NCBI GenBank assembly: GCA_031296915.1
Contig: JAVDPC010000006.1
Span: 1 to 64,000, forward strand
Direction: 5' to 3'
Length of the DNA stretch: 64,000 bases
Origin: Cerasicoccus frondis
Lineage (GTDB): Bacteria > Verrucomicrobiota > Verrucomicrobiia > Opitutales > Cerasicoccaceae
Numbering within the stretch: position 1 is the first letter of the stretch; every line of letters begins with the position of its first letter. Below, piece by piece: positions 1 through 64,000 of this stretch. Position numbers and translations under genes: made by a program. Under the pieces are notes generated by a model. That model worked only from the letters and a program-made list of their open reading frames with translations, was not told the origin of the DNA and searched no databases.

Positions 1-5
1 CGCTC

Positions 6-80
6 AAGCCGCCTTGCTGGACACGAAAAATCACTGCGGCCTGATCGGCCAATCTAGATGAAAAGTGCTCTAGGCGGCTT
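6..80. repeat. 75-bp palindromic dispersed repeat, copy A
   Basis: The element is bounded by a perfect 9-bp inverted repeat, aagccgcct at 6-14 and aggcggctt at 72-80. It sits directly behind the stop codon of the YcaO gene. Its interior, read on the minus strand, shares a 19-nt identical core (at 53-71) with a second copy at about 31,549-31,626, and the homology continues with indels to the aaggcggctt end. This looks like a REP- or MITE-like noncoding element. No coding capacity is visible. Confidence 0.6.
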
Positions 81-971
81 CTACCAGAAGAAGTAATCGG
101 CACGCTGACTGGCGAATTCACGATTAGGCTGCTGGTAAACAATACGCCACACCGTAACATACTGATCCCAAGGACCCGTGACTTTGCGATCTATCAAACT
201 AATAGGTTTAGCTGAATTCAACAGCGGTTTGGGGCGGGCTTCCATCCGCTCCAGTAACTGAACAAATCCATCGGGACGGGAGAAATAAAGTGAGCGGCGT
301 TCGAACAAGTGTTCAATGCGATTCACATAGTCTAAGTCGATGGATTCAAATTTCTGATAGTGCTCTCCAATGATGCCAGAGGTGCGGTGCATTTCAACCG
401 CCGCCCGCCAATTGGCTTCATTAACATTGGCTCCGACTCCAAATCCGTAGGTATAAAAACGATCTTCCATGAACTGCCAAACAAGCACAACCGCATGATC
501 GCTAAATGGGTTGTCAATGCGGATAGCCCTCACGCCAGGAAAGGGATCGCCCAAGGTATGATAGCCGAGATACCCTTCCCACCAGAGTATTAGCACATGT
601 CGCTCCAAGGCCTCGCGCTCCGCAGCTTGACGCGCGCCCTTATCAAAGAGTCCCGGAAAAGCGCCCATGCCATTGGTGGTTGGGTCATAGTCAAAACCGT
701 ACTCATTTACATGGTTGAGTTTACAATGCCGGAAAGCCCAGCGCTCCAATGCTTCGGAGACTGCGCGAAATTTAGCCGTCGTGGGATCAGAGGCCGAGCC
801 AACGCCATCAGGATAAGGCTGGTCGACGCGTAGATCATCACGCAGGAAGGTTGCTGCTGAATACTGCTCGCGCCCGAACATCACCTCTACCCCAACATCG
901 ATAGAGCGTATTGGTCCGCCATCCTCAGCCATGACGTCCCGATACTTAATTGGTGCAAGATTCATGTTCAT
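81..971 (-). CDS. YcaO-like family protein (ATP-dependent cyclodehydratase fold)
   Basis: A 296-residue protein with two hallmarks of the YcaO ATP-binding domain: an SEALER motif (SExxER) near residue 72 and an AEREALERH segment near residue 115. Such residues hold Mg-ATP in YcaO enzymes, which activate peptide amide backbones in azoline or thioamide synthesis or help RimO-type methylthiolation. At under 300 residues it is much shorter than E. coli YcaO (586) and near a minimal domain. No partner (E1-like, TfuA, dehydrogenase) or convincing precursor peptide is visible upstream; the downstream side lies outside the window. The substrate is therefore unknown. Confidence 0.7.
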   Translation of the reverse strand: MNMNLAPIKYRDVMAEDGGPIRSIDVGVEVMFGREQYSAATFLRDDLRVDQPYPDGVGSASDPTTAKFRAVSEALERWAFRHCKLNHVNEYGFDYDPTTNGMGAFPGLFDKGARQAAEREALERHVLILWWEGYLGYHTLGDPFPGVRAIRIDNPFSDHAVVLVWQFMEDRFYTYGFGVGANVNEANWRAAVEMHRTSGIIGEHYQKFESIDLDYVNRIEHLFERRSLYFSRPDGFVQLLERMEARPKPLLNSAKPISLIDRKVTGPWDQYVTVWRIVYQQPNREFASQRADYFFW

Positions 972-1263
972 AGTTTATAGAAAACAGAAAGCGCGCCGCC
1001 ACCTAATGGATAACGGCACGCGACAGCAGTGGTATCATTTAGAGATGCGATGCGTTATACTTCGCAGGGCCAAGTTGGCGGAGCCTTGGCGACAATCTTC
1101 TCTGAAGTGTGGCCAACGCGAATGCCTGCGTTGTAGATAACAGTTTGGAGTATGGATACTATTGCTTTTTTCATGATTACTGAGTTTTGTGCTATTTAGC
1201 CTAGGCAATCCCGTTTTGAGATCACGCTGCATGATAAGTCGAAAACTGGCACAACACCAAGAA
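972..1263. other. Intergenic region between divergent genes, with inverted repeats
   Basis: This 292-bp gap separates the minus-strand YcaO gene from the plus-strand sensor kinase and should hold both promoters, although I could not assign -35/-10 boxes with confidence. A strongly self-complementary block lies at 1054-1140 (separate entry). No gene with family resemblance is readable on either strand. Confidence 0.5.
1054..1140. repeat. Nested inverted-repeat segment, possible structured RNA or MITE
   Basis: An outer stem pairs cgcagg (1063-1068) with cctgcg (1125-1130). The flanks gttata (1054-1059) and gataac (1135-1140) are also roughly complementary. Inside, gccaag (1069-1074) pairs with cttggc (1085-1090), and a further ggccaacgcg block lies at 1111-1120. 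The whole could fold into a branched hairpin. Whether it is transcribed is unknown. Confidence 0.35.
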
Positions 1264-4200
1264 ATGATAGCACGCATTTTTTGGTGTATTATTATAAATT
1301 TAATTTTGAGCGCTGCTCACTTGAGCGCAGGAATCATTGGATCGCCCCCTATCCGCACATTTACACCCGATGACTACCTGGCCAGCGGTAGTAACTGGTC
1401 AATCAAGCAGGATGACTCCGGCAGAATCTACATAGCCAACAACGAGGGCTTGCTGCGCTTTGACGGCGTGAACTGGGAACTATGGAAGCTCCCGTTTCCA
1501 ATCCACGACATCTACATCGAATCAGAGTCGAAAATCTGGGTATGCGGCAACGATGAGTTCGGCTACTTTTTAGCTGAGGAAAACTCCGATCCTGAATACA
1601 TCTCGATGGTCGATCAAATTGAGATTTCATCCAGCGAGCTTGGTGAAACATGGAGTATATTTCCCGCTGACGGACGCCTATACATTCTATCTCAAGAACA
1701 TCTAATCACCGTGGAGGGCGATCGTATTAAATCCCGTTATCTGCCCGATGATGATCGCCTGACTGGCGCTATAGACGGCTCTACGCTTTACATTAGCCAG
1801 AAAGATTACGGCTTGCACGCGATTGATGGACAACACGAATCCATTATCATCCCTATAGAGTCCACAAATTCCGCCAGAGTAAATGGGGTCTTTACCGCTG
1901 AATCAGGAGAGCAGGTTTTTAGCACCTATCGCAATGGATTTGTCTACATTCAAGACGAAGCATTGCACAGCTGGCCAAACGAACTTTCTGAGCTGCTCAA
2001 TCAGACTCTCTGCTATAAATCATTAAAGCTGCGTGATGGCCGCATCGCCTGCGCAACACATAACTACGGCCTACTGCTCCTTTCTGCTGATGGCAAATTC
2101 GAGGGCCAGATTTCCGAAAGAAATGGCGCATTGAGCGACATGGTTATCGACATTTTGGAAGACGCAGATGGCAACCTATGGCTCACGCATGAAATCGGCG
2201 TGAGTCTGGTCGACCTACAATCTCCCTACACGAAGATCGATAAGTCCAACGGTTTTGAGCCAAACATCGTTTTCAGTCTGAGTGATTGGGAAGATCAGTT
2301 TTTGGTTGGCACCACGACTGGTTGCCTGGCCTTAGTCAAGCCAACCTTGCAAAACCTAACCACAGAGTGGCTCACGATTGGCGCAGAAGATTCGGTTGTC
2401 TGGACGATCACGCCAACGAGCAAAGGACCACTGATCGCTGACAGCACGGGCTACAGCTTGATCCAGAATAACGAAATTCAACCTGCGCTTGCGGTCAACC
2501 AGGATGGCATCTTCTCAACGGTGCTAAACTACCAAGGCGCAGAATACATCGCCATACTGCAGATACGCAATGCCTACCTGTGTCGTTGGCAAGGAAGGCA
2601 ACTCGACGTTATCAATACGATTTCCACACCGGGCCCGCTATGGACCATGGTCTACTTTAATGACAAACTCTATGCAGGGTCGATTTCACAAGGTTTGTTC
2701 ACGCTATCAATGGAGGACTTTCTTTCAGACTCGCATGCAGCATTACAACCACTTGAAAACCCTTCACTTCCCGAGAATATTCAGTGGGGTTATTTTACCG
2801 AGCTGCCAGCCGGCATGATATTACTCTGCAACGCCGGAATTTACAGTTTATCCCAAGGCTCCGAAACCTGGAGTAAAGTGAATGGCTCGCCCGACTCATT
2901 GGACGATGATCCCTATGCAGTGAATTTCGACAACGCTTCAAACCAACGACTCTGGCTCACCTACATGCTGCCAGGTCAAGGCAATGTCTTTCAGCAATTG
3001 GATTGGCCGTCTGGTGAGCCCTCCCCCCGGATCACCACCATTCCCAGCCAAGGTCTTCAGGAGCTGCCGGAAGTGCATTGCCTTTGGGTCGACGAAGAGG
3101 AGTCCATTGTCTGGTTTGGTGGAAGCAATGGGCTCATCCGAGAGAACTTCGACCTGCCGCCACCAGCTCCAGTCTCCCGACCACCACTCCTAACCAATGT
3201 CGACATAACGGGAGAACCTGCATCTCACGAACGTGAATTCGAGTTCCCTGTCGAATTGGCAAAATTTGAGTTCGCCCTGCCCTATTATGGCCAGGAATCA
3301 GTCACGTATCGAACCCGCCTCGTTGGACAAAGCAACGATTGGAGCGCCGCATCAGTCAGCAATTTTAAGGAATTCACCAATCTGCGTGAAGGCGACTATG
3401 AATTTCAGGTTCAGGCATTGGTTGACAATCGACCGGCTGGCCCCATCACCAACTATCAATTTCAGATTCTTCCCCCATGGAGCCGAACCTGGAGCGCCTA
3501 TGTGCTCTACTTGCTCATTGCGATCCTCGTCGCTTACTTGCTCGTTTATTTCCGAACCCGGCGACTACAACAGGCGAACATAGCGCTCGAAGAAGCAGTT
3601 CGCAGCCGGACGCTTGAGCTGGAAAAGACCAACGTGCGACTCGCCCAGGCGAATACCGCCAAAAACCGTTTTCTCGCCAACGTGAGCCATGAGATCCGTA
3701 ATCCGATGAACGGTATTGTCGGGCTAGCCCACCTCCTGATTGATGATGGCAGCAGCGCGGATCAGAAACGTTTGGTTCACCTGCTGAGCACCGCCGAGCA
3801 TCTCAAGGTTTTGCTCGATGGCATGCTCGACTTTGCCGCGATTGAAAATGGCCAAATTAAGCTGCAAAATTGCCAATTCTCAATTTCCTCCCTGCTCGAT
3901 GAACTTGAGTCTCTGCACAAGCGTCTCGCTCAAGACAAGGGCATCGACCTGTATGTCATCAAGGAGTTTGCGGATTGCCCGGATCTGTTTGGCGACGAAG
4001 GCAAGCTCCGACAAATCCTCTACAATCTAACGACCAACGCAGTTAAATTCACTCATAGCGGCAGTGTCACCGTCCGGGCAAAAGTTGAGCTGCTTGCGGA
4101 CGAGAATCGCGCAAAACTGGAATTCGCCATCGAGGATACTGGCAAGGGCATTCCCCTCGAAGATCAGAAAAACATTTTCGAGCAATTCAATCGCGGGTCA

Positions 4201-5118
4201 CACAGCAATTCACAGATTAAGGGCATCGGGTTGGGTCTGAGCATTGCTGATCGTTTATCCAAAATTCTAGACGGTTCGCTCTCCCTCGACACGACCTATA
4301 CCAGCGGCGCTCGCTTCGTGTTTAGTCTGTCATTAGCGACTGTCGAATCAACGAGCGAAAAGGCGCTGCCAACGACGAAAGCTCCCATCCAGATCTTGGC
4401 CGGACTGCAAGCCCTGGTCATTGAGGATGAGCCTTACAATCAAATTGTGGTCGAAGGCTTACTCAAACGCGAATCCGTTAAGGTCACCATTGCCGGATCG
4501 GCCGAAGAAGCCTTAAAGGTATTCGTCGAGCACAACTGGGACTTCGTGCTTGTGGACATTAATCTGCCTGGCGCCAGCGGCATTGAGTTTGCCGAGATGG
4601 TGAGGGAGTCCGCCGCCAAAGCGCAAACGCCTCTCATTGCCATGAGCGCCTATGTCGCAGATTTTGATTTGGAGAAACTGCGTAACGCGGGCATCAGCAG
4701 TTTCGTCCCGAAACCCTTTACGCCAGATCAGTTAATCACGGCAATTCAGTCACGCTCGGATACTCTACCGACTGACAAGCCCAAGGAATCTCCCAAAGAA
4801 CGTTCCCTCATGGCCTACATTGCGGGGGATGATCCAGTGCGACTCAAGCAACTGGAGAAGGAGCTTTACGACTCGTTACAATCATACGGAGAGCAACTTC
4901 AAGCAACCATTGCCAATCAAGATGTGGAGAAAGCGCGCTTGGCGCTGCATGACATGACGCCTCTCGTTCGACTGACCCAAAACGACGAAATGATTCAGCT
5001 AGTCGACGCCATGCACACAGCTCTGTATGAGGATCGCTTTGAAGATTATGTCGAAAGCTTCGAAAAGTTCCAAAGCCTCCCCGTGTGGCATACTACCTCT
5101 GAAGAAGACGATAAGTAG
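1264..5118 (+). CDS. Reg_prop/Y_Y_Y hybrid sensor histidine kinase with receiver and Hpt-like tail
   Basis: A very large inner-membrane sensor. From the ATG at 1264 there is a signal-like segment, then a periplasmic beta-propeller of two-component-regulator repeats (for example DDSGRIYIANNEGLLRFDG, DADGNLWLTH), a Y_Y_Y domain, and one transmembrane helix (AYVLYLLIAILVAYLLVYF) with a short coiled coil. The kinase core follows: H-box FLANVSHEIRNPMNG with the phosphorylated His at codon 3688-3690, N-box LYNLTTNAVKFT, G1 DTGKGIP and G2 GIGLGLS. A receiver domain has its Asp at 4555-4557 and Lys in FVPKPF. The last 100 residues resemble an Hpt domain with one His at 4948-4950. GTG 1189 and ATG 1231 are alternative starts. 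The ligand is unknown; a SusC/D-like sugar link is not supported here. Confidence 0.88.
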   Translation: MIARIFWCIIINLILSAAHLSAGIIGSPPIRTFTPDDYLASGSNWSIKQDDSGRIYIANNEGLLRFDGVNWELWKLPFPIHDIYIESESKIWVCGNDEFGYFLAEENSDPEYISMVDQIEISSSELGETWSIFPADGRLYILSQEHLITVEGDRIKSRYLPDDDRLTGAIDGSTLYISQKDYGLHAIDGQHESIIIPIESTNSARVNGVFTAESGEQVFSTYRNGFVYIQDEALHSWPNELSELLNQTLCYKSLKLRDGRIACATHNYGLLLLSADGKFEGQISERNGALSDMVIDILEDADGNLWLTHEIGVSLVDLQSPYTKIDKSNGFEPNIVFSLSDWEDQFLVGTTTGCLALVKPTLQNLTTEWLTIGAEDSVVWTITPTSKGPLIADSTGYSLIQNNEIQPALAVNQDGIFSTVLNYQGAEYIAILQIRNAYLCRWQGRQLDVINTISTPGPLWTMVYFNDKLYAGSISQGLFTLSMEDFLSDSHAALQPLENPSLPENIQWGYFTELPAGMILLCNAGIYSLSQGSETWSKVNGSPDSLDDDPYAVNFDNASNQRLWLTYMLPGQGNVFQQLDWPSGEPSPRITTIPSQGLQELPEVHCLWVDEEESIVWFGGSNGLIRENFDLPPPAPVSRPPLLTNVDITGEPASHEREFEFPVELAKFEFALPYYGQESVTYRTRLVGQSNDWSAASVSNFKEFTNLREGDYEFQVQALVDNRPAGPITNYQFQILPPWSRTWSAYVLYLLIAILVAYLLVYFRTRRLQQANIALEEAVRSRTLELEKTNVRLAQANTAKNRFLANVSHEIRNPMNGIVGLAHLLIDDGSSADQKRLVHLLSTAEHLKVLLDGMLDFAAIENGQIKLQNCQFSISSLLDELESLHKRLAQDKGIDLYVIKEFADCPDLFGDEGKLRQILYNLTTNAVKFTHSGSVTVRAKVELLADENRAKLEFAIEDTGKGIPLEDQKNIFEQFNRGSHSNSQIKGIGLGLSIADRLSKILDGSLSLDTTYTSGARFVFSLSLATVESTSEKALPTTKAPIQILAGLQALVIEDEPYNQIVVEGLLKRESVKVTIAGSAEEALKVFVEHNWDFVLVDINLPGASGIEFAEMVRESAAKAQTPLIAMSAYVADFDLEKLRNAGISSFVPKPFTPDQLITAIQSRSDTLPTDKPKESPKERSLMAYIAGDDPVRLKQLEKELYDSLQSYGEQLQATIANQDVEKARLALHDMTPLVRLTQNDEMIQLVDAMHTALYEDRFEDYVESFEKFQSLPVWHTTSEEDDK

Positions 5119-5188
5119 AGCCCTTGACTCGCAGCTCCAGGGAGTATTTTGCTTTTGATGAATGCTGCCCACCTGTTTAACTAAGCCT

Positions 5189-6115
5189 ATGTCACCCCGC
5201 ATGTTTTTACTCACCCGTTGCTTGGCATTGCTTGTGTGCGCAGCAGTTTGCCAAGCCCAGCCTGTTTCCGATCCTGTTTCAAGCGGCATTCGCCTACGCG
5301 GCGCAAACGGTGCGGAAATTGTCGCTGCTGGCGTGCTCGAGGCGCATCCCGAGGGAGCGGTCCTGCTTCTCTATGGCTCCGACAGCCCCATACTGGCTCC
5401 CTGGGACAAGTTCGACTTGGAACTGCTCAAGGAGGATCAGCCCAAGATGTATTATGGCTACCTCGACGCCAAACGCTTTAATCGCCCATTTCTGCTCAAA
5501 CTCGGCGTGTATGCCGACATCATCAGTTTTGAAGAAGCAATCATTGAGCTGAATCGCGAATTGCAAAAACCACGCTTTTACCCCCTGCCGGAAAACATCA
5601 ACTACCTGATCGAACAGGAGCAAGACGTCATTCGTTGGAAAAGCCGTAATTATGCGCGTTACTCGAAATTAATGCGCGACTACCAAAGCCAGTTGGAAGA
5701 TTTTCTCAGGCGTATATTTCCCAAGGAATCAGTCATCATTGACGACCAAGGCAATGTCCACTTCAAGGACCGGCCGAACCGAGTCGATCTCAACCGTGGC
5801 GAAACGACCACGGGCGTCATCCTGTCTGTGCTGGCCGATACCCGCCGCTCACCTTCCCGCATTGGCATCGACTACTTAAAGGAGGTAACAACCTTTCGTG
5901 AAGATGTCAGCGCCCAGTGGAATGCCATCCGGGATAAAATCCCAAACCCAGCCTTCAATGAGGGAAATTTGAATCATCAAAAGCTACCCATAATCATGGA
6001 CGATGCGAAATCGGCGCTTAACCGAATAATCAACGAAGAGCACCTCCATCAATCTGACCAACAAAAGATCAGCGATTACTATCTCTTTGTCTACAGTCAC
6101 TCCCCCAGCTACTAG
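5189..6115 (+). CDS. Uncharacterised secreted protein
   Basis: About 308 residues starting MSPRMFLLTRCLALLVC, with a clear signal peptide ending near AVCQAQ, so the product is exported. The mature part has no domain I recognise. It begins with a small beta-rich segment on the theme 'GAEIVAAGV...LLYGSDSPILAPWDKFDL', resembling the short domains often found in Verrucomicrobia secreted proteins. The rest is charged and helical (residues about 90-300) and may form a coiled coil. It lies 71 bp after the sensor kinase on the same strand and could be co-transcribed. ATG 5162 is an in-frame alternative start but would bury the signal peptide. The gene ends with TAG within CTAGAGCA. Confidence 0.65.
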   Translation: MSPRMFLLTRCLALLVCAAVCQAQPVSDPVSSGIRLRGANGAEIVAAGVLEAHPEGAVLLLYGSDSPILAPWDKFDLELLKEDQPKMYYGYLDAKRFNRPFLLKLGVYADIISFEEAIIELNRELQKPRFYPLPENINYLIEQEQDVIRWKSRNYARYSKLMRDYQSQLEDFLRRIFPKESVIIDDQGNVHFKDRPNRVDLNRGETTTGVILSVLADTRRSPSRIGIDYLKEVTTFREDVSAQWNAIRDKIPNPAFNEGNLNHQKLPIIMDDAKSALNRIINEEHLHQSDQQKISDYYLFVYSHSPSY

Positions 6116-6224
6116 AGCATACATCAAGCAGTGGATTATATTGCTGAGGAATCTCATTTATTTTGACGCAATTGCTTCAGGCAACCTTGACTCTGCAACG
6201 CAATCCGTGAAAATGTAACACAGC

Positions 6225-6515
6225 ATGAGTAGCCGAAGATTTCTACCCAGCCTAGAGCAATTAAAGCGCGCAATCGAAGACCTGCCAGATCCATCTGCTT
6301 ATGAAGGCAGTGACTGTGTCGTGAGCATTAAGTCTGGGCGGGCAACCAGTGAGCTCGAGTTTAAGCGGGTAAAATTCAGCGCAGGCGAAGGCGAAAGCCT
6401 CTACCGCTGGGTCTATGAAGGCAAAATCATGATCCGCAGCGGCGATATCGAGAAGAAGCGTAAAAAGGAGAAAGAAAAAGACGATTCCGTCATTTTCAGC
6501 GTATCGGTTCGATAA
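6225..6515 (+). CDS. Small conserved-looking hypothetical protein
   Basis: Ninety-six residues, highly charged, with an alternating beta-type pattern (DCVVSIKSGRATSELEFKRVKFS, then SLYRWVYEGKIMIRSG) followed by a lysine/glutamate run KKRKKEKEKDD and a final beta strand VIFSVSVR. I cannot name a family. No signal peptide or membrane segment is present, so it is probably cytoplasmic. The 3' end overlaps the end of the convergent crtI gene by 20 bp. The coding bias looks like its neighbours, but there is no functional context. Confidence 0.5.
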   Translation: MSSRRFLPSLEQLKRAIEDLPDPSAYEGSDCVVSIKSGRATSELEFKRVKFSAGEGESLYRWVYEGKIMIRSGDIEKKRKKEKEKDDSVIFSVSVR

Positions 6516-8043
6516 AGCGATCCAACACCTTGGCAGAGCTGATGACGCCGGGCAAACCAGCCCCTGGGTGCGTCCCCGCCCCTACAAAAAACAGCCCATC
6601 CACATCTTCGCTCTTATTGTGCGGCCGGAACCAGGCGCTCTGCGTCAACAATGGCTCAAATTGAAACGCGCTTCCCTGGTAAGCATCCAGCCGATCATGA
6701 AAATCCTGCGGCGTAAAGATGAGCTTGGACTTGAGGTGCTTGCGTAGGTCGGGAACCAAATGATCCTTCTCCAAAGAGGCCAAGATGCGGTCCGCATAAG
6801 CCTCTTTGATATCTGCCCAGTTTTGACCACCCTTCAGATTCGGCACAGGGCTTAGCACGTAAAAGCACTCACAGCCGGGAGGCGCAAGACTGGGGTCCGT
6901 TCGCGTCGGCGCATGCAGGTAGAGCGAAAAATCTTCGGCGACAATACGCTTATCAAAAATATCGCCCAAGAGTCCCTCATATCGTGGCCCCAAGACGATG
7001 CTGTGATGCGGCAAGTGCTCATAGGTCCGGTCCGTGCCAAAGTAGATGACAAACAGGCTCATCGCATAGCGCATACGCTCCAAGCGCGTATCGGTCCACT
7101 TGCGTCGATGCTCAGGCTTCACCAGCTTACGGTATGTGTTGGCGACATCGCCATTGCTGATCACGAAGTCTGCCTCAAAGTATGCTTCTTCGGTCCGGGA
7201 AAAGCGATAGCCCGGCTCACGGCTGTCGTCGGCCAAATCTTCCTCCTGGGATCCCAATGCTGCCCGGACCCCCTGAACGCGGCCATTCTTCACCACAATC
7301 TCCTCCGCCCGCGCATTGAGAACTAGCTTGCCGCCAATATCCTCAAACAGCTTTACGAGGCCACGGACCAGGGCATTGGTTCCTCCCATGGCGAAATACA
7401 CTCCCCACGTTTTCTCCAGGTAGTGAATCATGGCATAAATCGCCGATGAACGCAGCGGATTGCCACCAATCAACAAAGGCTCAAAACTAAACACCTGCCG
7501 CAATTGAGGATCTTTAATAAAGTGACTGACGCGCTTGTAAACGGATTGCTCAGCGCGCAGCCGGATCAAGTCTGGGGCAACCTTGATCATTTCTGCAAAC
7601 GAATGAAAAGAATGATCCGCAAGGTCCGTAAAAGCGCGATCAAATATCTGCTCGCTATAGGCCAAAAATTTCCGATACCCAGCGACATCGTCCGGTTGAA
7701 ATTTAGCGATTTCCGATTCGAGCGAGGCTTGCTCTCCCCGGTAATCGAAGACTTTGCCGTCATTAAAATAGATTCGATAAAACGGATCGCAGGGCACAAT
7801 TTCCACGTAGTCGGCGATCTTCTTGCCTGCCGCTTCAGCTAGTTCATCCAGCACGAACGGCACCGTGATGATTGTGGGGCCAGCGTCATAAGTGAACCCT
7901 TGATCGTGGTAGACGTAGGCGCGACCGCCGGGCTTGTCTCGCATTTCGAGCAGGGTCACCTCGTAGCCCTTTGCCTGGGTGCGAATGGCCGCCGCCAATC
8001 CGCCAAATCCACTGCCAATGACGACTGCCTTCTGCTTGTGCAT
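6496..8043 (-). CDS. crtI: Phytoene desaturase (CrtI type)
   Basis: A 515-residue FAD-dependent desaturase that introduces double bonds into phytoene or a related polyene at the membrane surface. The N-terminus carries the dinucleotide-binding motif VVIGSGFGGLAAAI with an acidic strand end (LLEMRDKPGGRA), then the CrtI-typical segments AGPTIITVPFVLDEL, DPFYRIYFNDG, SFEPLLIGGNPL and WGVYFAMGGTNALVRG. The C-terminus has the FAD-contacting GLFFVGAGTHPGAGLPGVI. Length and motifs fit CrtI rather than HpnE (hydroxysqualene dehydroxylase, about 420 residues). It lies 65 bp downstream of a methyltransferase on the same strand. No crtB is in the window, so the exact substrate (C40 or C30) is not determined. 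Confidence 0.88.
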   Translation of the reverse strand: MHKQKAVVIGSGFGGLAAAIRTQAKGYEVTLLEMRDKPGGRAYVYHDQGFTYDAGPTIITVPFVLDELAEAAGKKIADYVEIVPCDPFYRIYFNDGKVFDYRGEQASLESEIAKFQPDDVAGYRKFLAYSEQIFDRAFTDLADHSFHSFAEMIKVAPDLIRLRAEQSVYKRVSHFIKDPQLRQVFSFEPLLIGGNPLRSSAIYAMIHYLEKTWGVYFAMGGTNALVRGLVKLFEDIGGKLVLNARAEEIVVKNGRVQGVRAALGSQEEDLADDSREPGYRFSRTEEAYFEADFVISNGDVANTYRKLVKPEHRRKWTDTRLERMRYAMSLFVIYFGTDRTYEHLPHHSIVLGPRYEGLLGDIFDKRIVAEDFSLYLHAPTRTDPSLAPPGCECFYVLSPVPNLKGGQNWADIKEAYADRILASLEKDHLVPDLRKHLKSKLIFTPQDFHDRLDAYQGSAFQFEPLLTQSAWFRPHNKSEDVDGLFFVGAGTHPGAGLPGVISSAKVLDRFIEPIR

Positions 8044-8108
8044 GAATGAGATAAGAGGCAGGAAACTCGCTTTGACAAGCCCCGGCCTTAAAAAAACGAT
8101 AAGCCGAC

Positions 8109-8852
8109 TCAGGCCTTAATCGCCTCAATCATGAACGCAGGCGGGTTTTGAATGAATTGATCCCAATAGCCTGCTTCATCCGCAGCCGTTGGCGACAACT
8201 GTAGACCATGATAGCGCACTTCGCTGAAGCCAGCCTTCAACAAGGCTTCGCGGTAGCTTTCCTTGGGCAGATAGTAATTATCGACCACGCATTTAACGGA
8301 GCCCGTAGTCATGCTCCAGCGAATGAGAGCGCCTTCGCTCGGCTCGTCCTCCAACTCGATGTTGAAACCGTATTTGCTGTAGTCGCGATCAGCATAAAAA
8401 TAGACATCGGGATCGGTGGTAAACGTCACAAAACGCCCTCCAGGCGCCACACGACGGGAAACGCCCGCACAAAACTCATCCAATTCCACCAAGCTACGCG
8501 CATAGACCAACAACCAGGCCGACACCACCAACCCAAACACTTCGCCTGAGCCAGGTGCACACACATCCGCCACTTCATAGCGAATGCCCAGCGGGGCGGC
8601 AGCCTCTTCTTCGCGAGCCAGACGTATCATTTCCTCCGAGATGTCCACCCCGAGCAAGTCCCCTGCTCCGCGCTGTTTCAATTTCCGGGTGAAGTGCCCC
8701 GAACCACAGGCCAAGTCGAGAACCGGCTTGCCCGTCACGTCGCCAATCAAGCTCAAGAACGAGTATTCCTCGACCATGGAGCGCCATGGCTGCTTTTTGC
8801 TTTCTACGTACTCGGCTGCAATCTGATTGTAGTCAGTTTTTTCTTCGGACAT
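8109..8852 (-). CDS. Class I SAM-dependent methyltransferase
   Basis: A 247-residue Rossmann-fold methyltransferase. Motif I is VLDLACGSGHFTRKL (residues about 44-58), followed by the acidic end of strand beta2 in LLGVDISEEMIRLA, which binds the SAM ribose; motif II/III segments YEVADVCAPG and SAWLLVYARS follow. The N-terminus (DYNQIAAEYVESKKQPWR) is typical of ubiquinone/menaquinone-type and small-molecule O-methyltransferases. It sits between a HpnG-like nucleosidase (49 bp upstream) and crtI (65 bp downstream) in one minus-strand run, so a carotenoid or other isoprenoid substrate is plausible, but this is inference from position only. Confidence 0.75.
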   Translation of the reverse strand: MSEEKTDYNQIAAEYVESKKQPWRSMVEEYSFLSLIGDVTGKPVLDLACGSGHFTRKLKQRGAGDLLGVDISEEMIRLAREEEAAAPLGIRYEVADVCAPGSGEVFGLVVSAWLLVYARSLVELDEFCAGVSRRVAPGGRFVTFTTDPDVYFYADRDYSKYGFNIELEDEPSEGALIRWSMTTGSVKCVVDNYYLPKESYREALLKAGFSEVRYHGLQLSPTAADEAGYWDQFIQNPPAFMIEAIKA

Positions 8853-8901
8853 GCCGAGTATTGAAGCAAACTCCCAGACTTCGACGAGTCAAAACGCACG
8901 G

Positions 8902-9564
8902 CTAAGACTCATCTGGCGCCTGCTTCGCCAATTCAGCGACCAGCACACTCGTCAGGCCACGGCGCACGCCCGAGAGGGGTTTGAGGAAGCGCATCAGCCG
9001 ACCAATGTCCCCCCAATGCCAAGCAAGGTAGAGACCGAGTTTTACGGGAGTTGTCACGCCTTGGGTCTGATCATAACTGCGGTCCAGGATATCCACCGGC
9101 ACGTCTTCAGTAGCTAAATCACTCACCGCACGGACAACCACCAAAGGCGTCTGATGCTTCGCAGCTACGGCTTCCACATGCGCACTTTCCATATCGACGA
9201 GTGGAGCGCCGGTTTGCGCAAGTAATCGCGCTTTATCCGCCGCAGTTGCAATGACTTCATTTGCAGTGGCGATTTTCCCATCACCCCGGTTCACGATCAC
9301 TTCGCCCCGCTTGAGCGCAGGATCGAGCGCGCCAGCAAATCCAGCCAAATAAAGCGTCTTGACCGGATAGTAATCCAGAAACTTTTCAGTGCGCGATACA
9401 CAGTGCGGCGGCCCCATGCCTATGACGCCTACTGCGATCTCCTGCCCACCGATGCTCCCGCGCCACGAAGGCAAATGACGCTCCAGCTTGGCTGGGGCCT
9501 TATTCTTCAAGCGCACCACAAACTCTGCTGCTTCAAAATGACTGGGGAATACGACGCCGATCAT
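8902..9564 (-). CDS. MTA/SAH nucleosidase-like phosphorylase, possibly hopanoid-associated (HpnG-like)
   Basis: About 220 residues of the PNP/UDP phosphorylase family. I chose the internal ATG at 9564 because it begins directly with the family start MIGVVFPSHFEAAEF; a longer frame extends to 9639. Family features are VGVIGMGPPHCVSRTEKFL, LYLAGFAGALDPALKRGEVIV and the purine-site motif PLVDMESAHVEAVA with its conserved Glu. HpnG removes adenine from adenosylhopane, and a squalene-hopene cyclase gene lies about 1 kb away in the divergent operon, which favours that role. A general MTA/SAH nucleosidase cannot be excluded from sequence alone. Confidence 0.72.
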   Translation of the reverse strand: MIGVVFPSHFEAAEFVVRLKNKAPAKLERHLPSWRGSIGGQEIAVGVIGMGPPHCVSRTEKFLDYYPVKTLYLAGFAGALDPALKRGEVIVNRGDGKIATANEVIATAADKARLLAQTGAPLVDMESAHVEAVAAKHQTPLVVVRAVSDLATEDVPVDILDRSYDQTQGVTTPVKLGLYLAWHWGDIGRLMRFLKPLSGVRRGLTSVLVAELAKQAPDES

Positions 9565-9670
9565 CGCGACGTTGTGGCGGCAAATCCATCGGAGCGCAAT
9601 CGATTTAAGCGCATACATGCTCGCCAAGCTCTTCAACATCTGTCATTTAAAGCGACACACACTACAGGGA

Positions 9671-10525
9671 ATGTCTGACCTAAACGAGAAAATCTGGTAC
9701 TACGCTGAAAGTGGCCAACAAGTTGGCCCCTACACGGGAGACGAAATGAAGGAACTTGCCCAAGCGGGCAAAATTTCCGGAGAAACCGCTGTTTGGAAGA
9801 ATGGCATGGCGCAATGGGTGGAGTTGGCGCAAATTCCGGAGTTGAGTGAGGCCGACTCATCAACGCCCCCACCGACTCCCCCCACTGCAGGCGCAAGCTC
9901 GCCAGCCCTCAAGCTTGGCGCAGGACGCAAATTCGACTCAGTGAACGCTCAAGACACCGCTCCAAGCAGGGGCATGGAAATCCCGGAAATGCTGGCCGCC
10001 ACGCCCGAGGGCGTCTCAGCTGCAAAATCGGCCAAGGCCAAAGAGCCCCGCATAGTCGCTCAGTCAAAGGTCGGCTTTTTCGAAAGCTTTGGCCTCGGGT
10101 CGTTTGAGTCTGCATTTTTCGCCGTCACCTTGATTTTGGGCGGCATCGCTTGCGCCGTCATGCGGGATTACTGGCACGCCATCGTCATTGGCGTTGGTTG
10201 TCTCTGGATGTTTGCCGCCGGCATTGCCCTGACTGTGCGCGCGTTCATCAAGCATTGGGCCTGGGGCTTAGCCTACCTCCTCATCCCGTTTGCCGCGCTG
10301 GTCTATATCATCGTGGACCTTAAAAACGCTTACAAGGCTGTGGTGTTGTACTTCGTTGGTCTCGCTGCCTGCATCGCCACGATTCAGAGCCCAAGTTTCC
10401 GTGAAAGTCCGCTTTGGGAGTATTTCGAGGAATACCAGCAAATGATCGAAGAAGAAATTCAACGACAACAGCAGGAAATAGAAGAATCCCGCAATCAGCG
10501 CACCGACCAATACGAGCTGGAGTAG
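9671..10525 (+). CDS. GYF_2-domain membrane protein
   Basis: The start at 9671 follows an aggga ribosome-binding site and begins with the domain itself. Residues 1-60 form a GYF_2 (DUF4339) domain with the pattern WYYAESGQQVGPYTGDEM...AGKISGETAVWKNGMAQW. A proline/alanine-rich linker follows (to about residue 140), then three or four hydrophobic helices (FAVTLILGGIACAVM, AIVIGVGCLWMFAAGIALTV, LLIPFAALVYIIV, AVVLYFVGLAACIATI) and a glutamine/glutamate-rich cytoplasmic tail. GYF_2 domains are thought to bind proline-rich or other peptides. It is 52 bp upstream of shc and may share its transcript; a link to hopanoids is speculative. Confidence 0.75.
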   Translation: MSDLNEKIWYYAESGQQVGPYTGDEMKELAQAGKISGETAVWKNGMAQWVELAQIPELSEADSSTPPPTPPTAGASSPALKLGAGRKFDSVNAQDTAPSRGMEIPEMLAATPEGVSAAKSAKAKEPRIVAQSKVGFFESFGLGSFESAFFAVTLILGGIACAVMRDYWHAIVIGVGCLWMFAAGIALTVRAFIKHWAWGLAYLLIPFAALVYIIVDLKNAYKAVVLYFVGLAACIATIQSPSFRESPLWEYFEEYQQMIEEEIQRQQQEIEESRNQRTDQYELE

Positions 10526-10577
10526 CCTCAGCGCTTTTTCCTTGGTCTTAGACTAAATTTCACTATCCCAAACAGCT

Positions 10578-12578
10578 ATGGCGGATACCGTTTCTTCAAC
10601 CACCGGCCCTTCCTTGGAAGGCGTTGATGAGTCCATTGAGCGCATTAAAGATTTCCTCTTCTCGATTCAAGAAAAAGGCGGCTACTGGAATTGTGAGCTG
10701 CCCATCGACATCACCGTCGCCTGTGACTACGTGCTGTACTTCTTTTGGGCGCGGATCGAAGACCGCTTGCCCAAGGAGAAAATCCTCGCGCACATCAAAA
10801 AGCGTCAAAACGAAGACGGTGGCTGGTCGCAGTTCCAAGATGGCCCCAGTGAAATCGGAGCCACCGTCAAAGGCTACTACGCACTCAAAATGCTGGGCGA
10901 AAGCCCGAACTCCGAAGTCATGACCAAGGCGCGAGACCAAGCGCTAGAACTCGGCGGCATTCCCGCACTTTGCACGTGGTACAAGCTCACTCTCGCACTC
11001 ATTGGCTGCTTCCCCTGGAAGGACTGTCCGCTGATCCCCGTCGAGGTGATGCTCCTGCCGAAGTGGTTCCCCATCAACATCTACCGTGTAAGCAGTTGGA
11101 CCCGCAACATGCTCGTCCCGCTGGCCGTGATCAACCACTACAAGCCGACGCGCATCATCGAAAGTTGCCCGGACCTCAATGAGCTCTACCCTGGCGGCAC
11201 TATGGAGGGCGAATGGGGCCTGGAGTGGAGTAAAAAACCGGTTTCCTGGAAGAATTTCTTCCTCGCCTGCGACAAGACTTTTCGCTTCGTCAACCACTTG
11301 CCCGGCGGCTTATTCCGTAACCGTGCGTTGAAGGCTGCCGAAGGCTGGATCAACGACCGCGTCACCCATGGCTCCGACGGGATGGGCGCGATTTTCCCGG
11401 CCATGATGAATGTGCTCCTCGCCCTCGAATGCCTCGGCTACTCCAAGGACCACTGGATATTCGAAAAGAACCTCAAGCACTTCGTCGACCTCACCACCGA
11501 TGGCGACAGCTGGGCCACCTATGGCAAGACGCAGGGCAACACCACCGACGGCCCTGATGAATGGCGCATCGCGCCCTGCTTCTCCCCTGTTTGGGACACC
11601 GCCATCGCCACGATGGCCATCGCCGAAAGCGATCACGATCCCAATGATCCACGTCTTCAGGCTGCTGCCGACTGGCTCATTCAGCGCGAAATCTCCTTCC
11701 GCGGCGATTGGAAGGAAAACTGCGACTTCACCGAAGCAACCGGCTGGGCTTTCGAGTTTAACAACGATTTTTACCCGGACGTCGATGACACCTTCCAGGT
11801 GGTGCTTGGCCTCAAGCCGCTCCTGGCGACCGACGTCAAATCCCAGCAAATCACCCTCGACCGCGCGATACGCTGGTGCCGCGCCATGCAGTGTAAGGAA
11901 GGTGGTTTCGCTGCATTCGACAAAGACATCACCGACGCCTGGCTGGAAGAAGTGCCCTTCGCAGACCACAATGCGATCCTCGACCCACCCTGCTCGGACA
12001 TTACCGGACGCGCCCTTGAAACGCTCGCGCTCATGGGCTACGGTCGCGACGACGAAGTGGTCCAGCGCGCAATTAAATTCCTTAAAGACACTCAGCTTGA
12101 GGATGGTTCATGGTTTGGCCGCTGGGGCGTGAACTACATTTACGGCACCGGTCATGCATTGCGCGGCTTGCACGCTGTTGGCGAGGACATGAGCCAAGGC
12201 TACATCCAGCGAGCACGCAATTGGTTGGAAAACTGCCAGAACGAAGATGGCGGTTGGGGCGAATCCATCTGGACCTACCACGACGAAACGACCAAGGGAC
12301 AAGGCGAATCCACACCTTCACAAACTGCGTGGGCGCTGCTGGGCATGCTGACCTTCGGTAACCCTAGTCGCCCCTCAATCCAGCGCGGCGTCGAGTATTT
12401 GCTGAAAAACCAGAAAGAAGACGGTTCCTGGCGCACCCGACTATTTACCGGCACCGGCTTTCCCCGTATTTACTACCTGAAGTACGACAGCTATGAATGG
12501 AGCTGGCCGCTGTATGCCCTATCCAAGTATCGGAAGCTGGCAAACAGCGCCGATCAGAGCCAACAACTCTCTGACTAG
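10578..12578 (+). CDS. shc: Squalene-hopene cyclase
   Basis: A 666-residue class II terpene cyclase that folds squalene into hopene/hopanol at the inner face of the membrane. The catalytic DxDD motif is present as DVDDT, with its first Asp at codon 11778-11780 (residue 401). Several QW repeats are visible (QNEDGGWSQF, LEDGSWFGRWG, QNEDGGWGES, QKEDGSWRT), as is the FNNDFYPD lead-in to the active site. The length matches the bacterial family (about 630-680). The gene opens the hopanoid pathway here; HpnC/D/E for squalene synthesis are not in the window. It ends with TAG inside CTAGAGCA, 12 bp before the convergent Nudix gene. Confidence 0.95.
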   Translation: MADTVSSTTGPSLEGVDESIERIKDFLFSIQEKGGYWNCELPIDITVACDYVLYFFWARIEDRLPKEKILAHIKKRQNEDGGWSQFQDGPSEIGATVKGYYALKMLGESPNSEVMTKARDQALELGGIPALCTWYKLTLALIGCFPWKDCPLIPVEVMLLPKWFPINIYRVSSWTRNMLVPLAVINHYKPTRIIESCPDLNELYPGGTMEGEWGLEWSKKPVSWKNFFLACDKTFRFVNHLPGGLFRNRALKAAEGWINDRVTHGSDGMGAIFPAMMNVLLALECLGYSKDHWIFEKNLKHFVDLTTDGDSWATYGKTQGNTTDGPDEWRIAPCFSPVWDTAIATMAIAESDHDPNDPRLQAAADWLIQREISFRGDWKENCDFTEATGWAFEFNNDFYPDVDDTFQVVLGLKPLLATDVKSQQITLDRAIRWCRAMQCKEGGFAAFDKDITDAWLEEVPFADHNAILDPPCSDITGRALETLALMGYGRDDEVVQRAIKFLKDTQLEDGSWFGRWGVNYIYGTGHALRGLHAVGEDMSQGYIQRARNWLENCQNEDGGWGESIWTYHDETTKGQGESTPSQTAWALLGMLTFGNPSRPSIQRGVEYLLKNQKEDGSWRTRLFTGTGFPRIYYLKYDSYEWSWPLYALSKYRKLANSADQSQQLSD

Positions 12579-12590
12579 AGCAATTTCAGA

Positions 12591-13130
12591 TTACTCGCCT
12601 AGGAACGCGTTTTCGTCATTCTGCCGCACGATGCCCCAAATCAGTCTAAAACTGGGTGCGTAGTTGCGGCGGTCGGCGCGAATAAAGGCATCAAGCTCGT
12701 CTGGGGCATACCAGGCGCCGGAGTCAATTTCCTCCGGATCAAGCGTCATGTCGCCGTCCCAAGTCAGTTTGTAAACCTGCACAAATTCTTCCCCGGTGTA
12801 GCGGCAGGCGGGGTGCTTGAACAGCAACTCCAGCTTGGAAGCATCAGGAATCATAATGCCCAGCTCTTCGCCTAGTTCACGAACTGCAGCAATATTGTAA
12901 TCTTCTCCAGAATCGACGTGACCAGAGCAGGAAGTTGTCCAAACGCCTGGCATCTGGTCCTTATTCATGGAACGCTTCTGCAGGAATAGCTGCTTTTGGC
13001 TGTTCCAAACCAGAATGTGGACTGCGCGATGGCGCAAACCCTGAGCATGGACACGGCTACGCGGGGCCTGGCCAATGACCGTATCCTGTTCATCAACGAT
13101 GTCGAAAATTTCATGGGGTGATGAGGGCAT
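12591..13130 (-). CDS. Nudix hydrolase, type I isopentenyl-diphosphate isomerase-like
   Basis: A 179-residue Nudix protein. The Nudix box is intact as GHVDSGEDYNIAAVRELGEE followed by LGI, preceded by FDIVDEQDTVIGQAPRSRVHAQGLRHRAVHILVW, which is the typical opening of IDI-like Nudix proteins. LFLQKRSMNKDQMPGVW also matches that subfamily, where the enzyme either isomerises IPP/DMAPP or hydrolyses related diphosphates. The classical IDI active-site Cys/Glu pair cannot be assigned with certainty (there is TSCSGHV with one Cys near the right place). It lies between shc and ispH, and so in an isoprenoid setting, but YfcD-type Nudix hydrolases look similar. Confidence 0.75.
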   Translation of the reverse strand: MPSSPHEIFDIVDEQDTVIGQAPRSRVHAQGLRHRAVHILVWNSQKQLFLQKRSMNKDQMPGVWTTSCSGHVDSGEDYNIAAVRELGEELGIMIPDASKLELLFKHPACRYTGEEFVQVYKLTWDGDMTLDPEEIDSGAWYAPDELDAFIRADRRNYAPSFRLIWGIVRQNDENAFLGE

Positions 13131-13217
13131 AATGTTGGTGAGAGGGTATTTAGCGAAAAATGTTCCTAATTGTATACTTATTCAAAGTTTACAAAATTTA
13201 GGGTGAAGCTATGTCAC

Positions 13218-13254
13218 ATTCGGGACCGGTGCAGCATCATTCTTTGTCCCGAAT
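13218..13254. promoter_or_regulatory. 9-bp perfect inverted repeat in the divergent Nudix/ispH region
   Basis: attcgggac at 13218-13226 is exactly complementary to gtcccgaat at 13246-13254, with a 19-nt spacer. It lies in the 230-bp gap between the divergent Nudix and ispH start codons, so it could be an operator or the stem of a leader RNA. A second small stem (gctttg / caaagc) follows at about 13,273-13,291. The function is unknown. Confidence 0.3.
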
Positions 13255-13360
13255 CCCCCACTAAAATTAGGGGCTTTGCGGCTCTCAAAGCACCGCTTCC
13301 AAATTAATCTTGCCTCAAGTGGCGCTGGAACTCACTGTCTGCGCTTGATAAGATTTTGCT

Positions 13361-14236
13361 ATGGAAGTTATTCGAGCTGATAGTGCTGGCTTTTGCTGGG
13401 GTGTGGAGCGCGCCATTGATATTGCTGCGAAATTCGCGGCAGAGGGCAAGCGCCCCGTCTACACAGACGGCCCCCTGATCCACAATAAACAAATGATGGA
13501 ACGCCTGGAGGCGACCGGCATCAAAGAGGTTGGCGACTACCAAAGTAAGTCAGACCTCGTGGTGTCAGACCAAGACCGCGAAAGCGGCGTACTGGTTGTC
13601 CGCGCACATGGCATATCTCCCGAGCGCCGCGAGTATCTGAAGAGCTTGGGAATGAATTTCAAGGATGCGACCTGCCCCGACGTGGGCATCATCGCCGGCA
13701 AGATCAAAATGCATGCCCGCAAGGGCTTTGACACCGTGATCTTTGGCGATCCCAAGCACCCAGAAGTGATGGGCCTCATGGGCTATACTGAAGGCCGAGG
13801 TCACGTGGTCAAAAATGACGCCGACATCCGCGCCCTGCCCGACTCAATCGGCCCGCAGGTTTGCATGGTTTCGCAGTCCACGATGTTCACTGACGAATTT
13901 GAACGCCTTTCGGGCATTCTTCGCGAGCGTTTCCCGGAGGCCAAGGTGTTTGACACCATTTGCGGCGCCACCAAGGAACGCCAGAGCGACATCCACGTCC
14001 TCATGAATAATGGCGCGGAAGCAATCGTAGTGGTTGGCGGACGCCACAGTGCGAACACCAAAAAGCTCGCTGCACTAGTCGAAAAGACCGGGCTGCCAGC
14101 CTACCACGTTGAAACGGTGGCTGAGCTGGACATTGCTCATCTAACCGAGTGCTATGCCAAGGTGGGCGTAACCGCTGGCGCTTCAACTCCCGAATTCTTG
14201 ATTAAAGAAGTCGTCGAGAAGCTTCAGACGGCCTGA
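13361..14236 (+). CDS. ispH: 4-hydroxy-3-methylbut-2-enyl diphosphate reductase
   Basis: A 291-residue iron-sulfur enzyme for the last step of the MEP pathway, giving IPP and DMAPP. All three cluster ligands are visible: Cys12 (AGFCWGVERAI), Cys105 (DATCPDVG) and Cys201 (TICGATKERQ). Family motifs YTDGPLIHNKQM, VVRAHGISPE, HPEVMGLMGYTEG, GGRHSANTKKL and VGVTAGASTPEFLI are also present. The start gives the standard N-terminus right before the first Cys. The length fits the bacterial family (about 290-320). It supplies precursors to the crtI and shc pathways encoded beside it. Confidence 0.95.
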   Translation: MEVIRADSAGFCWGVERAIDIAAKFAAEGKRPVYTDGPLIHNKQMMERLEATGIKEVGDYQSKSDLVVSDQDRESGVLVVRAHGISPERREYLKSLGMNFKDATCPDVGIIAGKIKMHARKGFDTVIFGDPKHPEVMGLMGYTEGRGHVVKNDADIRALPDSIGPQVCMVSQSTMFTDEFERLSGILRERFPEAKVFDTICGATKERQSDIHVLMNNGAEAIVVVGGRHSANTKKLAALVEKTGLPAYHVETVAELDIAHLTECYAKVGVTAGASTPEFLIKEVVEKLQTA

Positions 14237-14362
14237 TATCGTAGGCTGATTGCTGGTAGAGCTTGAAAATCTACCTAAAAACAGATTGAATGCGGTATTT
14301 GTTTGGCATCCGCTGCCAGGTATTTGGCGCGCTGCCTCATCTTCATTTTTGATTAGCGCACT

Positions 14363-15772
14363 ATGTCCGAATTCGACATCACTCGCCTGATACGTGAACG
14401 CGCGGGCGAGAATTACAATCTTCACGAGCAGCACGTGAACAGCACGCTGGTGAAGGTGCTGCGCACCATTGGCTTTGATAAAGTCTACACCAGCGCCAAA
14501 GGCTCCTACCTGTACGACGCCGAAGGCAATGACTACCTGGACTTCCTGAGTGGTTATGGCGTCTACAACATCGGACGAAACCACCCACTGGTGGCCAAAA
14601 CGATCAAAGACGTGCTGGATCAGGACATGTCCAACATGGTCCAAATGGACTGCGCGCTGCTCAGCGGCCTGCTTGCGGAAAAGGTGGTCGAGATCACCCC
14701 CCCCCATCTCGACGCCGTGTTTTTCTGTAATTCTGGCGCCGAAGCAGTCGAAGGAGCACTGAAATTCGCCAAAGGAGCCACCGGCCGTAAGCGCATCTTA
14801 TCGCTCGCTGGCGCCTACCATGGGCTGACGCTTGGCGCGCTCTCAGTCACCAACAATGGCAATTTCCAGGATGGCTTTGGCCCCCTCCTCCCCGGAGTCG
14901 AGCAAGTCGGCTACGGCGACCTCAATGAGTTGGAGGACAAACTTCGCCAGGGCGATGTTGCCGCATTCATCGCTGAGCCTGTGCAAGGCAAAGGCGTCTA
15001 CTGGCCAGCCGAAGACTATTTCCCCAAAGCCCAGGAGCTCTGCCGTCGCTATGGAGCGCTCTTCATCATGGATGAGGTCCAGACCGGTTTTGGGCGCACG
15101 GGTAAAATGTGGGCCCTCGAACATTGGAACCTTGAGCCGGATATTCTCACGATGGCTAAGGCTTTGTCAGGAGGTTACGTTCCGGCTGCGGCATTTGTCA
15201 CCCGGCGCGAAATCCACCAGAAAGTCTTCTCGCGCCTGGATCGCTGTGTCGTGCACTCGACAACGTTTGGCCGCAACAACCTTGCGATGGCCTGCGGCTT
15301 GGCGACCATTCACGTGCTTCAGCACGAAAAGCTCGTGGAAAACGCAGCTTGGGCCGGTAAAGTGATTGAAGAAAAGCTGCTCGAACTGAAAACGCGACAT
15401 GAGTTAATCCAGGAAGTTCGCGTCAAGGGCTGCATGGTCGCCATCGAGTTTGGCGAGCCACGATCCATCAAAATGAAACTCGCCTGGAAGGGCATTCACG
15501 CAGTCGATAAAGGCCTGTTCCCGCAAATGATTGTCACCCCGCTGATGAGCAAGCACCGGATTTTAACCCACGTTGCCGGGCACAATCTGGACATCGTCAA
15601 GGCCCTCCCCCCACTCATCATTGGTGAGCCGGAAATACATCGCTTCATCAATGGCTTGGACGACGTGCTACAGGACTGCACCCGCCTCCCTGGACCGATG
15701 TGGGACTTTGGCCGCAACCTCGTCCAAACGGCGATCAAACAACGCAAATCCAAAAAACTCGCTCCAGCCTAA
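14363..15772 (+). CDS. Class III PLP-dependent aminotransferase (HpnO/acetylornithine-type)
   Basis: A 469-residue fold-type I aminotransferase. Visible landmarks are [33 protein letters not shown], the PLP ring-binding [12 protein letters not shown], and the Schiff-base lysine in [12 protein letters not shown] (Lys266, codon 15158-15160). The long N-terminus ([18 protein letters not shown]) and the C-terminal extension [12 protein letters not shown] resemble the group that includes HpnO, which aminates ribosylhopane to aminobacteriohopanetriol. With shc and a HpnG-like gene close by, HpnO is a reasonable guess. Putrescine or acetylornithine aminotransferase activity is the alternative. Same strand as ispH, 126 bp downstream. 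Confidence 0.8.
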
Positions 15773-15802
15773 GCTTTGCGGCTTCACATTGCCCCGTAGC
15801 CG

Positions 15803-16903
15803 GTGAACAATCCGCAGATGGTTCCCCGGTTAAACCCACAAATCCAGCCCTTGCTGGATCGTCTGATCAAGTATGAAGGAGAACTGGGCCTCCAGGTTGC
15901 GGCCTATCTTGATGGCGAACTGGTCCTCGACGCTTGGGCGGGAACCGCCGCTCCCGACTTGGAGGCGCCGATCAACGGTGAAACGCTTTTCCCGGTCTTT
16001 TCCGTCACCAAAGGCGTCGCTTCAACGGCCGTCCACCTCTTGGCAGAGCGAGGCCAACTAAACTACGAGACGCCGATCACACATTATTGGCCAGAATTTG
16101 GTGTGAACGGCAAAGAAAGCTTAAAGGTCAGGCACGCGTTAGGGCACCTCGCGGGACTCCACATCATGCCGCCAGACCTCGACCATCGTAAACTGGCGAA
16201 CTGGGACTACATGACCGGAGCCATTGCCGCCTCCTCCCCCACCCACTCACCTGGCGCCTCTCAAATTTATCATGCCATGACCTTCGGCTGGATAGCGGGA
16301 GAGCTCGTTCACCGCATTGATGGCCGCCCCTTTGGCCAGTTCCTGGAAGAAGAAATCAAGGCGCCATTGGGCATTACCGATCTCTACTGCGGCATTCCGG
16401 AGCACCTCGGCAACTGCATAACCCAGCTCATTGATCAAAACGCAGAAACGCCCGCTAACCTTGGCAACGGTTCGGTCCCAGAGTGGATTCAGCCGCTATA
16501 TGCCTGGATGAACCGCCGTGATGCCCAGCGCGCGTGCATTCCTGCCAGCAGCGGGATCATGAGCGCCCGCGCCATCGCACGCCATTATGCAGCGCTCCTG
16601 CCGGGGGGTATAGACGGCGTCGAGTTGCTTCCACCAACACGCATCGCGCTCGTTACGCAGCGGCAATGGCCACTCGACCGGGAAAACGCGCTCAAGTTTG
16701 GTCTTGGTTACGCCCTGGGCGGCGAGGGATCAATCTACGGCGAAAACCCTCATGCTTTTGGTCATGGCGGTTACGGCGGTTCAATCGCTTTTGCCGATCC
16801 TGAGACGCGTTTTGCTTTTGCCCTCTGCAAAAACAAGCTCAATGTTGGCGACACCACCAAGTGCATTGCCAACGCCTGTCGTGAAGCGCTCGAATTGGCT
16901 TAA
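15803..16903 (+). CDS. Serine hydrolase, class C beta-lactamase/esterase family
   Basis: A 366-residue penicillin-binding-protein-fold hydrolase. The nucleophile motif SxxK is FSVTKGVAS (Ser67, codon 16001-16003; Lys70), and a YHAMTFGW segment supplies the expected YxN-like tyrosine position. A glycine-rich HGGYGGSIAFAD near the end replaces the KTG-type motif, as in EstB-type esterases. No signal peptide is seen, so it is probably cytoplasmic and an esterase rather than a drug-resistance enzyme. The called start is GTG at 15803; ATG 15818 is an alternative. Its last 4 bp overlap the end of the convergent HAD gene. Confidence 0.8.
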   Translation: MNNPQMVPRLNPQIQPLLDRLIKYEGELGLQVAAYLDGELVLDAWAGTAAPDLEAPINGETLFPVFSVTKGVASTAVHLLAERGQLNYETPITHYWPEFGVNGKESLKVRHALGHLAGLHIMPPDLDHRKLANWDYMTGAIAASSPTHSPGASQIYHAMTFGWIAGELVHRIDGRPFGQFLEEEIKAPLGITDLYCGIPEHLGNCITQLIDQNAETPANLGNGSVPEWIQPLYAWMNRRDAQRACIPASSGIMSARAIARHYAALLPGGIDGVELLPPTRIALVTQRQWPLDRENALKFGLGYALGGEGSIYGENPHAFGHGGYGGSIAFADPETRFAFALCKNKLNVGDTTKCIANACREALELA

Positions 16904-17436
16904 TCAAGAGTCGCTGCAAAATCCTTCAGCGACGAGAACAGCGGGATCGAGTGCTCCGATAAAAACAATTCGACTTGCTCCGTGATCGGCTTCCCGGTTC
17001 GCAACGCAATCGGCTTCACTCCAGCGTTGAGACCACACTGCCAATCACTTTCGCGATCACCAATCATGTAGCAGGACATCGGGTCGAGTTCGTCGCGCTC
17101 CACCATCTCCAACAAATATCTTGGTGAAGGCTTCCGGTACTCACTGGGTTCATCTGGTCGCTCCGGCGCAATACATATGCCGGCAAAAAGATCAGAGCCC
17201 ATGTCCAGCTCTTCAAGCAGTCGTTCATTACAGGCCAGAACGTCATCCATGCTCGTTAAGCCACGGTTTACCCCGCTTTGATTCGTTACAAGGTAAAATC
17301 GATAGCCCAGTTCACGCGCCTGCATCAAGCCCTCCCGCGCTCCTTCGATCAGGGTCACATCGTCGGGATTACTGAGGTAATGCACGTCATAGTTAAGCGT
17401 GCCGTCGCGATCAAGAAAGAGCGCCTTTTGCTTCAT
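16900..17436 (-). CDS. HAD-IIIA phosphatase (histidinol-phosphatase/GmhB-like)
   Basis: A 178-residue phosphatase with motif I LFLDRDGTLN (nucleophile Asp and DxDGT), motif II YLVTNQSGVNRG, motif III YRKPSPRYLLEM (Lys) and motif IV MIGDRESDWQCGLNAGV. This arrangement is that of HisB N-domains and GmhB (heptose 1,7-bisphosphate 7-phosphatase). The four zinc-binding Cys/His residues of classical GmhB are missing: the loop reads GICIAPERPDEPSEYRKP. The substrate is therefore open, with a sugar phosphate most likely. It stands alone on the minus strand between two plus-strand genes. Confidence 0.8.
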   Translation of the reverse strand: MKQKALFLDRDGTLNYDVHYLSNPDDVTLIEGAREGLMQARELGYRFYLVTNQSGVNRGLTSMDDVLACNERLLEELDMGSDLFAGICIAPERPDEPSEYRKPSPRYLLEMVERDELDPMSCYMIGDRESDWQCGLNAGVKPIALRTGKPITEQVELFLSEHSIPLFSSLKDFAATLD

Positions 17437-17500
17437 AGGCCGAGTCAGTCAGTTGACTTTCACATTGGCAAGCATCAGGTTTCCCCATTAAGAAACCGCC

Positions 17501-18034
17501 ATGAAAACTTTCCAGATGCTGATCATTGCGCTGTTACTCCTGAATTTAGTTGGCTGCAATCAGGAAGAGGCAGCAGCCAATGCAGCGCCAAGCAGCACCG
17601 CGCACGCCAAGCCCGACTCCTACTTTCCCCTCACTCTAGGCAATGAGAAAATCCGCGTGCAACTCGCCATTTTACCCAGTGAACAGGCTGAAGGTCTGAT
17701 GTATCGCCAAAAACTTGCCGAAAACGATGGCATGCTGTTTATTTTTCCCAGCGCGGGACAGCGAAGCTTTTGGATGAAGAACGTCGATATACCGCTCGAC
17801 GTCGGCTACATACGCACGGACGGCGTTTTGCGTGAAGTTTACCCGATGTATCCCCATGTCGAAAAAGGCGTGAAATCCGACAGCGACGAAATCCAGTACG
17901 TTCTCGAAATGAATCAAGGCTGGTATAAAAACCATAAAGTTTATCCTGGCGTACAACTTGATTTTGCTGAAATCGCCTCCGCCATGCAGGCCCGAGGGTT
18001 CGATCCTGCGAATTATGGAGTACCGACGCAGTAG
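17501..18034 (+). CDS. DUF192 lipoprotein
   Basis: A 177-residue protein with a lipoprotein signal peptide, MKTFQMLIIALLLLNLVGC, where LVGC is the lipobox; the mature protein should be lipid-anchored in the envelope. After a short alanine/serine linker the DUF192 domain covers residues 45-165: VQLAILPSEQAEGLMYRQKL, MLFIFPSAGQRSFWMKNVDIPLDVGYI and VLEMNQGWYKNHKVYPG. DUF192 proteins are widespread and small, and their function is not firmly established. It has its own start after a 64-bp gap from the divergent HAD gene and is followed by a phosphatase gene 59 bp on. Confidence 0.85.
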   Translation: MKTFQMLIIALLLLNLVGCNQEEAAANAAPSSTAHAKPDSYFPLTLGNEKIRVQLAILPSEQAEGLMYRQKLAENDGMLFIFPSAGQRSFWMKNVDIPLDVGYIRTDGVLREVYPMYPHVEKGVKSDSDEIQYVLEMNQGWYKNHKVYPGVQLDFAEIASAMQARGFDPANYGVPTQ

Positions 18035-18093
18035 ACCAATTTCTGCAAGCATAGCTTGCGAGCCCCATTTACAGGTATAATATTTTACCTCCA

Positions 18094-18564
18094 ATGAAGC
18101 GCATCCTATTCCTCTGCATGGGCAACATTTGCCGCTCACCCGCAGCGCACTGTGTGTTCCAGCACCTGGTCGACAACGAGGGCTTGGGCGATCATTATCA
18201 CATCGATTCGGCAGGCACCTTGGGCTATCATGAGGGCGACCCGCCTGACCACCGTATGCAGCAGGCCATGCGTCGCCGCAACATCCCCGTCATTGGCCAC
18301 TCACGTCCAATATCCAGACGAGACCTGAAGGAATTCGATCTCATACTGGCGATGGATAAGGACAACCTCTCTGGCGCACGCCAACTGGCTACGAATGAAG
18401 CAGAATCCGTCAAAATCAAGCTTTTCACCAGCTTTTGCACGGAGCATAAACACCCCGAGGTGCCCGATCCCTATTATGGCGGGCCGCATGGCTTCGAGCA
18501 TGTTTTAGACATGGTCGAAGATGGCTGCGCTGGGCTCCTCCTCGCAACTCGTCCTGATGCCTGA
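18094..18564 (+). CDS. Low-molecular-weight protein-tyrosine phosphatase
   Basis: A 156-residue cytoplasmic phosphatase. The catalytic P-loop CX5R(S) is at residues 8-15 as CMGNICRS, directly after the first beta strand MKRILFL. The general acid Asp is in PDPYYGG near residue 128. The length matches the family (about 150-160). It hydrolyses phosphotyrosine or other small aryl phosphates. In several bacteria a phosphatase of this class lies beside a fructosamine kinase gene (the known Ptp/FN3K pair), and here the broken kinase gene overlaps its 3' end by 8 bp, so the two form one transcription unit. Confidence 0.9.
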
Positions 18565-19437
18565 ATGTTGGCAGACCGCAGCCGAGGAAGCGATTACCGA
18601 GGCGACTGGCGAACAGTTCATCACGCAAAGTAAGCAACCCTGCGGTGGAGGATGCATTAACGAAGCATTCCTCCTCTTGGGCCAATGTGGGCGCTCATTC
18701 TTTTTGAAAGTCAACACTGCGTCATCCTGCGCAATGTTCGCGGCAGAAACACTCGCCTTGGAGCATATCATCGCTACGGGGCCATCCGCGCTCCACGCCC
18801 AATTACTCAAGGCAAAACGCCCAAGCACTCTTACCTCGTGCTTGAAGCGGTGGTGTTTGGCCAGTCGCCAAAAGACTGGTCAACCATGGGCGCGCAACTT
18901 GCGACTTTGCACCGCAAAGTAAACGACCGCTTTGGCTGGCCCTGCAGTAATTTCATCGGCTCCACGCCTCAACAAAATGCTTGGGTCAATGATTGGGCGA
19001 CCTTTTATCGAGAACAGCGCCTGCGTCCTCAATTTGAATTGGCCAAACGACGCGGTTCACCTATCCACGGCGCAGACGCTCTCCTGAGTGCGATTGAGCA
19101 ATTACTCAGCGGCCACACACCCGAAGCATCTCTGCTCCACGGCGACTTGTGGAGTGGCAACGCCGGGCATGACGCCAATGGCGCACCGATTATCTACGAC
19201 CCAGCAAGCTATTTTGGCGACCGCGAAACCGATCTGGCCTTTTCTCGCCTCTTCGGCGGCTTCCCGCCCAGCTTTTATGCGGCCTACGAACATGCCTGGC
19301 CGCTACCAGACGGTCATTTGCGCCGCGCAGAGCTTTACAATCTCTACCACGTCGTCAATCACGCTAACCTCTTTGGCGGTGGCTACCAAAGCCAAGCGGA
19401 AGCCATCATACGACGATTACTAGCCGCAAATTACTAG
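18557..19437 (+). pseudogene. Fructosamine/ketosamine-3-kinase gene interrupted by a single frameshift
   Basis: Two frames together read as one protein-repair kinase of about 293 residues. The first frame, from ATG 18557, gives the family start ([41 protein letters not shown]) up to LEHIIATG. The second gives AIRAPRPITQ, SYLVLEAVVFG, the catalytic loop LLHGDLWSGN, IIYDPASYFGDRETDLAF and a normal C-terminus. They join at the run of four G at 18778-18781; one additional G would restore a continuous frame with the expected TGAIRAP sequence. The kinase phosphorylates fructosamines on glycated proteins so they decompose. Either a recent mutation or a homopolymer base-calling error explains the break. 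All other motifs look intact. Confidence 0.85.
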
Positions 19438-19468
19438 AGCACTCCGCGTCTAACCACAATGCGAGTCG

Positions 19469-19807
19469 CTAAAGAACTTTTTCGCCGCCTTCGCTGGTGC
19501 GTATGCGCTTAGCGGACTCCAGTGGCAGAACAAAAATTTTGCCGTCCCCAATTTTACCTGTCTTGGCAGCTTCAGAAATTGCAGTGATGGCTAACTCCAC
19601 TTTGTCATCATTGACGCCAATGTAGAGAATTAGCTTTGGGAGGAAGTCTACTCGGTATTCATTACCGCGATAGATTTCAGTGTGACCTTTCTGTCGGCCA
19701 AATCCTTTTACTTCTGCGAGGGTCAACCCCTCGATGCCTGCTTTCTGCAAGGCGTTTTTTACGTCATCCAGACGGAATGGTTTAATTATGGCAGTTACTA
19801 GCTTCAT
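19469..19807 (-). CDS. glnB: P-II nitrogen regulatory protein (GlnB/GlnK)
   Basis: A 112-residue P-II signal protein that trimerises, binds ATP/ADP and 2-oxoglutarate, and controls partners such as AmtB and glutamine synthetase adenylylation. The start MKLVTAIIKPFRLDDVKNAL and the T-loop GHTEIYRGNEYRVDFLPK are intact, with Tyr51, the uridylylation site in proteobacteria. The C-terminal signature is KTGKIGDGKIFVLPLESAKRIRTSEGG. Residue 49 is Asn instead of the more common Ala. It is the last gene of the run, 153 bp downstream of amtB; a perfect hairpin lies in between. By position it is GlnK-like, gating ammonium uptake. Confidence 0.95.
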   Translation of the reverse strand: MKLVTAIIKPFRLDDVKNALQKAGIEGLTLAEVKGFGRQKGHTEIYRGNEYRVDFLPKLILYIGVNDDKVELAITAISEAAKTGKIGDGKIFVLPLESAKRIRTSEGGEKVL

Positions 19808-19832
19808 GACAAAAAGGATGTGGTGGGGATAG

Positions 19833-19864
19833 GAGGCGGCGGAGGTTTGCTCCTCCGCCGCCTC
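19833..19864. terminator. 13-bp perfect hairpin between amtB and the P-II gene
   Basis: gaggcggcggagg at 19833-19845 is exactly complementary to cctccgccgcctc at 19852-19864 with a 6-nt loop. On the minus-strand transcript it lies 97 bp after the amtB stop and 25 bp before the P-II start. No uridine run follows it in either direction, so it may be a partial terminator, an mRNA-processing or stability element, or an attenuator that sets the amtB to P-II ratio. Confidence 0.55.
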
Positions 19865-19960
19865 AGAATCAGCTTATTGGATGTCAGTAAGCATAGCGCA
19901 GTTGTTACAGATACCTGTGACAGGAAACCCGTCACTAAATGCTAGCTTGCAGGCGCGAGC

Positions 19961-21421
19961 TTAAAGGGGCTCATCTGCATACTGTTGGAAGTCAGCGTAG
20001 GCTTCGTTGCCATGCTCGCCAAGGTCGAGACCTTCCAGCTCTTCTTCAGCACTGACACGCAGACCAACCATCTTGTCGATCGCGAAGAACATGCCGTAGG
20101 AGCAGATGAAGGTGAAGGCGAAGACTGCGGCCACACCCAGAAGCTGGATGCCCAATTGTGAAACACCGCCACCGTAGAACAAGCCGTCCTTGATGCAGGT
20201 TTCAGCGTCCCAGAAAACCGTGTCGATTGCCGAGCTGCCGAAGAAACCGATGGAGAGCGTGCCCCAGGCGCCACAGACGCCGTGAACCGAAACTGCGCCA
20301 ACTGGATCGTCAATCTTGAGCGTGCGCTCAACGAACAGAACAGAGAACACTACGATAACACCACCGATGGCTCCAATGATAACCGCCGAGATGGGCGAAA
20401 CACTCGCGCAAGGAGCCGTGATGGAAACGAGACCTGCCAGGCAGCCGTTAATCGCCATCGAAAGGTCTGGCTTACCAAACTTAGCCCATGTGGCCACGGT
20501 GGCGCCGCAGGTGCCAGCGGCAGCAGCAAGCAAAGTGGTCATCGAAACATAAGCCAGCCCGTCAACGGCAGCCAAAGTCGAGCCTGCATTGAATCCGAAC
20601 CAGCCGAAGAAAAGGATGAAACCGCCGAGGGTCGCCATCGGAAGGTTGTGCCCCGGAATCGGTAGAGGCTTGCCGTCCTCGGAGTATTTGCCTTTACGAG
20701 CACCCAGAATCATCGCGCCAGCAAGACCCGCCCAAGCGCCGACGGAGTGCACCACGGTTGAGCCAGCAAAGTCACGCATCCCCATACCGCCGAGCCAGCC
20801 ATCGCCACTCCAGATCCAGTGACCGGTAATTGGGTAAAGGATAGCCGAAATCATGATCGAATACATCACGTATCCAACGAACTTCGTGCGCTCAGCCATG
20901 GCACCAGAAGCAATGGTCGCTGCGGTTGCCGCGAACACAACTTGGAAAACCCAACCTGCCGCTTCGACAGAAGCTGCGGAAGCATTCTCAGGAGAGACAA
21001 TGGCCGCTTCCATGAAGAAATACTCAGGCGACCAACCAATGAAACCATCACCCGCGCCATACATGAGGGAATAACCGACCGCCAGAAACGCGATCGCGCC
21101 GAAGCTAAAGTCCAGCATGTTCTTCATCATGATGTTACACGCGTTCTTGGCGCGTGTGAGGCCAGACTCGACCATGGCGAATCCAGCCTGCATGAAAAAC
21201 ACAAGCACTGCGGCAATGATCAGCCACAAAATATCGCCTGTGGTCTGAGAAAGCATTGCTGGCGCCTCTTCTGCCGCGGCCTCAACCGCTTCGGCCATGG
21301 CGGCGGTGTCATCTGGTAAAATGTCCTGCGCCTGGGCGGTTAATGTAAACAATGAAAACGCCAGAATGCCGAACAGGCATGTCCACCGTTTCATTTTCAA
21401 GAGGGTGAGTATAGTTGTCAT
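19961..21421 (-). CDS. amtB: Ammonium transporter
   Basis: A 486-residue Amt/Rh channel that conducts ammonia/ammonium across the inner membrane. The N-terminus has a cleavable signal sequence (LFGILAFSLFTLTAQAQ), then an acidic/alanine segment and 11 expected helices. Family motifs are FFMQAGFAMVESGLTRAKNA, DFAGSTVVHSVGAWAGLAGA and VSVHGVCGAWGTLSIG, giving the pore twin histidines, and KMVGLRVSAEEELEGLDLGEHG, the C-terminal tail that contacts GlnK. It is followed by a P-II gene (order amtB-P-II, the reverse of the enterobacterial glnK-amtB). It begins only 18 bp after an NtrC-like gene, so it is probably co-transcribed with it. Confidence 0.95.
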   Translation of the reverse strand: MTTILTLLKMKRWTCLFGILAFSLFTLTAQAQDILPDDTAAMAEAVEAAAEEAPAMLSQTTGDILWLIIAAVLVFFMQAGFAMVESGLTRAKNACNIMMKNMLDFSFGAIAFLAVGYSLMYGAGDGFIGWSPEYFFMEAAIVSPENASAASVEAAGWVFQVVFAATAATIASGAMAERTKFVGYVMYSIMISAILYPITGHWIWSGDGWLGGMGMRDFAGSTVVHSVGAWAGLAGAMILGARKGKYSEDGKPLPIPGHNLPMATLGGFILFFGWFGFNAGSTLAAVDGLAYVSMTTLLAAAAGTCGATVATWAKFGKPDLSMAINGCLAGLVSITAPCASVSPISAVIIGAIGGVIVVFSVLFVERTLKIDDPVGAVSVHGVCGAWGTLSIGFFGSSAIDTVFWDAETCIKDGLFYGGGVSQLGIQLLGVAAVFAFTFICSYGMFFAIDKMVGLRVSAEEELEGLDLGEHGNEAYADFQQYADEPL

Positions 21422-21439
21422 CGTTTGCTTAGGTTAAAA

Positions 21440-22699
21440 TCAATCGTTCGGCAGTAGATTTTCATCCGCCACGGACTCCAGAAGGTGCAGCGCTGCAATA
21501 TCGTTATGGAGCAGGGACTGGACCTGATGGAGTGACAGTGCGCGGTAGGGACAGCTCGAAATAGCACTCCGCAATACAGTCACTAATTGCTCGTAATTTC
21601 CCTTCCAGACATACTGAGAAAGGTAATCCAATGCAGCTGGCTCAACTTCCCGCGCTCGGACAAACGAGTGCAATGAAGTCAGATCGTAGAGGATCTTCCG
21701 AATCATGAGCGGTATATCCATCTTACGGTCGCGCAAAGGCGCAATTTCCAGCTTGGCGTCACACAAGCCCTCCAGCTCCTCACGGAACTTCTGAACAACC
21801 GGAGTGGATAAATCGGAATTAATGATGCTTCCAGCAACAATCCGAACATGACGACTTGTCTTGGTGCTGTTTTTGGAAATGAAACTCAGCAAACCACTGC
21901 GCTGCTCATCGGTCAGCACTTCGATGTGCGGAATGTAAACGATACGTGGCGGGCCGTCACTGAGTAGCGCTGCAGCATTCAAAGACTCCAATGCATCGAG
22001 GCTGACTTCGTGATCCTGCAAAACAGCAGGATAAACATCAGCCGTGCCTGCAGCCTGATTAATCTCACGAACCGCCAACTCGAACTCCGAGCCTTCCTCA
22101 CCACTGAGCAGGATCGCGTTCTTGAACTTACGCGCATTCCATAGATTCCCCAGAAAACGACGTGAAGCACTGCTTTTGGTGACAATGAAGCTTGGGCTAT
22201 AATTGAGTGACTGATACGACTGGGTAGGCGCTCGGGTGCTCCCGCTAGCGCTGCTGGCAGATTTGGCTGGCGTCAATCCACCGCCAAATGGCGCCCGGGT
22301 CAGACCTGGCTGAACGATCGGCTTGGCCTTCATGCCAGCGTCGTTACAGAGACCTTCGATCTTGGACATCAATCGCGAGGGATTAAAAGGACGATAAATG
22401 ATGTCCGAAATGCCCAACTGAGCACGGGGGGGGGTGTGCTTGGCGTCCGCCTCATCGCTGAGCAACACGACATGAGTGTTTTTGCAGCTTTTGGCAAGTT
22501 GGCGCACAAACTCGAGCCCATTGACTCCCGGCAAGTCGCGGTCGATAATCGCAACTGGAAAATTCTGCTCTACGGCCTGACGCATGGCGTCGTCCGGATC
22601 TGAGCAAGACACTACCCGGCGACCAAGCTCACGAAGTATAAGCGAAAGTTGGCTACGTGAGCGTCCGTCAGGTAAAACTAAGAATAATGAATCGTTCAT
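21440..22699 (-). CDS. Degenerate NtrC-type protein: receiver plus inactive AAA+ domain
   Basis: A 419-residue protein with the layout of a sigma-54 activator but without its chemistry. Residues 1-112 are a receiver domain with the acceptor Asp53 (AIIDRDLPG) and Ser81, but the invariant Lys is Arg103 (IIYRPFNPS). Residues about 170-385 follow the AAA+ fold: SPSFIVTKSSASRRFL, then GEEGSEFE where GESGTGKE is expected (no Walker A Lys). There is no GAFTGA loop, and YIPHIE stands in place of the LDEI Walker B. The tail motifs LEIAPLRDRKMDIPLMI and VWKGNYEQL are well kept. No helix-turn-helix is evident. It probably acts as a regulatory scaffold rather than an ATP-driven activator. It sits directly upstream of amtB. 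Confidence 0.8.
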   Translation of the reverse strand: MNDSLFLVLPDGRSRSQLSLILRELGRRVVSCSDPDDAMRQAVEQNFPVAIIDRDLPGVNGLEFVRQLAKSCKNTHVVLLSDEADAKHTPPRAQLGISDIIYRPFNPSRLMSKIEGLCNDAGMKAKPIVQPGLTRAPFGGGLTPAKSASSASGSTRAPTQSYQSLNYSPSFIVTKSSASRRFLGNLWNARKFKNAILLSGEEGSEFELAVREINQAAGTADVYPAVLQDHEVSLDALESLNAAALLSDGPPRIVYIPHIEVLTDEQRSGLLSFISKNSTKTSRHVRIVAGSIINSDLSTPVVQKFREELEGLCDAKLEIAPLRDRKMDIPLMIRKILYDLTSLHSFVRAREVEPAALDYLSQYVWKGNYEQLVTVLRSAISSCPYRALSLHQVQSLLHNDIAALHLLESVADENLLPND

Positions 22700-22765
22700 A
22701 TTGGCAATCGGCGGCTCCTAGCAGTGTTAAGTTGGACAGGAGGGATGATTGCAGTAGGAAATATT

Positions 22766-23290
22766 CTAGTAAGATGAACCACGGTACGAGCGTTGTGGTC
22801 GCGGCTTGGCGACGCGTTTACGTGCAACAGGTTCTTCTTCTGGTGCGGCTGGCGGAACCGGATCGGCGGCAGGCGCCGGTGTAGTAGGAGCTTGAGGTTG
22901 TGGCGCTGGAGCAGCCGCAGGCGCAGGTCTGGCTGCGGCGGCGCCGGGCAACTTACTCGCAGGTTTAATGTTTTTGATCGCGAGGTTCGTCACCATCTTG
23001 AGCGACACGCGATTCACACTCGGCTCTGCAAAAATCAGGATAAAGATACCATTGCCACGTCTCAGAAAAATCCAACGTTCGCTGTATTTCAGTATGTAAT
23101 CGTCGCACGGTATGTAGTTTTCATCTACAGTTTCATACAGTGAGATAACGCGGCGAGCAAGGTCATCAAACAGATCTTCGACGAAGTAAGCGGGCAACTG
23201 ATTATCAATCAATCCACCATCCTTATCGAAGACGCAGACACCTTCTACTCCAGCTACATCTAGTATGTTTTTAACGAATTTATCACTCAT
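22766..23290 (-). CDS. Roadblock/LC7-like protein with proline-alanine-rich tail
   Basis: A 174-residue protein. Residues 1-110 follow the roadblock/LC7 (MglB-like) pattern: GVEGVCVFDKDGGLIDNQ, a helix EDLFDDLARRVISLYE, then the strands DYILKYSERWIFLRRGNGIFILIFAE. Residues 112-174 are a low-complexity Ala/Pro-rich linker ending in a basic patch (VARKRVAKPRPQRSYRG), possibly for docking to nucleic acid or an acidic partner. Roadblock proteins are dimeric regulators of Ras-like GTPases, but no MglA gene is in the window. It lies 66 bp before the NtrC-like gene and 34 bp after a second roadblock gene in one run. Confidence 0.65.
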   Translation of the reverse strand: MSDKFVKNILDVAGVEGVCVFDKDGGLIDNQLPAYFVEDLFDDLARRVISLYETVDENYIPCDDYILKYSERWIFLRRGNGIFILIFAEPSVNRVSLKMVTNLAIKNIKPASKLPGAAAARPAPAAAPAPQPQAPTTPAPAADPVPPAAPEEEPVARKRVAKPRPQRSYRGSSY

Positions 23291-23324
23291 GGCTCTGTCC
23301 TCGGGTTGACATGCGGTTGTTGGA

Positions 23325-23639
23325 TTAAGACTCGAGCAAATGCGGGAGAATGGAGGCGATATCGGCTTTATTGTCGAACATCACTCCGAGATCACTGCCT
23401 CCGCGCGGCACGCAGACAGATGTCATGCTTTTTCCGATGATGTGGCCCTCTTCCAGCCCCTCGAGGCCGAATGATTCGCCAATCAAATCGGCAATCTGGT
23501 GAACAAACACCAGGACATGCCCCAAGGCCTCTGGGTCTTCTCCTTCGGCATGAAGCACTTGTCCGGTCTCATCGCATTCGATCAGACCCATAACGCCAGG
23601 AAATTGCGGCGTTCCGTATGCATCTTCTGTAATTCCCAT
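23325..23639 (-). CDS. Small roadblock/LC7-type protein
   Basis: About 104 residues from the ATG at 23639, which has an AAGGGA ribosome-binding site at the right spacing; an in-frame codon at 23669 is less well placed. The fold pattern is FPGVMGLIECDETGQVLHAEG, helix ALGHVLVFVHQIADLIGESF, then HIIGKSMTSVCVPRGGSDLGVMFD, as in roadblock domains reduced to the core. There is no signal peptide. It is the first of a cytoplasmic trio (two roadblock proteins and the NtrC-like protein) that precedes amtB. It may heterodimerise with the neighbour encoded at 22766-23290; that is inference. Confidence 0.6.
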   Translation of the reverse strand: MGITEDAYGTPQFPGVMGLIECDETGQVLHAEGEDPEALGHVLVFVHQIADLIGESFGLEGLEEGHIIGKSMTSVCVPRGGSDLGVMFDNKADIASILPHLLES

Positions 23640-23722
23640 AATGTGTCCCTTTCGAAGGATATCTAGCACCTCTGGCGCCAGAAAGGGACTTTGGGGGAAT
23701 TTTTTACGTCAAATATAGACAA

Positions 23723-24724
23723 TCAAACCGCTAATCGCGCAAAAACCATCTTTCCGCCTGCGGAGGGCAACACGCTGGTCACCTCGACCTGAGTCTCCTG
23801 CCCGATCAAGTGCGCTGCTTCATTGACCACCACCATTGAGCCATCGCCCAAATAGCCGACTGCCTGGCCGGACTCTCGGCCAACCTTGACCAACGAGAGT
23901 CTAAGCGTTTCCCCCACATCGACTTCCGGGTTCAAAGCCTTAGCCAGCGCGGTAATGTTTAACCAGTCGACACCTTGAAATTCCGCCAGGCGCGCGAGAT
24001 TGTAATCTGTGGTCAACAGCTTGGCCTTGAGAGACTCGGCGACGAAAATCAACTTCGCGTCGACTTGCTGGCCACGACCGACCTCGCTCTCATGAATCGT
24101 GAAGTGTATGTGAGGTATTTTCCGTAATTCATTGAGAACCTCCAGGCCCTTACGCCCTTTGGCTTGGCGGTTGGGGTCGTTGGAATCGGCAATATTCTGC
24201 AACTCATCCAACACGAAGCGCGGCACAACCAGCTCTGCGATTAAAAAACGACTCTGTATGATGCCAATAATGCGCCCGTCAATCAAGGCGCTGGTATCCA
24301 CTACCACGATTGCCGAATCCACCTTCTGCGGCACAAATCGCACATACGGAATGACCAGGTTGAAATCATCCCGCCCACGCAGCGCAATCACGGAGCCCAG
24401 ATACATGCAGACCACGAAAAGACTGAGCCGCACCAGAAATATGACCTGAACGTCTCCTTTCTCAAGGAGCGGTGAGGACGAGATGAGATAGGCAATCAGG
24501 GTGCCCATACCGATGCCAAAAGTTATCGCCGTCAGTCCACGCAAAGAAAAGCCCTTGAGCAACAGATCCACGAGGATCGTTAGCACGCCCAGCAACCCGC
24601 CAGTCACAAGGTAGAGAGCGAGTCGTCCGGCATCGTCATCCCCTACCGTATACCACAGCAGATAGGCTCCGATGAGACAAAGGAGCAAAAATAACACGCG
24701 AATGACTGTGAGCGTTTTATTCAA
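23723..24724 (-). CDS. PIN-TRAM domain membrane protein (YacL-like)
   Basis: A 333-residue protein. Four transmembrane helices occupy residues 1-115 (for example VLFLLLCLIGAYLLWY, LVTGGLLGVLTILVDLLL, IFLVRLSLFVVCMYLGSVIAL). The PIN nuclease-like domain follows with VVVDTSALIDGRI, where the Asp residues would hold metal, then PRFVLDELQNIAD, GLEVLNEL, DAKLIFVAESLKAKLLTTDYNLARLA. The C-terminal TRAM domain reads SLVKVGRESGQAVGYLGDGSMVVVNEA...TSVLPSAGGKMVFARL. Such proteins (YacL, Mycobacterium Rv3588-type neighbours) are thought to act on RNA at the membrane. It is the first gene of the run leading to amtB. Confidence 0.9.
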   Translation of the reverse strand: MNKTLTVIRVLFLLLCLIGAYLLWYTVGDDDAGRLALYLVTGGLLGVLTILVDLLLKGFSLRGLTAITFGIGMGTLIAYLISSSPLLEKGDVQVIFLVRLSLFVVCMYLGSVIALRGRDDFNLVIPYVRFVPQKVDSAIVVVDTSALIDGRIIGIIQSRFLIAELVVPRFVLDELQNIADSNDPNRQAKGRKGLEVLNELRKIPHIHFTIHESEVGRGQQVDAKLIFVAESLKAKLLTTDYNLARLAEFQGVDWLNITALAKALNPEVDVGETLRLSLVKVGRESGQAVGYLGDGSMVVVNEAAHLIGQETQVEVTSVLPSAGGKMVFARLAV

Positions 24725-24813
24725 AGTGGAGCTATATGGGGTATCTGATTCATGCCAGTATTTTCATCACAATAAATGACTGATCACTCCGCTGGCAAGC
24801 AGACTCGGCAAAA

Positions 24814-24954
24814 TTAACTAATTAGCCAAGCTGTTACAAATGGTGCGATAATAAAGACCGCCATCACACCATAGAGAATCCAGGTGGCGCGCTCGGCCTT
24901 GGCTAGCTCTTCTGGTGTAAATTCCTGCTTTTGCTCTGATGAGTCTGGTTTCAT
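24814..24954 (-). CDS. 46-residue single-span membrane miniprotein
   Basis: An ORF of 46 codons plus stop. The product is MKPDSSEQKQEFTPEELAKA, then ERATWILYGVMAVFIIAPFV and TAWLIS: a charged cytoplasmic N-terminus and one hydrophobic helix. Its ATG overlaps the stop of the upstream SUMF1-domain gene in an ATGA arrangement (24954-24951), which suggests coupled translation and argues that it is real. No family is recognised. It may be an accessory subunit or a stability factor for the upstream membrane protein. Confidence 0.6.
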   Translation of the reverse strand: MKPDSSEQKQEFTPEELAKAERATWILYGVMAVFIIAPFVTAWLIS

Positions 24955-26687
24955 AATGAAGGCAAATATACCACAAATCGAAATCCTGCATAGCGGTTTC
25001 GCATACGCCGGTTACTTATTTCAACGGGAACGTCGACCAACTGGTCGACTGCAGTCTCCACCGATCCACCAGCAATGTAGGCTTCACCCTCCCCTGGAAG
25101 CGAGGCGCTCTCCAGCCACTCCGCGACATTGCCTAGCAAGTCATGAAACCCCTGGCTGTTCGGCTTCAGGGTCGCAATCTCATGCGTGACCCCATCGGCA
25201 TTCTCCAGATTCCATGAAGATTCGCGTAAATTTACATAGCGCAGGCTGCCGACTGCGGCCTGAAACTCTTCCTCTGTAGGCAAACGCACTTCCTGCCCTA
25301 GCAGCCAGGCCACCCGCTGGCAAAAGTTATGAGCGTCGTCCCAATTCCCTGAATCCACTGGCAATAAATCACCAACGTGCCGACTCGGGTTGGCCTTGAG
25401 CATAACACTCATATAGAGCGCCTGGGAGACTTCAGTGCGCAGCATGCGCCAATCATCGCGCCCCTCGATAGGCAGCAACTGACCATAAATCCGGTCCTGC
25501 AGAAAGCTGATTTCGTCTTCCACCGCCGAGAGATACTGCATTTTCAGCAACGCATTCTCGCCCAAAATAGTGCTACGCGGAAATTGCTCAGTGAACTGCT
25601 GCACCTTGGGATAAAGCGCACGGATAATTTCGATAGCGCGCCATGAGGTGCGACTGCGCAAGGCTTCGTCGAGGCGCTTCATTTCAACTAAAATGCCATC
25701 GCCCAGATTACGGCTGAGGGCATTTTCACGCAGACTTTGCAATTCTTCCACCAGCACAGCACCAGCAAAGCGACTTTGAGGGAAATCCTGGTTGAGCTGT
25801 CTCTGCAGTCGGTAGGCATTTTGGTAGGCCTCAGCCGCGCCTGCGTGGTCCCCCTCCGATTCGGCCTGCTCGGCAGTCGCACGGAAGTTGCTGATGCGCT
25901 CATAGAGCCCGCTGGATTCCAGACTTGCCAGCTCCTGCTCCAGACGCGTTACGCGCTGCACATTGGCAAACTGTAGGCCGCGGTAGCGCATATTAAGTGA
26001 TTCTTGAATATCAATTGCGCTCTGATAGTGCAATTTTGCTTGGTTGAAATCTTCGATGCCGATGGCTGCTTTGGCTTTTTCTTCGGCGGCGACTGATTCC
26101 TCGTAGAGTGGCTTGGCTGTCAATTGATCGACCTTCCGGTTCAGCCGGGTGAACCGACGCTTATCATTTCGGTCCGCCAACTCATAAGTTTCGTTGAGCT
26201 TCTGTTGTAAATAAGCTGCGCGCTGCATGGACTGCAGCGCCTTGTCAAACTGCTCATCTGCTTCAAAGGCCAAGGCCTGCTCTTCCAATTGCACGCTTTC
26301 TTCATAAAGCGTTTTCCCGCGATAGTCATCCCTCAGCTTATAAAGTTCCTGACGATGCTCCGCTGTTTCAGTGTGATGCCCTCCCCGCATAGCCATATAC
26401 TCCGTAAGACCATCAATGGCCTCATCGAGCACGGCGTAATCTTCCTCCGTCGGGGCGCGTTGTTCCGCAAGGGCGCGAAACCGCTCTTCTTTCTGCTTGC
26501 TGAGCTCCAGGGTTTTATTCCCCTGCACTTCGTCGAACTCAACAACTGGTTTGCCCTGGTCGACTCGGGCCGGGCCGAGTTTAGTCAGAAAATAGGCGCC
26601 AGTCAGACAGGCACCAGTTAGTATCAGGATGCCAATGATCTTAAAGGGGACACGAAATCGGTAGAAAAAGCTACGGTCTCTGGACAT
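24951..26687 (-). CDS. Membrane-anchored helical-repeat protein with SUMF1 (FGE-sulfatase) domain
   Basis: About 578 residues from ATG 26687 (MSRDRSFFYRFRVPF); longer in-frame codons reach 26753 but would overlap the divergent tyrA region more. One membrane helix (IIGILILTGACLTGAYFL) anchors a long alpha-helical, TPR/coiled-coil-like stretch (residues about 50-400) built on repeats of the type LYEESVxxEE, YQSAIDIQESLNMRY and YQNAYRLQRQLN. The C-terminal 170 residues are SUMF1-like: TEVSQALYMSVM, WDDAHNFCQRVAWLLGQEVRLPTEEEFQAA, GFHDLLGNVAEWLES, RNRYAGFRFV. Catalytic cysteines of formylglycine-generating enzymes are not evident, so it is probably a structural or binding variant facing the periplasm. 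Confidence 0.75.
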   Translation of the reverse strand: MSRDRSFFYRFRVPFKIIGILILTGACLTGAYFLTKLGPARVDQGKPVVEFDEVQGNKTLELSKQKEERFRALAEQRAPTEEDYAVLDEAIDGLTEYMAMRGGHHTETAEHRQELYKLRDDYRGKTLYEESVQLEEQALAFEADEQFDKALQSMQRAAYLQQKLNETYELADRNDKRRFTRLNRKVDQLTAKPLYEESVAAEEKAKAAIGIEDFNQAKLHYQSAIDIQESLNMRYRGLQFANVQRVTRLEQELASLESSGLYERISNFRATAEQAESEGDHAGAAEAYQNAYRLQRQLNQDFPQSRFAGAVLVEELQSLRENALSRNLGDGILVEMKRLDEALRSRTSWRAIEIIRALYPKVQQFTEQFPRSTILGENALLKMQYLSAVEDEISFLQDRIYGQLLPIEGRDDWRMLRTEVSQALYMSVMLKANPSRHVGDLLPVDSGNWDDAHNFCQRVAWLLGQEVRLPTEEEFQAAVGSLRYVNLRESSWNLENADGVTHEIATLKPNSQGFHDLLGNVAEWLESASLPGEGEAYIAGGSVETAVDQLVDVPVEISNRRMRNRYAGFRFVVYLPSL

Positions 26688-26796
26688 GAAAAACCTTCTT
26701 ATTTGTGGCAGGATACTGGTCTTGGCCAGCAAAATCCCGGCAAATGGCGGCAATTCGGGCTCGCCATCCGCAATCTACGACAAATGCTCGGACGCC

Positions 26797-27645
26797 ATGT
26801 TTCAACAAGCGACCATTTTAGCCCCGGGCCTGCTTGGAGCTTCCCTGCTCATGGCGCTCAAGGAGAGCGGCCTGGCCAAGCGAACCGTTGCCTGGGCGCG
26901 CCGTGCAGAAACGCGTATTCAATGCGAGGCGCAACCCTGGTGCGACGCCGTTCATCAAACGGCTCCAGAGGCCGTCGACGGCTCTGACTTGGTGGTCCTC
27001 TGCCCACCAGTGGAATACATCGTGCCCCTGCTCCAGGACATTGCTCCAAACTTGATGCCCGGCGCACTCGTAACCGATGTAGGCAGCACCAAGAGCTTGA
27101 TCTGTCGCGATGCGCGCGCTCTTGATGGCGAATGGACTTTCGTCGGCTCCCACCCCATGACCGGCTCCGAGAAAACTGGCCTAGCCAACGCCACCCCTAG
27201 CCTCTTTCCAGGTCGCGCCTGCTTCGTAACGCCACTCACCGACACGCCCACCGACGCCGTTGAGCGCACGGTCCGCCTCTGGCGAGAGCTCGGCATGGAG
27301 GTCGCCACGACTTCCCCTGAAAAGCACGACGAGATTGTCGCGCACATCAGCCACCTGCCTCACCTACTGGCGTCCACGCTCTGTAGCTACCTCGCCACCC
27401 AGGACCACAATTGGCGTAACTTCGCAGCTGGCGGACTGCGCGACACCACACGCGTCGCCTCCGGGGACCCAGCGATGTGGAAAGCCATTGTCTCACACAA
27501 CAAAGAAGAGATCATCCGGTCGCTGGATGGCTTTGAGCGGGAGCTCCAACGCCTCCGCAGCGCCTTGCACAATGAGCAATATTTCGAGGTGCTCAATCAA
27601 CTCGAACGCGCCAAAGACTACCGCGACCGCCTGCGAGTCAAGTGA
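26797..27645 (+). CDS. tyrA: Prephenate dehydrogenase
   Basis: About 282 residues from ATG 26797, which begins at the Rossmann strand (MFQQATILAPGLLGASLLMAL); upstream in-frame sequence to 26686 has no family match. It oxidises and decarboxylates prephenate to 4-hydroxyphenylpyruvate in tyrosine synthesis. Landmarks are DLVVLCPPVEYIVPLL, VTDVGSTKSLI, FVGSHPMTGSEKTGL, HDEIVAHISHLPHLLASTL, and FAAGGLRDTTRVASGDPAMWKAI. The first glycine of the usual GxGxxG is Ala here (APGLLGAS), which may affect NAD versus NADP use. It diverges from the SUMF1-domain gene and converges with aat 29 bp on. Confidence 0.88.
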   Translation: MFQQATILAPGLLGASLLMALKESGLAKRTVAWARRAETRIQCEAQPWCDAVHQTAPEAVDGSDLVVLCPPVEYIVPLLQDIAPNLMPGALVTDVGSTKSLICRDARALDGEWTFVGSHPMTGSEKTGLANATPSLFPGRACFVTPLTDTPTDAVERTVRLWRELGMEVATTSPEKHDEIVAHISHLPHLLASTLCSYLATQDHNWRNFAAGGLRDTTRVASGDPAMWKAIVSHNKEEIIRSLDGFERELQRLRSALHNEQYFEVLNQLERAKDYRDRLRVK

Positions 27646-27674
27646 TCGGACGTTCGATCAAAACCTCAACGAAA

Positions 27675-28394
27675 TCACCAGCACCCGGACTCTCGCACCG
27701 CAATCGAAAGTTCGTCAAGGAACTGATCACGGCGCCACTCAGTCGCGCCAAAACGCGCCAGATGGCTCGTCGGCTGCTGACAGTCGATAAAGCGAAATCC
27801 GCTATCGCGCAGACGCAGCGCCAAGGTTGCAAATGCGACCTTACTGGCGTCTGGGCGCCGGAAAAACATCGATTCACCGGCAAACATTGATCCCATCGCA
27901 ATGCCATAGCAGCCGCCTGCCAATGCGCCGTCGCGCCAACATTCCACACTGTGGGCAATGCCCGCCCGGTGAAGCGCCTCGTAGCCAGCAATGATTTCTT
28001 CCGTAATCCAAGTGCCATCCTGCCCTGGCCTAGGGGCATCGGCGCACGCACGTATCACTTCGCCAAAGGATTGATCATAAGTGACTTTCCAGTGTGGCTT
28101 ACGCATCTCTTTGGCTAGGCTTCGCTGGATTTTCAGCTCAGCCGGTCGCAACACAAAGCGCGGGTCCGGGCTCCACCATAAAATTGGCTGCCCAGGCGAA
28201 TACCAAGGAAAGACGCCATGCCGATAGGCGTCTTTAAGCATAGGCGCTGTCAACTCCCCCCCCATGGCCAGTGGCGCATCGCGCGGGGCATACCGAGGAT
28301 TGGGAAACAACGAACCTGGCGGCGATTCCGACATAGCTTTCAGTTTGCCTCCGATGCGCCCCAAATTCCAGCCTCGATCACAGTTAATTTTCAT
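27675..28394 (-). CDS. aat: Leucyl/phenylalanyl-tRNA-protein transferase
   Basis: About 239 residues if started at ATG 28394, which has a GGAGG ribosome-binding site 9 nt upstream and gives nearly the E. coli length (234); ATG 28334 is a plausible later start. The enzyme adds Leu or Phe from tRNA to N-terminal Arg/Lys, marking proteins for ClpS-ClpAP. Motifs are LAMGGELTAPMLKDAYRHGVFPWYSPGQPILWWSPDPR, SFGEVIRACADAPR, TWITEEIIAGYEALHRAGIAHSVECW, AGGCYGIAMGSMFAGESMFF and FIDCQQPTSHLARFGA, each conserved in Aat (given in pieces here). It stands alone on the minus strand. Confidence 0.92.
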   Translation of the reverse strand: MKINCDRGWNLGRIGGKLKAMSESPPGSLFPNPRYAPRDAPLAMGGELTAPMLKDAYRHGVFPWYSPGQPILWWSPDPRFVLRPAELKIQRSLAKEMRKPHWKVTYDQSFGEVIRACADAPRPGQDGTWITEEIIAGYEALHRAGIAHSVECWRDGALAGGCYGIAMGSMFAGESMFFRRPDASKVAFATLALRLRDSGFRFIDCQQPTSHLARFGATEWRRDQFLDELSIAVRESGCW

Positions 28395-28641
28395 CCGCTG
28401 AGTCCTCCTTGAGCGAATCGAACCAGTGCTTGCACGAAAAACTCTTTTCCCGTCGTAAACTGCCATCGGCCGTGCCAACAAAGGGCCAGAGGGAGGCGCA
28501 CAACCGCAAACTTAGTTCCAGAAAGGAATAAAAAACTTTGCCTTAAATCGTAAGAACATGGACCTAAAACACGGGATAATAGATTCAATGAGCAAGCCCC
28601 TTCCCTATTGCGCTTGAGCGGAAATCTGATTTGCTCCCCCT

Positions 28642-29007
28642 ATGCCTGAAGAATCCAATTCGCCGAAGACCGACGTGACGAATCTTGTCGAAGACGCTAC
28701 CTTTGACTACACCATGGGAGACAACGAAGCCGCACTGGCCAAGCTCCGTGAAGCCGTCGAACTGGACCGCGATTCCTTCGACGCCTGGCACGCCATGACC
28801 GAGGTCTATTTCTCCATGCGGGAGTTCCACGAAGCGCTCAAAGCCGCCGAGCAGGCGTTTCGCGTGAACAATGGCGACATTCACATCAACACCTCACTCT
28901 CCCGCATTCACATGGAACTAGGCGACAAGCCCACGGCCGAACACTTCGGCGCGCAGGCTCGCATGCTGGGCTGGAAGCAGCAGCTTCAGGAGCCGGACGA
29001 GGATTGA
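28642..29007 (+). CDS. Small TPR protein
   Basis: A 121-residue soluble protein with about two and a half tetratricopeptide units: YTMGDNEAALAKLREAVELD, FDAWHAMTEVYFSMREFHEALKAAEQAF, then INTSLSRIHMELGDKPTAEHFGAQA. TPRs mediate protein binding. It is 160 bp before a GspF-like gene on the same strand, but a functional link is not established. Confidence 0.75.
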   Translation: MPEESNSPKTDVTNLVEDATFDYTMGDNEAALAKLREAVELDRDSFDAWHAMTEVYFSMREFHEALKAAEQAFRVNNGDIHINTSLSRIHMELGDKPTAEHFGAQARMLGWKQQLQEPDED

Positions 29008-29167
29008 TAACGGTGTCTTGGCTCCAGGTTCTTATTGCTCGGTTACTGAAGGACTAACAAACGAAAGCGCCACTGCCCGAAACAACATTAGACAAGGATT
29101 AACTACCGCGTGCGGCCTCGCCGCAAGACGAGCCAATAACCACGCACCAGCGCATCAGATCTCCCAC

Positions 29168-30154
29168 ATGGCCCTCTCCCATAAAAAACTCGCATCCTGG
29201 TATCTCCAACTGGCCCAGACCATGGAGAGCGGCGTAGCGCTACCGGCAGCCCTGGATACCTGCCTGGGCGCCCCGCCTACCGGCCGCCGCCAAATGTCTA
29301 ACAACCTTCAGGCGGGTATGGATGTGGACGAGATGCTCAAGCATGCGCCCAGTTGGTTGCCCAAGAAGGACCGTTTTTTCTGGTCTGCGGCGGCGCACAG
29401 CGGACGCCTGCCTCAAACGTTGCGCACGCTGGCCGATCAACACAAACGCATGGGCGCAGCCAAGCTGAAACTGATCCTCGGCGGGCTTTACCCAGTCGGC
29501 ATGCTCACGCTGGCTGGCATCGTCATCCCGATCATGCTGGGCATCGATTTCGAGGCGGGCGTAAGCAGCTTGAGCGATGTGTTCAATCCACAATACTTTT
29601 CCCGGGTCGCCATCATCGAAGGGTCACTGTGGGGCGGCATCATCCTGCTCTTCATCCTCGCCAAGCTGGATAGCCCGATCTTACCGCTGCTGGCCAAGTT
29701 TTTACCGGGCTTCCGTGGCCATGCACGGAATCAGGCGCTGGCGGACTTCTCCTACGCGCTGGGCGCGTTTCTGGAGGCAGGCACCCCTATCGGCAAAGCC
29801 TGGGCTGGCGCGGGCATGGTGACCAACCAGTCGAAATTCAAACGCGTAGGCATCGCCATGCGCAACCGGATCGAAGACGGCGCCACGCCTTCCGAACACC
29901 TCATGAAACATCGCAACTGCTTTCCCGAGGACTTCCGCTCGCTCTACACAACGGGCGAGAAAACCGGCCAATTGGATAAAAATCTCGTCGTTCTCGGCCA
30001 GCAATACCAACAAAGCGCCAACAGCGCGATGACCTTTACCAGCATCTTCTACCCCGCGATCATGTTTGTCTGCATCGCAGGCGTCATCGTTTATGCGATT
30101 ATTCGGTTTTATGCCTCCTACCTACAGGGCATGACGAATCTCATGCAGCAGTGA
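29168..30154 (+). CDS. Type II secretion/type IV pilus GspF-PilC-like membrane protein
   Basis: About 328 residues from ATG 29168, where the family sequence begins (MALSHKKLASWYLQLAQTME); the frame is open further upstream. Two T2SF domains are seen: residues 1-80 and about 185-300, each followed by hydrophobic helices (GGLYPVGMLTLAGIVIPIML; GGIILLFILA; FTSIFYPAIMFVCIAGVIVYAI). Motifs LADFSYALGAFLEAGTPIGKAW and DFRSLYTTGEKTGQLDKNL are typical. At 328 residues it is shorter than usual PilC/GspF (about 400). No secretion ATPase, pilin or secretin gene is in the window. It overlaps the next gene by 4 bp (GTGA). Confidence 0.8.
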   Translation: MALSHKKLASWYLQLAQTMESGVALPAALDTCLGAPPTGRRQMSNNLQAGMDVDEMLKHAPSWLPKKDRFFWSAAAHSGRLPQTLRTLADQHKRMGAAKLKLILGGLYPVGMLTLAGIVIPIMLGIDFEAGVSSLSDVFNPQYFSRVAIIEGSLWGGIILLFILAKLDSPILPLLAKFLPGFRGHARNQALADFSYALGAFLEAGTPIGKAWAGAGMVTNQSKFKRVGIAMRNRIEDGATPSEHLMKHRNCFPEDFRSLYTTGEKTGQLDKNLVVLGQQYQQSANSAMTFTSIFYPAIMFVCIAGVIVYAIIRFYASYLQGMTNLMQQ

Positions 30155-30927
30155 AAAAGCCATTCCTAGCTCTGTTGGCGCTCATAGTCATTGCAGCCGC
30201 TTTCAGCCTCGGCTACCAGTTTGGGCGCGATTCCACGCCGACGACCATCACCCGGCCAAGCGTTTCGCAAACAACCACTCTCCCCCCGAAAATCGAACTG
30301 ATCGCCACAACTGCAACAACCGACGAACCAGATCTGAAAGCATTACAGGCAGAACTCGAGCGCACGCTGGTCGAGCGCGAGGCGCTTGAGGCCGAAGTCG
30401 AACGCCTAACCGTTCCCCAGACGCTACACGACTGGTTGCTCGACCGGGCTCTCAATAACGAAAGGCTGGATGACATTATAGACAACGATGAGCTCTATCC
30501 CCGCCAAGCATTGTATGACTTTCTGAATCTTGAAGAGGACCAACGCGCTACCTTTGACCAAATCAACGAAAACATGGTCCAAGAGCTCAAGGCGTGGGAG
30601 GCTGAGAACGTCACATTGATCACCCAGGAGGACAATAAGGTCAAATACGACATTCCGCCGGCGCCGTTGAGCATCCGCGACCAGACCATTGATGAGACAA
30701 ACCGCGCTTTCACCGGCGAAACAGCCCAATGGCTGGACGCCTACCTCACCAAAGCCTTCGCACCGCAAATCGACGCCCGGAGCATCGAACTGCGGATTCA
30801 GCAGGGCGGAACTGGAGTAAACTACACGCTCGAATACAGGACCAAATCATCCAGCAGCTCGCATTCCTGGCAGAGCCATAACGGCGAACAACTGAAACGC
30901 TGGGATCATCTATTCGAGCTGGAGTGA
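30151..30927 (+). CDS. Uncharacterised membrane-anchored protein
   Basis: A 258-residue product starting at GTG 30151, overlapping the TGA of the GspF-like gene. One N-terminal membrane helix (FLALLALIVIAAAFSLGYQFG) is followed by a Thr/Ser-rich linker, a coiled coil at about residues 58-90 (LKALQAELERTLVEREALEAEVERL, given as one heptad region) and a mixed alpha/beta domain with QLKRWDHLFELE at the end. No family is recognised. The translational coupling suggests that it works with the GspF-like protein, perhaps as a stalk. Confidence 0.6.
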   Translation: MKKPFLALLALIVIAAAFSLGYQFGRDSTPTTITRPSVSQTTTLPPKIELIATTATTDEPDLKALQAELERTLVEREALEAEVERLTVPQTLHDWLLDRALNNERLDDIIDNDELYPRQALYDFLNLEEDQRATFDQINENMVQELKAWEAENVTLITQEDNKVKYDIPPAPLSIRDQTIDETNRAFTGETAQWLDAYLTKAFAPQIDARSIELRIQQGGTGVNYTLEYRTKSSSSSHSWQSHNGEQLKRWDHLFELE

Positions 30928-30980
30928 CGTCGCAATCGGCCACGCTTGATATTTGTGGCAATTTGCCACAGTTTAAAGAC

Positions 30981-31259
30981 ATGAGCCAATCAGTCCGCCT
31001 CAGTGACGAACTCGTCAATCGGGCAAAGGTCCAATCCGCCAAATTCCACCGCTCGGCCGCACAGCAAATCGAGCACTGGCCTGCGCTTGGGCAACTGATG
31101 GAACCCGCCCTGTCGTTTCCAGTACAGGAGAAGGCCCTTGAGACATTAACCCGCGAATTTGATGATGCGCTTGCCGAGGTTGATTCCCCGGAGACCATTG
31201 CGCGCACACAGGCATACATTCGCGAACATACGGGTAAAATCATCGCCCGCGATGCATGA
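30981..31259 (+). CDS. ParD-like antitoxin
   Basis: A 92-residue protein from ATG 30981 (SQSVRLSDELVNRAKVQSAK, then FHRSAAQQIEHWPALGQLME), matching the ParD_like family: a ribbon-helix-helix-type DNA-binding start followed by a helical toxin-binding tail (LETLTREFDDALAEVDSPE). Such antitoxins usually precede a zeta-toxin-like 'predicted ABC-type ATPase'. Here the gene is intact, but the following toxin reading frame is destroyed (next entry). It would now be an orphan antitoxin or DNA-binding protein. An upstream in-frame start at 30924 overlaps the previous gene. Confidence 0.78.
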   Translation: MSQSVRLSDELVNRAKVQSAKFHRSAAQQIEHWPALGQLMEPALSFPVQEKALETLTREFDDALAEVDSPETIARTQAYIREHTGKIIARDA

Positions 31260-31560
31260 GTCGCCCTTTGTTGGGATCGACAGTCCAGAGATATCCCTCA
31301 GGCGCGTCCAACAAAGCGTGCAAGCCGGCGGACATGATGTGCCGAAAGATAAATTAATGGCCCGTATACGCGAACCATGAAGAATCTGGAAAGGGCTATT
31401 GCTACGCTTCCCTGGATAAACCTTTACGACAATGGCGACATCAAGCCATCCACATCGGCTCATTGCCCAATTTCGCAATGGGAAGCTGGCCCAGCGAGTC
31501 TTGACCAAAGGCGACAGCCCGCCATGGGCGCTGCAGTTTTTGGCAGCTAGAGAGCACTTT
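31252..31560 (+). pseudogene. Decayed zeta-type toxin/ABC-type ATPase remnant
   Basis: Only the C-terminal part of a COG4185-type toxin remains, spread over two frames. From 31252: FVGIDSPEISLRRVQQSVQA, GGHDVPKDKLMAR (matches the family's FVGLDSPELS...GGHDVP). From about 31371 in another frame: RTMKNLERAIATLPWINLYD, NGDIKPS. From about 31447 back in the first frame: HRLIAQFRNGKLAQRVLTKG. The N-terminal half with the Walker A motif is missing: the antitoxin stop (31257-31259) lies inside the first codons of the fragment. At least one large deletion and two frameshifts are needed. The palindromic repeat copy B starts at its 3' end. Confidence 0.7.
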
Positions 31561-31626
31561 TCATCTAGATTGGCCGAGTCAGGTGGGGTAGAGATTGGAT
31601 GCAGCGCAAGGCGGCTTTGATTGAGC
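31549..31626. repeat. Palindromic dispersed repeat, copy B
   Basis: Shares agagcacttttcatctaga (31551-31569) with the reverse complement of copy A at 53-71, continues with tggccgagtcagg, and after a variable middle ends in aaggcggcttt near 31,609-31,619 and ttgagcg. The left inverted repeat is more degraded than in copy A. It lies between the toxin remnant and the convergent ankyrin gene. The next 72 bp, to 31,698, hold a small stem (gggctggaagccc) and nothing else that I can identify. Confidence 0.55.
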
Positions 31627-31698
31627 GGGCTGGAAGCCCGTGATTGAAATGCCAACGCCGCGAACTTCCAATCTGGCCCCAAGCCCAAAACCGAGTGC

Positions 31699-32991
31699 TT
31701 AACCAGTCACTTCAATGGCCTCCAGATATTCGGCCGCGTCCCGGGCTTTCCCATAACGCGCCCAATTCAAGGGTGTCGCGTGGTAAGTGTCATCTTCAAT
31801 GCTCGTGGATAAGCCCAACTCGACCAAAAACTTCACAATCGCGACCTCGTTACAGATCGCCGCCTGATGCAAGAGCGTGTAGCCCTTGGTCCCAAAAGCG
31901 TTGGAATCAACTGGGCGCTGCAAGTCGACGCCCAATTCCGCCATGCGGCGCAGCAACGTCAAGTTGCCGCACTGGCAAGCAAGGTCGGCCAACTGCATCA
32001 ACTTGTCGACGGACTCAGCGGAAACATCCACTTCTTGCCCTAACACGATCCTGGCGGGAGTCTGCAACTGAGCGCCGTGGCCCAGCAACAATTCAACCAT
32101 CCCAGGTTTGTCTTCGATTACCGCCAAATCCAACGCGGTGTGGCCGTTGACGTCAGTGGCGTCAACTCTGGCGCCAAGGGCGATCAGCTTTTCCAGCGAG
32201 GCGGACTGCCCTTTGATGACCGCAAGGTGCACCGGCAGGCGACGCTGCTCATAGGAAGCCATCGGACGCTCCAGCGCATCGGCGTATTTTTTGACGAGAT
32301 TCTCGATCTCATCAACCACGCCCAACGCCACGGCGGAGTAGATGTTGTGCCGGGCGCTATTAGCCAGGAGCAACTCTGCGACATCCAAGTGAACCACACG
32401 GAAGCACGTCGCCCAGCCAATCACATCCAAGCCATGCTCGTCGCCAAAGCCGTTGGGGTCGGCCCCGTGATCGAGCAGCAGGCGCACGATTTCCAGAAAT
32501 CCCTGCTCCGCCGCGAAATGAATCGGAAAAGCATTGTCGCCCTCACAGCGGATATCGGGGTCGGCGAGCCGGTCCAAAAGTAATTGGACGGCGTCATTGT
32601 TGCCACGCCACGCAGCAAAGTGCAATGCGGTGCGTTTGCCCTCGCCGCCACGTTCGTCGATCAGGTGCGGCTGCTCGTCCAGGATCGAGGCCAGCGTGTT
32701 GACATCTCCACTTTCCGCCGCAGTCAAGAGAGCCGCCAGCATAGCCTCGCTGGACTTCGGTTGACGGGCGAGAACTGATTCTTTCAGCACAGACCAGCTT
32801 TTGAAGCCGTAGCGCCGCGCGATCACGAGTTGCGCCTTGCTGAGCGTCAGGCTTCCGCTGAAGCCGGGCAACACGGCGATAATTTTGGCTCGGGCGTCGG
32901 CGTTATTGGCGCGATTTGCCCGCAAGAGTTCCTTGGCTTGGCGCTTGAGTTGGGCCAAATCCGGATTTTCCGGCAGTTGAATGCTATCCAT
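31699..32991 (-). CDS. Ankyrin-repeat protein
   Basis: A 430-residue soluble protein. An N-terminal helical segment (LAQLKRQAKELLRANRANN...LSKAQLVIARRYGFKSWSVL) is common ahead of ankyrin arrays in bacteria. About seven ankyrin units follow, best seen as TALHFAAWRGNNDAVQLLLD, FPIHFAAEQGFLEIVRLLLD, HGADPNG, LPVHLAVIKGQSASLEKLIA, TALDLAVIEDKPGMVELLLG, and TLLHQAAICNEVAIVKFLVE. These repeats bind proteins; the partner is unknown. No signal peptide is present. It is monocistronic and convergent with the toxin remnant. Confidence 0.88.
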   Translation of the reverse strand: MDSIQLPENPDLAQLKRQAKELLRANRANNADARAKIIAVLPGFSGSLTLSKAQLVIARRYGFKSWSVLKESVLARQPKSSEAMLAALLTAAESGDVNTLASILDEQPHLIDERGGEGKRTALHFAAWRGNNDAVQLLLDRLADPDIRCEGDNAFPIHFAAEQGFLEIVRLLLDHGADPNGFGDEHGLDVIGWATCFRVVHLDVAELLLANSARHNIYSAVALGVVDEIENLVKKYADALERPMASYEQRRLPVHLAVIKGQSASLEKLIALGARVDATDVNGHTALDLAVIEDKPGMVELLLGHGAQLQTPARIVLGQEVDVSAESVDKLMQLADLACQCGNLTLLRRMAELGVDLQRPVDSNAFGTKGYTLLHQAAICNEVAIVKFLVELGLSTSIEDDTYHATPLNWARYGKARDAAEYLEAIEVTG

Positions 32992-33426
32992 TGAATGCTT
33001 CTTTCACTTTTTAGCCAGGCGCCCGCATATCCAGCCGAAAGAAGATTCAGGAGAATCTGCTAGATGAATGTATGAATTTCCTGGTGGACTCAGTCCTTTC
33101 CGCGGGCCGGAAGCAGCCAGTGTCACTGCATTTCCAGTTCTGTGACGAAGCCAAACGCTTTACAAGACATAAACCGGCTTAGAGCGACATTTTGACGCCT
33201 ACCATGCATGAGACTAATTCTCAAACCGAAAAAGTTTTTGCATTTTGGATAAAGGCGCCCAAATTTCTGATTTTCCCCCAATGGGACGCTCTGCTCAGTA
33301 ACTCTCTACATCCTGCGGTTGACCGACGGTCGTCCGTCGGATCGCGTTGCCGAGCAGGACAACGCCGGGCACACGCCCTGCTTCATAGATAGCTTGAACT
33401 TTAACTATTATAATACGCATCGCTTT
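32992..33426. other. 435-bp divergent intergenic region upstream of gltB
   Basis: This gap lies between the ankyrin gene start and the gltB start. It contains a perfect 7-bp stem with a 4-nt loop, ccgacgg/ccgtcgg, at 33323-33340, followed by gcgttg/caacgc at about 33,345-33,366, so the gltB leader could fold into two consecutive hairpins. A TATAAT hexamer at 33409-33414 is only 12 nt from the start codon and has no matching -35. I see no gene in the gap. Confidence 0.5.
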
Positions 33427-36400
33427 ATGTCAGACGCGCCAAAGACACCGCTAGGTTGGCCCGAGCCACAGGGCCTCTGGAATCCGCAGCAAGAACATGA
33501 TTCTTGCGGCGTTGGCTTTATTGCCCACCTAAAGGGCAAACGCTCGCACGACATCATCCTGAAGACGCTCACGATGAATACCCACATGGATCACCGTGGC
33601 GGCGCGGGCGCGGAGCCGGATACCGGCGATGGCGCGGGCATCTTCATCCAGATGCCGGACAAATTTCTGCGTAAAGCCATGGCCGCCAAGGGCGTCGACC
33701 TCCCCCCCGAGGGCCAATACGGCGCGGGCATCGTCTTCATGTCCCCCAACGCCAGTGAGCGCGACTCGGCGATGGAAGTTTTTGAGCACGTTGTCGCCGA
33801 AGAAGGCCAAAAGTTCCTCGGCTGGCGCACCGTCCCCGTAAAGAGCGAAATTCTTGGCAAAATTTCCGGCAGCTATGAGCCCTGCATGAAGCAGATTTTC
33901 ATTGGTCGCGATGAATCCATCACCGATGACCTTGAGTGGGAGCGCAAGCTGTATGTGATTCGCCGCCGCGCCGTGAACGCCATTCGCTCCAACCAGTTGC
34001 CAGAATCCTTTGGCAACGTCCATGGCACCAAGTCCAGCACTTTCCCGGGCAGCGAATACCTTTACGTAGCCAGCCTCTCGGGCCGCACCATGGTCTACAA
34101 GGGCATGCTCACGCCGTGCCAGCTCTCCGAATACTTTGAAGACTTCCACGACGAAGACTTCGAATCGGCGCTGGCGCTCATGCACACCCGTTTCTCGACG
34201 AACACCTTCCCCAGTTGGCCGCGCGCCCACCCGAACCGCTTCATCGCCCACAACGGCGAAATCAACACGGTCATGGGCAACGTCAACTGGATGAAAGCCC
34301 GCCAGAAGCTTTGCAAGTCGCCTAAATTCAAGGAGATCCAGAAAGTTTTCCCGGTCATCAATGAAGATGGTTCGGACTCCGCGCGCTTGGACAACGTTCT
34401 GGAATTCATGCACTTGGGTGGTTACGATCTCACCCACGCCATGATGATGATGATTCCCGAGCCTTGGGAGCGTCACGAGTCGATGAGCGAAGCCAAGAAG
34501 GCATTCTACGAGTTCCACGCCTGCCTGATGGAGCCGTGGGATGGCCCAGCCTCGATCACATTCTCCGATGGCTACCAGATCGGCGCTTCGCTCGACCGCA
34601 ACGGCCTGCGCCCGAGCCGTTACTACGTCACCAAGGACGACCTTGTGATCATGGCGTCCGAAGTGGGCGTTATTCCGGACCTCGATCCGCTGACCGTCGT
34701 CAAGAAGGGCCGCTTGCAGCCGGGCCGCATGTTCCTCGTGGACATGAAGGAAGGCCGCATAATCCCGGACGACGAAGTCAAAGAGCGCGTTTACAATGCC
34801 CGTCCGTATGGTGAGTGGCTGAAGGAAAATCGCCTGCAGGTTAGTGATTTGCCGGAACCAAAGGACGCTGCGCCCTCTGACCGCGAAGGCATCCTCACCC
34901 GTCAACACGCGTTCGGCTATACCTACGAAGACCTTCGCTTCATCCTTGGCCCAACCGCTGAAAAAGGCGTTCAGCCAATTGGTTCGATGGGCAACGACAC
35001 GCCGTTGGCCGTCCTCTCCAACAAATCGAAGCACCTTTATTCGTATTTCAAGCAGATCTTCGCCCAGGTGACCAATCCCGCGCTAGACTGCATCCGCGAA
35101 GAGCTCGTCACCGCGACAGATACCTTTATCGGCTCCGAAGGCAACTTGCTGGAACCTGGCCCCAAGTCCTGCCGCATGGTCCGTCTGGAGTCGCCCTTGA
35201 TCGACAACAAGGTGCTTGCTCAACTACGGGAAATCCAGGCAGACGGCTTCAAATCGACCACGATCGACGCACTCTTCCCCACGGACAAGGGCGGCGTTGG
35301 CCTTGAGCGAGCAATTGCCAGCGTTTGTAAGGCTGCGGATCAGGCAATCAAAGATGGCAACAACGTCCTGATCATCTCTGACCGCGCCGTCTCCAAGGAT
35401 CAAGCGGCCATTCCAACGCTGCTCGTCATGGGCGGCCTGCACCACCACTTGGTCCGCAAGGGCACACGCACGCGCGCATCCATCATTCTGGAAACCGGCG
35501 AAGCACGCGAAGTTCACCACTTCGCCACCCTCCTCGGCTACGGCGCAAACGCGATCAACCCGTACATGGCCTTCGAATCGCTCCACAAGATGATCCAGGA
35601 CGACATGCTCGACATGGAGCTGGACGATGCGATTTACAACTACCTGAAGGGCTCGATCAAGGGTGTGGTCAAAACCATGGCCAAGATGGGCATTTCGACC
35701 GTCGCATCCTACCGCGGCGCACAGATATTTGAGGCAATTGGCCTGACCAGCGACGTAGTCAGCAAGTACTTTACTGGCACCGCAACGCGCATTGAAGGCT
35801 CGGATATCGACGCCATCACACAGGAAACGTTGGTTCGCCACAATAAGGCGTTCCCTGACCGCCACATCGACGACTCGGAAATCGCGCTCGATCCAGGCGG
35901 CGTCTACCAATGGCGCCGCGATGGTGAATACCACCTCTTCAATCCGAAGACTATTCACACGCTGCAAAAGGCCGTCCGCACAGGCAGCTACGAAATCTTC
36001 AAGCAGTATTCCAGCCTGGTCAACGACCAGAGCGAGAACCTCGCCACGCTGCGCGGCCTGATGAAGTTCAAGGACCGCAAGTCGATCCCGATCGAGGAAG
36101 TTGAGCCGATCGAAGCCATCATGAAACGCTTCAAGACCGGTGCAATGTCGTATGGCTCCATTTCGCAGGAAGCCCACGAGACCCTCGCCATCGCCATGAA
36201 CCGCGTGGGCGGCAAGTCCAACACCGGTGAAGGCGGCGAAGACCCGGAACGCTTCAAGCCGCTGCCCAATGGCGACAGCAAGCGCTCGGCGATCAAACAG
36301 GTTGCCTCGGGCCGCTTCGGCGTGACCAGCGAATACCTGGTCAACTCCGACGAGCTGCAGATCAAGGTTTCACAAGGCGCGAAGCCGGGTGAAGGCGGCG

Positions 36401-38091
36401 AGTTGCCGGGCTCCAAGGTTTACCCCTGGGTAGCCAAGGTTCGCCACTCGACTCCGGGTGTGGGCCTCGTCTCCCCCCCCCCTCACCACGATATTTACTC
36501 GATTGAGGACCTCGCGGAACTCGTCCACGACCTGAAAAACGCCAACGTCAATGCCCGCGTCAACGTGAAGCTGGTGGCGGAAGTCGGCGTCGGCACGATT
36601 GCCTCGGGTGTGGCCAAGGGCCATGCGGACGTTATCCTGATCGCCGGTCACGATGGCGGCACGGGCGCGTCCCCGACCTCTTCTATCTACAATGCCGGCG
36701 CTCCATGGGAGCTTGGCTTGGCCGAAACCAACCAAATCCTTCTGCTCAACGACCTGCGCAGCCGCGTGATCGTGGAGACCGACGGCCAGCTCAAGACCGG
36801 TCGCGATGTCGCCATCGCAACCCTGCTCGGCGCGGAAGAATACGGTTTCGCCACCGCTCCGCTCGTCACCATGGGCTGCCTCATGATGCGTGTTTGTCAA
36901 AAGAACACCTGCCCGGTCGGCGTCGCCACCCAAGACCCGCGCCTGCGCAAGAAGTTCACCGGCAAGCCGGAAGACGTGGTCAACTTCATGAAGTTCCTCG
37001 CCATGGAACTCCGCGAAATCATGGCTGAGCTCGGCTTCCGCACCATCAATGAGATGGTCGGCCATGTCGAAGCACTGGACACGGCCAAGGCGATCAATCA
37101 CTGGAAGGCCAAGGGCGTCGACTTGACCAGCATCTTCCACAAGCCTGACGTCGATGACTCCGTGGGCACTTACTGCCAAAAAGAACAGGACCACGGCTTG
37201 GATAAGGCGCTCGACAACACGCACCTGCTCACGCTCTGCAAGCCAGCGCTGGACAAGGGCGAGAAAGTCAAGCTGACCCTGCCGATCATCAATATCAATC
37301 GTGTGGTGGGCACCATCACCGGCTCTGAGTTGACCCGTCGCTATGGTTCCGCAGGCCTCCCCGAGGACACCATACACCTGCACTTCCAAGGCAGCGCTGG
37401 TCAGTCGCTCGGCGCATTCTGCCCCAAGGGCATGACCTTTGAGCTCGAAGGCGACGCCAACGACTACATCGGCAAGGGTGTTTCCGGCGCGAAGATCATC
37501 GTTTACCCGCCGAAGGGTTCGGAGTTCAAGCCCGAGGAAAACATCATCGTCGGCAACGTCGCGTTCTACGGCGCGACCGAGGGCAAGGCCTACATCAACG
37601 GCATCGCCGGCGAACGTTTCTGCGTCCGCAACTCCGGCGTTCACACCGTTGTCGAAGGCGTGGGCGACCACGGCTGCGAATACATGACCGGTGGCCAAGT
37701 GATCTGCCTCGGCAAGACCGGCCGTAACTTCGCAGCTGGCATGTCCGGCGGCGTCGCTTACGTTTACGATATCGACGGCAGCTTCCGGACGAACTTGAAC
37801 ACGAGCATGGTAAATGTCTACGAGTTGATCGAATGCGCCGACTCAGAAATCGAGTCGGTCCGCGCCGAGATCGCCAAGCACGTAGAATATACCGCTTCGC
37901 CGCGCGGCCAGGAAATCCTCGATAACTGGACAGATGTCCGCTCAAAGTTCATCAAGGTGCTACCGGCCGACTACGAGCGCATGCTCAATGCCTTCAAGAA
38001 GGTGGAAGAGCAAGGCCTCTCAGGCGACGAAGCGGCGATGGCCGCATTTGAAGCAAACATGAACGATCTCTCCCGCGTCGGCGGCAACTAA
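33427..38091 (+). CDS. gltB: Glutamate synthase large (alpha) subunit
   Basis: About 1554 residues from ATG 33427. The enzyme transfers the glutamine amide to 2-oxoglutarate. The class II amidotransferase nucleophile is Cys27 ([13 protein letters not shown]), exposed in other GltB proteins by removal of a short propeptide. Further markers are [18 protein letters not shown], the central domain, the FMN-binding [19 protein letters not shown]...[13 protein letters not shown] and [17 protein letters not shown], and the 3Fe-4S ligands in [15 protein letters not shown] (Cx5Cx4C). The C-terminal beta-helix domain ([20 protein letters not shown]) is complete. gltD follows 95 bp on. With amtB and P-II it forms the window's nitrogen-assimilation set. 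Confidence 0.97.
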
Positions 38092-38110
38092 TCGGAAAGG
38101 CAAAATTATA

Positions 38111-38177
38111 AATTCAAAATGCCCAAACCCTACTAGCAATAGATTGTTTTTGCATTTATCCTTTTGAATTTTGAATT
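38111..38177. repeat. Inverted repeat in the gltB-gltD spacer
   Basis: aattcaaaat at 38111-38120 is exactly complementary to attttgaatt at 38168-38177, and aaatgc (38117-38122) also pairs with gcattt (38152-38157). A second ttttgaatt at 38162-38170 offers an alternative pairing. The AT-rich stem lies in the 95-bp spacer of the gltBD operon and ends 10 bp before the gltD start, so it could influence gltD translation or mRNA processing. Confidence 0.4.
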
Positions 38178-38186
38178 GTATTAATT

Positions 38187-39677
38187 ATGGGTAAACCTAC
38201 CGGATTCCTGGAAGTCGAACGTAAGACCGTGAGCGAGATCCCGCCGACGGAGCGCATCAAGAACTGGAAAGAGTTCAAGGTGCATCCGGAGGAAGCACAA
38301 ATCAAGTCCCAGGGCTCTCGCTGCATGGACTGCGGCACCCCGTTCTGCCACACTGGCCATCTGGTCTCAGGCATGGCGAGCGGCTGCCCGGTAAACAACC
38401 TCATTCCAGAGTGGAATGACCTCGTTTACCGCGGCCGCTGGAAGGAGGCGCTGGAGCGTTTGTCTAAGACGAACAACTTCCCCGAATTTACGGGTCGCGT
38501 ATGCCCCGCTCCGTGCGAAGGCTCCTGCGTGCTCGGCGTCATTGAGCCCCCGGTAACAATTAAAAACATTGAGTGCGCCATCATCGATACCGGTTGGGAA
38601 AAGGGCTGGATGACCCCGAACCCTCCGGAAGAGCGCACCGGAAAAACAGTCGCTGTCGTTGGCTCCGGACCAGCTGGCCTGGCCGCCGCAGACCAGCTCA
38701 ATCAAGCTGGCCATAACGTGACCGTCTTCGAGCGCGCCGACCGCGTTGGCGGGCTGCTCATGTATGGCATTCCGAACATGAAGCTCGACAAGGAGGAAGT
38801 CGTTCTCCGCCGCGTCAAGCTGATGACCGAAGAAGGCGTCACTTTCAAGACCAACACCGAAATCGGCAAAGACATCACTGCGAATGAACTGCAGGACCAG
38901 TTTGACGCCGTTCTGTACTGCACCGGCGCCACCAAGCCGCGTGACCTGCCCATTCCTGGCCGTGAGTTTAAGGGCGTTCATTTCGCGATGGAATTCCTGA
39001 TCGGCAACACGAAGCACCAGCTCGATCACAATTTCGACGGTTCACTGCCAGAAATCCACGCCAAGGGCAAAGATGTCGTCGTCATTGGCGGTGGCGACAC
39101 CGGCACCGACTGTGTGGGCACCTCGATCCGCCACGGCGCGAAGAGCGTCGTACAGCTTGAGATCATGCCGCGCCCTCCTGAAGAGCGCGAAGCCAGCAAC
39201 CCTTGGCCGGAATGGCCCAAGATTTACCGCATGGACTACGGCCAGGAAGAAGCCAAGGCGCTTCAGGGCGAAGATCCCCGCGAGTATCTCGTGATGACCG
39301 AAAACTTTGTCGACGACGGCAACGGCAACCTTGCTGGCCTGAACATCGTCAACATCGAGTGGGGCAAGGACGACCAAGGCCGCTTTGTGCCGATCAAGAA
39401 GGAAGAAACCCGCCGCACTATTCCGGCGCAGTTGGCGACTCTCGCCATGGGCTTCCTCGGGCCGGAGCAAACCGTTATCGAGCAGCTCGGCATGGAGACT
39501 GACCCACGCTCGAACATGAAGGCCGACCACGAAGTTTACACGACTAATGTCGAAGGCGTCTTCGCTGCCGGTGACTGCCGTCGTGGCCAGAGCCTCGTCG
39601 TCTGGGCGATCAACGAAGGCCGCGGCGCCGCCCGCGAGGTCGATCGCTACCTGATGGGCGTCACCACCCTGCCCTAA
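38187..39677 (+). CDS. gltD: Glutamate synthase small (beta) subunit
   Basis: A 496-residue FAD/NADPH subunit that feeds electrons to GltB. The N-terminal 4Fe-4S ligands are in [25 protein letters not shown] and [12 protein letters not shown]. The FAD-binding motif is [17 protein letters not shown] and the NADPH motif [17 protein letters not shown]; the C-terminus has [27 protein letters not shown]. The length matches the family (about 470-500). It follows gltB on the same strand and is closed by a strong hairpin. Confidence 0.97.
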
Positions 39678-39698
39678 GCTGGCGAACATAGTTTTACC

Positions 39699-39734
39699 AA
39701 GCGGCGTTGTCTTTCGGACAACGCCGCTTTCGTT
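39699..39734 (+). terminator. Terminator-like hairpin after gltD
   Basis: aagcggcgttgtc at 39699-39711 pairs perfectly with gacaacgccgctt at 39717-39729 around the loop tttcg, followed by tcgttt. It lies 22 bp after the gltD stop. The thymine run is interrupted, but the stem strength and position fit a rho-independent terminator of the gltBD operon. Confidence 0.75.
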
Positions 39735-39908
39735 TGGCGCATTTGTCATGTAGGGCTCGCGCTCGTGCGATGCCGCATCCGTTCAAGAGCGCCATCTAAT
39801 ACGGCGTCGCGCAAGGGCCAGCTCTACATTCCAACGCAATAACTCCAGCTATCCCTCACCAGAAAGGCGTTGCGTTGAGGCAATCGTCCGCTTGAGTAAC
39901 TTCCAGCA

Positions 39909-40781
39909 ATGAAACCCACTCTACTAGTTTTGGCTGCCGGGATGGGCAGCCGTTATGGCGGTCTTAAACAGCTGGACCCGATGGGCCCCAACGGCGAAAC
40001 GCTGCTCGATTATTCGATCACTCAAGCTGCTAAAGCTGGCTTTAAGAAGGTCGTTTTCGTGATCCGGCGCGACTTCGCAGATGCATTCAAGGCGAATGTC
40101 GGCGACAAGCATACTGACCAATTAGAGGTCGTCTACGCCTTCCAGGAATTGACTGATTTACCCGGCGGCTACAAGGTTCCCGCTGGTCGGGAGAAACCTT
40201 GGGGAACAGCACACGCGATCCGCGCGGCTCGCCAGGTAGTTGGAGATCCCTTTGTTGCGATTAACGCCGACGACTACTACGGAAGCGACGCCTACCGGCG
40301 CGTGATTGATTTCCTCACAGCTACCCCGTCCCTCGACGCCAGCCAATGCGCCATGGTCGGCTACCCAATCGTCAACACACTTTCACCTCATGGGACGGTC
40401 AATCGTGGCGTATGCCAGCTCAACGTCAACCTGCTCAAAACCGTCGAAGAACATACGCAGATTGCTCAACGTGATGGCGTAATCCGCGGCAAGAATCTTG
40501 CTGGTTGCGAAGTCACCATTCCTAATGATGCGCCAGTATCGATGAACTTCTGGGTGTTTGCGCCATCATTCTTTGAGGTCTTGGAGTCGCATTTCATTTC
40601 GTTCCTTGAAGCTCACGGCACGGAGTTGAAATCCGAATGCTACATCCCCACCGTGGTCGATGAACTCATTGCGAAGGGCCAAGCCACCTGCAAAGTGCTC
40701 CCCACTACGGGTGAATGGTTTGGCGTCACCTATCCTGAAGACAAACCTGCAGTCCAAAAACGGCTCGCGAATATCGATTAA
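39909..40781 (+). CDS. Sugar-1-phosphate nucleotidyltransferase-like protein
   Basis: A 290-residue GT-A fold nucleotidyltransferase. The N-terminal signature LVLAAGMGSRYGGLKQLDPM (G-x-G-x-R...K) binds the nucleotide; the metal-binding acidic pair is in VAINADDYYG. Other features are GTAHAIRAAR and SMNFWVFAPSFFEVLE. The protein resembles the NTP_transferase group of about 300 residues seen near sugar metabolism in Bacteroidetes and Verrucomicrobia, whose substrate is usually not known; it is shorter than GalU by a few residues but lacks clear GalU signatures. It is followed 9 bp later by a Cache-domain gene. Confidence 0.8.
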   Translation: MKPTLLVLAAGMGSRYGGLKQLDPMGPNGETLLDYSITQAAKAGFKKVVFVIRRDFADAFKANVGDKHTDQLEVVYAFQELTDLPGGYKVPAGREKPWGTAHAIRAARQVVGDPFVAINADDYYGSDAYRRVIDFLTATPSLDASQCAMVGYPIVNTLSPHGTVNRGVCQLNVNLLKTVEEHTQIAQRDGVIRGKNLAGCEVTIPNDAPVSMNFWVFAPSFFEVLESHFISFLEAHGTELKSECYIPTVVDELIAKGQATCKVLPTTGEWFGVTYPEDKPAVQKRLANID

Positions 40782-40790
40782 CCGCACGCC

Positions 40791-41822
40791 ATGCACCAAC
40801 GCTATCTCCTCTCCTTCCTCCTCATTTTAGCCACCGGCTCGTCCCCTGCAAAGAGCCCGACGGACCCATACGACCTGCTGCTCAAATCTTCGGCGCAGCG
40901 CATCAATGAGGTCCTGGGCTATGTCGCGCAAAGCACAGTTGCCCTTGCAGACGAGTATCAACGCATCCGTGGACGCTCGTCTGCGAGAGATGACAGCGGG
41001 CTCAAAACTTGGCAAGATGCGAGTCTGCAGCAAGGTGATACGATCGGTTTTCGTTTCTCCGACGCTAAACTCGAGCCAACATACCAAGCGCCGGTTCCTG
41101 CATTTTACTACTATGGCGCTGCCCCACTCAACGAAGCAATCGCCCATCAGCTCAATGAGCTTCGCGCCCTCGCTCCCGTTGTTCGCACGGCGTATGAGAG
41201 CTTTGACTTCTCCTGGGTCTACATCACAACGAGCTGCGAGTTATTGCTCATCTATCCTTACCTGCCCTTCGATGAAGCGGTGAATAACTACCCGCCAACC
41301 GAGCAGATATTCTACACTTGCGCTGATTTTAAAAACCGCAAGTCAGGCTGGAGCGCTCCCTATTTTGACCTGGTCGGCGCTGGCATGATGGTCACCGTTT
41401 CGACACCAGCTTTCGTGAATGATAAACCCGTGGCCGTCGTGTCGCGCGACATCACGCTCGTTGAACTGACCGAATCCGTCTTGAAGAACTTGGTTAGCGA
41501 ACCGGACGCCGTGGCCTACCTTGTAGATGAATACGGCTTGGTTATCGACGTCAGTGATCCGGCTTTGGCCAAGGAATTACTGGACATCAATACCAAGAAT
41601 CAGGCAGCTACGCTTTACTATGCGGATAAAGCAACAGCGTCGGATAAAGGCGGCGTCATTTCACAGACTGCCTGGGTTAATGAAGTCACAGCGGCAGTGT
41701 TGAAGGCCGCATCGGCGCATAACCTGATTCAGCTTACGGCCGCAGGGCGCAAAGTGCTCTCAACACGAATTGAGGCGACAGGCTGGCGGCTCATATTGGC
41801 GTTTCCTCAAGATACGCAATAG
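40791..41822 (+). CDS. Solo secreted Cache-domain protein
   Basis: A 343-residue exported protein. The signal peptide is MHQRYLLSFLLILATGSSPA. A long helix and then a dCache-like sensor fold follow, with the typical strands FDFSWVYITTSCELLLIYPY, GWSAPYFDLVGAGMMVTVST and VAVVSRDITLVELTES, then DAVAYLVDEYGLVIDVS. In chemoreceptors and kinases such a domain is followed by a second membrane helix and a signalling module; here the protein stops at FPQDTQ and has neither. It may bind a small ligand in the periplasm and act with a separate partner, or serve as a binding protein. It is in an apparent operon with the nucleotidyltransferase gene. Confidence 0.7.
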   Translation: MHQRYLLSFLLILATGSSPAKSPTDPYDLLLKSSAQRINEVLGYVAQSTVALADEYQRIRGRSSARDDSGLKTWQDASLQQGDTIGFRFSDAKLEPTYQAPVPAFYYYGAAPLNEAIAHQLNELRALAPVVRTAYESFDFSWVYITTSCELLLIYPYLPFDEAVNNYPPTEQIFYTCADFKNRKSGWSAPYFDLVGAGMMVTVSTPAFVNDKPVAVVSRDITLVELTESVLKNLVSEPDAVAYLVDEYGLVIDVSDPALAKELLDINTKNQAATLYYADKATASDKGGVISQTAWVNEVTAAVLKAASAHNLIQLTAAGRKVLSTRIEATGWRLILAFPQDTQ

Positions 41823-41883
41823 CGGTTTAAGTGATTTCGTAATTGCGCATCAAAATGATCGCCCCTAATGGTTTGCCCTGTCG

Positions 41884-43581
41884 ATGGATACGGCTGGGGA
41901 GTTAGCGGAGAAACCAATCAAGCTGAGGTCGGGCGCGCACACGCCCTTGCTCTATTTGCTGCTGCCGTTGATCGCAGGTTATGCCCTGGCGAATTATTTG
42001 CCCCACGTCGAGTTGTCCAACGGCTGGCTTTCTGCGACTCTTGTCGCCTGCATTCTGGCGACACTCGCCGCGTTTCGCGCTCAATCCAAAGCGTTGCTCA
42101 TCACATGGGGCCTACTGTTCGCGCTGACAGTTACTTTGGCCAGTTGGCGCTATTACACTTACCGAATCCCTGCTCCGCCAGACTTGAGCGCACAACCCAA
42201 CCGTGAGGCGGAAATTGATATCGAGATCAAACGCGTCTTCGCCATGCGCAGTCAGGAGCTTCGAATCGCCGGCATTGGCGAAATGGTTTCTGCTCCAGCC
42301 TTTGCGCCGCAATTACACGGGCAGATGGTCTACTTTCAATGCTGGAAGGACGAACCAGATGCGCCAGTCGGCCGCGGCGGCTTTATTCGCCTGCGCGGAA
42401 AGCTGGAACCCACCCCCAACGCCCCTGAAGGCTTCGATGGCTACCTGCGCCAGCAAGGTTGTTACTTAAAACTCACGCAAGCCAGCCTAAGGGAGATTAT
42501 CAAACAGCCCTCTTGGCTAAATCAGCAGTTCGAGCACATCAACCAGCACTGGCAGTCCACCTTGCAAATCGGCGCCAACACCCCGCGAACCCGACAACTG
42601 GCGGGCATTGCCACCGCCATGTTTTTGGGCGAAAAAACTGCCCTGACCACCGAGCAAAAAGAACGCTACATCGCCAGCGGAACCATGCATTTGTTTGCCG
42701 TGAGCGGCCTGCATGTGGGCATCGTCGCAGCGCTGATTGCACTGGTGCTCAACGGCCTCCGTATCCCCCGTAAAGTTCAGCCCTGGCTCGGGCTTATTTT
42801 GCTTTGGGGCTATGTCCAAATAACGGGCGCCGCGCCATCTGCGGTACGCGCCTTCATCATGGCGTTCTTTTTCTGGATGGCTTACACGTTGCTGCGAAAG
42901 CCTCAGCCCCTATCCGCGCTAGCGGCGTCCGCCGTCGTTGTATTACTCCTCGATCCACGCCAACTGTGGAGCGCAGGCTTCCAGCTTTCGTACACCGTGG
43001 TCACTGGGCTGATTGTCTATGGAGCGCCCTTACAGGAGTGGTTGCAAACTCGCTTCAAGCCATACCGCCTGATCATGCCGGACTCACAAAGCCGCTGGCA
43101 AAAGCTTACGGTGTGGGCTGCTCGCCTGGCCTTTGGCTTAGTCGCCATCTCGTTTGCAGCCACACTCTACAGCGCGCCGCTGTCCGTGCGATATTTCGGA
43201 GTGCTGGCGCCCGGCGCCTTCCTGCTGAATGTGCCGCTGGTTTCCCTCGCGCCACTGGCAATGACCGCCAGCCTGATCGCCGCGCTCGCGGGCTCGGTCG
43301 GCCTCACGGCAGTCGCGAGCTTCGCCAATCACGCAAGCTGGGTGTTTGTGGCTGGCATGGACGCCCTTGTGGAAGGCTTCCTCCAGGCGCCCGACAGCTC
43401 CATGCAGCTCAGCTGGCGCTGGGCGGGGGGTGGCTACAGCCTGGCTCTGTTAATGCTCGCCGCCGCCCTGCTTCTGGCCGATCAGCGAACGCCGATTTGG
43501 GCGCGCTTGGGCGTACCGCCAACAATGCTGCTGCTCGGGCTTGTCTTTGGCACAGAGTTGCGCCACATTACGCCCATATGA
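41884..43581 (+). CDS. comEC: ComEC/Rec2 family DNA-uptake channel protein, without the C-terminal hydrolase domain
   Basis: A 565-residue membrane protein. The N-terminal DUF4131-type region has several helices (LLYLLLPLIAGYALANYL, TLVACILATLAAFRAQ) and an OB-like segment (GGFIRLRGKLEP). The Competence domain is clear: MFLGEKTALTTEQKERYIAS, GTMHLFAVSGLHVGIVAALI, ITGAAPSAVRAFIMAFFFWM, LSAGFQLSYTVVTGLIVYGA-like sequence (read WSAGFQLSYTVVTG), then further helices. Usual ComEC proteins (about 700-800 residues) end with a metallo-beta-lactamase nuclease domain; this one ends at TELRHITPI without it. The ATGA overlap with the next gene confirms the end. Confidence 0.85.
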   Translation: MDTAGELAEKPIKLRSGAHTPLLYLLLPLIAGYALANYLPHVELSNGWLSATLVACILATLAAFRAQSKALLITWGLLFALTVTLASWRYYTYRIPAPPDLSAQPNREAEIDIEIKRVFAMRSQELRIAGIGEMVSAPAFAPQLHGQMVYFQCWKDEPDAPVGRGGFIRLRGKLEPTPNAPEGFDGYLRQQGCYLKLTQASLREIIKQPSWLNQQFEHINQHWQSTLQIGANTPRTRQLAGIATAMFLGEKTALTTEQKERYIASGTMHLFAVSGLHVGIVAALIALVLNGLRIPRKVQPWLGLILLWGYVQITGAAPSAVRAFIMAFFFWMAYTLLRKPQPLSALAASAVVVLLLDPRQLWSAGFQLSYTVVTGLIVYGAPLQEWLQTRFKPYRLIMPDSQSRWQKLTVWAARLAFGLVAISFAATLYSAPLSVRYFGVLAPGAFLLNVPLVSLAPLAMTASLIAALAGSVGLTAVASFANHASWVFVAGMDALVEGFLQAPDSSMQLSWRWAGGGYSLALLMLAAALLLADQRTPIWARLGVPPTMLLLGLVFGTELRHITPI

Positions 43582-43841
43582 AAAGCGCATACGAACTCGC
43601 CATGGAGCGGTTGGAAAAGGAATCCCCTTCGACTGAGGTGACCGCAGACCAAAAGCAGCAACTCGCTGAAATCGACCGCGTATACGACGCCAAAATTGCC
43701 GAGCGAGAAGTGTTCCTCAAGGACTCCATTGCGAAGGCCAAAGACGCCATCGAGCGCAAAAAGCTGGAGCAACAACTGGTGGCCGAGCGCAAAAATCTCA
43801 ACGACGAACGCGAGTCGAAAAAGAACAAGGCCCGCAGTTAG
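43578..43841 (+). CDS. Small coiled-coil protein coupled to comEC
   Basis: An 87-residue, highly charged, helical protein (MKSAYELAMERLEKE, VTADQKQQLAEIDRVYDAKI, AKAKDAIERKKLEQQLVAER). It starts at ATG 43578, overlapping the comEC stop in ATGA. It is probably cytoplasmic and forms a coiled coil. Similar short 'YELAMERL' proteins are, to my memory, common in Verrucomicrobia, but no function is known to me. Confidence 0.7.
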   Translation: MKSAYELAMERLEKESPSTEVTADQKQQLAEIDRVYDAKIAEREVFLKDSIAKAKDAIERKKLEQQLVAERKNLNDERESKKNKARS

Positions 43842-43903
43842 TTTACACTTTGCGGAATTGAGCGTTGCCTTGCTGCAACACGGGCAAAGCATTCGCATCC
43901 AGC

Positions 43904-45472
43904 ATGCGTCATCTCTTTCGCAACCTCCCACGGCTGTCATACCAGGCTTACTTCCTGGTGCAGGTCGCGGTGGTGATCATCGGGCTCGGCTTTGCCGCTG
44001 GGATGCTCGTATTTCAACTGTCCGACCGTGATGACCCCATGGACGCGCTTCAGTTGAACTCGCTCTTTGAGTTCAGCCCGGACGGCGACGAAATGCTCAA
44101 CGTCATGCATCCAGCGTGGAGCACTTCCGAGGAATTTGGCGACTACTTGGGCTACCTCGCCAACATGGCCGAGTTTTACGCCAACGATACGCTCATAGCC
44201 GAAGCCAATGCATCCAACTTCAGCGAGGAGCAAAAAGAGATTGCCCGCCTGATGCTCATCAGCTTTCGCCAGGGACACGCGGACAACACCCTGCTCCAAC
44301 TCAGTGAGCAGAGCCCCCCCACGCCATATGCTAATTTTGCACTGGGCGAGTTCTGGAGCCAGCAGGGGTTTCTGCTCGACGCCGGGCGCGCCTTCGAGGC
44401 TGAAGCTCAACTCTCCGGAGACAACGACGACCGTGAGCGCGCGGTAGATTGCTACTTGGAGCGAGAGTCGACCGACGATTTGGTTCGCCTGCTCGACACG
44501 CCCAATTACCAACACCTGCTCGTCGAGGAACGTGAATACATCCGGCATCTTCAAGCGATTCAGGAGCGTGACTGGCCGCAGATAATCCTCACCACTGTGG
44601 TCTTGCAGTATGATTCCATCGTCTGGCAAATCGCGCTGATCACGCTGTTAACTGGAGCAGCCTGGTATGTATTTCTCATGCATACGGCCGATCTCTGGCG
44701 CGAGCCAAAGGCGCTGGCGCTGTGCGCGTTTGTCCTTGTGCTCGGCGCCATGAGCGCATTCGCGACGCTGTTTGCCATCATTGTGCAGGAGGACTACCTC
44801 GGCTTCACCGAAAAATACGATCTCATCGGCGGCCTGCTCTACTGTGTGGCCGGCATCGGACTGCGCGAAGAGCTGCTCAAGCTGCTGTTTTTCACCCCGA
44901 TGCTCCCCCTGCTCCTGCGGAAGAAAAACTCCCTGCTCGCGCTCGTTGTGGCCGGCTGCGTAGGCCTCGGATTTGCGATCGAGGAGAACATGAGTTACTT
45001 CCACAGCTCCAACGGCATGAGCGGTCCGGCTCGCTTCCTCACCGCCAACTTCCTGCATGTCTCTGCAACTGCGCTAACCGGCTTCGCCCTCTACCGCGCC
45101 TGTCTGACCCGCGGGCGTGAGCTGGATTATTTCGCGACCATGTTCGGCCTCATCGTATTCGCCCATGGGCTCTACGACGCCTTCCTGATGGTGCCCGAGT
45201 TAATGGACCTCAGCTTCTTCTCGATGATCATTTACGTGCTGATGTGCTACCAGATGTTTCAAATCCTGGAAGAAGTCAAACCGTCCCCCCACCGCCGCAT
45301 TAGTCTAAGCTTCGTCTTCACAGTCTGCCTGTCCACGGTCTTCTCCATCTGCCTCGGCTGGGCAACGTCCCTCATTGGCCTAAGTGGTCTCATGCTCCTC
45401 GGCGGCAGTACGGTAGGCGTCGGCGTGATCGTGATTGTGTTTTTCAAAATCATCAATGAGCCCGTGCATTAG
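43904..45472 (+). CDS. PrsW-type glutamic intramembrane protease
   Basis: About 522 residues from ATG 43904. The first part has one membrane helix (YFLVQVAVVIIGLGFAAGMLVF) and an acidic helical periplasmic/cytoplasmic domain (residues about 40-225) that may be TPR-like. The C-terminal half is polytopic and carries the PrsW motifs: GLREELLKLLFF (EExxK), GLGFAIEENMSYF (ExN), FLHVSATALTGF (His) and FAHGLYDAFL (HxxxD). PrsW in Bacillus cuts the RsiW anti-sigma factor; the target here is unknown. The extra N-terminal domain of about 220 residues is unlike Bacillus PrsW. It converges with the transglutaminase gene. Confidence 0.85.
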   Translation: MRHLFRNLPRLSYQAYFLVQVAVVIIGLGFAAGMLVFQLSDRDDPMDALQLNSLFEFSPDGDEMLNVMHPAWSTSEEFGDYLGYLANMAEFYANDTLIAEANASNFSEEQKEIARLMLISFRQGHADNTLLQLSEQSPPTPYANFALGEFWSQQGFLLDAGRAFEAEAQLSGDNDDRERAVDCYLERESTDDLVRLLDTPNYQHLLVEEREYIRHLQAIQERDWPQIILTTVVLQYDSIVWQIALITLLTGAAWYVFLMHTADLWREPKALALCAFVLVLGAMSAFATLFAIIVQEDYLGFTEKYDLIGGLLYCVAGIGLREELLKLLFFTPMLPLLLRKKNSLLALVVAGCVGLGFAIEENMSYFHSSNGMSGPARFLTANFLHVSATALTGFALYRACLTRGRELDYFATMFGLIVFAHGLYDAFLMVPELMDLSFFSMIIYVLMCYQMFQILEEVKPSPHRRISLSFVFTVCLSTVFSICLGWATSLIGLSGLMLLGGSTVGVGVIVIVFFKIINEPVH

Positions 45473-45623
45473 GGATAACATGAAACAACTGAGCGTTTCC
45501 TCTACGGCTGCTTTTAAATAGCCTACTCGGATGTTGGTCCAACATAGCAACGGTTGTTCGGCTTGGGATGCTGGCGGGTCGCTTTTTTGTGTCGCAGTAG
45601 GAATCCGTAGAAACGGCCCCCCA

Positions 45624-46517
45624 CTATACCAACGCATCCACCTTGGGCGCGACCGTGACGCCGACTTCGATGGAGTGACGCCCCCCGCCAGTCATCGCGC
45701 CACGGACGAGGCTGACGTCCTGATAATCGCGGCCGTAGCCTACGGCGATGTGTTGCTCCCCGCAAATGATGTTGTTCGTCGGGTCGATGTCGATCCAGCC
45801 CAGGTCGGGGTCGTAAATAGAAATCCAGGCATGCGAGGCGTCGGCCCCTTCCAGTCGGGGCATGCCAGGAGGCGGATTCGTTAAAATATAACCGCTGGCA
45901 TAGCGCACCGGCATACCTATCGACCGCAGGCAGGCAATGCCCAGATGCGCGAAATCCTGGCACACGCCGCGGCGCAATTTGACGACCTCTTGCACCGGCG
46001 TCATGACGTCAGTCGCGGTCGGGTCGAACTCGTAATTCTCGTAGATGAATTCCGCCAGCGCGAGCGCGCCGCCAAGGTAGTGCCCGCTCTCGGCCAGGAA
46101 GCTCCGGGTCAAGTCCTGTAGCTCGGGCAAGATCGGGATCTGCGGCGATGCGTAGGTAAACTGCTTGGCCTCGAAGGCTTCCGGCGTGCGCGGCTGCGTC
46201 AGCGCGGCGCGGACCTCGGCGCAGGTCGCGGCGATGTCTGGCAAAGGCGCGCCGGGGGAGTCCACCGTCACTTCGCTGTAGGCTTCTAGTTCGAGCTCCT
46301 GATGGCTCTTTTGCAGCGAAAACTGATGCAGCGCGTTGCCAAAGAAATCCACGCGTTCGATGACGGTCTCCGGCTGCGGCAGGATGGACAGCTCGAAGGC
46401 GTGCGTCTGCTGGCGAGCGTTGCTCAGCGGCTTGAGCCGCGCCACGTGATGCGACACCGACACGGGGAAATCGTATCGGTAGATCGTGTGGTGGCGGATC
46501 GTGTAGGTGTTTCTCAT
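45624..46517 (-). CDS. Transglutaminase-like protein
   Basis: A 297-residue protein with a bacterial transglutaminase N-terminal beta domain (YTIRHHTIYRYDFPVSVSHH) and a papain-like core. The catalytic triad is visible: Cys in RRGVCQDFAHLGIACLRSIG, His in ADASHAWISIYDP, and Asp in GWIDIDPTNN. It may cleave or form isopeptide/peptide bonds. The start codon overlaps the stop of the upstream ATP-grasp gene (ATGA, 46517-46514), a coupling seen widely for this pair, which is predicted to make or process a peptide tag. No signal peptide, so cytoplasmic. Confidence 0.9.
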   Translation of the reverse strand: MRNTYTIRHHTIYRYDFPVSVSHHVARLKPLSNARQQTHAFELSILPQPETVIERVDFFGNALHQFSLQKSHQELELEAYSEVTVDSPGAPLPDIAATCAEVRAALTQPRTPEAFEAKQFTYASPQIPILPELQDLTRSFLAESGHYLGGALALAEFIYENYEFDPTATDVMTPVQEVVKLRRGVCQDFAHLGIACLRSIGMPVRYASGYILTNPPPGMPRLEGADASHAWISIYDPDLGWIDIDPTNNIICGEQHIAVGYGRDYQDVSLVRGAMTGGGRHSIEVGVTVAPKVDALV

Positions 46518-49081
46518 CGCGAGGTGACGGAGAAATAATACGTGCTAAGCTCGTTGGATAGCTCGGTCAGGTTGCTCAACGTGCCGTCTAGCAGCGCCTC
46601 CAAATCAGGGCGTTCACCGGCATCGCTGGACGCGACAAGTCGCTCGGGCTCGACTAGAACGACGTCGCTGTAAACGCGCAGCGCCAGCCGATCGATGTGC
46701 TTCATGTCGCTGGCATTGTAGTGCGGCAGCATACGGGTATTTTCCAGAATATCCGTCACCTGGAAGGCCAACGAGCGCGGGTTGGACGGGTCGGAAATCA
46801 GCAAATGCGCAATCGCATCGACCTGCATGCGGCTCAGGTAACGACGGCGGTAAGTGATGGCGCTGTCAGCAAACTCCAACAGGCGCAGCATGAGGAAATC
46901 TTCGTTTTTCGAGACCTGGCAAAGGCTGCCCTTGAGCAGTTCGCATAACATGATGCTGCGCTCAATGCGGCGGCCGAGATTGAGGAACGCCCAGTCGAGC
47001 CCGCGCACGGTATTTTCCGCGATGATGCCCGCAAAGGCCGCCATGTAATCGAGCAGGCGCTTCAGGATGTCGTATAGCTGCGTGTTGCTAAGGATGCTGC
47101 CTGCGCCCTCCTGCGGAATGAGGCTCACCGGCATGTCCCGCATCATGCGGGTCAGATCGCCGGACATCATTTCCTTGATCGAGAACATGACGCGGTTGAG
47201 CTGCTCCAGCACGTTGGTCAGGCGGTCCGGATAATTCTCACCCTGGATAATTCTCCGCAGCGCCTCGTCAATGTGCTCGTTGAGATCCGTGGCTGCTTTG
47301 GGCGCGCGCATAGGCAAGTTGGGCGCGTAGCCGCGGATGAATTTCAGCACCATTTGCAGGTCCTGATCGTTGCGGCTTTCCGAGGCGGCGTTGATGATAA
47401 CCAACAGCCCGCGGATAAGCCCCTCGGATCGGTCCAGATAACGCCCCGCCCAAAACAGGCTGTCCGCCATGCGACTGCTCAGCGCAACCTGCGCCGTCGC
47501 CGAGAGCGACTGGTTTGCAAGGTAGTTATAGGCCGTGGTCTCTTCGCTGACCGCATCTTCGCCGCCGACGACCCACACATCCTTGCTCACGCCGCCAAGC
47601 TGCATCGACACGTCGGGCGAGACGGCGGAGTTCGCCACGCGGCACAACCCGCCGGGCATCATCACGGCCTTGTCGTCATGGTCGAACACCTGAAACGTGC
47701 GCAGCATGAAATGGCGCGGCGTCAGGTGGTCCTCGTCGTAAACCGGAGTCGTTGCCTGCAGCACGGCTTCCTGCGCGGTAAAGCGTTCGGGGAAATCCCG
47801 GATCGCCGCCACGAGCTCTTGCCGCTGCTGCTTGCTGAGCGTGGGACCGTAGTAAACGCGCACCTTGCCCAGCGTCGGGAAGGTTGGCTTGATGATGAGG
47901 TGGTCCAGATTATCGAGCACGTAATTGCGCTCTTGCTTCTGGCCACACCACCAAGTCGCCACTGATGGCATGAGCAAATCTTCGCCGAGCAGCTTTTGGC
48001 AAATGACGGGCAAAAACGCCGCCAAGGCTGGTGTCTCCAGCACGCCTACGCCGGGCGCATTGACCACGACCACCTTGTCCTGCCGCACCGCGTTGAGCAG
48101 GCCCGGCACACCGAGCAGCGAGTCGTCACGGAACTCCAGCGGGTCGCACCACTCGGAATCAAGCCGACGGAAAATGACATCGACGCGCCGCATGCCGTGA
48201 ATCGTCTTTAAGAAGACGGTGTCGTCGCGAACGGTCAAATCGGCCCCCTCGACCAACGGGAAACCCAACGCCCGCGCGAGGTAAGATTGCTCGAAATACG
48301 TTTCGTTGTAGGGGCCGGGCGTCAGCAGCACGACGAACGGATTTTCCAGCGCGCGTGGCGAGGCGTTCTTCAGCGCGTCGGAAACGGTCTGCAGGTAGCT
48401 CGTCACGCGCCGCACCTCGTGAGGCCGCATCAGATCGGGCATCACGCGGTTGCTGATCACGCGGTTTTCCACCGAATAGCCAAGGCCCGACGGCGCGTCC
48501 AGGCGATCCGAGAGCACCCACCAATTGCCATCCGGCGAGCGCGCGAGGTCCGACGAATGTGTAAAGAGAAACTGCCGCGCCTCGGGCAGCAGGCCATGCA
48601 CCGGCCGCAAAAAGGCCGGGTTGCCAAAGACGAGGCCAGCCGGGTAGATGTTTTCTCTCAGCAGTTGCTGCTCGCCGTAGATATCCTTGAGCAGCATGTT
48701 GAGCAGCCGCATGCGCTGGTTTTCCGCCGCCGCAATGCGCTCGTATTCATCGTGGCCCAAGAGCAGCGGAATGGCGTCCATTTTCCACTGGCGGTTGGGG
48801 TTTTCCGGGTCTGAGTAAACGTTGTAAGTAACGCCGTTCTCGTCGATGATGCGCTCCAACTGATCTTCGCGCTGGCGGTAGTCGGCCTCGCCATGATCCG
48901 CCAGTTGGCGGAAGAGAATATTCCAGTGCTCCGCCGTGGCCCCGCGAGAGGATTTCCACTCGTCGTAAAAACCATGCTGCGGCTGATACGCTGCCAACCA
49001 CGACGGGCGCGGATGCATTTGCGTCTGCACCTGAGTCTGGCCAATGGGTTGGTTCTGCTGCATGGGCGGCGGGTTGTTCAT
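46514..49081 (-). CDS. Circularly permuted ATP-grasp plus alpha-E domain protein
   Basis: About 855 residues from ATG 49081. Residues about 1-480 are a circularly permuted ATP-grasp ligase: RQREDQLERIIDENGVTYNVY, FLRPVHGLLPEARQFLFTHS, GNWWVLSDRLDAPSGLGYSVENR, LTPGPYNETYFEQSYLAR, VRVYYGPTLSKQQRQEL. Residues about 540-850 are the all-helical alpha-E domain (MADSLFWAGRYLDRSEGLIRGLL ... GRRIERSIMLCELLK). Fusions of these two with a neighbouring transglutaminase are a known conserved set, predicted to ligate and process peptides. A possible 7-codon reading frame (49101-49078) behind a GGAGGA sequence overlaps the start codon. The first in-frame GTG is at 49117. Confidence 0.9.
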   Translation of the reverse strand: MNNPPPMQQNQPIGQTQVQTQMHPRPSWLAAYQPQHGFYDEWKSSRGATAEHWNILFRQLADHGEADYRQREDQLERIIDENGVTYNVYSDPENPNRQWKMDAIPLLLGHDEYERIAAAENQRMRLLNMLLKDIYGEQQLLRENIYPAGLVFGNPAFLRPVHGLLPEARQFLFTHSSDLARSPDGNWWVLSDRLDAPSGLGYSVENRVISNRVMPDLMRPHEVRRVTSYLQTVSDALKNASPRALENPFVVLLTPGPYNETYFEQSYLARALGFPLVEGADLTVRDDTVFLKTIHGMRRVDVIFRRLDSEWCDPLEFRDDSLLGVPGLLNAVRQDKVVVVNAPGVGVLETPALAAFLPVICQKLLGEDLLMPSVATWWCGQKQERNYVLDNLDHLIIKPTFPTLGKVRVYYGPTLSKQQRQELVAAIRDFPERFTAQEAVLQATTPVYDEDHLTPRHFMLRTFQVFDHDDKAVMMPGGLCRVANSAVSPDVSMQLGGVSKDVWVVGGEDAVSEETTAYNYLANQSLSATAQVALSSRMADSLFWAGRYLDRSEGLIRGLLVIINAASESRNDQDLQMVLKFIRGYAPNLPMRAPKAATDLNEHIDEALRRIIQGENYPDRLTNVLEQLNRVMFSIKEMMSGDLTRMMRDMPVSLIPQEGAGSILSNTQLYDILKRLLDYMAAFAGIIAENTVRGLDWAFLNLGRRIERSIMLCELLKGSLCQVSKNEDFLMLRLLEFADSAITYRRRYLSRMQVDAIAHLLISDPSNPRSLAFQVTDILENTRMLPHYNASDMKHIDRLALRVYSDVVLVEPERLVASSDAGERPDLEALLDGTLSNLTELSNELSTYYFSVTSR

Positions 49082-49190
49082 GAAAACTTGTAGAATAACA
49101 TAAGTCCTCCACCCCACCGATCAATGGCGAAAAGCATGCATGAAATTCATGAATCCGGCACCCAAGCAGCGCCGAAAATACTGGACACCC

Positions 49191-50777
49191 CTACCCCGCG
49201 TAAACGCGCCAGTTGATGTTCGGGAAAATGTTGTCCATCAGTTCGAGGGACTCGAGTTCCTTCTTGTCGACGGTGTCGTGTTCCAGGGCGTTGGCTAGGT
49301 AGTGCAAGCGGCTGCAGTGGTCGCGGACGCGGCGCTCGGCGTATTGGGCGGAGGTGCCGTTGCTCACGATGAAGGGCCAGTCCGAGCTTTGCGCGAGCAC
49401 AAGTTCACGAGCGCATTGCTGTAGGGCGCGGTCGTTGAGCTTTTTCACGGTTTTCTTGGCCGCGAAATCGCGCGCCAGGCGGGTCATGCGGTCGCCGGCG
49501 GACGTGATTTGGTCGAACATCCAGTCGTTGGCGCCGTTGAGCCAATATTCGAAGTGACCCTTGTGACCCCAGGATGAAGTCGCCGGGTAAGCCGTTTGGT
49601 GGACGGGATTCCGGTCGAGGTATTTGCCCAGAGAAATTGTCTCCAACGAGCTTTGATCGTAGGCGGCCTTGCGCAGCACGTAGTCGAGCCAAGTCGGGCC
49701 CTCGAACCACCAGTGGCCGAACAGCTCGGCGTCGAACGGCGCCACGATGACTGGTGACGTATTCATGACCGAGTCGAGGTAATCGATGTGCGACACGCGC
49801 TGGAAAAGGAACTGCGCGGCATGCTGGTCGGCCTTTTTGCGGGCGCTCTCTGGGTCGTATCCGGCCTTGTAGGAGCCTGGTCCCGTGATGCGATGATACT
49901 TGATGCCGGTATCCGAACGGACATCGCCCGGGAGGAATTTACGCAGGTAGTCGAAATCGAGCTCGTGCCCGATGTCGCGGTAAAATTCGCGGTAATTGCC
50001 GTCGCCCGGGAAGCCCGCCTCGGCGGACCAAACTTGTTTCGTGCAGCCGTGGTCTCGGCCAAACGCCGCCACGCCCGAGGGCGTGTAAAGCGGCGCGTGC
50101 ACGCCATAGACCGGCTGTGGCTTGGAATATTCGATACCCTCGGTTTCGGTGCAGAAAAAGCGGATGCCGTGCGCGCGCAGCCGGTCGTCGAGCCCCGGAT
50201 AATAGGCGCACTCGGGGACCCAGCAGCCGTTTGGTTGGAAGCCCATGACCTCCTCGAAGTAGGCAAAGCCGTTGAGCAATTGCCCCTCCATCGTAGCGGG
50301 ATTTGCCGAGAGGTGCGGCATGAAACCGTGCGTGCCGATGCAGCTGATGACCTCCAGATTGCCCTTTTCGTGCAAGGCGCGGAAGCGCTGGGAAATCCGT
50401 CCATCGCAGTCCTCGAAGTATTTCAGCGTGCGCGAGAAATAGTCGTGATACCACTTGGCGAGGTAGCTGAAGTGCGGGTCGTGCTTGAGCCGCTCCTGCT
50501 CGCGTTCGCAGAGTTCGATCAGGATCTTCATTCGGCGGGCGTAGCGCGCGCGGAGCAGTTCGTCTTCGAGCATGGCCAGCAGCGAGGGCGAGATGGAAAT
50601 CGTCAACCCCCACGGCACACCATCGCGCTCCAGCGCGTCGAAATTTTGCAGCAGCGGAATGTAGGTTTCCGTGATCGCCTCGAAGAGCCAAAGCTCCTCC
50701 AGAAACTGCTCGAACTCCGGGTGGCGCACAAACGGCAGGTGCGCGTGCAAGACAAATGAAAGGTAGCCCTTGGCCAT
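49191..50777 (-). CDS. GH57 1,4-alpha-glucan branching-type enzyme (first copy)
   Basis: A 528-residue GH57 protein with DUF1957-type C-terminus. The family opening FVLHAHLPFVRHP is present, the nucleophile is Glu189 in CWVPECAYYPGLDD, and the general acid is Asp349 in VAPFDAELFGHWWFEGP. The helical C-terminal domain follows (YPATSSWGHKGHFEYWLNGAN; ARELVLAQSSDWPFIVSNG). This architecture corresponds to characterised GH57 branching enzymes, which make alpha-1,6 branches in glucans. It starts 2 bp after the upstream DUF4912-GT4 gene stop, so the two are coupled. A paralogue lies at 53809-55329. Confidence 0.88.
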   Translation of the reverse strand: MAKGYLSFVLHAHLPFVRHPEFEQFLEELWLFEAITETYIPLLQNFDALERDGVPWGLTISISPSLLAMLEDELLRARYARRMKILIELCEREQERLKHDPHFSYLAKWYHDYFSRTLKYFEDCDGRISQRFRALHEKGNLEVISCIGTHGFMPHLSANPATMEGQLLNGFAYFEEVMGFQPNGCWVPECAYYPGLDDRLRAHGIRFFCTETEGIEYSKPQPVYGVHAPLYTPSGVAAFGRDHGCTKQVWSAEAGFPGDGNYREFYRDIGHELDFDYLRKFLPGDVRSDTGIKYHRITGPGSYKAGYDPESARKKADQHAAQFLFQRVSHIDYLDSVMNTSPVIVAPFDAELFGHWWFEGPTWLDYVLRKAAYDQSSLETISLGKYLDRNPVHQTAYPATSSWGHKGHFEYWLNGANDWMFDQITSAGDRMTRLARDFAAKKTVKKLNDRALQQCARELVLAQSSDWPFIVSNGTSAQYAERRVRDHCSRLHYLANALEHDTVDKKELESLELMDNIFPNINWRVYAG

Positions 50778-50779
50778 GA

Positions 50780-52375
50780 TTACTTCGCGCCTCCCTTCTT
50801 GGAGGTCGCCAGAATGTTGTTATAAAGAATGCAAAGTTCGACCGCTAGGCTGTCCAGCGATTGCGGTTGGCTGCTAGCGCTCTGCGGATGGAATCCGCCG
50901 CGGCGCATCGGGTTGTGGAACATCTCCTGCAAGCCCCAAATGACGGAGCCCGGGTTGTCGTAAACAACGAGCCCGTTCTGCCCGTGGTTCACGCAGCCGA
51001 TGCGCGCCTGGTGGGTGGTGAGGACGGATTTCCCATTTTCGATCGCCAAGTGCGCCATACCCTCATCCTGCCAGGTGCGGGCGGGAATCGCCACGAAATC
51101 GCAAGCATTGAGCAGGTCCATAAACTCCTCGCGGCCAACGTGGCCAATGAACTTGATGCGCCCGGCATGCCCGGAGCAATGTGCGCGGTGCTGCAGTTCG
51201 CCGTGGAGCGGACCGTTGCCCGCAAAGACCAGTTGCGCCTCGTGGTTCGCGCCACAAACGTGCTCCATCGCGCTCATGAGCAAGTCCGCGCCGGAAGCGT
51301 GGGAAATCTCCCCCGAGAACAGCGCCAGCGGATGCGCGGGATTCAGGTGGTAACGTTTTTTGACATCACCTGGGTCGAACGTCTTCGGCACGATGCCCTG
51401 AAAGAGGTCCGGCAGGATGACAATGCGGTCTTCCTTCACAAGCCCGTCGGCTAAAATCTGATTCCGCGCATCGCTGTGCGCGGTGATGACCCAGTCGGCC
51501 TTTTTCAGCGCAGTGGCCTCTTTTTTGGTCGCTGCCTCATCGATATCGCGGCCCCGCATCGCGGCGCGCTCGCGCTCGCTGGCGTGGAGGGTGAGCACTA
51601 GCGGGACCTTGTGCTTTTTGGCCAATTTGGACGCCTCGGCGACAGATTCGACATCGTGCGCGTGGATGAGGCTGGGCTTCTTTTTCAGCTCCTGATCACC
51701 GGCATGGAAATGCACGCCCAGCGGGTCAGCGGCGGCGTGTAGATTCTTTAAATAACTGGTCAGGCGCTCGGCGGCGTCCGGCTGCGGATCGTCCGCGAAA
51801 AAGGCGATCTCTAGATCTTCAGCCAGCGAACCGGTCCAGCTGTGGTGGACGCGCTCAAAGGTGCGGGCGTCGAAAATATTTTCCACCGGCATCACGCGGT
51901 CAAAACGCCCGCCGACATACATGCCGCGCGTGGAAGACTGGCCGGAGCGGTGCGCGCGGTCCATAAAGACCGTTTGCGAGCGGGCCAGCGCGCGGTAACG
52001 GCCGTCACGCAGGCGGAAACCGGCCTCGGCGATGAAGTAGCGCTCAATGCGGTCGGTGCTCCAGTAATAATTACCCGTGAGCCCGCTGACGTTGATGTCG
52101 AACTGGCTGTGCGCGTTCATCCCGTTGAAATCGATCCAGGACACGTCATAAAGACGCAGCGTTTGCTGGGCGCCGTTCCATTTCTCGCCTTCTTCAGCCT
52201 GCAGGGCGTCGATCGCGGCCTTATCGAGCGACCAATGAAGGTAGGCAAGACCGGCTTTTATCGGAACAAAGGCGAGATAATGCCCGGTTGGCGTTGGATT
52301 GAACTGCTGCCCGATTTTCCAGGCAACGGAGCGCATGCGCTCCATGGTTTCGGTTCCAAGACTGGCTTCTTTCAT
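50780..52375 (-). CDS. DUF4912 fused to a GT-B glycosyltransferase (GT4-like)
   Basis: A 531-residue protein. Residues about 25-170 are a DUF4912 domain (YLAFVPIKAGLAYLHWSLDK, TLRLYDVSWIDFNGMNAHSQ, DINVSGLTGNYYWS, EAGFRLRDGRYRALARSQTV). Residues about 195-525 are a GT-B transferase: KPSLIHAHDVESVAEASKLAK, VPLVLTLHASERERAAM, KKADWVITAHSDARN, LALFSGEISHASGADLLMSA, LVFAGNGPLHGEL, RIKFIGHVGREEFMDLLNAC and EGMAHLAIENGKSVLTT. It probably elongates a glucan, working with the GH57 gene directly downstream. Internal starts at 52345 (Met11) and 52336 (Met14) are possible. It diverges from the DUF4912-type gene at 52544. Confidence 0.82.
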   Translation of the reverse strand: MKEASLGTETMERMRSVAWKIGQQFNPTPTGHYLAFVPIKAGLAYLHWSLDKAAIDALQAEEGEKWNGAQQTLRLYDVSWIDFNGMNAHSQFDINVSGLTGNYYWSTDRIERYFIAEAGFRLRDGRYRALARSQTVFMDRAHRSGQSSTRGMYVGGRFDRVMPVENIFDARTFERVHHSWTGSLAEDLEIAFFADDPQPDAAERLTSYLKNLHAAADPLGVHFHAGDQELKKKPSLIHAHDVESVAEASKLAKKHKVPLVLTLHASERERAAMRGRDIDEAATKKEATALKKADWVITAHSDARNQILADGLVKEDRIVILPDLFQGIVPKTFDPGDVKKRYHLNPAHPLALFSGEISHASGADLLMSAMEHVCGANHEAQLVFAGNGPLHGELQHRAHCSGHAGRIKFIGHVGREEFMDLLNACDFVAIPARTWQDEGMAHLAIENGKSVLTTHQARIGCVNHGQNGLVVYDNPGSVIWGLQEMFHNPMRRGGFHPQSASSQPQSLDSLAVELCILYNNILATSKKGGAK

Positions 52376-52473
52376 GTGTTAGGGACGTAGTGGGGACGCC
52401 AACCTCAGCAAGTCCCGTGACAAGGTTCAAGGCTAAAGGCTTTTTTGGTAAATTTACATGACATAGCACAGGC

Positions 52474-52489
52474 TGGCACGCTGTGTGCG
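52474..52489 (+). promoter_or_regulatory. Sigma-54-like promoter candidate
   Basis: TGGCAC at 52474-52479 followed by five bases and gTGCg at 52485-52489 fits the -24/-12 pattern TGGCAC-N5-TTGCA, with the conserved GG and GC at the correct 10-nt spacing and mismatches at two of the -12 element positions. It is 55 bp upstream of the chosen start of the plus-strand DUF4912-GH57-glgA gene run. If used, it needs an active NtrC-type activator, which is not encoded in the window. Confidence 0.4.
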
Positions 52490-52543
52490 GCAACCGCAAA
52501 TTCACTTGACTCAACTAAACCTCGAATCATCCTGACCAACTCA

Positions 52544-53812
52544 ATGTCCAGTTCGCAATCACGAGTTGATCAAGACGTCAATATGGCTGCTGAAGCCCTA
52601 TCCAGTCTTGCCGATGTGATTGATAGCCAAGATATTGGCATGCCGGCATCCAACGCGCCCCACCTGATGCTTCTGCCAGTCGCCCCAGGCAGAATCCATG
52701 CGCACTGGCAATTAAGCGCCAACTTACTGAGCGAGGGACGCCAGATTTTAGGCGTTGGCGATTCAGACGCCAAGCTGGTCTTGCGCGCCTATCATTTCGA
52801 CCACGGCGCAGGTCAGTATGCGGAAGCAAATTCAGCTGAAGATTTTCCCGTCGAAGGCTTGGAAAACAGCGGATATTTCGACTTGGACCAACAGCCCAGG
52901 CACGCTGGCGCAGTGCTTGGGTTGAAAAATGGACATGGACATTTTAGGCCGCTGGTGCGCGCTGCTTCCGTCGCGCTGCCACAACCAGCCGTTCAGTCGC
53001 CGCCTACGCCCAGAGAAGAGCCAGCCGGAATAGCGCCGACTGCGCGACAATCCCAGCCTAGCGTCACGCTGAACCCACTGGATGAAGCCTCCGTTGTCGC
53101 GCGACTTCCCCGCCTATGCAATTTGCCGGAGGAGCTGCTGAAAACGCCAGATGAACTGGCGTTTTTTAATCGCGAAACTGCCGCAAACATACCTGAGGCT
53201 GACACCATCGCGCTCACGGGCGACCTCGTGCTCGATGAATCCGCCGTCCACGAAGCAATCATCAGCGGCAATTGCAAAGTGCTGACTTTACCGCAAAAGG
53301 AAGCGGACGCCCCCCACCCCACTCAGCCATCAAGCAGTAAACTGCCCGAATCGGTCGGCGCTTCCGAACTATTGGCCAGCCAGTGGTCAGATAACTGGGA
53401 CAGCGCTTCCCCCATTAATTTACGCGCCGAACTGACTTTGAATGGTCGCTTAGGTCCGGGCATGAAGCTGGCCCTTGCCGACAAATTAATTGCCCCACTC
53501 CCTGGCGGCGCCTTTAAAGTCGTCCAGAAACTGAGCGGATTTGCGGAAGTCATGCCGCTCCTCCTCACTGCCTATCAGTCGCCCAACCAAGGTTCCAGTG
53601 CGCTCGAATTGATCAAAGGGGCGTCCAATGGTCAGCCGATTCTTGAAATACATGCATCGATTGCCATCGAAGGCCGCATCAATGATGAGTCTTACCTGAA
53701 ACTGCTGCCACCCGAAGTGAAAACCGACGAAGCGGGTCGCTTTGAGCTCAATCGCTCACTGCCAGACGGCGCTCTATTGCTACCTGGCCTGAGCTTAATC
53801 GCTGAAGCGTGA
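52544..53812 (+). CDS. Stand-alone DUF4912-like protein with two beta-sandwich modules
   Basis: About 422 residues from ATG 52544. Residues about 35-145 are DUF4912-like (MLLPVAPGRIHAHWQLSANL, LVLRAYHFDHGAGQY, YFDLDQQPRHAGAVLGLKNG). A Pro-rich linker and a helical/low-complexity part follow, then two modules on the theme 'GR-xPG...V...GxF...LPDG': LRAELTLNGRLGPGMKLALA and ASIAIEGRINDESYLKLLPP with FELNRSLPDGALLLPG. It has no glycosyltransferase part, unlike the divergent DUF4912 gene. Its stop overlaps the next GH57 start (GTGA), which points to a joint role, possibly as a glucan-binding or scaffold subunit. Confidence 0.65.
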   Translation: MSSSQSRVDQDVNMAAEALSSLADVIDSQDIGMPASNAPHLMLLPVAPGRIHAHWQLSANLLSEGRQILGVGDSDAKLVLRAYHFDHGAGQYAEANSAEDFPVEGLENSGYFDLDQQPRHAGAVLGLKNGHGHFRPLVRAASVALPQPAVQSPPTPREEPAGIAPTARQSQPSVTLNPLDEASVVARLPRLCNLPEELLKTPDELAFFNRETAANIPEADTIALTGDLVLDESAVHEAIISGNCKVLTLPQKEADAPHPTQPSSSKLPESVGASELLASQWSDNWDSASPINLRAELTLNGRLGPGMKLALADKLIAPLPGGAFKVVQKLSGFAEVMPLLLTAYQSPNQGSSALELIKGASNGQPILEIHASIAIEGRINDESYLKLLPPEVKTDEAGRFELNRSLPDGALLLPGLSLIAEA

Positions 53813-55329
53813 CGGAAGCTCGGACGGTCAGCATTTTACTTCACGCGCATTTGCCCTTTGGCATGCGTCCTGAGCTCGCTATTTCCCTGGAGGAATGCTG
53901 GCTCTACGAAGCCGTTGCCAACTGCTATCTGCCGCTGCTGGAATTGATTGGCTCCCTGCCCAAGACGAGGGCACCAATGCTGGCAGTTTCACTCTCGCCT
54001 ACGTTGCTTGAGCTCTGGGCGCATCCGCAATTCACGGATCGATTTGCCAAGCATCTGGAGCGCTACGCAGACATCTTGTCAGCAGAAGAAGCCAATCAAT
54101 CCCTCCCCCCCGAACGCCGTAAGCTGGCGCAACAATTTCGGTTGGAATCCCAGAGGCTGGCCAATCGCTTTCTGAATCAAGGTGAATCCTTGCCCAATCA
54201 ATGGAGAGCGTTGGCCGCAGCGGACAAAGTCGAGCTCCTGACGACTGCCGCGACGCATGCGTTCTTACCCGCCTACCAGCAATCACCGCTCGGGCGGAGC
54301 CTGCAGATTCGACTCGGCATGGAAACGTTTGAGCGACGCATTGGGCGCCGGCCCAAAGGCTTCTGGCTGCCCGAATGCGCTTATTATCCAGGCTTGGAAG
54401 AAGATCTCGCCCACGAAGGCGTTGCCTGGTTCGCCGTCGAAAACATGGGCGGACCAGTCGTCACCCAGTGCCCAAATGGCGTCCAAGCCATCGCCCGCAA
54501 CAGCGCCTTGTCGCGTAAAGTTTGGGATGCGCAAACCGGCTACCCCGGCCATGCAAGCTACCGTGAGTTTCACCGCGATGCAGTCTTTGAGCTAACTCAC
54601 GCTCAAGCGGGCCTTTACCGATTGCCCGATGGCTCCAGCCTACCCTTGGGGCTCAAGTATTGGCGCATCTCTGGCTCCAGTCACAAAGAATGGTACTGCC
54701 CACCGACAGCGCGTGCGCAAGCAGAAGCCGATGCGGATGAATTCCTGACTGCACTAAAGCAGGATGACTCCGAAACAATTTTCCTGCCCTTCGACGCCGA
54801 GCTCTTCGGGCATTGGTGGCATGAGGGGCCGCAATGGCTGCGCCAGTTGCTCAACCAAGGCAATATCATGCCAGCAATTGACTTCGCCGCGCCCAGCGCT
54901 GCGCTGGAGAGACTGAATGATATCCCAGAGGCCCAGCCCATCGCATCCACCTGGGGCCGACGCAGCGATTACTCTTTTTGGATTAATAACGAAACTGACT
55001 GGATTTACCCCTTGCTTCAATCGGCCGAAAAATCGCTGGAGGCCGTCTGGTGCGGTAGTTCTCAATCTCCGTTGCGAGATCGCGCCATTCGACAATTAAT
55101 GCGCGAGCTGCTGCTGGCCCAGGCGTCCGACTGGCCCTTTATGCTGCGCGCTGAAGCCACTGCGCAGTACGCGGAAGAGCGCCTGCGGCGCCATTTGGGA
55201 CGTTTTCACTTCCTGCTCCGTCAAATTCAATCCAACGAGATCGACCACAAAACGCTGGCGGCGCTCGAACAGCTTGACCCAATATTTCCTGATCTGAACA
55301 CCCAGCCCGATCTTTACTTTCAGGCGTAA
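53809..55329 (+). CDS. GH57 1,4-alpha-glucan branching-type enzyme (second copy)
   Basis: A 506-residue paralogue of the GH57 enzyme at 49191-50777. It starts with GTG overlapping the previous stop. ILLHAHLPFGMRPE opens the domain; Glu189 in FWLPECAYYPGLEE is the expected nucleophile and Asp329 in FLPFDAELFGHWWHEGP the acid, both in the same positions relative to the motifs as in copy one. The C-terminal helical domain (RELLLAQASDWPFMLRAEAT, RRHLGRFHFLLRQI) is intact. The N-terminal half is more divergent and has an inserted segment around residues 90-115. It is 55 bp before glgA. Confidence 0.87.
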   Translation: MTEARTVSILLHAHLPFGMRPELAISLEECWLYEAVANCYLPLLELIGSLPKTRAPMLAVSLSPTLLELWAHPQFTDRFAKHLERYADILSAEEANQSLPPERRKLAQQFRLESQRLANRFLNQGESLPNQWRALAAADKVELLTTAATHAFLPAYQQSPLGRSLQIRLGMETFERRIGRRPKGFWLPECAYYPGLEEDLAHEGVAWFAVENMGGPVVTQCPNGVQAIARNSALSRKVWDAQTGYPGHASYREFHRDAVFELTHAQAGLYRLPDGSSLPLGLKYWRISGSSHKEWYCPPTARAQAEADADEFLTALKQDDSETIFLPFDAELFGHWWHEGPQWLRQLLNQGNIMPAIDFAAPSAALERLNDIPEAQPIASTWGRRSDYSFWINNETDWIYPLLQSAEKSLEAVWCGSSQSPLRDRAIRQLMRELLLAQASDWPFMLRAEATAQYAEERLRRHLGRFHFLLRQIQSNEIDHKTLAALEQLDPIFPDLNTQPDLYFQA

Positions 55330-55384
55330 TTCCACAACCTTCCTACTAAGGCCACTACTAGAGCCTCACCCACAATTAGCTGCT

Positions 55385-57172
55385 GTGAAACAAAAAGCCA
55401 ATCCCATCCAACCCGCCGGCCAACCCAAAAACACGGCTTCAAAAGCTACTTCGCCCGACAGCGACGGCAAAGCCAAGAAGAAGGCTGCGGCAAAATCGCC
55501 CAAGAAAGCCACCGAGATAAAGGCAAAACGATCAAGTGCGGATTTTGTCGATTTTGACGAGATGGCACAAGCCGCAGAAGCAGCACAGGTGCAGGAAAAA
55601 CTCAGCGCCCAGGAAGAGGCCGAACCGATCAATGCGGACCCAACCCAGGCCGCAGGCGTGGACCTGCACAATATTTTCCTCCACGACGAAATCCCATCGC
55701 TCTACACGGTGCACATTACGTCGGAGCTATCGCCGGTCGCCAAAGTCGGCGGGCTCGCCGATGTTGTCTTCGGCCTAACGTGGGAACTCCAGATTCGCGG
55801 CCACGCCGTGGAGATCATCTTGCCCAAGTATAACAACATGCGCTACGACCACATCTACGGGTTGGAGCGCTGTTTTGATGATCTTTGGGTGCCTTGGGGT
55901 GAAGGCGCCATCCATTGCTCGGTTTATTTTGGCTTTGTATACGGTCGCAAATGCTTCTTCATCGAGCCACACTCCAACGACTGCTTTTTTGATCGCAACA
56001 AGTTCTATGGCGATCACGACGACACTTTCCGCTTTGCGTTTTTCTCACGCGCGGCGATGGAATTCCTGCTCAAGTCCGGCAAACGGCCCAATATCATTCA
56101 TTGCCACGATTGGCAGACCGGTCTGGTTCCCGTGTATCAATGGGAGATTTACCACCGACTGGGCATGCACGACTGCCGCGTTTGCTACACCATACATAAC
56201 TTCAAGCATCAGGGACTTTGCGGCGTAAACCTGCTCGATGCCGCTGGTTTACATCGACACGATTATTATCTGTCGCATGAACGCTTGGGCGACTACAACC
56301 ACCCGGGCGCCGTCAACCTGATGAAAGGCGGCATCGTTTACTCGAACTTCATCACCACCGTCTCCCCAACCCATGCCGGTGAAGCCAAAGACAAGGGCCA
56401 GGGCTTTGGACTTGAGCCAGCCCTACATGTGCATGGCGGCAAGTACGGCGGCGTGCTCAACGGCATCGATAACGATGTGTGGAACCCGGAAACGGATTGC
56501 CACATCCCCAGCCACTATAGTCGCGAGAACATCGACGCCAAATACGAAAACAAGCGAGCGCTGCGCGAACGCTTTCTCATGGCAGACAACGAAAAGCCGA
56601 TCATCGCATTTGTCGGTCGGTTGGACCCGCAAAAAGGCCTGGAACTGGTCCGCCATGCGCTCTTCTACTGCGTTAACCATGGCGCACAATTCGTCATGCT
56701 CGGCAGCAGTCCCGACCCGTCAATCGACAGCTATTTCTGGCGCTTAAAAGGCGAAATCAACGAAAACCCGGACAGCCATATTGAAGTAGGCTTCAACGAA
56801 GAGCTCGCCCATCTGATCTACGCCGGGGCCGATATGATGGTCGTCCCAAGCCGTTACGAGCCCTGCGGCCTCACCCAGCTCATCGCCATGCGCTATGGCG
56901 CCGTGCCGCTCGTACGCGCGGTTGGCGGTTTGGCGGACACCGTGTTCGACAAGGACTTCGCCGACAAGCCGCTGGACGAGCGAAATGGTTACGTTTTCCA
57001 CAACGACGACTACGGCGGCATCGAAAGTGCTTTGTCCCGCGCCATCAGCTGTTATTACATGTTCCCGGACCATTTCCGCAGCCTCATGCTCAACGCCATG
57101 AAGTGCGATTACTCATGGAATGTCCCCGGCCAACACTACTTGAACATCTACAACTACATTCGGGCCAAGTAG
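55385..57172 (+). CDS. glgA: Glycogen synthase (GT5) with a long basic N-terminal extension
   Basis: A 595-residue GT-B enzyme that adds glucose from ADP-glucose to alpha-1,4-glucan. The GT5 start is near residue 106 (LYTVHITSELSPVAKVGGLAD, with the acceptor/nucleotide Lys120 in KVGGL; split here). Other motifs are DWQTGLVPVYQW, GGIVYSNFITTVSPTHAGEA, GGVLNGIDNDVWNPETD, FVGRLDPQKGLELV, YAGADMMVVPSRYEPCGLTQ and AVGGLADTV. Residues 1-100 are low-complexity, Lys/Ala/Ser-rich and then acidic, which most GlgA proteins lack. The start is GTG 55385. A GH13 gene follows 19 bp on. Confidence 0.95.
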   Translation: MKQKANPIQPAGQPKNTASKATSPDSDGKAKKKAAAKSPKKATEIKAKRSSADFVDFDEMAQAAEAAQVQEKLSAQEEAEPINADPTQAAGVDLHNIFLHDEIPSLYTVHITSELSPVAKVGGLADVVFGLTWELQIRGHAVEIILPKYNNMRYDHIYGLERCFDDLWVPWGEGAIHCSVYFGFVYGRKCFFIEPHSNDCFFDRNKFYGDHDDTFRFAFFSRAAMEFLLKSGKRPNIIHCHDWQTGLVPVYQWEIYHRLGMHDCRVCYTIHNFKHQGLCGVNLLDAAGLHRHDYYLSHERLGDYNHPGAVNLMKGGIVYSNFITTVSPTHAGEAKDKGQGFGLEPALHVHGGKYGGVLNGIDNDVWNPETDCHIPSHYSRENIDAKYENKRALRERFLMADNEKPIIAFVGRLDPQKGLELVRHALFYCVNHGAQFVMLGSSPDPSIDSYFWRLKGEINENPDSHIEVGFNEELAHLIYAGADMMVVPSRYEPCGLTQLIAMRYGAVPLVRAVGGLADTVFDKDFADKPLDERNGYVFHNDDYGGIESALSRAISCYYMFPDHFRSLMLNAMKCDYSWNVPGQHYLNIYNYIRAK

Positions 57173-57191
57173 AACCCTGCCCGACGACACC

Positions 57192-59660
57192 ATGAGCTCT
57201 CCTTCTCGCCGAATTCTAGCCGCCTACTGGACTGCGCCTGGCAAGGGGGTCGTCCTCATGCAGCGCAATTGGGACTCCACGGCATTTCCAGAATTTTACC
57301 TCGATGCCGAAGGCTTGGATATTGGCCTGGTGCAACGCATGGACCCAGTCGAGCTCGCCAAATTCACTGGCTTCTACGAAGACGCGGGCGACATTGTCTT
57401 CTGCCTCGACCCCAAGCGTTTCCCGCATGTGGATTTCGAAAACAATCCCGTTCGCGTCGCCGGTCCTTTCAATAATTGGGGACGCGATGAGAAAGCCGAG
57501 CACTGGACCCTCACCGCCGAAGAGGATGCAGAGGGCGAGATTTATTATGCGACCTCCATTCCCCGTGGCGAAATCGGTTCGGCCAGCAGCAAGTTGATTT
57601 TTAAATTCGTCACGCAAGACTGGCATTGGCTGACACCGCTACGCTGCGCGCCGAATGTCGAATACGACAAAGCCAACAACGCAAATTACCGCCTGAACCT
57701 CACCCACAGTGGCAAACACGCTTTTGAGTTTACCGTCGCCGATGATAAACGCGGCATGGACCAAGTCTGCCGCATCGGCTGGCGTGATGGCGGCTCCATC
57801 CGCAACCTGCAACTGATCAAACCCGGCCTCAGCTTTTACGATCTGAAAACCGACGCGCTGCTTGGCTCGACTGTCCGCAACCGTAAGACAACCTTCCGGC
57901 TCTTCGCTCCCCGAGCCAAAGGCGTCATTCTGGAACTCTACGACCGCATGGACTGCGAGTTCGTCAACCAGTATGACATGGAGCTGTCTGCGGATAAATT
58001 ATGCTGGGAAATTGAGCTGAAAGGCAACCTGCACGGCTGGTATTACAACTATTACGTGGATGGCGAAAATGATGGCGTGACGACGGAATTTGAGCCGGAG
58101 CTCCCCATCCTCGACCCCTACGCAATGGCCACCGTCACCCATGAAGGCCCGGGCATCGTCATCAATACCGGCCAGACGAAAAAGCCAATCAGTCAGCACG
58201 TCGCCCCCCCCTGGCAAGACCTCATCGTGCTGGAATGCCACGTGCGCGACATCGCCGCCAAGGCCCCAATGAAGATTCCGGCGGAGGATCGCCTTGGCTT
58301 CAAGGGCGTCACCGACTACCTGCACAACGACATGTGCTACCTGCGCACGCTGGGCGCGAATTGCCTGGAGTTTCAACCGGTCCAGCAGTTCGATTCGCAG
58401 ACCAAGGGTGAGTATCATTGGGGCTACATGACCACGAACTACTTTTCGCCCTGCGCGTGGTATGGCTCTAACCCCGCCCAGGCAACGCAGAACGACGAGT
58501 TTCTCGACCTGGTCGAAACCTGCCATGACCACGACCTAACCGTCATTGTGGACGTCGTTTACAACCATGTCGGCGTGCCAAATTTCCTCGGTCGCGTCGA
58601 CAAGGCGTATTATTTTTACCTAACCGACGAGGGCGAATACATCAACTGGTCGGGCTGCGGCAACACACTCAATGCCGAGTCGGCGATGTCCAAGCGCCTC
58701 ATGATCGATAGCCTGGTCCACTTCGTGGAAGCCTACGATGTCGATGGCTTCCGCTTTGATCTGGCTGAATTATTGACGATTGAGACGCTCAAGGAAATTG
58801 GCGATGCGCTGAAGGCAGTTAAGGAATCGATCATTGTAATTGCCGAGCCCTGGAGCTTTCGCGGCAGCATTCAATGGGATACCCGACTGGCCAGTTTTGC
58901 CTTCTGGAATGACGGCTACCGCAGCACCATCGCTGACTACGTGAAGGGCCTCAGCAATGCGGATGCACTAGCCTATTACATGAAAGGTTGCCTCGATCAC
59001 ATGGCAGCCTGGCCTGCGCAAAGCGTTAACTACACTGCCTCGCATGACGATCGTTGCTGGATTGATAAGATCACGACCAACAGCGACCACAATGGGGAGA
59101 ATCCGAGCCAGCTGGACATTCAGCGGACTCACCTGATGGCCGCAATCGGCCTCTGCGCCGTCGGCATGCCGATGTTTTCCGAAGGGCAGGATTTCCTGCG
59201 TAGCAAAAAGGGAATCAATAACACCTATCAGCGCGGCGACATCAATGCGCTAGACTACGGACGCCTTCAGCGCTACAGCAAAACCCACACATTTTTCAAG
59301 GACCTGATCGGCTTTCGACGCTCGGAATGGGGCGAACTCATCCGCCTCTGGGACCGCCCCTCCCCCGGCTACCTCCGTGTCTTCAAGTGCGACAATGGCG
59401 AACGCAGCGCCGCCGCCCTGCTCTTCAATGCAGACTGCGCGTTGGGGCCTCGCCAGTTGCTCTTTGCGATCAATCCGCACGGCGATTCACAGTCGGTCAA
59501 TTTACACGAAATCGACGGCATGCACTGGCGCTGCATCGCAAACAGCGAGGAAGTCCACTACGAAGGCATTGCTGACAACCGTTTCGACGGCCACCACCAC
59601 CGCCTCAACCTGAACGGCATGGATGTGGGCATCTGGGTGCGGGAGTTCCCGCACGAGTAA
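57192..59660 (+). CDS. GH13 pullulanase/isoamylase-type debranching enzyme
   Basis: An 822-residue alpha-amylase-family protein. Residues about 1-190 are carbohydrate-binding/starch-associated (VRVAGPFNNWGRDEKAEHW); about 225-320 a CBM48-like module (TTFRLFAPRAKGVILELYDR, LHGWYYNYYVDGE). The catalytic barrel has DVVYNHVG (region I), DGFRFDLAELL with nucleophile Asp523 (II), IVIAEPWSF with acid Glu552 (III) and YTASHDDRCWIDKI with the third Asp (IV). The tail INALDYGRLQRYSKTHTFFK is pullulanase-like. It most likely trims alpha-1,6 branches of glycogen; a branching activity is less likely given that pattern. It is the last gene of the plus-strand glycogen run. Confidence 0.85.
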   Translation: MSSPSRRILAAYWTAPGKGVVLMQRNWDSTAFPEFYLDAEGLDIGLVQRMDPVELAKFTGFYEDAGDIVFCLDPKRFPHVDFENNPVRVAGPFNNWGRDEKAEHWTLTAEEDAEGEIYYATSIPRGEIGSASSKLIFKFVTQDWHWLTPLRCAPNVEYDKANNANYRLNLTHSGKHAFEFTVADDKRGMDQVCRIGWRDGGSIRNLQLIKPGLSFYDLKTDALLGSTVRNRKTTFRLFAPRAKGVILELYDRMDCEFVNQYDMELSADKLCWEIELKGNLHGWYYNYYVDGENDGVTTEFEPELPILDPYAMATVTHEGPGIVINTGQTKKPISQHVAPPWQDLIVLECHVRDIAAKAPMKIPAEDRLGFKGVTDYLHNDMCYLRTLGANCLEFQPVQQFDSQTKGEYHWGYMTTNYFSPCAWYGSNPAQATQNDEFLDLVETCHDHDLTVIVDVVYNHVGVPNFLGRVDKAYYFYLTDEGEYINWSGCGNTLNAESAMSKRLMIDSLVHFVEAYDVDGFRFDLAELLTIETLKEIGDALKAVKESIIVIAEPWSFRGSIQWDTRLASFAFWNDGYRSTIADYVKGLSNADALAYYMKGCLDHMAAWPAQSVNYTASHDDRCWIDKITTNSDHNGENPSQLDIQRTHLMAAIGLCAVGMPMFSEGQDFLRSKKGINNTYQRGDINALDYGRLQRYSKTHTFFKDLIGFRRSEWGELIRLWDRPSPGYLRVFKCDNGERSAAALLFNADCALGPRQLLFAINPHGDSQSVNLHEIDGMHWRCIANSEEVHYEGIADNRFDGHHHRLNLNGMDVGIWVREFPHE

Positions 59661-59740
59661 AGTCAGGGCATCCTGAATCCCTTAATGCGCAGAGAGATTG
59701 CAGGCTGCTTGAACGTGCCATTCAGCATCGGTAACTCAGA

Positions 59741-60913
59741 TCAGCCCAAATAGGTCAGCACTTTTTCAATGGGCGCGGTGTAAATCGCGACTGTTTCCAG
59801 CTTCTGCTCATTAGTGGCGGCTTGAAGCGACTGGATGATGGGCGCCACTTGATCCTTACTCAGCACCATTTGTAAGCTGCCCAACTCACGGTTAATGCGC
59901 ACACCGGCGCCAGTCAGCTTGCATTCACTCTCCATGAAGCGGCCAAACACCGAAGTCACCGCAGGTGCGCCAGCTTTTAAAACTGCAGCGACCAGGACAT
60001 CCAAATTTTTACGCTTGGTTGTGCAAGTGATGCGCGTCAGGTCGAACAAGTATTTGCGCGAACGCGCGCTCCCAATCCCCAGAAAACTCAAAGCGCCGCC
60101 ACTGCTTTTCTGCTCGTCGATCAAGTTGCTGGTAGCGCGCCAATCTGCGCACCCCTTCAGGTCGTCAATCGCGTGAATAATCTGGTGAATGCTCGCGGCG
60201 TGCCTTGCAGATTCATGCACGCCGGGCAACTTAATCAGCCCGCGGTTGACCCCCATCTGATAGATGATCCCGCGCCCGGGCTCCGTCAGACGACCAGCTG
60301 TCGCCATTGCCTCGAACACGGCCTCAGAGTCCATTTCATCAACGATTACCCGGATGATTTCCTTGTCTGGATTTTGGGTAAAACGCAGAATGCCCAAGCG
60401 GTCGCGCACGCCACGGCCTTCACAGTAGTGAATCGTCGGGCCATGAGCGCCCGCTTTGATCGCCGCGCGGGCCACCGTTTCGGATATCGACGACTGCACC
60501 GTCGCGGCAATGCCCACCAGGTTGCGCTTGAATTTGATCATGCTCAAGCCCGCCTCGGTGTGCTCCCCGTTTTGCCAAACCGGAAAATCGGGCGTCGCCG
60601 TAAAATAGCTGCAAGGGTGAGTAAAAACCGCCCCTGCCCCCGCCAAGCGCAACTGACCGAGCGCCACGATTTGCTCCATGATCACGTCGACTTCATCATG
60701 CGGCAGTAGAAACTGAATAATCTCCTGCTCCGGGCTGATGACGGGAAGTAAAAACTGATACCAGCGGTCCTTGACCAAGGTTCCCCGGGCGCCCAGCTCG
60801 AACAGGAAACGCGCCGGTTTATCCAGCAGAAATTCCGTCACTTCGTTACTCGTGCGGCGTGGCAAAACGGCCGTCACGATGGACATTTTTTTCTGCTCGA
60901 CCCAGTTATCCAT
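59741..60913 (-). CDS. Protein with three P-II-like segments
   Basis: A 390-residue protein that repeats a P-II-superfamily pattern three times. Segment 1 is residues about 10-102 (SIVTAVLPRRTSNEVTEFLL ... GQLRLAGAGAVF); segment 2 about 127-231 (LVGIAATVQSSISETVARAA, IKAGAHGPTIHYCEGRG, ... EPGRGIIYQMGVNRGLIKLPG); segment 3 about 289-390 (DLTRITCTTKRKNLDVLVAA, VLKAGAPAVTSVFGRF). Segment 2 best resembles a nucleotide-type P-II with a T-loop-like stretch after GRG. The start overlaps the stop of the upstream DUF1538 gene by 8 bp. By position it should regulate that membrane protein, as P-II does for AmtB. Confidence 0.75.
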   Translation of the reverse strand: MDNWVEQKKMSIVTAVLPRRTSNEVTEFLLDKPARFLFELGARGTLVKDRWYQFLLPVISPEQEIIQFLLPHDEVDVIMEQIVALGQLRLAGAGAVFTHPCSYFTATPDFPVWQNGEHTEAGLSMIKFKRNLVGIAATVQSSISETVARAAIKAGAHGPTIHYCEGRGVRDRLGILRFTQNPDKEIIRVIVDEMDSEAVFEAMATAGRLTEPGRGIIYQMGVNRGLIKLPGVHESARHAASIHQIIHAIDDLKGCADWRATSNLIDEQKSSGGALSFLGIGSARSRKYLFDLTRITCTTKRKNLDVLVAAVLKAGAPAVTSVFGRFMESECKLTGAGVRINRELGSLQMVLSKDQVAPIIQSLQAATNEQKLETVAIYTAPIEKVLTYLG

Positions 60914-62846
60914 CGGCCAAGCCTCCTTCCACGTGCTCAGCCGCTTCCGCAGTGCGTCGGACGATTAAGCCCACCGTCAGCACGGTAATAATCGGCCCCA
61001 CGGACGCCAAAGCCAAAACGCCAAAGCCATCGATCACGCCTGGGACATTGGCGCCAATGCCGAGGCCCATCGCCAGCACCAGCGGCACGGTAATCGGCCC
61101 CGTCGTCACGCCCGCGCTATCCCAGCCGAAATTGACGAATTCCTCCGTGGAAATATAGGTCAGGAACAGCAGTAAAATATACGGCGGAATGAGCAACCAG
61201 GCCAACGGCAAGTTATAGGCGATTTTGCAAACCCCAGTCGCAATGCCGATGCCCACCCCGATCGCCACCGACTGCATCAGCAGGTTCTTGCGAAACGCGC
61301 CGGCGGTGATTTTTTGCACGGTTACGCCCAACGCATTTAGAGCCGGCTCAGCCAACGTCGCGCCATAACCGAGCAGGAAGCCAAACAGCACTGCGATTAT
61401 TTTCCCAAAGTGCTCGGCATTGACCAACGGTCCAAAGCTCGCCTCAATGCCCCAAGGGCTGATTGAGGCAAACGTCGCCGGAATATTGCTCCCTAATTGT
61501 TCGCCCAGTGGCGTGAGTCCCATCGTGATTCCCAGCCCGAACAACGCCATCCCGGCCAGGGAGAAAACAATGCCAACCATCAACTGATCCAAATCGCGAA
61601 TCGGCTCTTTAACCAAGAGTTTCAGGATTACGAACAGGAAAATAACCAACGGCACAATGGCTTGCAGCGCGCCAAACAGCGCTGTCTTGAATTCTTTGGG
61701 AAAGTCCGCCTGTGGGTCCCACTCTTCAATATCTTGCGCCCACAAGGAAGGGTCTTCATGCCGCTCATACACCACTCGGGCCCCGCTTTGCACCAGGCGT
61801 CCATTCACGAGTTGGGTTTCCCCGCCTTCAAAGCGAACGGTGACGTCTTCCGGCAAATCCCCGGTGAGCAGGAAATTCTGAAACTCGCCTTCCGAAATCG
61901 GTTCTTTCGCCATCAACGGCGCAGCTTCGACGTCCTGCAGTAAAGCCAGAGGCGGATCCGCAGTTTCCACGTTAAACTCCGGCAGCACAGTCTGCTCCAC
62001 CTCGCCAGTGTAGTTTGGCGCACCGACATAATCCTGCGCCGCATAGTGATACAAACCCAGCAGCAGCACCGCAATAATCGGGAACAGCGAAGCCAGCGTC
62101 ACAATGCCAAAACCAGCATTACTGGAATCCTCGTCGCCAACGATGCGGCAGACGCCAATGCCCAGCGCCAGCACCAGCGGAACAGTCACCGGGCCCGTTG
62201 TCACCGCGCCACAGTCCCAGGCCAAGCCTACAATTGGCGCAAGCACGTCGTTAAAATGCGCATAGACCGTTAGCCCCGCCAGGAGCCCGATCAGCGGCAT
62301 GATGAACATTTTCAGCGACCAGCCGCGGAAAAACCGCAAGACGCCGAGCAACACTGCAATGCCCACGCCAATCGCCACACTGACCACGAGCTGCGTCGAA
62401 AAGTCATTCAGCAAACTGTAGAGCAACGGCGCGTCATTGGGACGAACACCGGCCCCCGCAGCTCGCAACACCGCAATCGCCGGTTCAGCAAAGGTGGCCA
62501 GGCCCCCCAGCACGAAGGCAAAAGCCAGGATCGCCGGCAGCTTGGCGTTTCGTGGTAAAACCGCGCCAATGATTTCTCCCAGCGGCATCAGCCCAAGGCG
62601 CAACCCTTCCATGAAAAACATCAACCCCAGCGCCACAACAAACACGCCGACGCCGATCATCCCAGCATAGACCAGCGGAACGCCGAGGATCAGGATCTGG
62701 AACGCCGCCAGGTAAACGATGATGAACCAGATGCTCTTGACCTGCTCAAAAAATTTATCGCGAAAGTAAGGCGTCAACAAGCGAAGCGTGCCCCGAAGCC
62801 CCAGCTTCGGCGTACTCCAGCCCATTGACTGACCCTCGCTCGCCAT
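60906..62846 (-). CDS. Tandem DUF1538 membrane protein
   Basis: A 646-residue polytopic membrane protein made of two homologous halves. Each half holds the signature WD-x2-x-VTTGPxTVPLVLAxGxG: WDCGAVTTGPVTVPLVLALG (residue 210) and WDSAGVTTGPITVPLVLAMG (residue 575). The halves also share FAEPAIAVLRAAG and LAEPALNALG. A soluble acidic insert of about 115 residues (275-390) lies between. DUF1538 proteins are presumed transporters with unknown substrate and are often encoded beside P-II-like proteins. The start at 62846 is 115 bp from the upstream plsC stop; ATG 62825 is an alternative. It is coupled to the downstream triple P-II-like gene. Confidence 0.88.
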   Translation of the reverse strand: MASEGQSMGWSTPKLGLRGTLRLLTPYFRDKFFEQVKSIWFIIVYLAAFQILILGVPLVYAGMIGVGVFVVALGLMFFMEGLRLGLMPLGEIIGAVLPRNAKLPAILAFAFVLGGLATFAEPAIAVLRAAGAGVRPNDAPLLYSLLNDFSTQLVVSVAIGVGIAVLLGVLRFFRGWSLKMFIMPLIGLLAGLTVYAHFNDVLAPIVGLAWDCGAVTTGPVTVPLVLALGIGVCRIVGDEDSSNAGFGIVTLASLFPIIAVLLLGLYHYAAQDYVGAPNYTGEVEQTVLPEFNVETADPPLALLQDVEAAPLMAKEPISEGEFQNFLLTGDLPEDVTVRFEGGETQLVNGRLVQSGARVVYERHEDPSLWAQDIEEWDPQADFPKEFKTALFGALQAIVPLVIFLFVILKLLVKEPIRDLDQLMVGIVFSLAGMALFGLGITMGLTPLGEQLGSNIPATFASISPWGIEASFGPLVNAEHFGKIIAVLFGFLLGYGATLAEPALNALGVTVQKITAGAFRKNLLMQSVAIGVGIGIATGVCKIAYNLPLAWLLIPPYILLLFLTYISTEEFVNFGWDSAGVTTGPITVPLVLAMGLGIGANVPGVIDGFGVLALASVGPIITVLTVGLIVRRTAEAAEHVEGGLADG

Positions 62847-62961
62847 CGGAAGCTAAGATCGCGAATTTCACGCCTGCGCCAAGCGTAAAAGCTTTGCAAT
62901 TAAGCAATTGGCGAACGTTTTACCCTTTTCCGCGTTTCAGACTGGGATCAAGCCAGTGTGG

Positions 62962-63630
62962 TTAAATCGCCCGGCCAAAGGGAGGAGCATTGACTTCGCG
63001 CGCATGCTTCAATGCAGCAATCCCATCCATAATTTTCGCGGCGGCGTTTTCATATCGCTGGCTGTCCGCCTTGCCGCCATCATAGTCACTCACTGGAATT
63101 GCCGGGCCAAAGCTCACGCCTAGCGGCTTGAAGAGTCGGGGTAATTTTTGATGGCGGTTCCACATCTCATAACTGCCAAAAATGCGAGCTGGCACCACCG
63201 GCACTTGCGCACGGCAGGCGATCATCCCAATCCCCTTTTTGCCCGCGTGCAAATGGCCGTCAGGCGTGCGTGTCCCCTCCGGAAAAACCAAAAGCGCGGC
63301 ATCTTCCTTGAATGCGGCAAAGACGCGGCGAAACGCCTGCAAATCACGCTCGCCATCACGGTCAATCGGGATGGCGTTGAGGTTCGTAATCAACGTGCCA
63401 AAAGCGCCCTTCCACAGTGTATTACGCGCAAAGAAATGGAGCTCGCGCGGACACGCGGCCGCAAAGACGGGCGGATCAAGAAAGCTCGCGTGGTTACACG
63501 CCAGCAGGAACGGCCCCTCGCGCGGCACGTTCGCGGCCCCATGCACTTGCAACCCATTAAAAGTGTAGAACCATCCCGCCAGCGCCGCCCGGCAGTTTCG
63601 GTAAAATGGCTTCATTGGGTAAGTGATCAT
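62962..63630 (-). CDS. plsC: 1-acyl-sn-glycerol-3-phosphate acyltransferase
   Basis: A 222-residue membrane-associated acyltransferase of phospholipid synthesis. The catalytic NHxxxxD motif is CNHASFLDPP, the second block is FARNTLWKGAFGTLI with INAIPIDRDGERDL-like sequence (read LNAIPIDRDGERDL), and the substrate-binding FPEGTRTPDG follows. The N-terminal hydrophobic segment AALAGWFYTFNGLQV anchors it. It begins 2 bp after the cmk stop codon, so the two are in one transcription unit, an arrangement known in many bacteria (cmk-plsC). Confidence 0.9.
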   Translation of the reverse strand: MITYPMKPFYRNCRAALAGWFYTFNGLQVHGAANVPREGPFLLACNHASFLDPPVFAAACPRELHFFARNTLWKGAFGTLITNLNAIPIDRDGERDLQAFRRVFAAFKEDAALLVFPEGTRTPDGHLHAGKKGIGMIACRAQVPVVPARIFGSYEMWNRHQKLPRLFKPLGVSFGPAIPVSDYDGGKADSQRYENAAAKIMDGIAALKHAREVNAPPFGRAI

Positions 63631-63632
63631 GG

Positions 63633-64000
63633 CTAGGCGCGATTCGATACCCGGTTTACGATTTCATCGACCACTTCTTCCAAAGTGAGGTTGGAGTTGT
63701 CGATGCGCTCTGCGCCTTCCGGGCAAGTCAAGGGCGCTGTTTTGCGTGAGGAATCAATTTTATCGCGCGCTTCAATGGAGTCCGTCTGCCCTTCAGCGGC
63801 GCGGCGCTGGGAGCGCGTCGCGGCGTCGGCTTCCAGGAAAATGCGGAGCGTCGCGTCCGGGAAAATCACCGAGCCAATGTCGCGCCCCTCCATAATGAGA
63901 CCGGCAAAGCCCTCTGCCTGCGCGATGCCCGCCTGACTGCGCTGATAGTTGAATAAAAACTGACGCACGGCCGGTATCGCGGCGTAGGGCGAGACCGTGG
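63633..64000 (-). CDS. cmk: Cytidylate kinase, C-terminal part (runs off the window)
   Basis: The reading frame continues to the right edge without a start codon of its own, so the gene is truncated by the window, not by mutation. The visible 122 codons hold the CMP-kinase sequence TVSPYAAIPAVRQFLF, GLIMEGRDIGSVIFPDATLR, IFLEADAATRSQRRAAEGQ and the C-terminal DNSNLTLEEVVDEIV. The enzyme phosphorylates CMP and dCMP with ATP. The P-loop lies outside the window. It is followed by plsC after a 2-bp gap. Confidence 0.9.
   Translation of the reverse strand, partial: TVSPYAAIPAVRQFLFNYQRSQAGIAQAEGFAGLIMEGRDIGSVIFPDATLRIFLEADAATRSQRRAAEGQTDSIEARDKIDSSRKTAPLTCPEGAERIDNSNLTLEEVVDEIVNRVSNRA

What the first reader, a model, noticed from the sequence alone, without database searches (positions are those of the whole stretch)
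59741..62846. Three P-II-like domains in one chain, coupled to a tandem DUF1538 membrane protein
The 390-residue partner of the DUF1538 protein reads as three successive P-II-like segments. Because P-II proteins work as trimers, a single chain could form a pseudo-trimer that sits on the duplicated channel-like protein, analogous to GlnK on AmtB. The genes overlap by 8 bp. A fused three-segment form with diverged first and third segments and a possible nucleotide-type middle segment would be an unusual signalling unit for an uncharacterised transporter.
Basis: partly seen in the sequence, partly recalled or inferred. Interest (0 to 1): 0.72.

Follow-up and report, generated by a model that had tools for sequence, protein, structure and literature searches.

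The report
Three-in-one PII valve beside cation antiporter
A Cerasicoccus-like bacterium encodes three PII-like segments in one protein chain, in a gene that overlaps the gene of a fused membrane protein predicted to exchange sodium or potassium for protons; the chain is predicted to form a one-chain version of the usual PII trimer and likely works as a valve on that antiporter, which would carry PII control beyond nitrogen and carbon.

Summary
All three segments of the 390-aa protein match a canonical PII profile (probability 94-96; shuffled controls at most 9), each is predicted to have the PII strand-helix order, and the genes overlap by 8 bp. The membrane partner belongs to a family with a known activity: its halves resemble UmpA and UmpB, and UmpAB of Halomonas is a published Na+(Li+,K+)/H+ antiporter. 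New here: the link is general. In 101 of 106 DUF1538 loci examined, a PII-like gene follows directly on the same strand; two of the five misses are at contig ends. Partners have one segment, two (fused or as two genes) or three; 13 of 13 judgeable long fused antiporters have three. T-loops are the best conserved parts of segments 1 and 2; segment 3 has lost the motifs. Best reading: a one-chain, asymmetric PII pseudo-trimer that docks on a fused UmpAB-type antiporter and gates it. Docking, gating, ligand and ring geometry are inferred; canonical ATP-site residues are mostly missing. None of eight DUF1538/UmpAB papers in the held library mentions PII.

The parts
59741..60913 (-). 390-aa protein with three PII-like segments
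   Evidence: ORF; Pfam P-II 34.4 bits over the middle; profile comparisons; AlphaFold2 model
60602..60889 (-). PII-like segment 1 (residues 9-104): conserved T-loop (41-64) and B-loop glycines, K58-equivalent mostly lost
60212..60523 (-). PII-like segment 2 (residues 131-234): fullest motif set (T-loop 164-185, K58-equivalent, B-loop glycines)
60128..60193 (-). conserved linker helix region between segments 2 and 3 (residues 241-262)
   Evidence: as conserved (0.65) as segment 2 (0.66) among 45 distant homologs; helices in model
59744..60049 (-). PII-like segment 3 (residues 289-390): PII fold predicted, site motifs lost
60906..62846 (-). 646-aa fused DUF1538-DUF1538 membrane protein, UmpA-UmpB type
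   Evidence: Pfam DUF1538 370 bits; NCBIfam UmpA 213 bits and UmpB 186 bits, below cut-offs 490 and 500; AlphaFold2 pTM 0.83
62052..62747 (-). UmpA-like half (residues 34-265)
60960..61688 (-). UmpB-like half (residues 387-629)
61704..62036 (-). acidic linker between the halves (residues 271-381), predicted to lie outside the cell membrane's cytoplasmic side, with a predicted beta hairpin
   Evidence: model, charge counts
60906..60913 (-). 8-bp overlap of the two genes
60922..60927 (-). AGGAGG, likely ribosome-binding site of the PII-like gene
   Evidence: sequence

Best explanation
Three PII-like segments in one chain are encoded directly behind, and overlapping, a fused UmpA-UmpB-type membrane protein that is predicted to exchange Na+/Li+/K+ for protons, and the chain likely folds into a one-chain PII pseudo-trimer that would dock on the antiporter's cytoplasmic face and gate it. 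Shown: the three segments, the gene overlap, the near-constant pairing of DUF1538 genes with a downstream PII-like gene in the loci examined, and the graded motif loss (segments 1 and 2 keep conserved T-loops and B-loop glycines, segment 3 does not). Inferred: segments 1 and 2 offer their T-loops to the two homologous halves of the antiporter, segment 3 mainly completes the ring, and a small ligand bound near segment 2 moves the T-loops and so blocks or frees transport. Overlapping genes would help to keep the two proteins in fixed proportion.
For: Three PII-like segments. Pairing: 101 of 106 DUF1538 loci have a PII-like gene directly downstream on the same strand, and only two PII-like ORFs lie elsewhere in these 1.09 Mb; 7 of 7 fetched plasmid loci (9 records found) have it too. 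13 of 13 judgeable long fused antiporters have a three-segment partner. T-loops are the best conserved parts of segments 1 and 2 (0.72 against 0.52 and 0.77 against 0.64), not clearly so in segment 3 (0.52 against 0.45). pTM 0.78 for a three-domain chain suggests a fixed packing of the domains (inference). UmpAB worked in E. coli from a clone that ends with umpA and umpB, as expected if the partner is a regulator rather than a needed subunit; whether Halomonas has the partner was not seen. The same window holds an amtB-P-II gene pair, also transporter first.
Against: No complex was predicted or observed, and the model's coordinates could not be inspected, so ring geometry is untested. The halves score far below the UmpA and UmpB equivalog cut-offs, so cation/proton exchange is itself inferred. 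Canonical D88, K90, R101 and R103 carry other letters in second segments, which weakens a GlnK-type ATP switch. Three loci (L072, L086, L094) have DUF1538 genes without a partner. Two-segment partners, the commonest kind here, cannot form a simple one-chain trimer.
Confidence: 0.58

Rival explanations
1. The chain is a PII regulator of the antiporter but not a pseudo-trimer: several chains assemble so that like segments trimerise with like, giving stacked PII rings.
For: Two-segment partners are the commonest kind in the sample (38 of 45 short fused pairs and 16 of 38 separate pairs) and would most simply form stacked rings; linkers between the segments are long and poorly conserved in part.
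Against: pTM 0.78 for the single chain; segment 3 has lost the site motifs, which a homotrimeric ring of segment 3 would then lack three times over.
Confidence: 0.2
2. The PII-like protein is a structural or assembly subunit of the antiporter, without ligand-controlled gating.
For: Constant co-encoding and gene overlap; canonical ATP-site residues mostly missing.
Against: Antiport activity was shown for UmpA and UmpB alone in E. coli (PMC5484666); three loci do without the partner; motifs of the presumed site (G35, G37, K58, G89) are kept in 19-20 of 20 single-segment partners.
Confidence: 0.12
3. The protein is an ordinary nitrogen-sensing PII with soluble targets that happens to sit beside the antiporter gene.
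For: Databases name many homologs 'P-II family nitrogen regulator'; PII proteins have many soluble targets (recalled).
Against: The genome has two ordinary P-II genes besides it; this clade has its own T-loop (15 residues between G37 and K58 instead of 20) without a counterpart of Tyr51; the pairing holds across Bacillota, Verrucomicrobiota, archaea and Alphaproteobacteria.
Confidence: 0.06

Closest known systems
GlnK-AmtB (PII protein on the ammonium transporter)
   Same: PII fold; transporter gene directly followed by a PII-type gene, also in this window; regulation of the transporter by a docked T-loop is the model borrowed here (recalled).
   Different: Target is a DUF1538 protein, not Amt; three segments in one chain; T-loop shorter (15-16 residues between G37 and K58 against 20); no Tyr51 counterpart and canonical D88, K90, R101, R103 mostly replaced.
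UmpAB of Halomonas zhaodongensis (DUF1538 antiporter pair, PMC5484666)
   Same: Two homologous DUF1538 halves in the order UmpA, UmpB.
   Different: Fused into one chain with a linker; below the equivalog cut-offs; activity not tested. The paper does not mention PII.
Single- and two-segment PII-like partners of other DUF1538 loci
   Same: Same place behind the DUF1538 gene, same strand; segment 2 matches the single-segment profile best (probability 99.7).
   Different: One or two segments instead of three; the two-segment fusions group apart from the three-segment form in the tree.
SbtB-SbtA (PII-like protein on a bicarbonate transporter; recalled)
   Same: A PII-like protein as regulator of a transporter other than Amt (recalled; listing only).
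   Different: SbtB chains match the single-segment profile only over positions 10-48 at E 0.086.

Membership tests
PII superfamily (P-II, PF00543) | sequence homology to PII | tested here: met
   Pfam for segment 2; 60 of 60 homologs match P-II at E up to 0.01; profile comparison for all three segments. In two of ten other partners scanned Pfam fell below its cut-off or gave nothing (L052, L056).
PII superfamily (P-II, PF00543) | beta-alpha-beta-beta-alpha-beta fold | tested here: met
   three times in the model; structural matches for segments 2 and 3
PII superfamily (P-II, PF00543) | trimeric ring | not testable with these tools
   no coordinates and no complex prediction; pTM 0.78 is only suggestive
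GlnB/GlnK (canonical PII) | ATP-site residues D88, K90, R101, R103 (roles recalled; numbering of the genome's own GlnB) | tested here: not met
   replaced in nearly all second segments and in first and third ones by the letters listed; exceptions among relatives: R103 is R in 19 of 55 second segments of two-segment fusions, D88 is D in 19 of 74 third segments
GlnB/GlnK (canonical PII) | T-loop with Tyr51 (uridylylation site; recalled) | tested here: not met
   gap at this column in 74 of 74 second segments, 62 of 74 first and 70 of 74 third
DUF1538 (PF07556) | Pfam match above cut-off | tested here: met
   370 bits, two stretches, cut-off 22.6
UmpAB Na+(Li+,K+)/H+ antiporter | NCBIfam equivalog cut-offs (490 and 500 bits) | tested here: not met
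   213.1 and 186.3 bits
UmpAB Na+(Li+,K+)/H+ antiporter | antiport activity | not testable with these tools
   needs vesicle assays
SbtB | sequence match to solved SbtB chains | tested here: inconclusive
   partial weak match only (positions 10-48, E 0.086)

The most novel reading that the evidence does not exclude
UmpAB-type cation/proton antiporters and a dedicated PII-like clade form a further general transporter-PII pair, spread over bacteria and archaea. In Verrucomicrobiota and some Gammaproteobacteria the PII trimer has become one asymmetric chain with two working T-loops, one for each half of the fused, probably antiparallel antiporter, and one blank segment that closes the ring: a three-fold regulator reshaped to fit a two-fold target, sensing a signal other than nitrogen.
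Probability: 0.4. Interest if true: 0.8.

Novelty: new variant of a known kind. Interest (0 to 1): 0.62.

Why it matters
PII control of transport is known for ammonium and bicarbonate (recalled). A general PII link to a sodium/potassium-proton antiporter family would bring PII signalling into pH and salt homeostasis and would give a likely regulator to a transporter family whose first activity was reported in 2017. A natural one-chain PII with one or two usable sites would let one ask how many T-loops and ligands are needed to shut a transporter, which homotrimers make hard to test.

Tried and rejected

Literature: DUF1538 (5 papers) and UmpAB (9 papers, two unrelated by title) give eight relevant papers; I searched the text of each for PII and P-II: none in seven, and one 'PII' in PMC7221264 that seems to be part of a printed motif sequence. 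Only passages were seen, plus section 5 of PMC5484666. Five PII searches were read as listings only, four of them cut to 15 or 20 rows, and show no title that links PII to DUF1538. Subscription papers are mostly not held.

Limits: a survey of Pseudomonadota genomes could not be run. Three-segment proteins named as Pseudomonadota or Gammaproteobacteria are, without gene context; 23 of the 61 longest-contig lengths recur among the 120 DUF1538 proteins listed (compared by eye), which suggests shared contigs but not adjacency. One weak hit (G337, below cut-off) was not examined. Five of 106 loci (L039, L043, L050, L063, L089) were set aside as cut by contig ends for the table; of the other 101, 98 have a partner. 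The position counts list only the three commonest letters.

Full report
The finding concerns two overlapping minus-strand genes near the right end of the window. The upstream gene (60906-62846) encodes 646 aa, the downstream one (59741-60913) 390 aa; they share 8 bp, and an AGGAGG site lies 8 nt before the second ATG, inside the end of the first gene. Homologs of both proteins at 80-91% identity bear Cerasicoccus names (Verrucomicrobiota), so the genome is of or near that genus.

The membrane partner. Both halves are DUF1538 (370 bits), the first closest to UmpA (213 bits), the second to UmpB (186 bits), both far below the equivalog cut-offs of 490 and 500. UmpA and UmpB of Halomonas zhaodongensis form a heterodimer with Na+(Li+,K+)/H+ antiport activity in E. 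coli KNabc (PMC5484666; abstract and passages). The cloned fragment held one truncated and three intact ORFs, the last two being umpA and umpB, so activity there needed no downstream partner (section 5). In our protein and its homologs both halves carry conserved AEP and D.G..(T)TG motifs. The model has pTM 0.83 and no clear relative in the PDB. Loop charges (K+R means over 76 homologs) suggest that the UmpA-like half has its N terminus inside and C terminus outside and the UmpB-like half the reverse, with the acidic linker outside and the C terminus inside; this is inference by the positive-inside rule.

The link is general. In 387 Verrucomicrobiota genomes, 27 had a DUF1538 match, 26 above the cut-off; none of 14 control genomes had one. 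I fetched 26 loci from the 25 other genomes above the cut-off. From named genomes I took the 80 best loci of one UmpB-based scan. Of these 106 loci, 101 have a PII-like gene directly downstream on the same strand (25 of 26 and 76 of 80). The five misses are L039 and L063, where the contig ends at the gene, and L072, L086 and L094 (Sutcliffiella, Sutcliffiella, Metabacillus), where other genes follow. Only two PII-like ORFs lie elsewhere in these 1.09 Mb. Seven plasmid loci fetched of nine records found all have the partner. The records are mostly Bacillota and Verrucomicrobiota, with archaea, Alphaproteobacteria, Aminicenantes and others.

Architecture. With five loci at contig ends set aside, the partners of the other 101 are: separate UmpA and UmpB genes, 14 with one segment, 5 with two single-segment genes, 16 with a two-segment fusion, 3 with none; short fused DUF1538 pairs, 38 with a two-segment fusion and 7 with two genes; long fused pairs, 13 of 13 with three segments; one 587-aa fused pair (L055) with one segment; lone DUF1538 genes, 4 of 4 with one segment. 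Three segments thus go with the long fused antiporter, this window's kind.

Origin. In a tree of 122 segments (108 columns, many forks weak) segments 1, 2 and 3 of the three-segment form each form one group (support 87/65, 98/85, 97/91); segments 2 and 3 are sisters (89/96) with the single segment of L055 beside them (82/93), while the two-segment fusions group elsewhere and their first segments fall in two places. The simplest reading is one triplication in an L055-like line and separate doublings elsewhere. The place of segment 1, next to canonical PII on long branches, is not trusted.

Sites, numbered by the genome's own GlnB (L003); one search lists the three commonest letters for each position. 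Single-segment partners keep G35, G37 and K58 in 20 of 20, G87 in 16 and G89 in 19. Second segments of the three-segment form keep G35 and G37 in 73, K58 in 71, G87 and G89 in 74 of 74. First segments keep G87 in 72 and G89 in 73 but K58 in only 13 of 74. In third segments none of these is the commonest letter. Canonical K90 and R101 are replaced in all 20 single-segment partners and in nearly all second segments; D88 and R103 are mostly replaced, but R103 is R in 19 of 55 second segments of two-segment fusions and D88 is D in 19 of 74 third segments. Between G37 and K58 there are 20 residues in canonical PII, 15 in single and second segments, 16 (median) in first segments. Among the 45 most distant homologs the T-loops are the best conserved parts of segments 1 (0.72 against 0.52) and 2 (0.77 against 0.64); in segment 3 the difference is small (0.52 against 0.45); a linker helix region before segment 3 (241-262) is as conserved (0.65) as segment 2.

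How it most likely works. By analogy with GlnK on AmtB (an amtB gene followed by a P-II gene lies at 21421-19469 of this window), the PII-like protein would sit on the cytoplasmic face of the antiporter and gate it, with T-loops as plugs and a small ligand deciding. The three-segment form would be a one-chain ring in which two segments keep working T-loops, matching the two homologous halves of the antiporter, and the third closes the ring. The high pTM of a three-domain chain suggests a fixed packing, but the ring itself was not seen. The ligand is open: the clade's own conserved residues argue for a site, the missing canonical residues against plain GlnK-type ATP binding.

Known and new. That a DUF1538 pair is an antiporter and that PII proteins regulate transporters are known. 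The general pairing, the one-two-three series and the one-chain asymmetric PII were not found in the eight relevant held papers that name DUF1538 or UmpAB, nor by title in five capped PII searches. This is no proof of priority. I rate it a new variant of a known kind.

Noticed in passing
window 19469-19807 (-) and 19961-21421 (-): A P-II gene (101 bits) lies directly behind an ammonium transporter gene (PF00909, 420 bits): the classical GlnK-AmtB arrangement in the same window.
   Followed up: partly
window 60906-62846: Loop charges suggest that the two homologous halves of the fused DUF1538 protein have opposite orientation in the membrane (inverted pair); lone DUF1538 genes (L057-L060) would then need another solution, such as dual topology.
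   Followed up: partly
window 60128-60193 (residues 241-262 of the 390-aa protein): A linker motif around QIIHAIDDLKGCADWR, with invariant D250, G254, W258 and R259 in 60 homologs, is better conserved than segment 3; role unknown, perhaps docking.
   Followed up: no
L067, L069, L077, L078: UmpB-like genes of these Syntrophomonadaceae loci are 60-90 aa longer at the C-terminal side than usual (304-332 aa); the extension was not analysed.
   Followed up: no
L039 (G107:C44): DUF1538 gene at a contig end whose second half is read in two different frames (985-aa and 171-aa ORFs); frameshift or assembly error not resolved.
   Followed up: no
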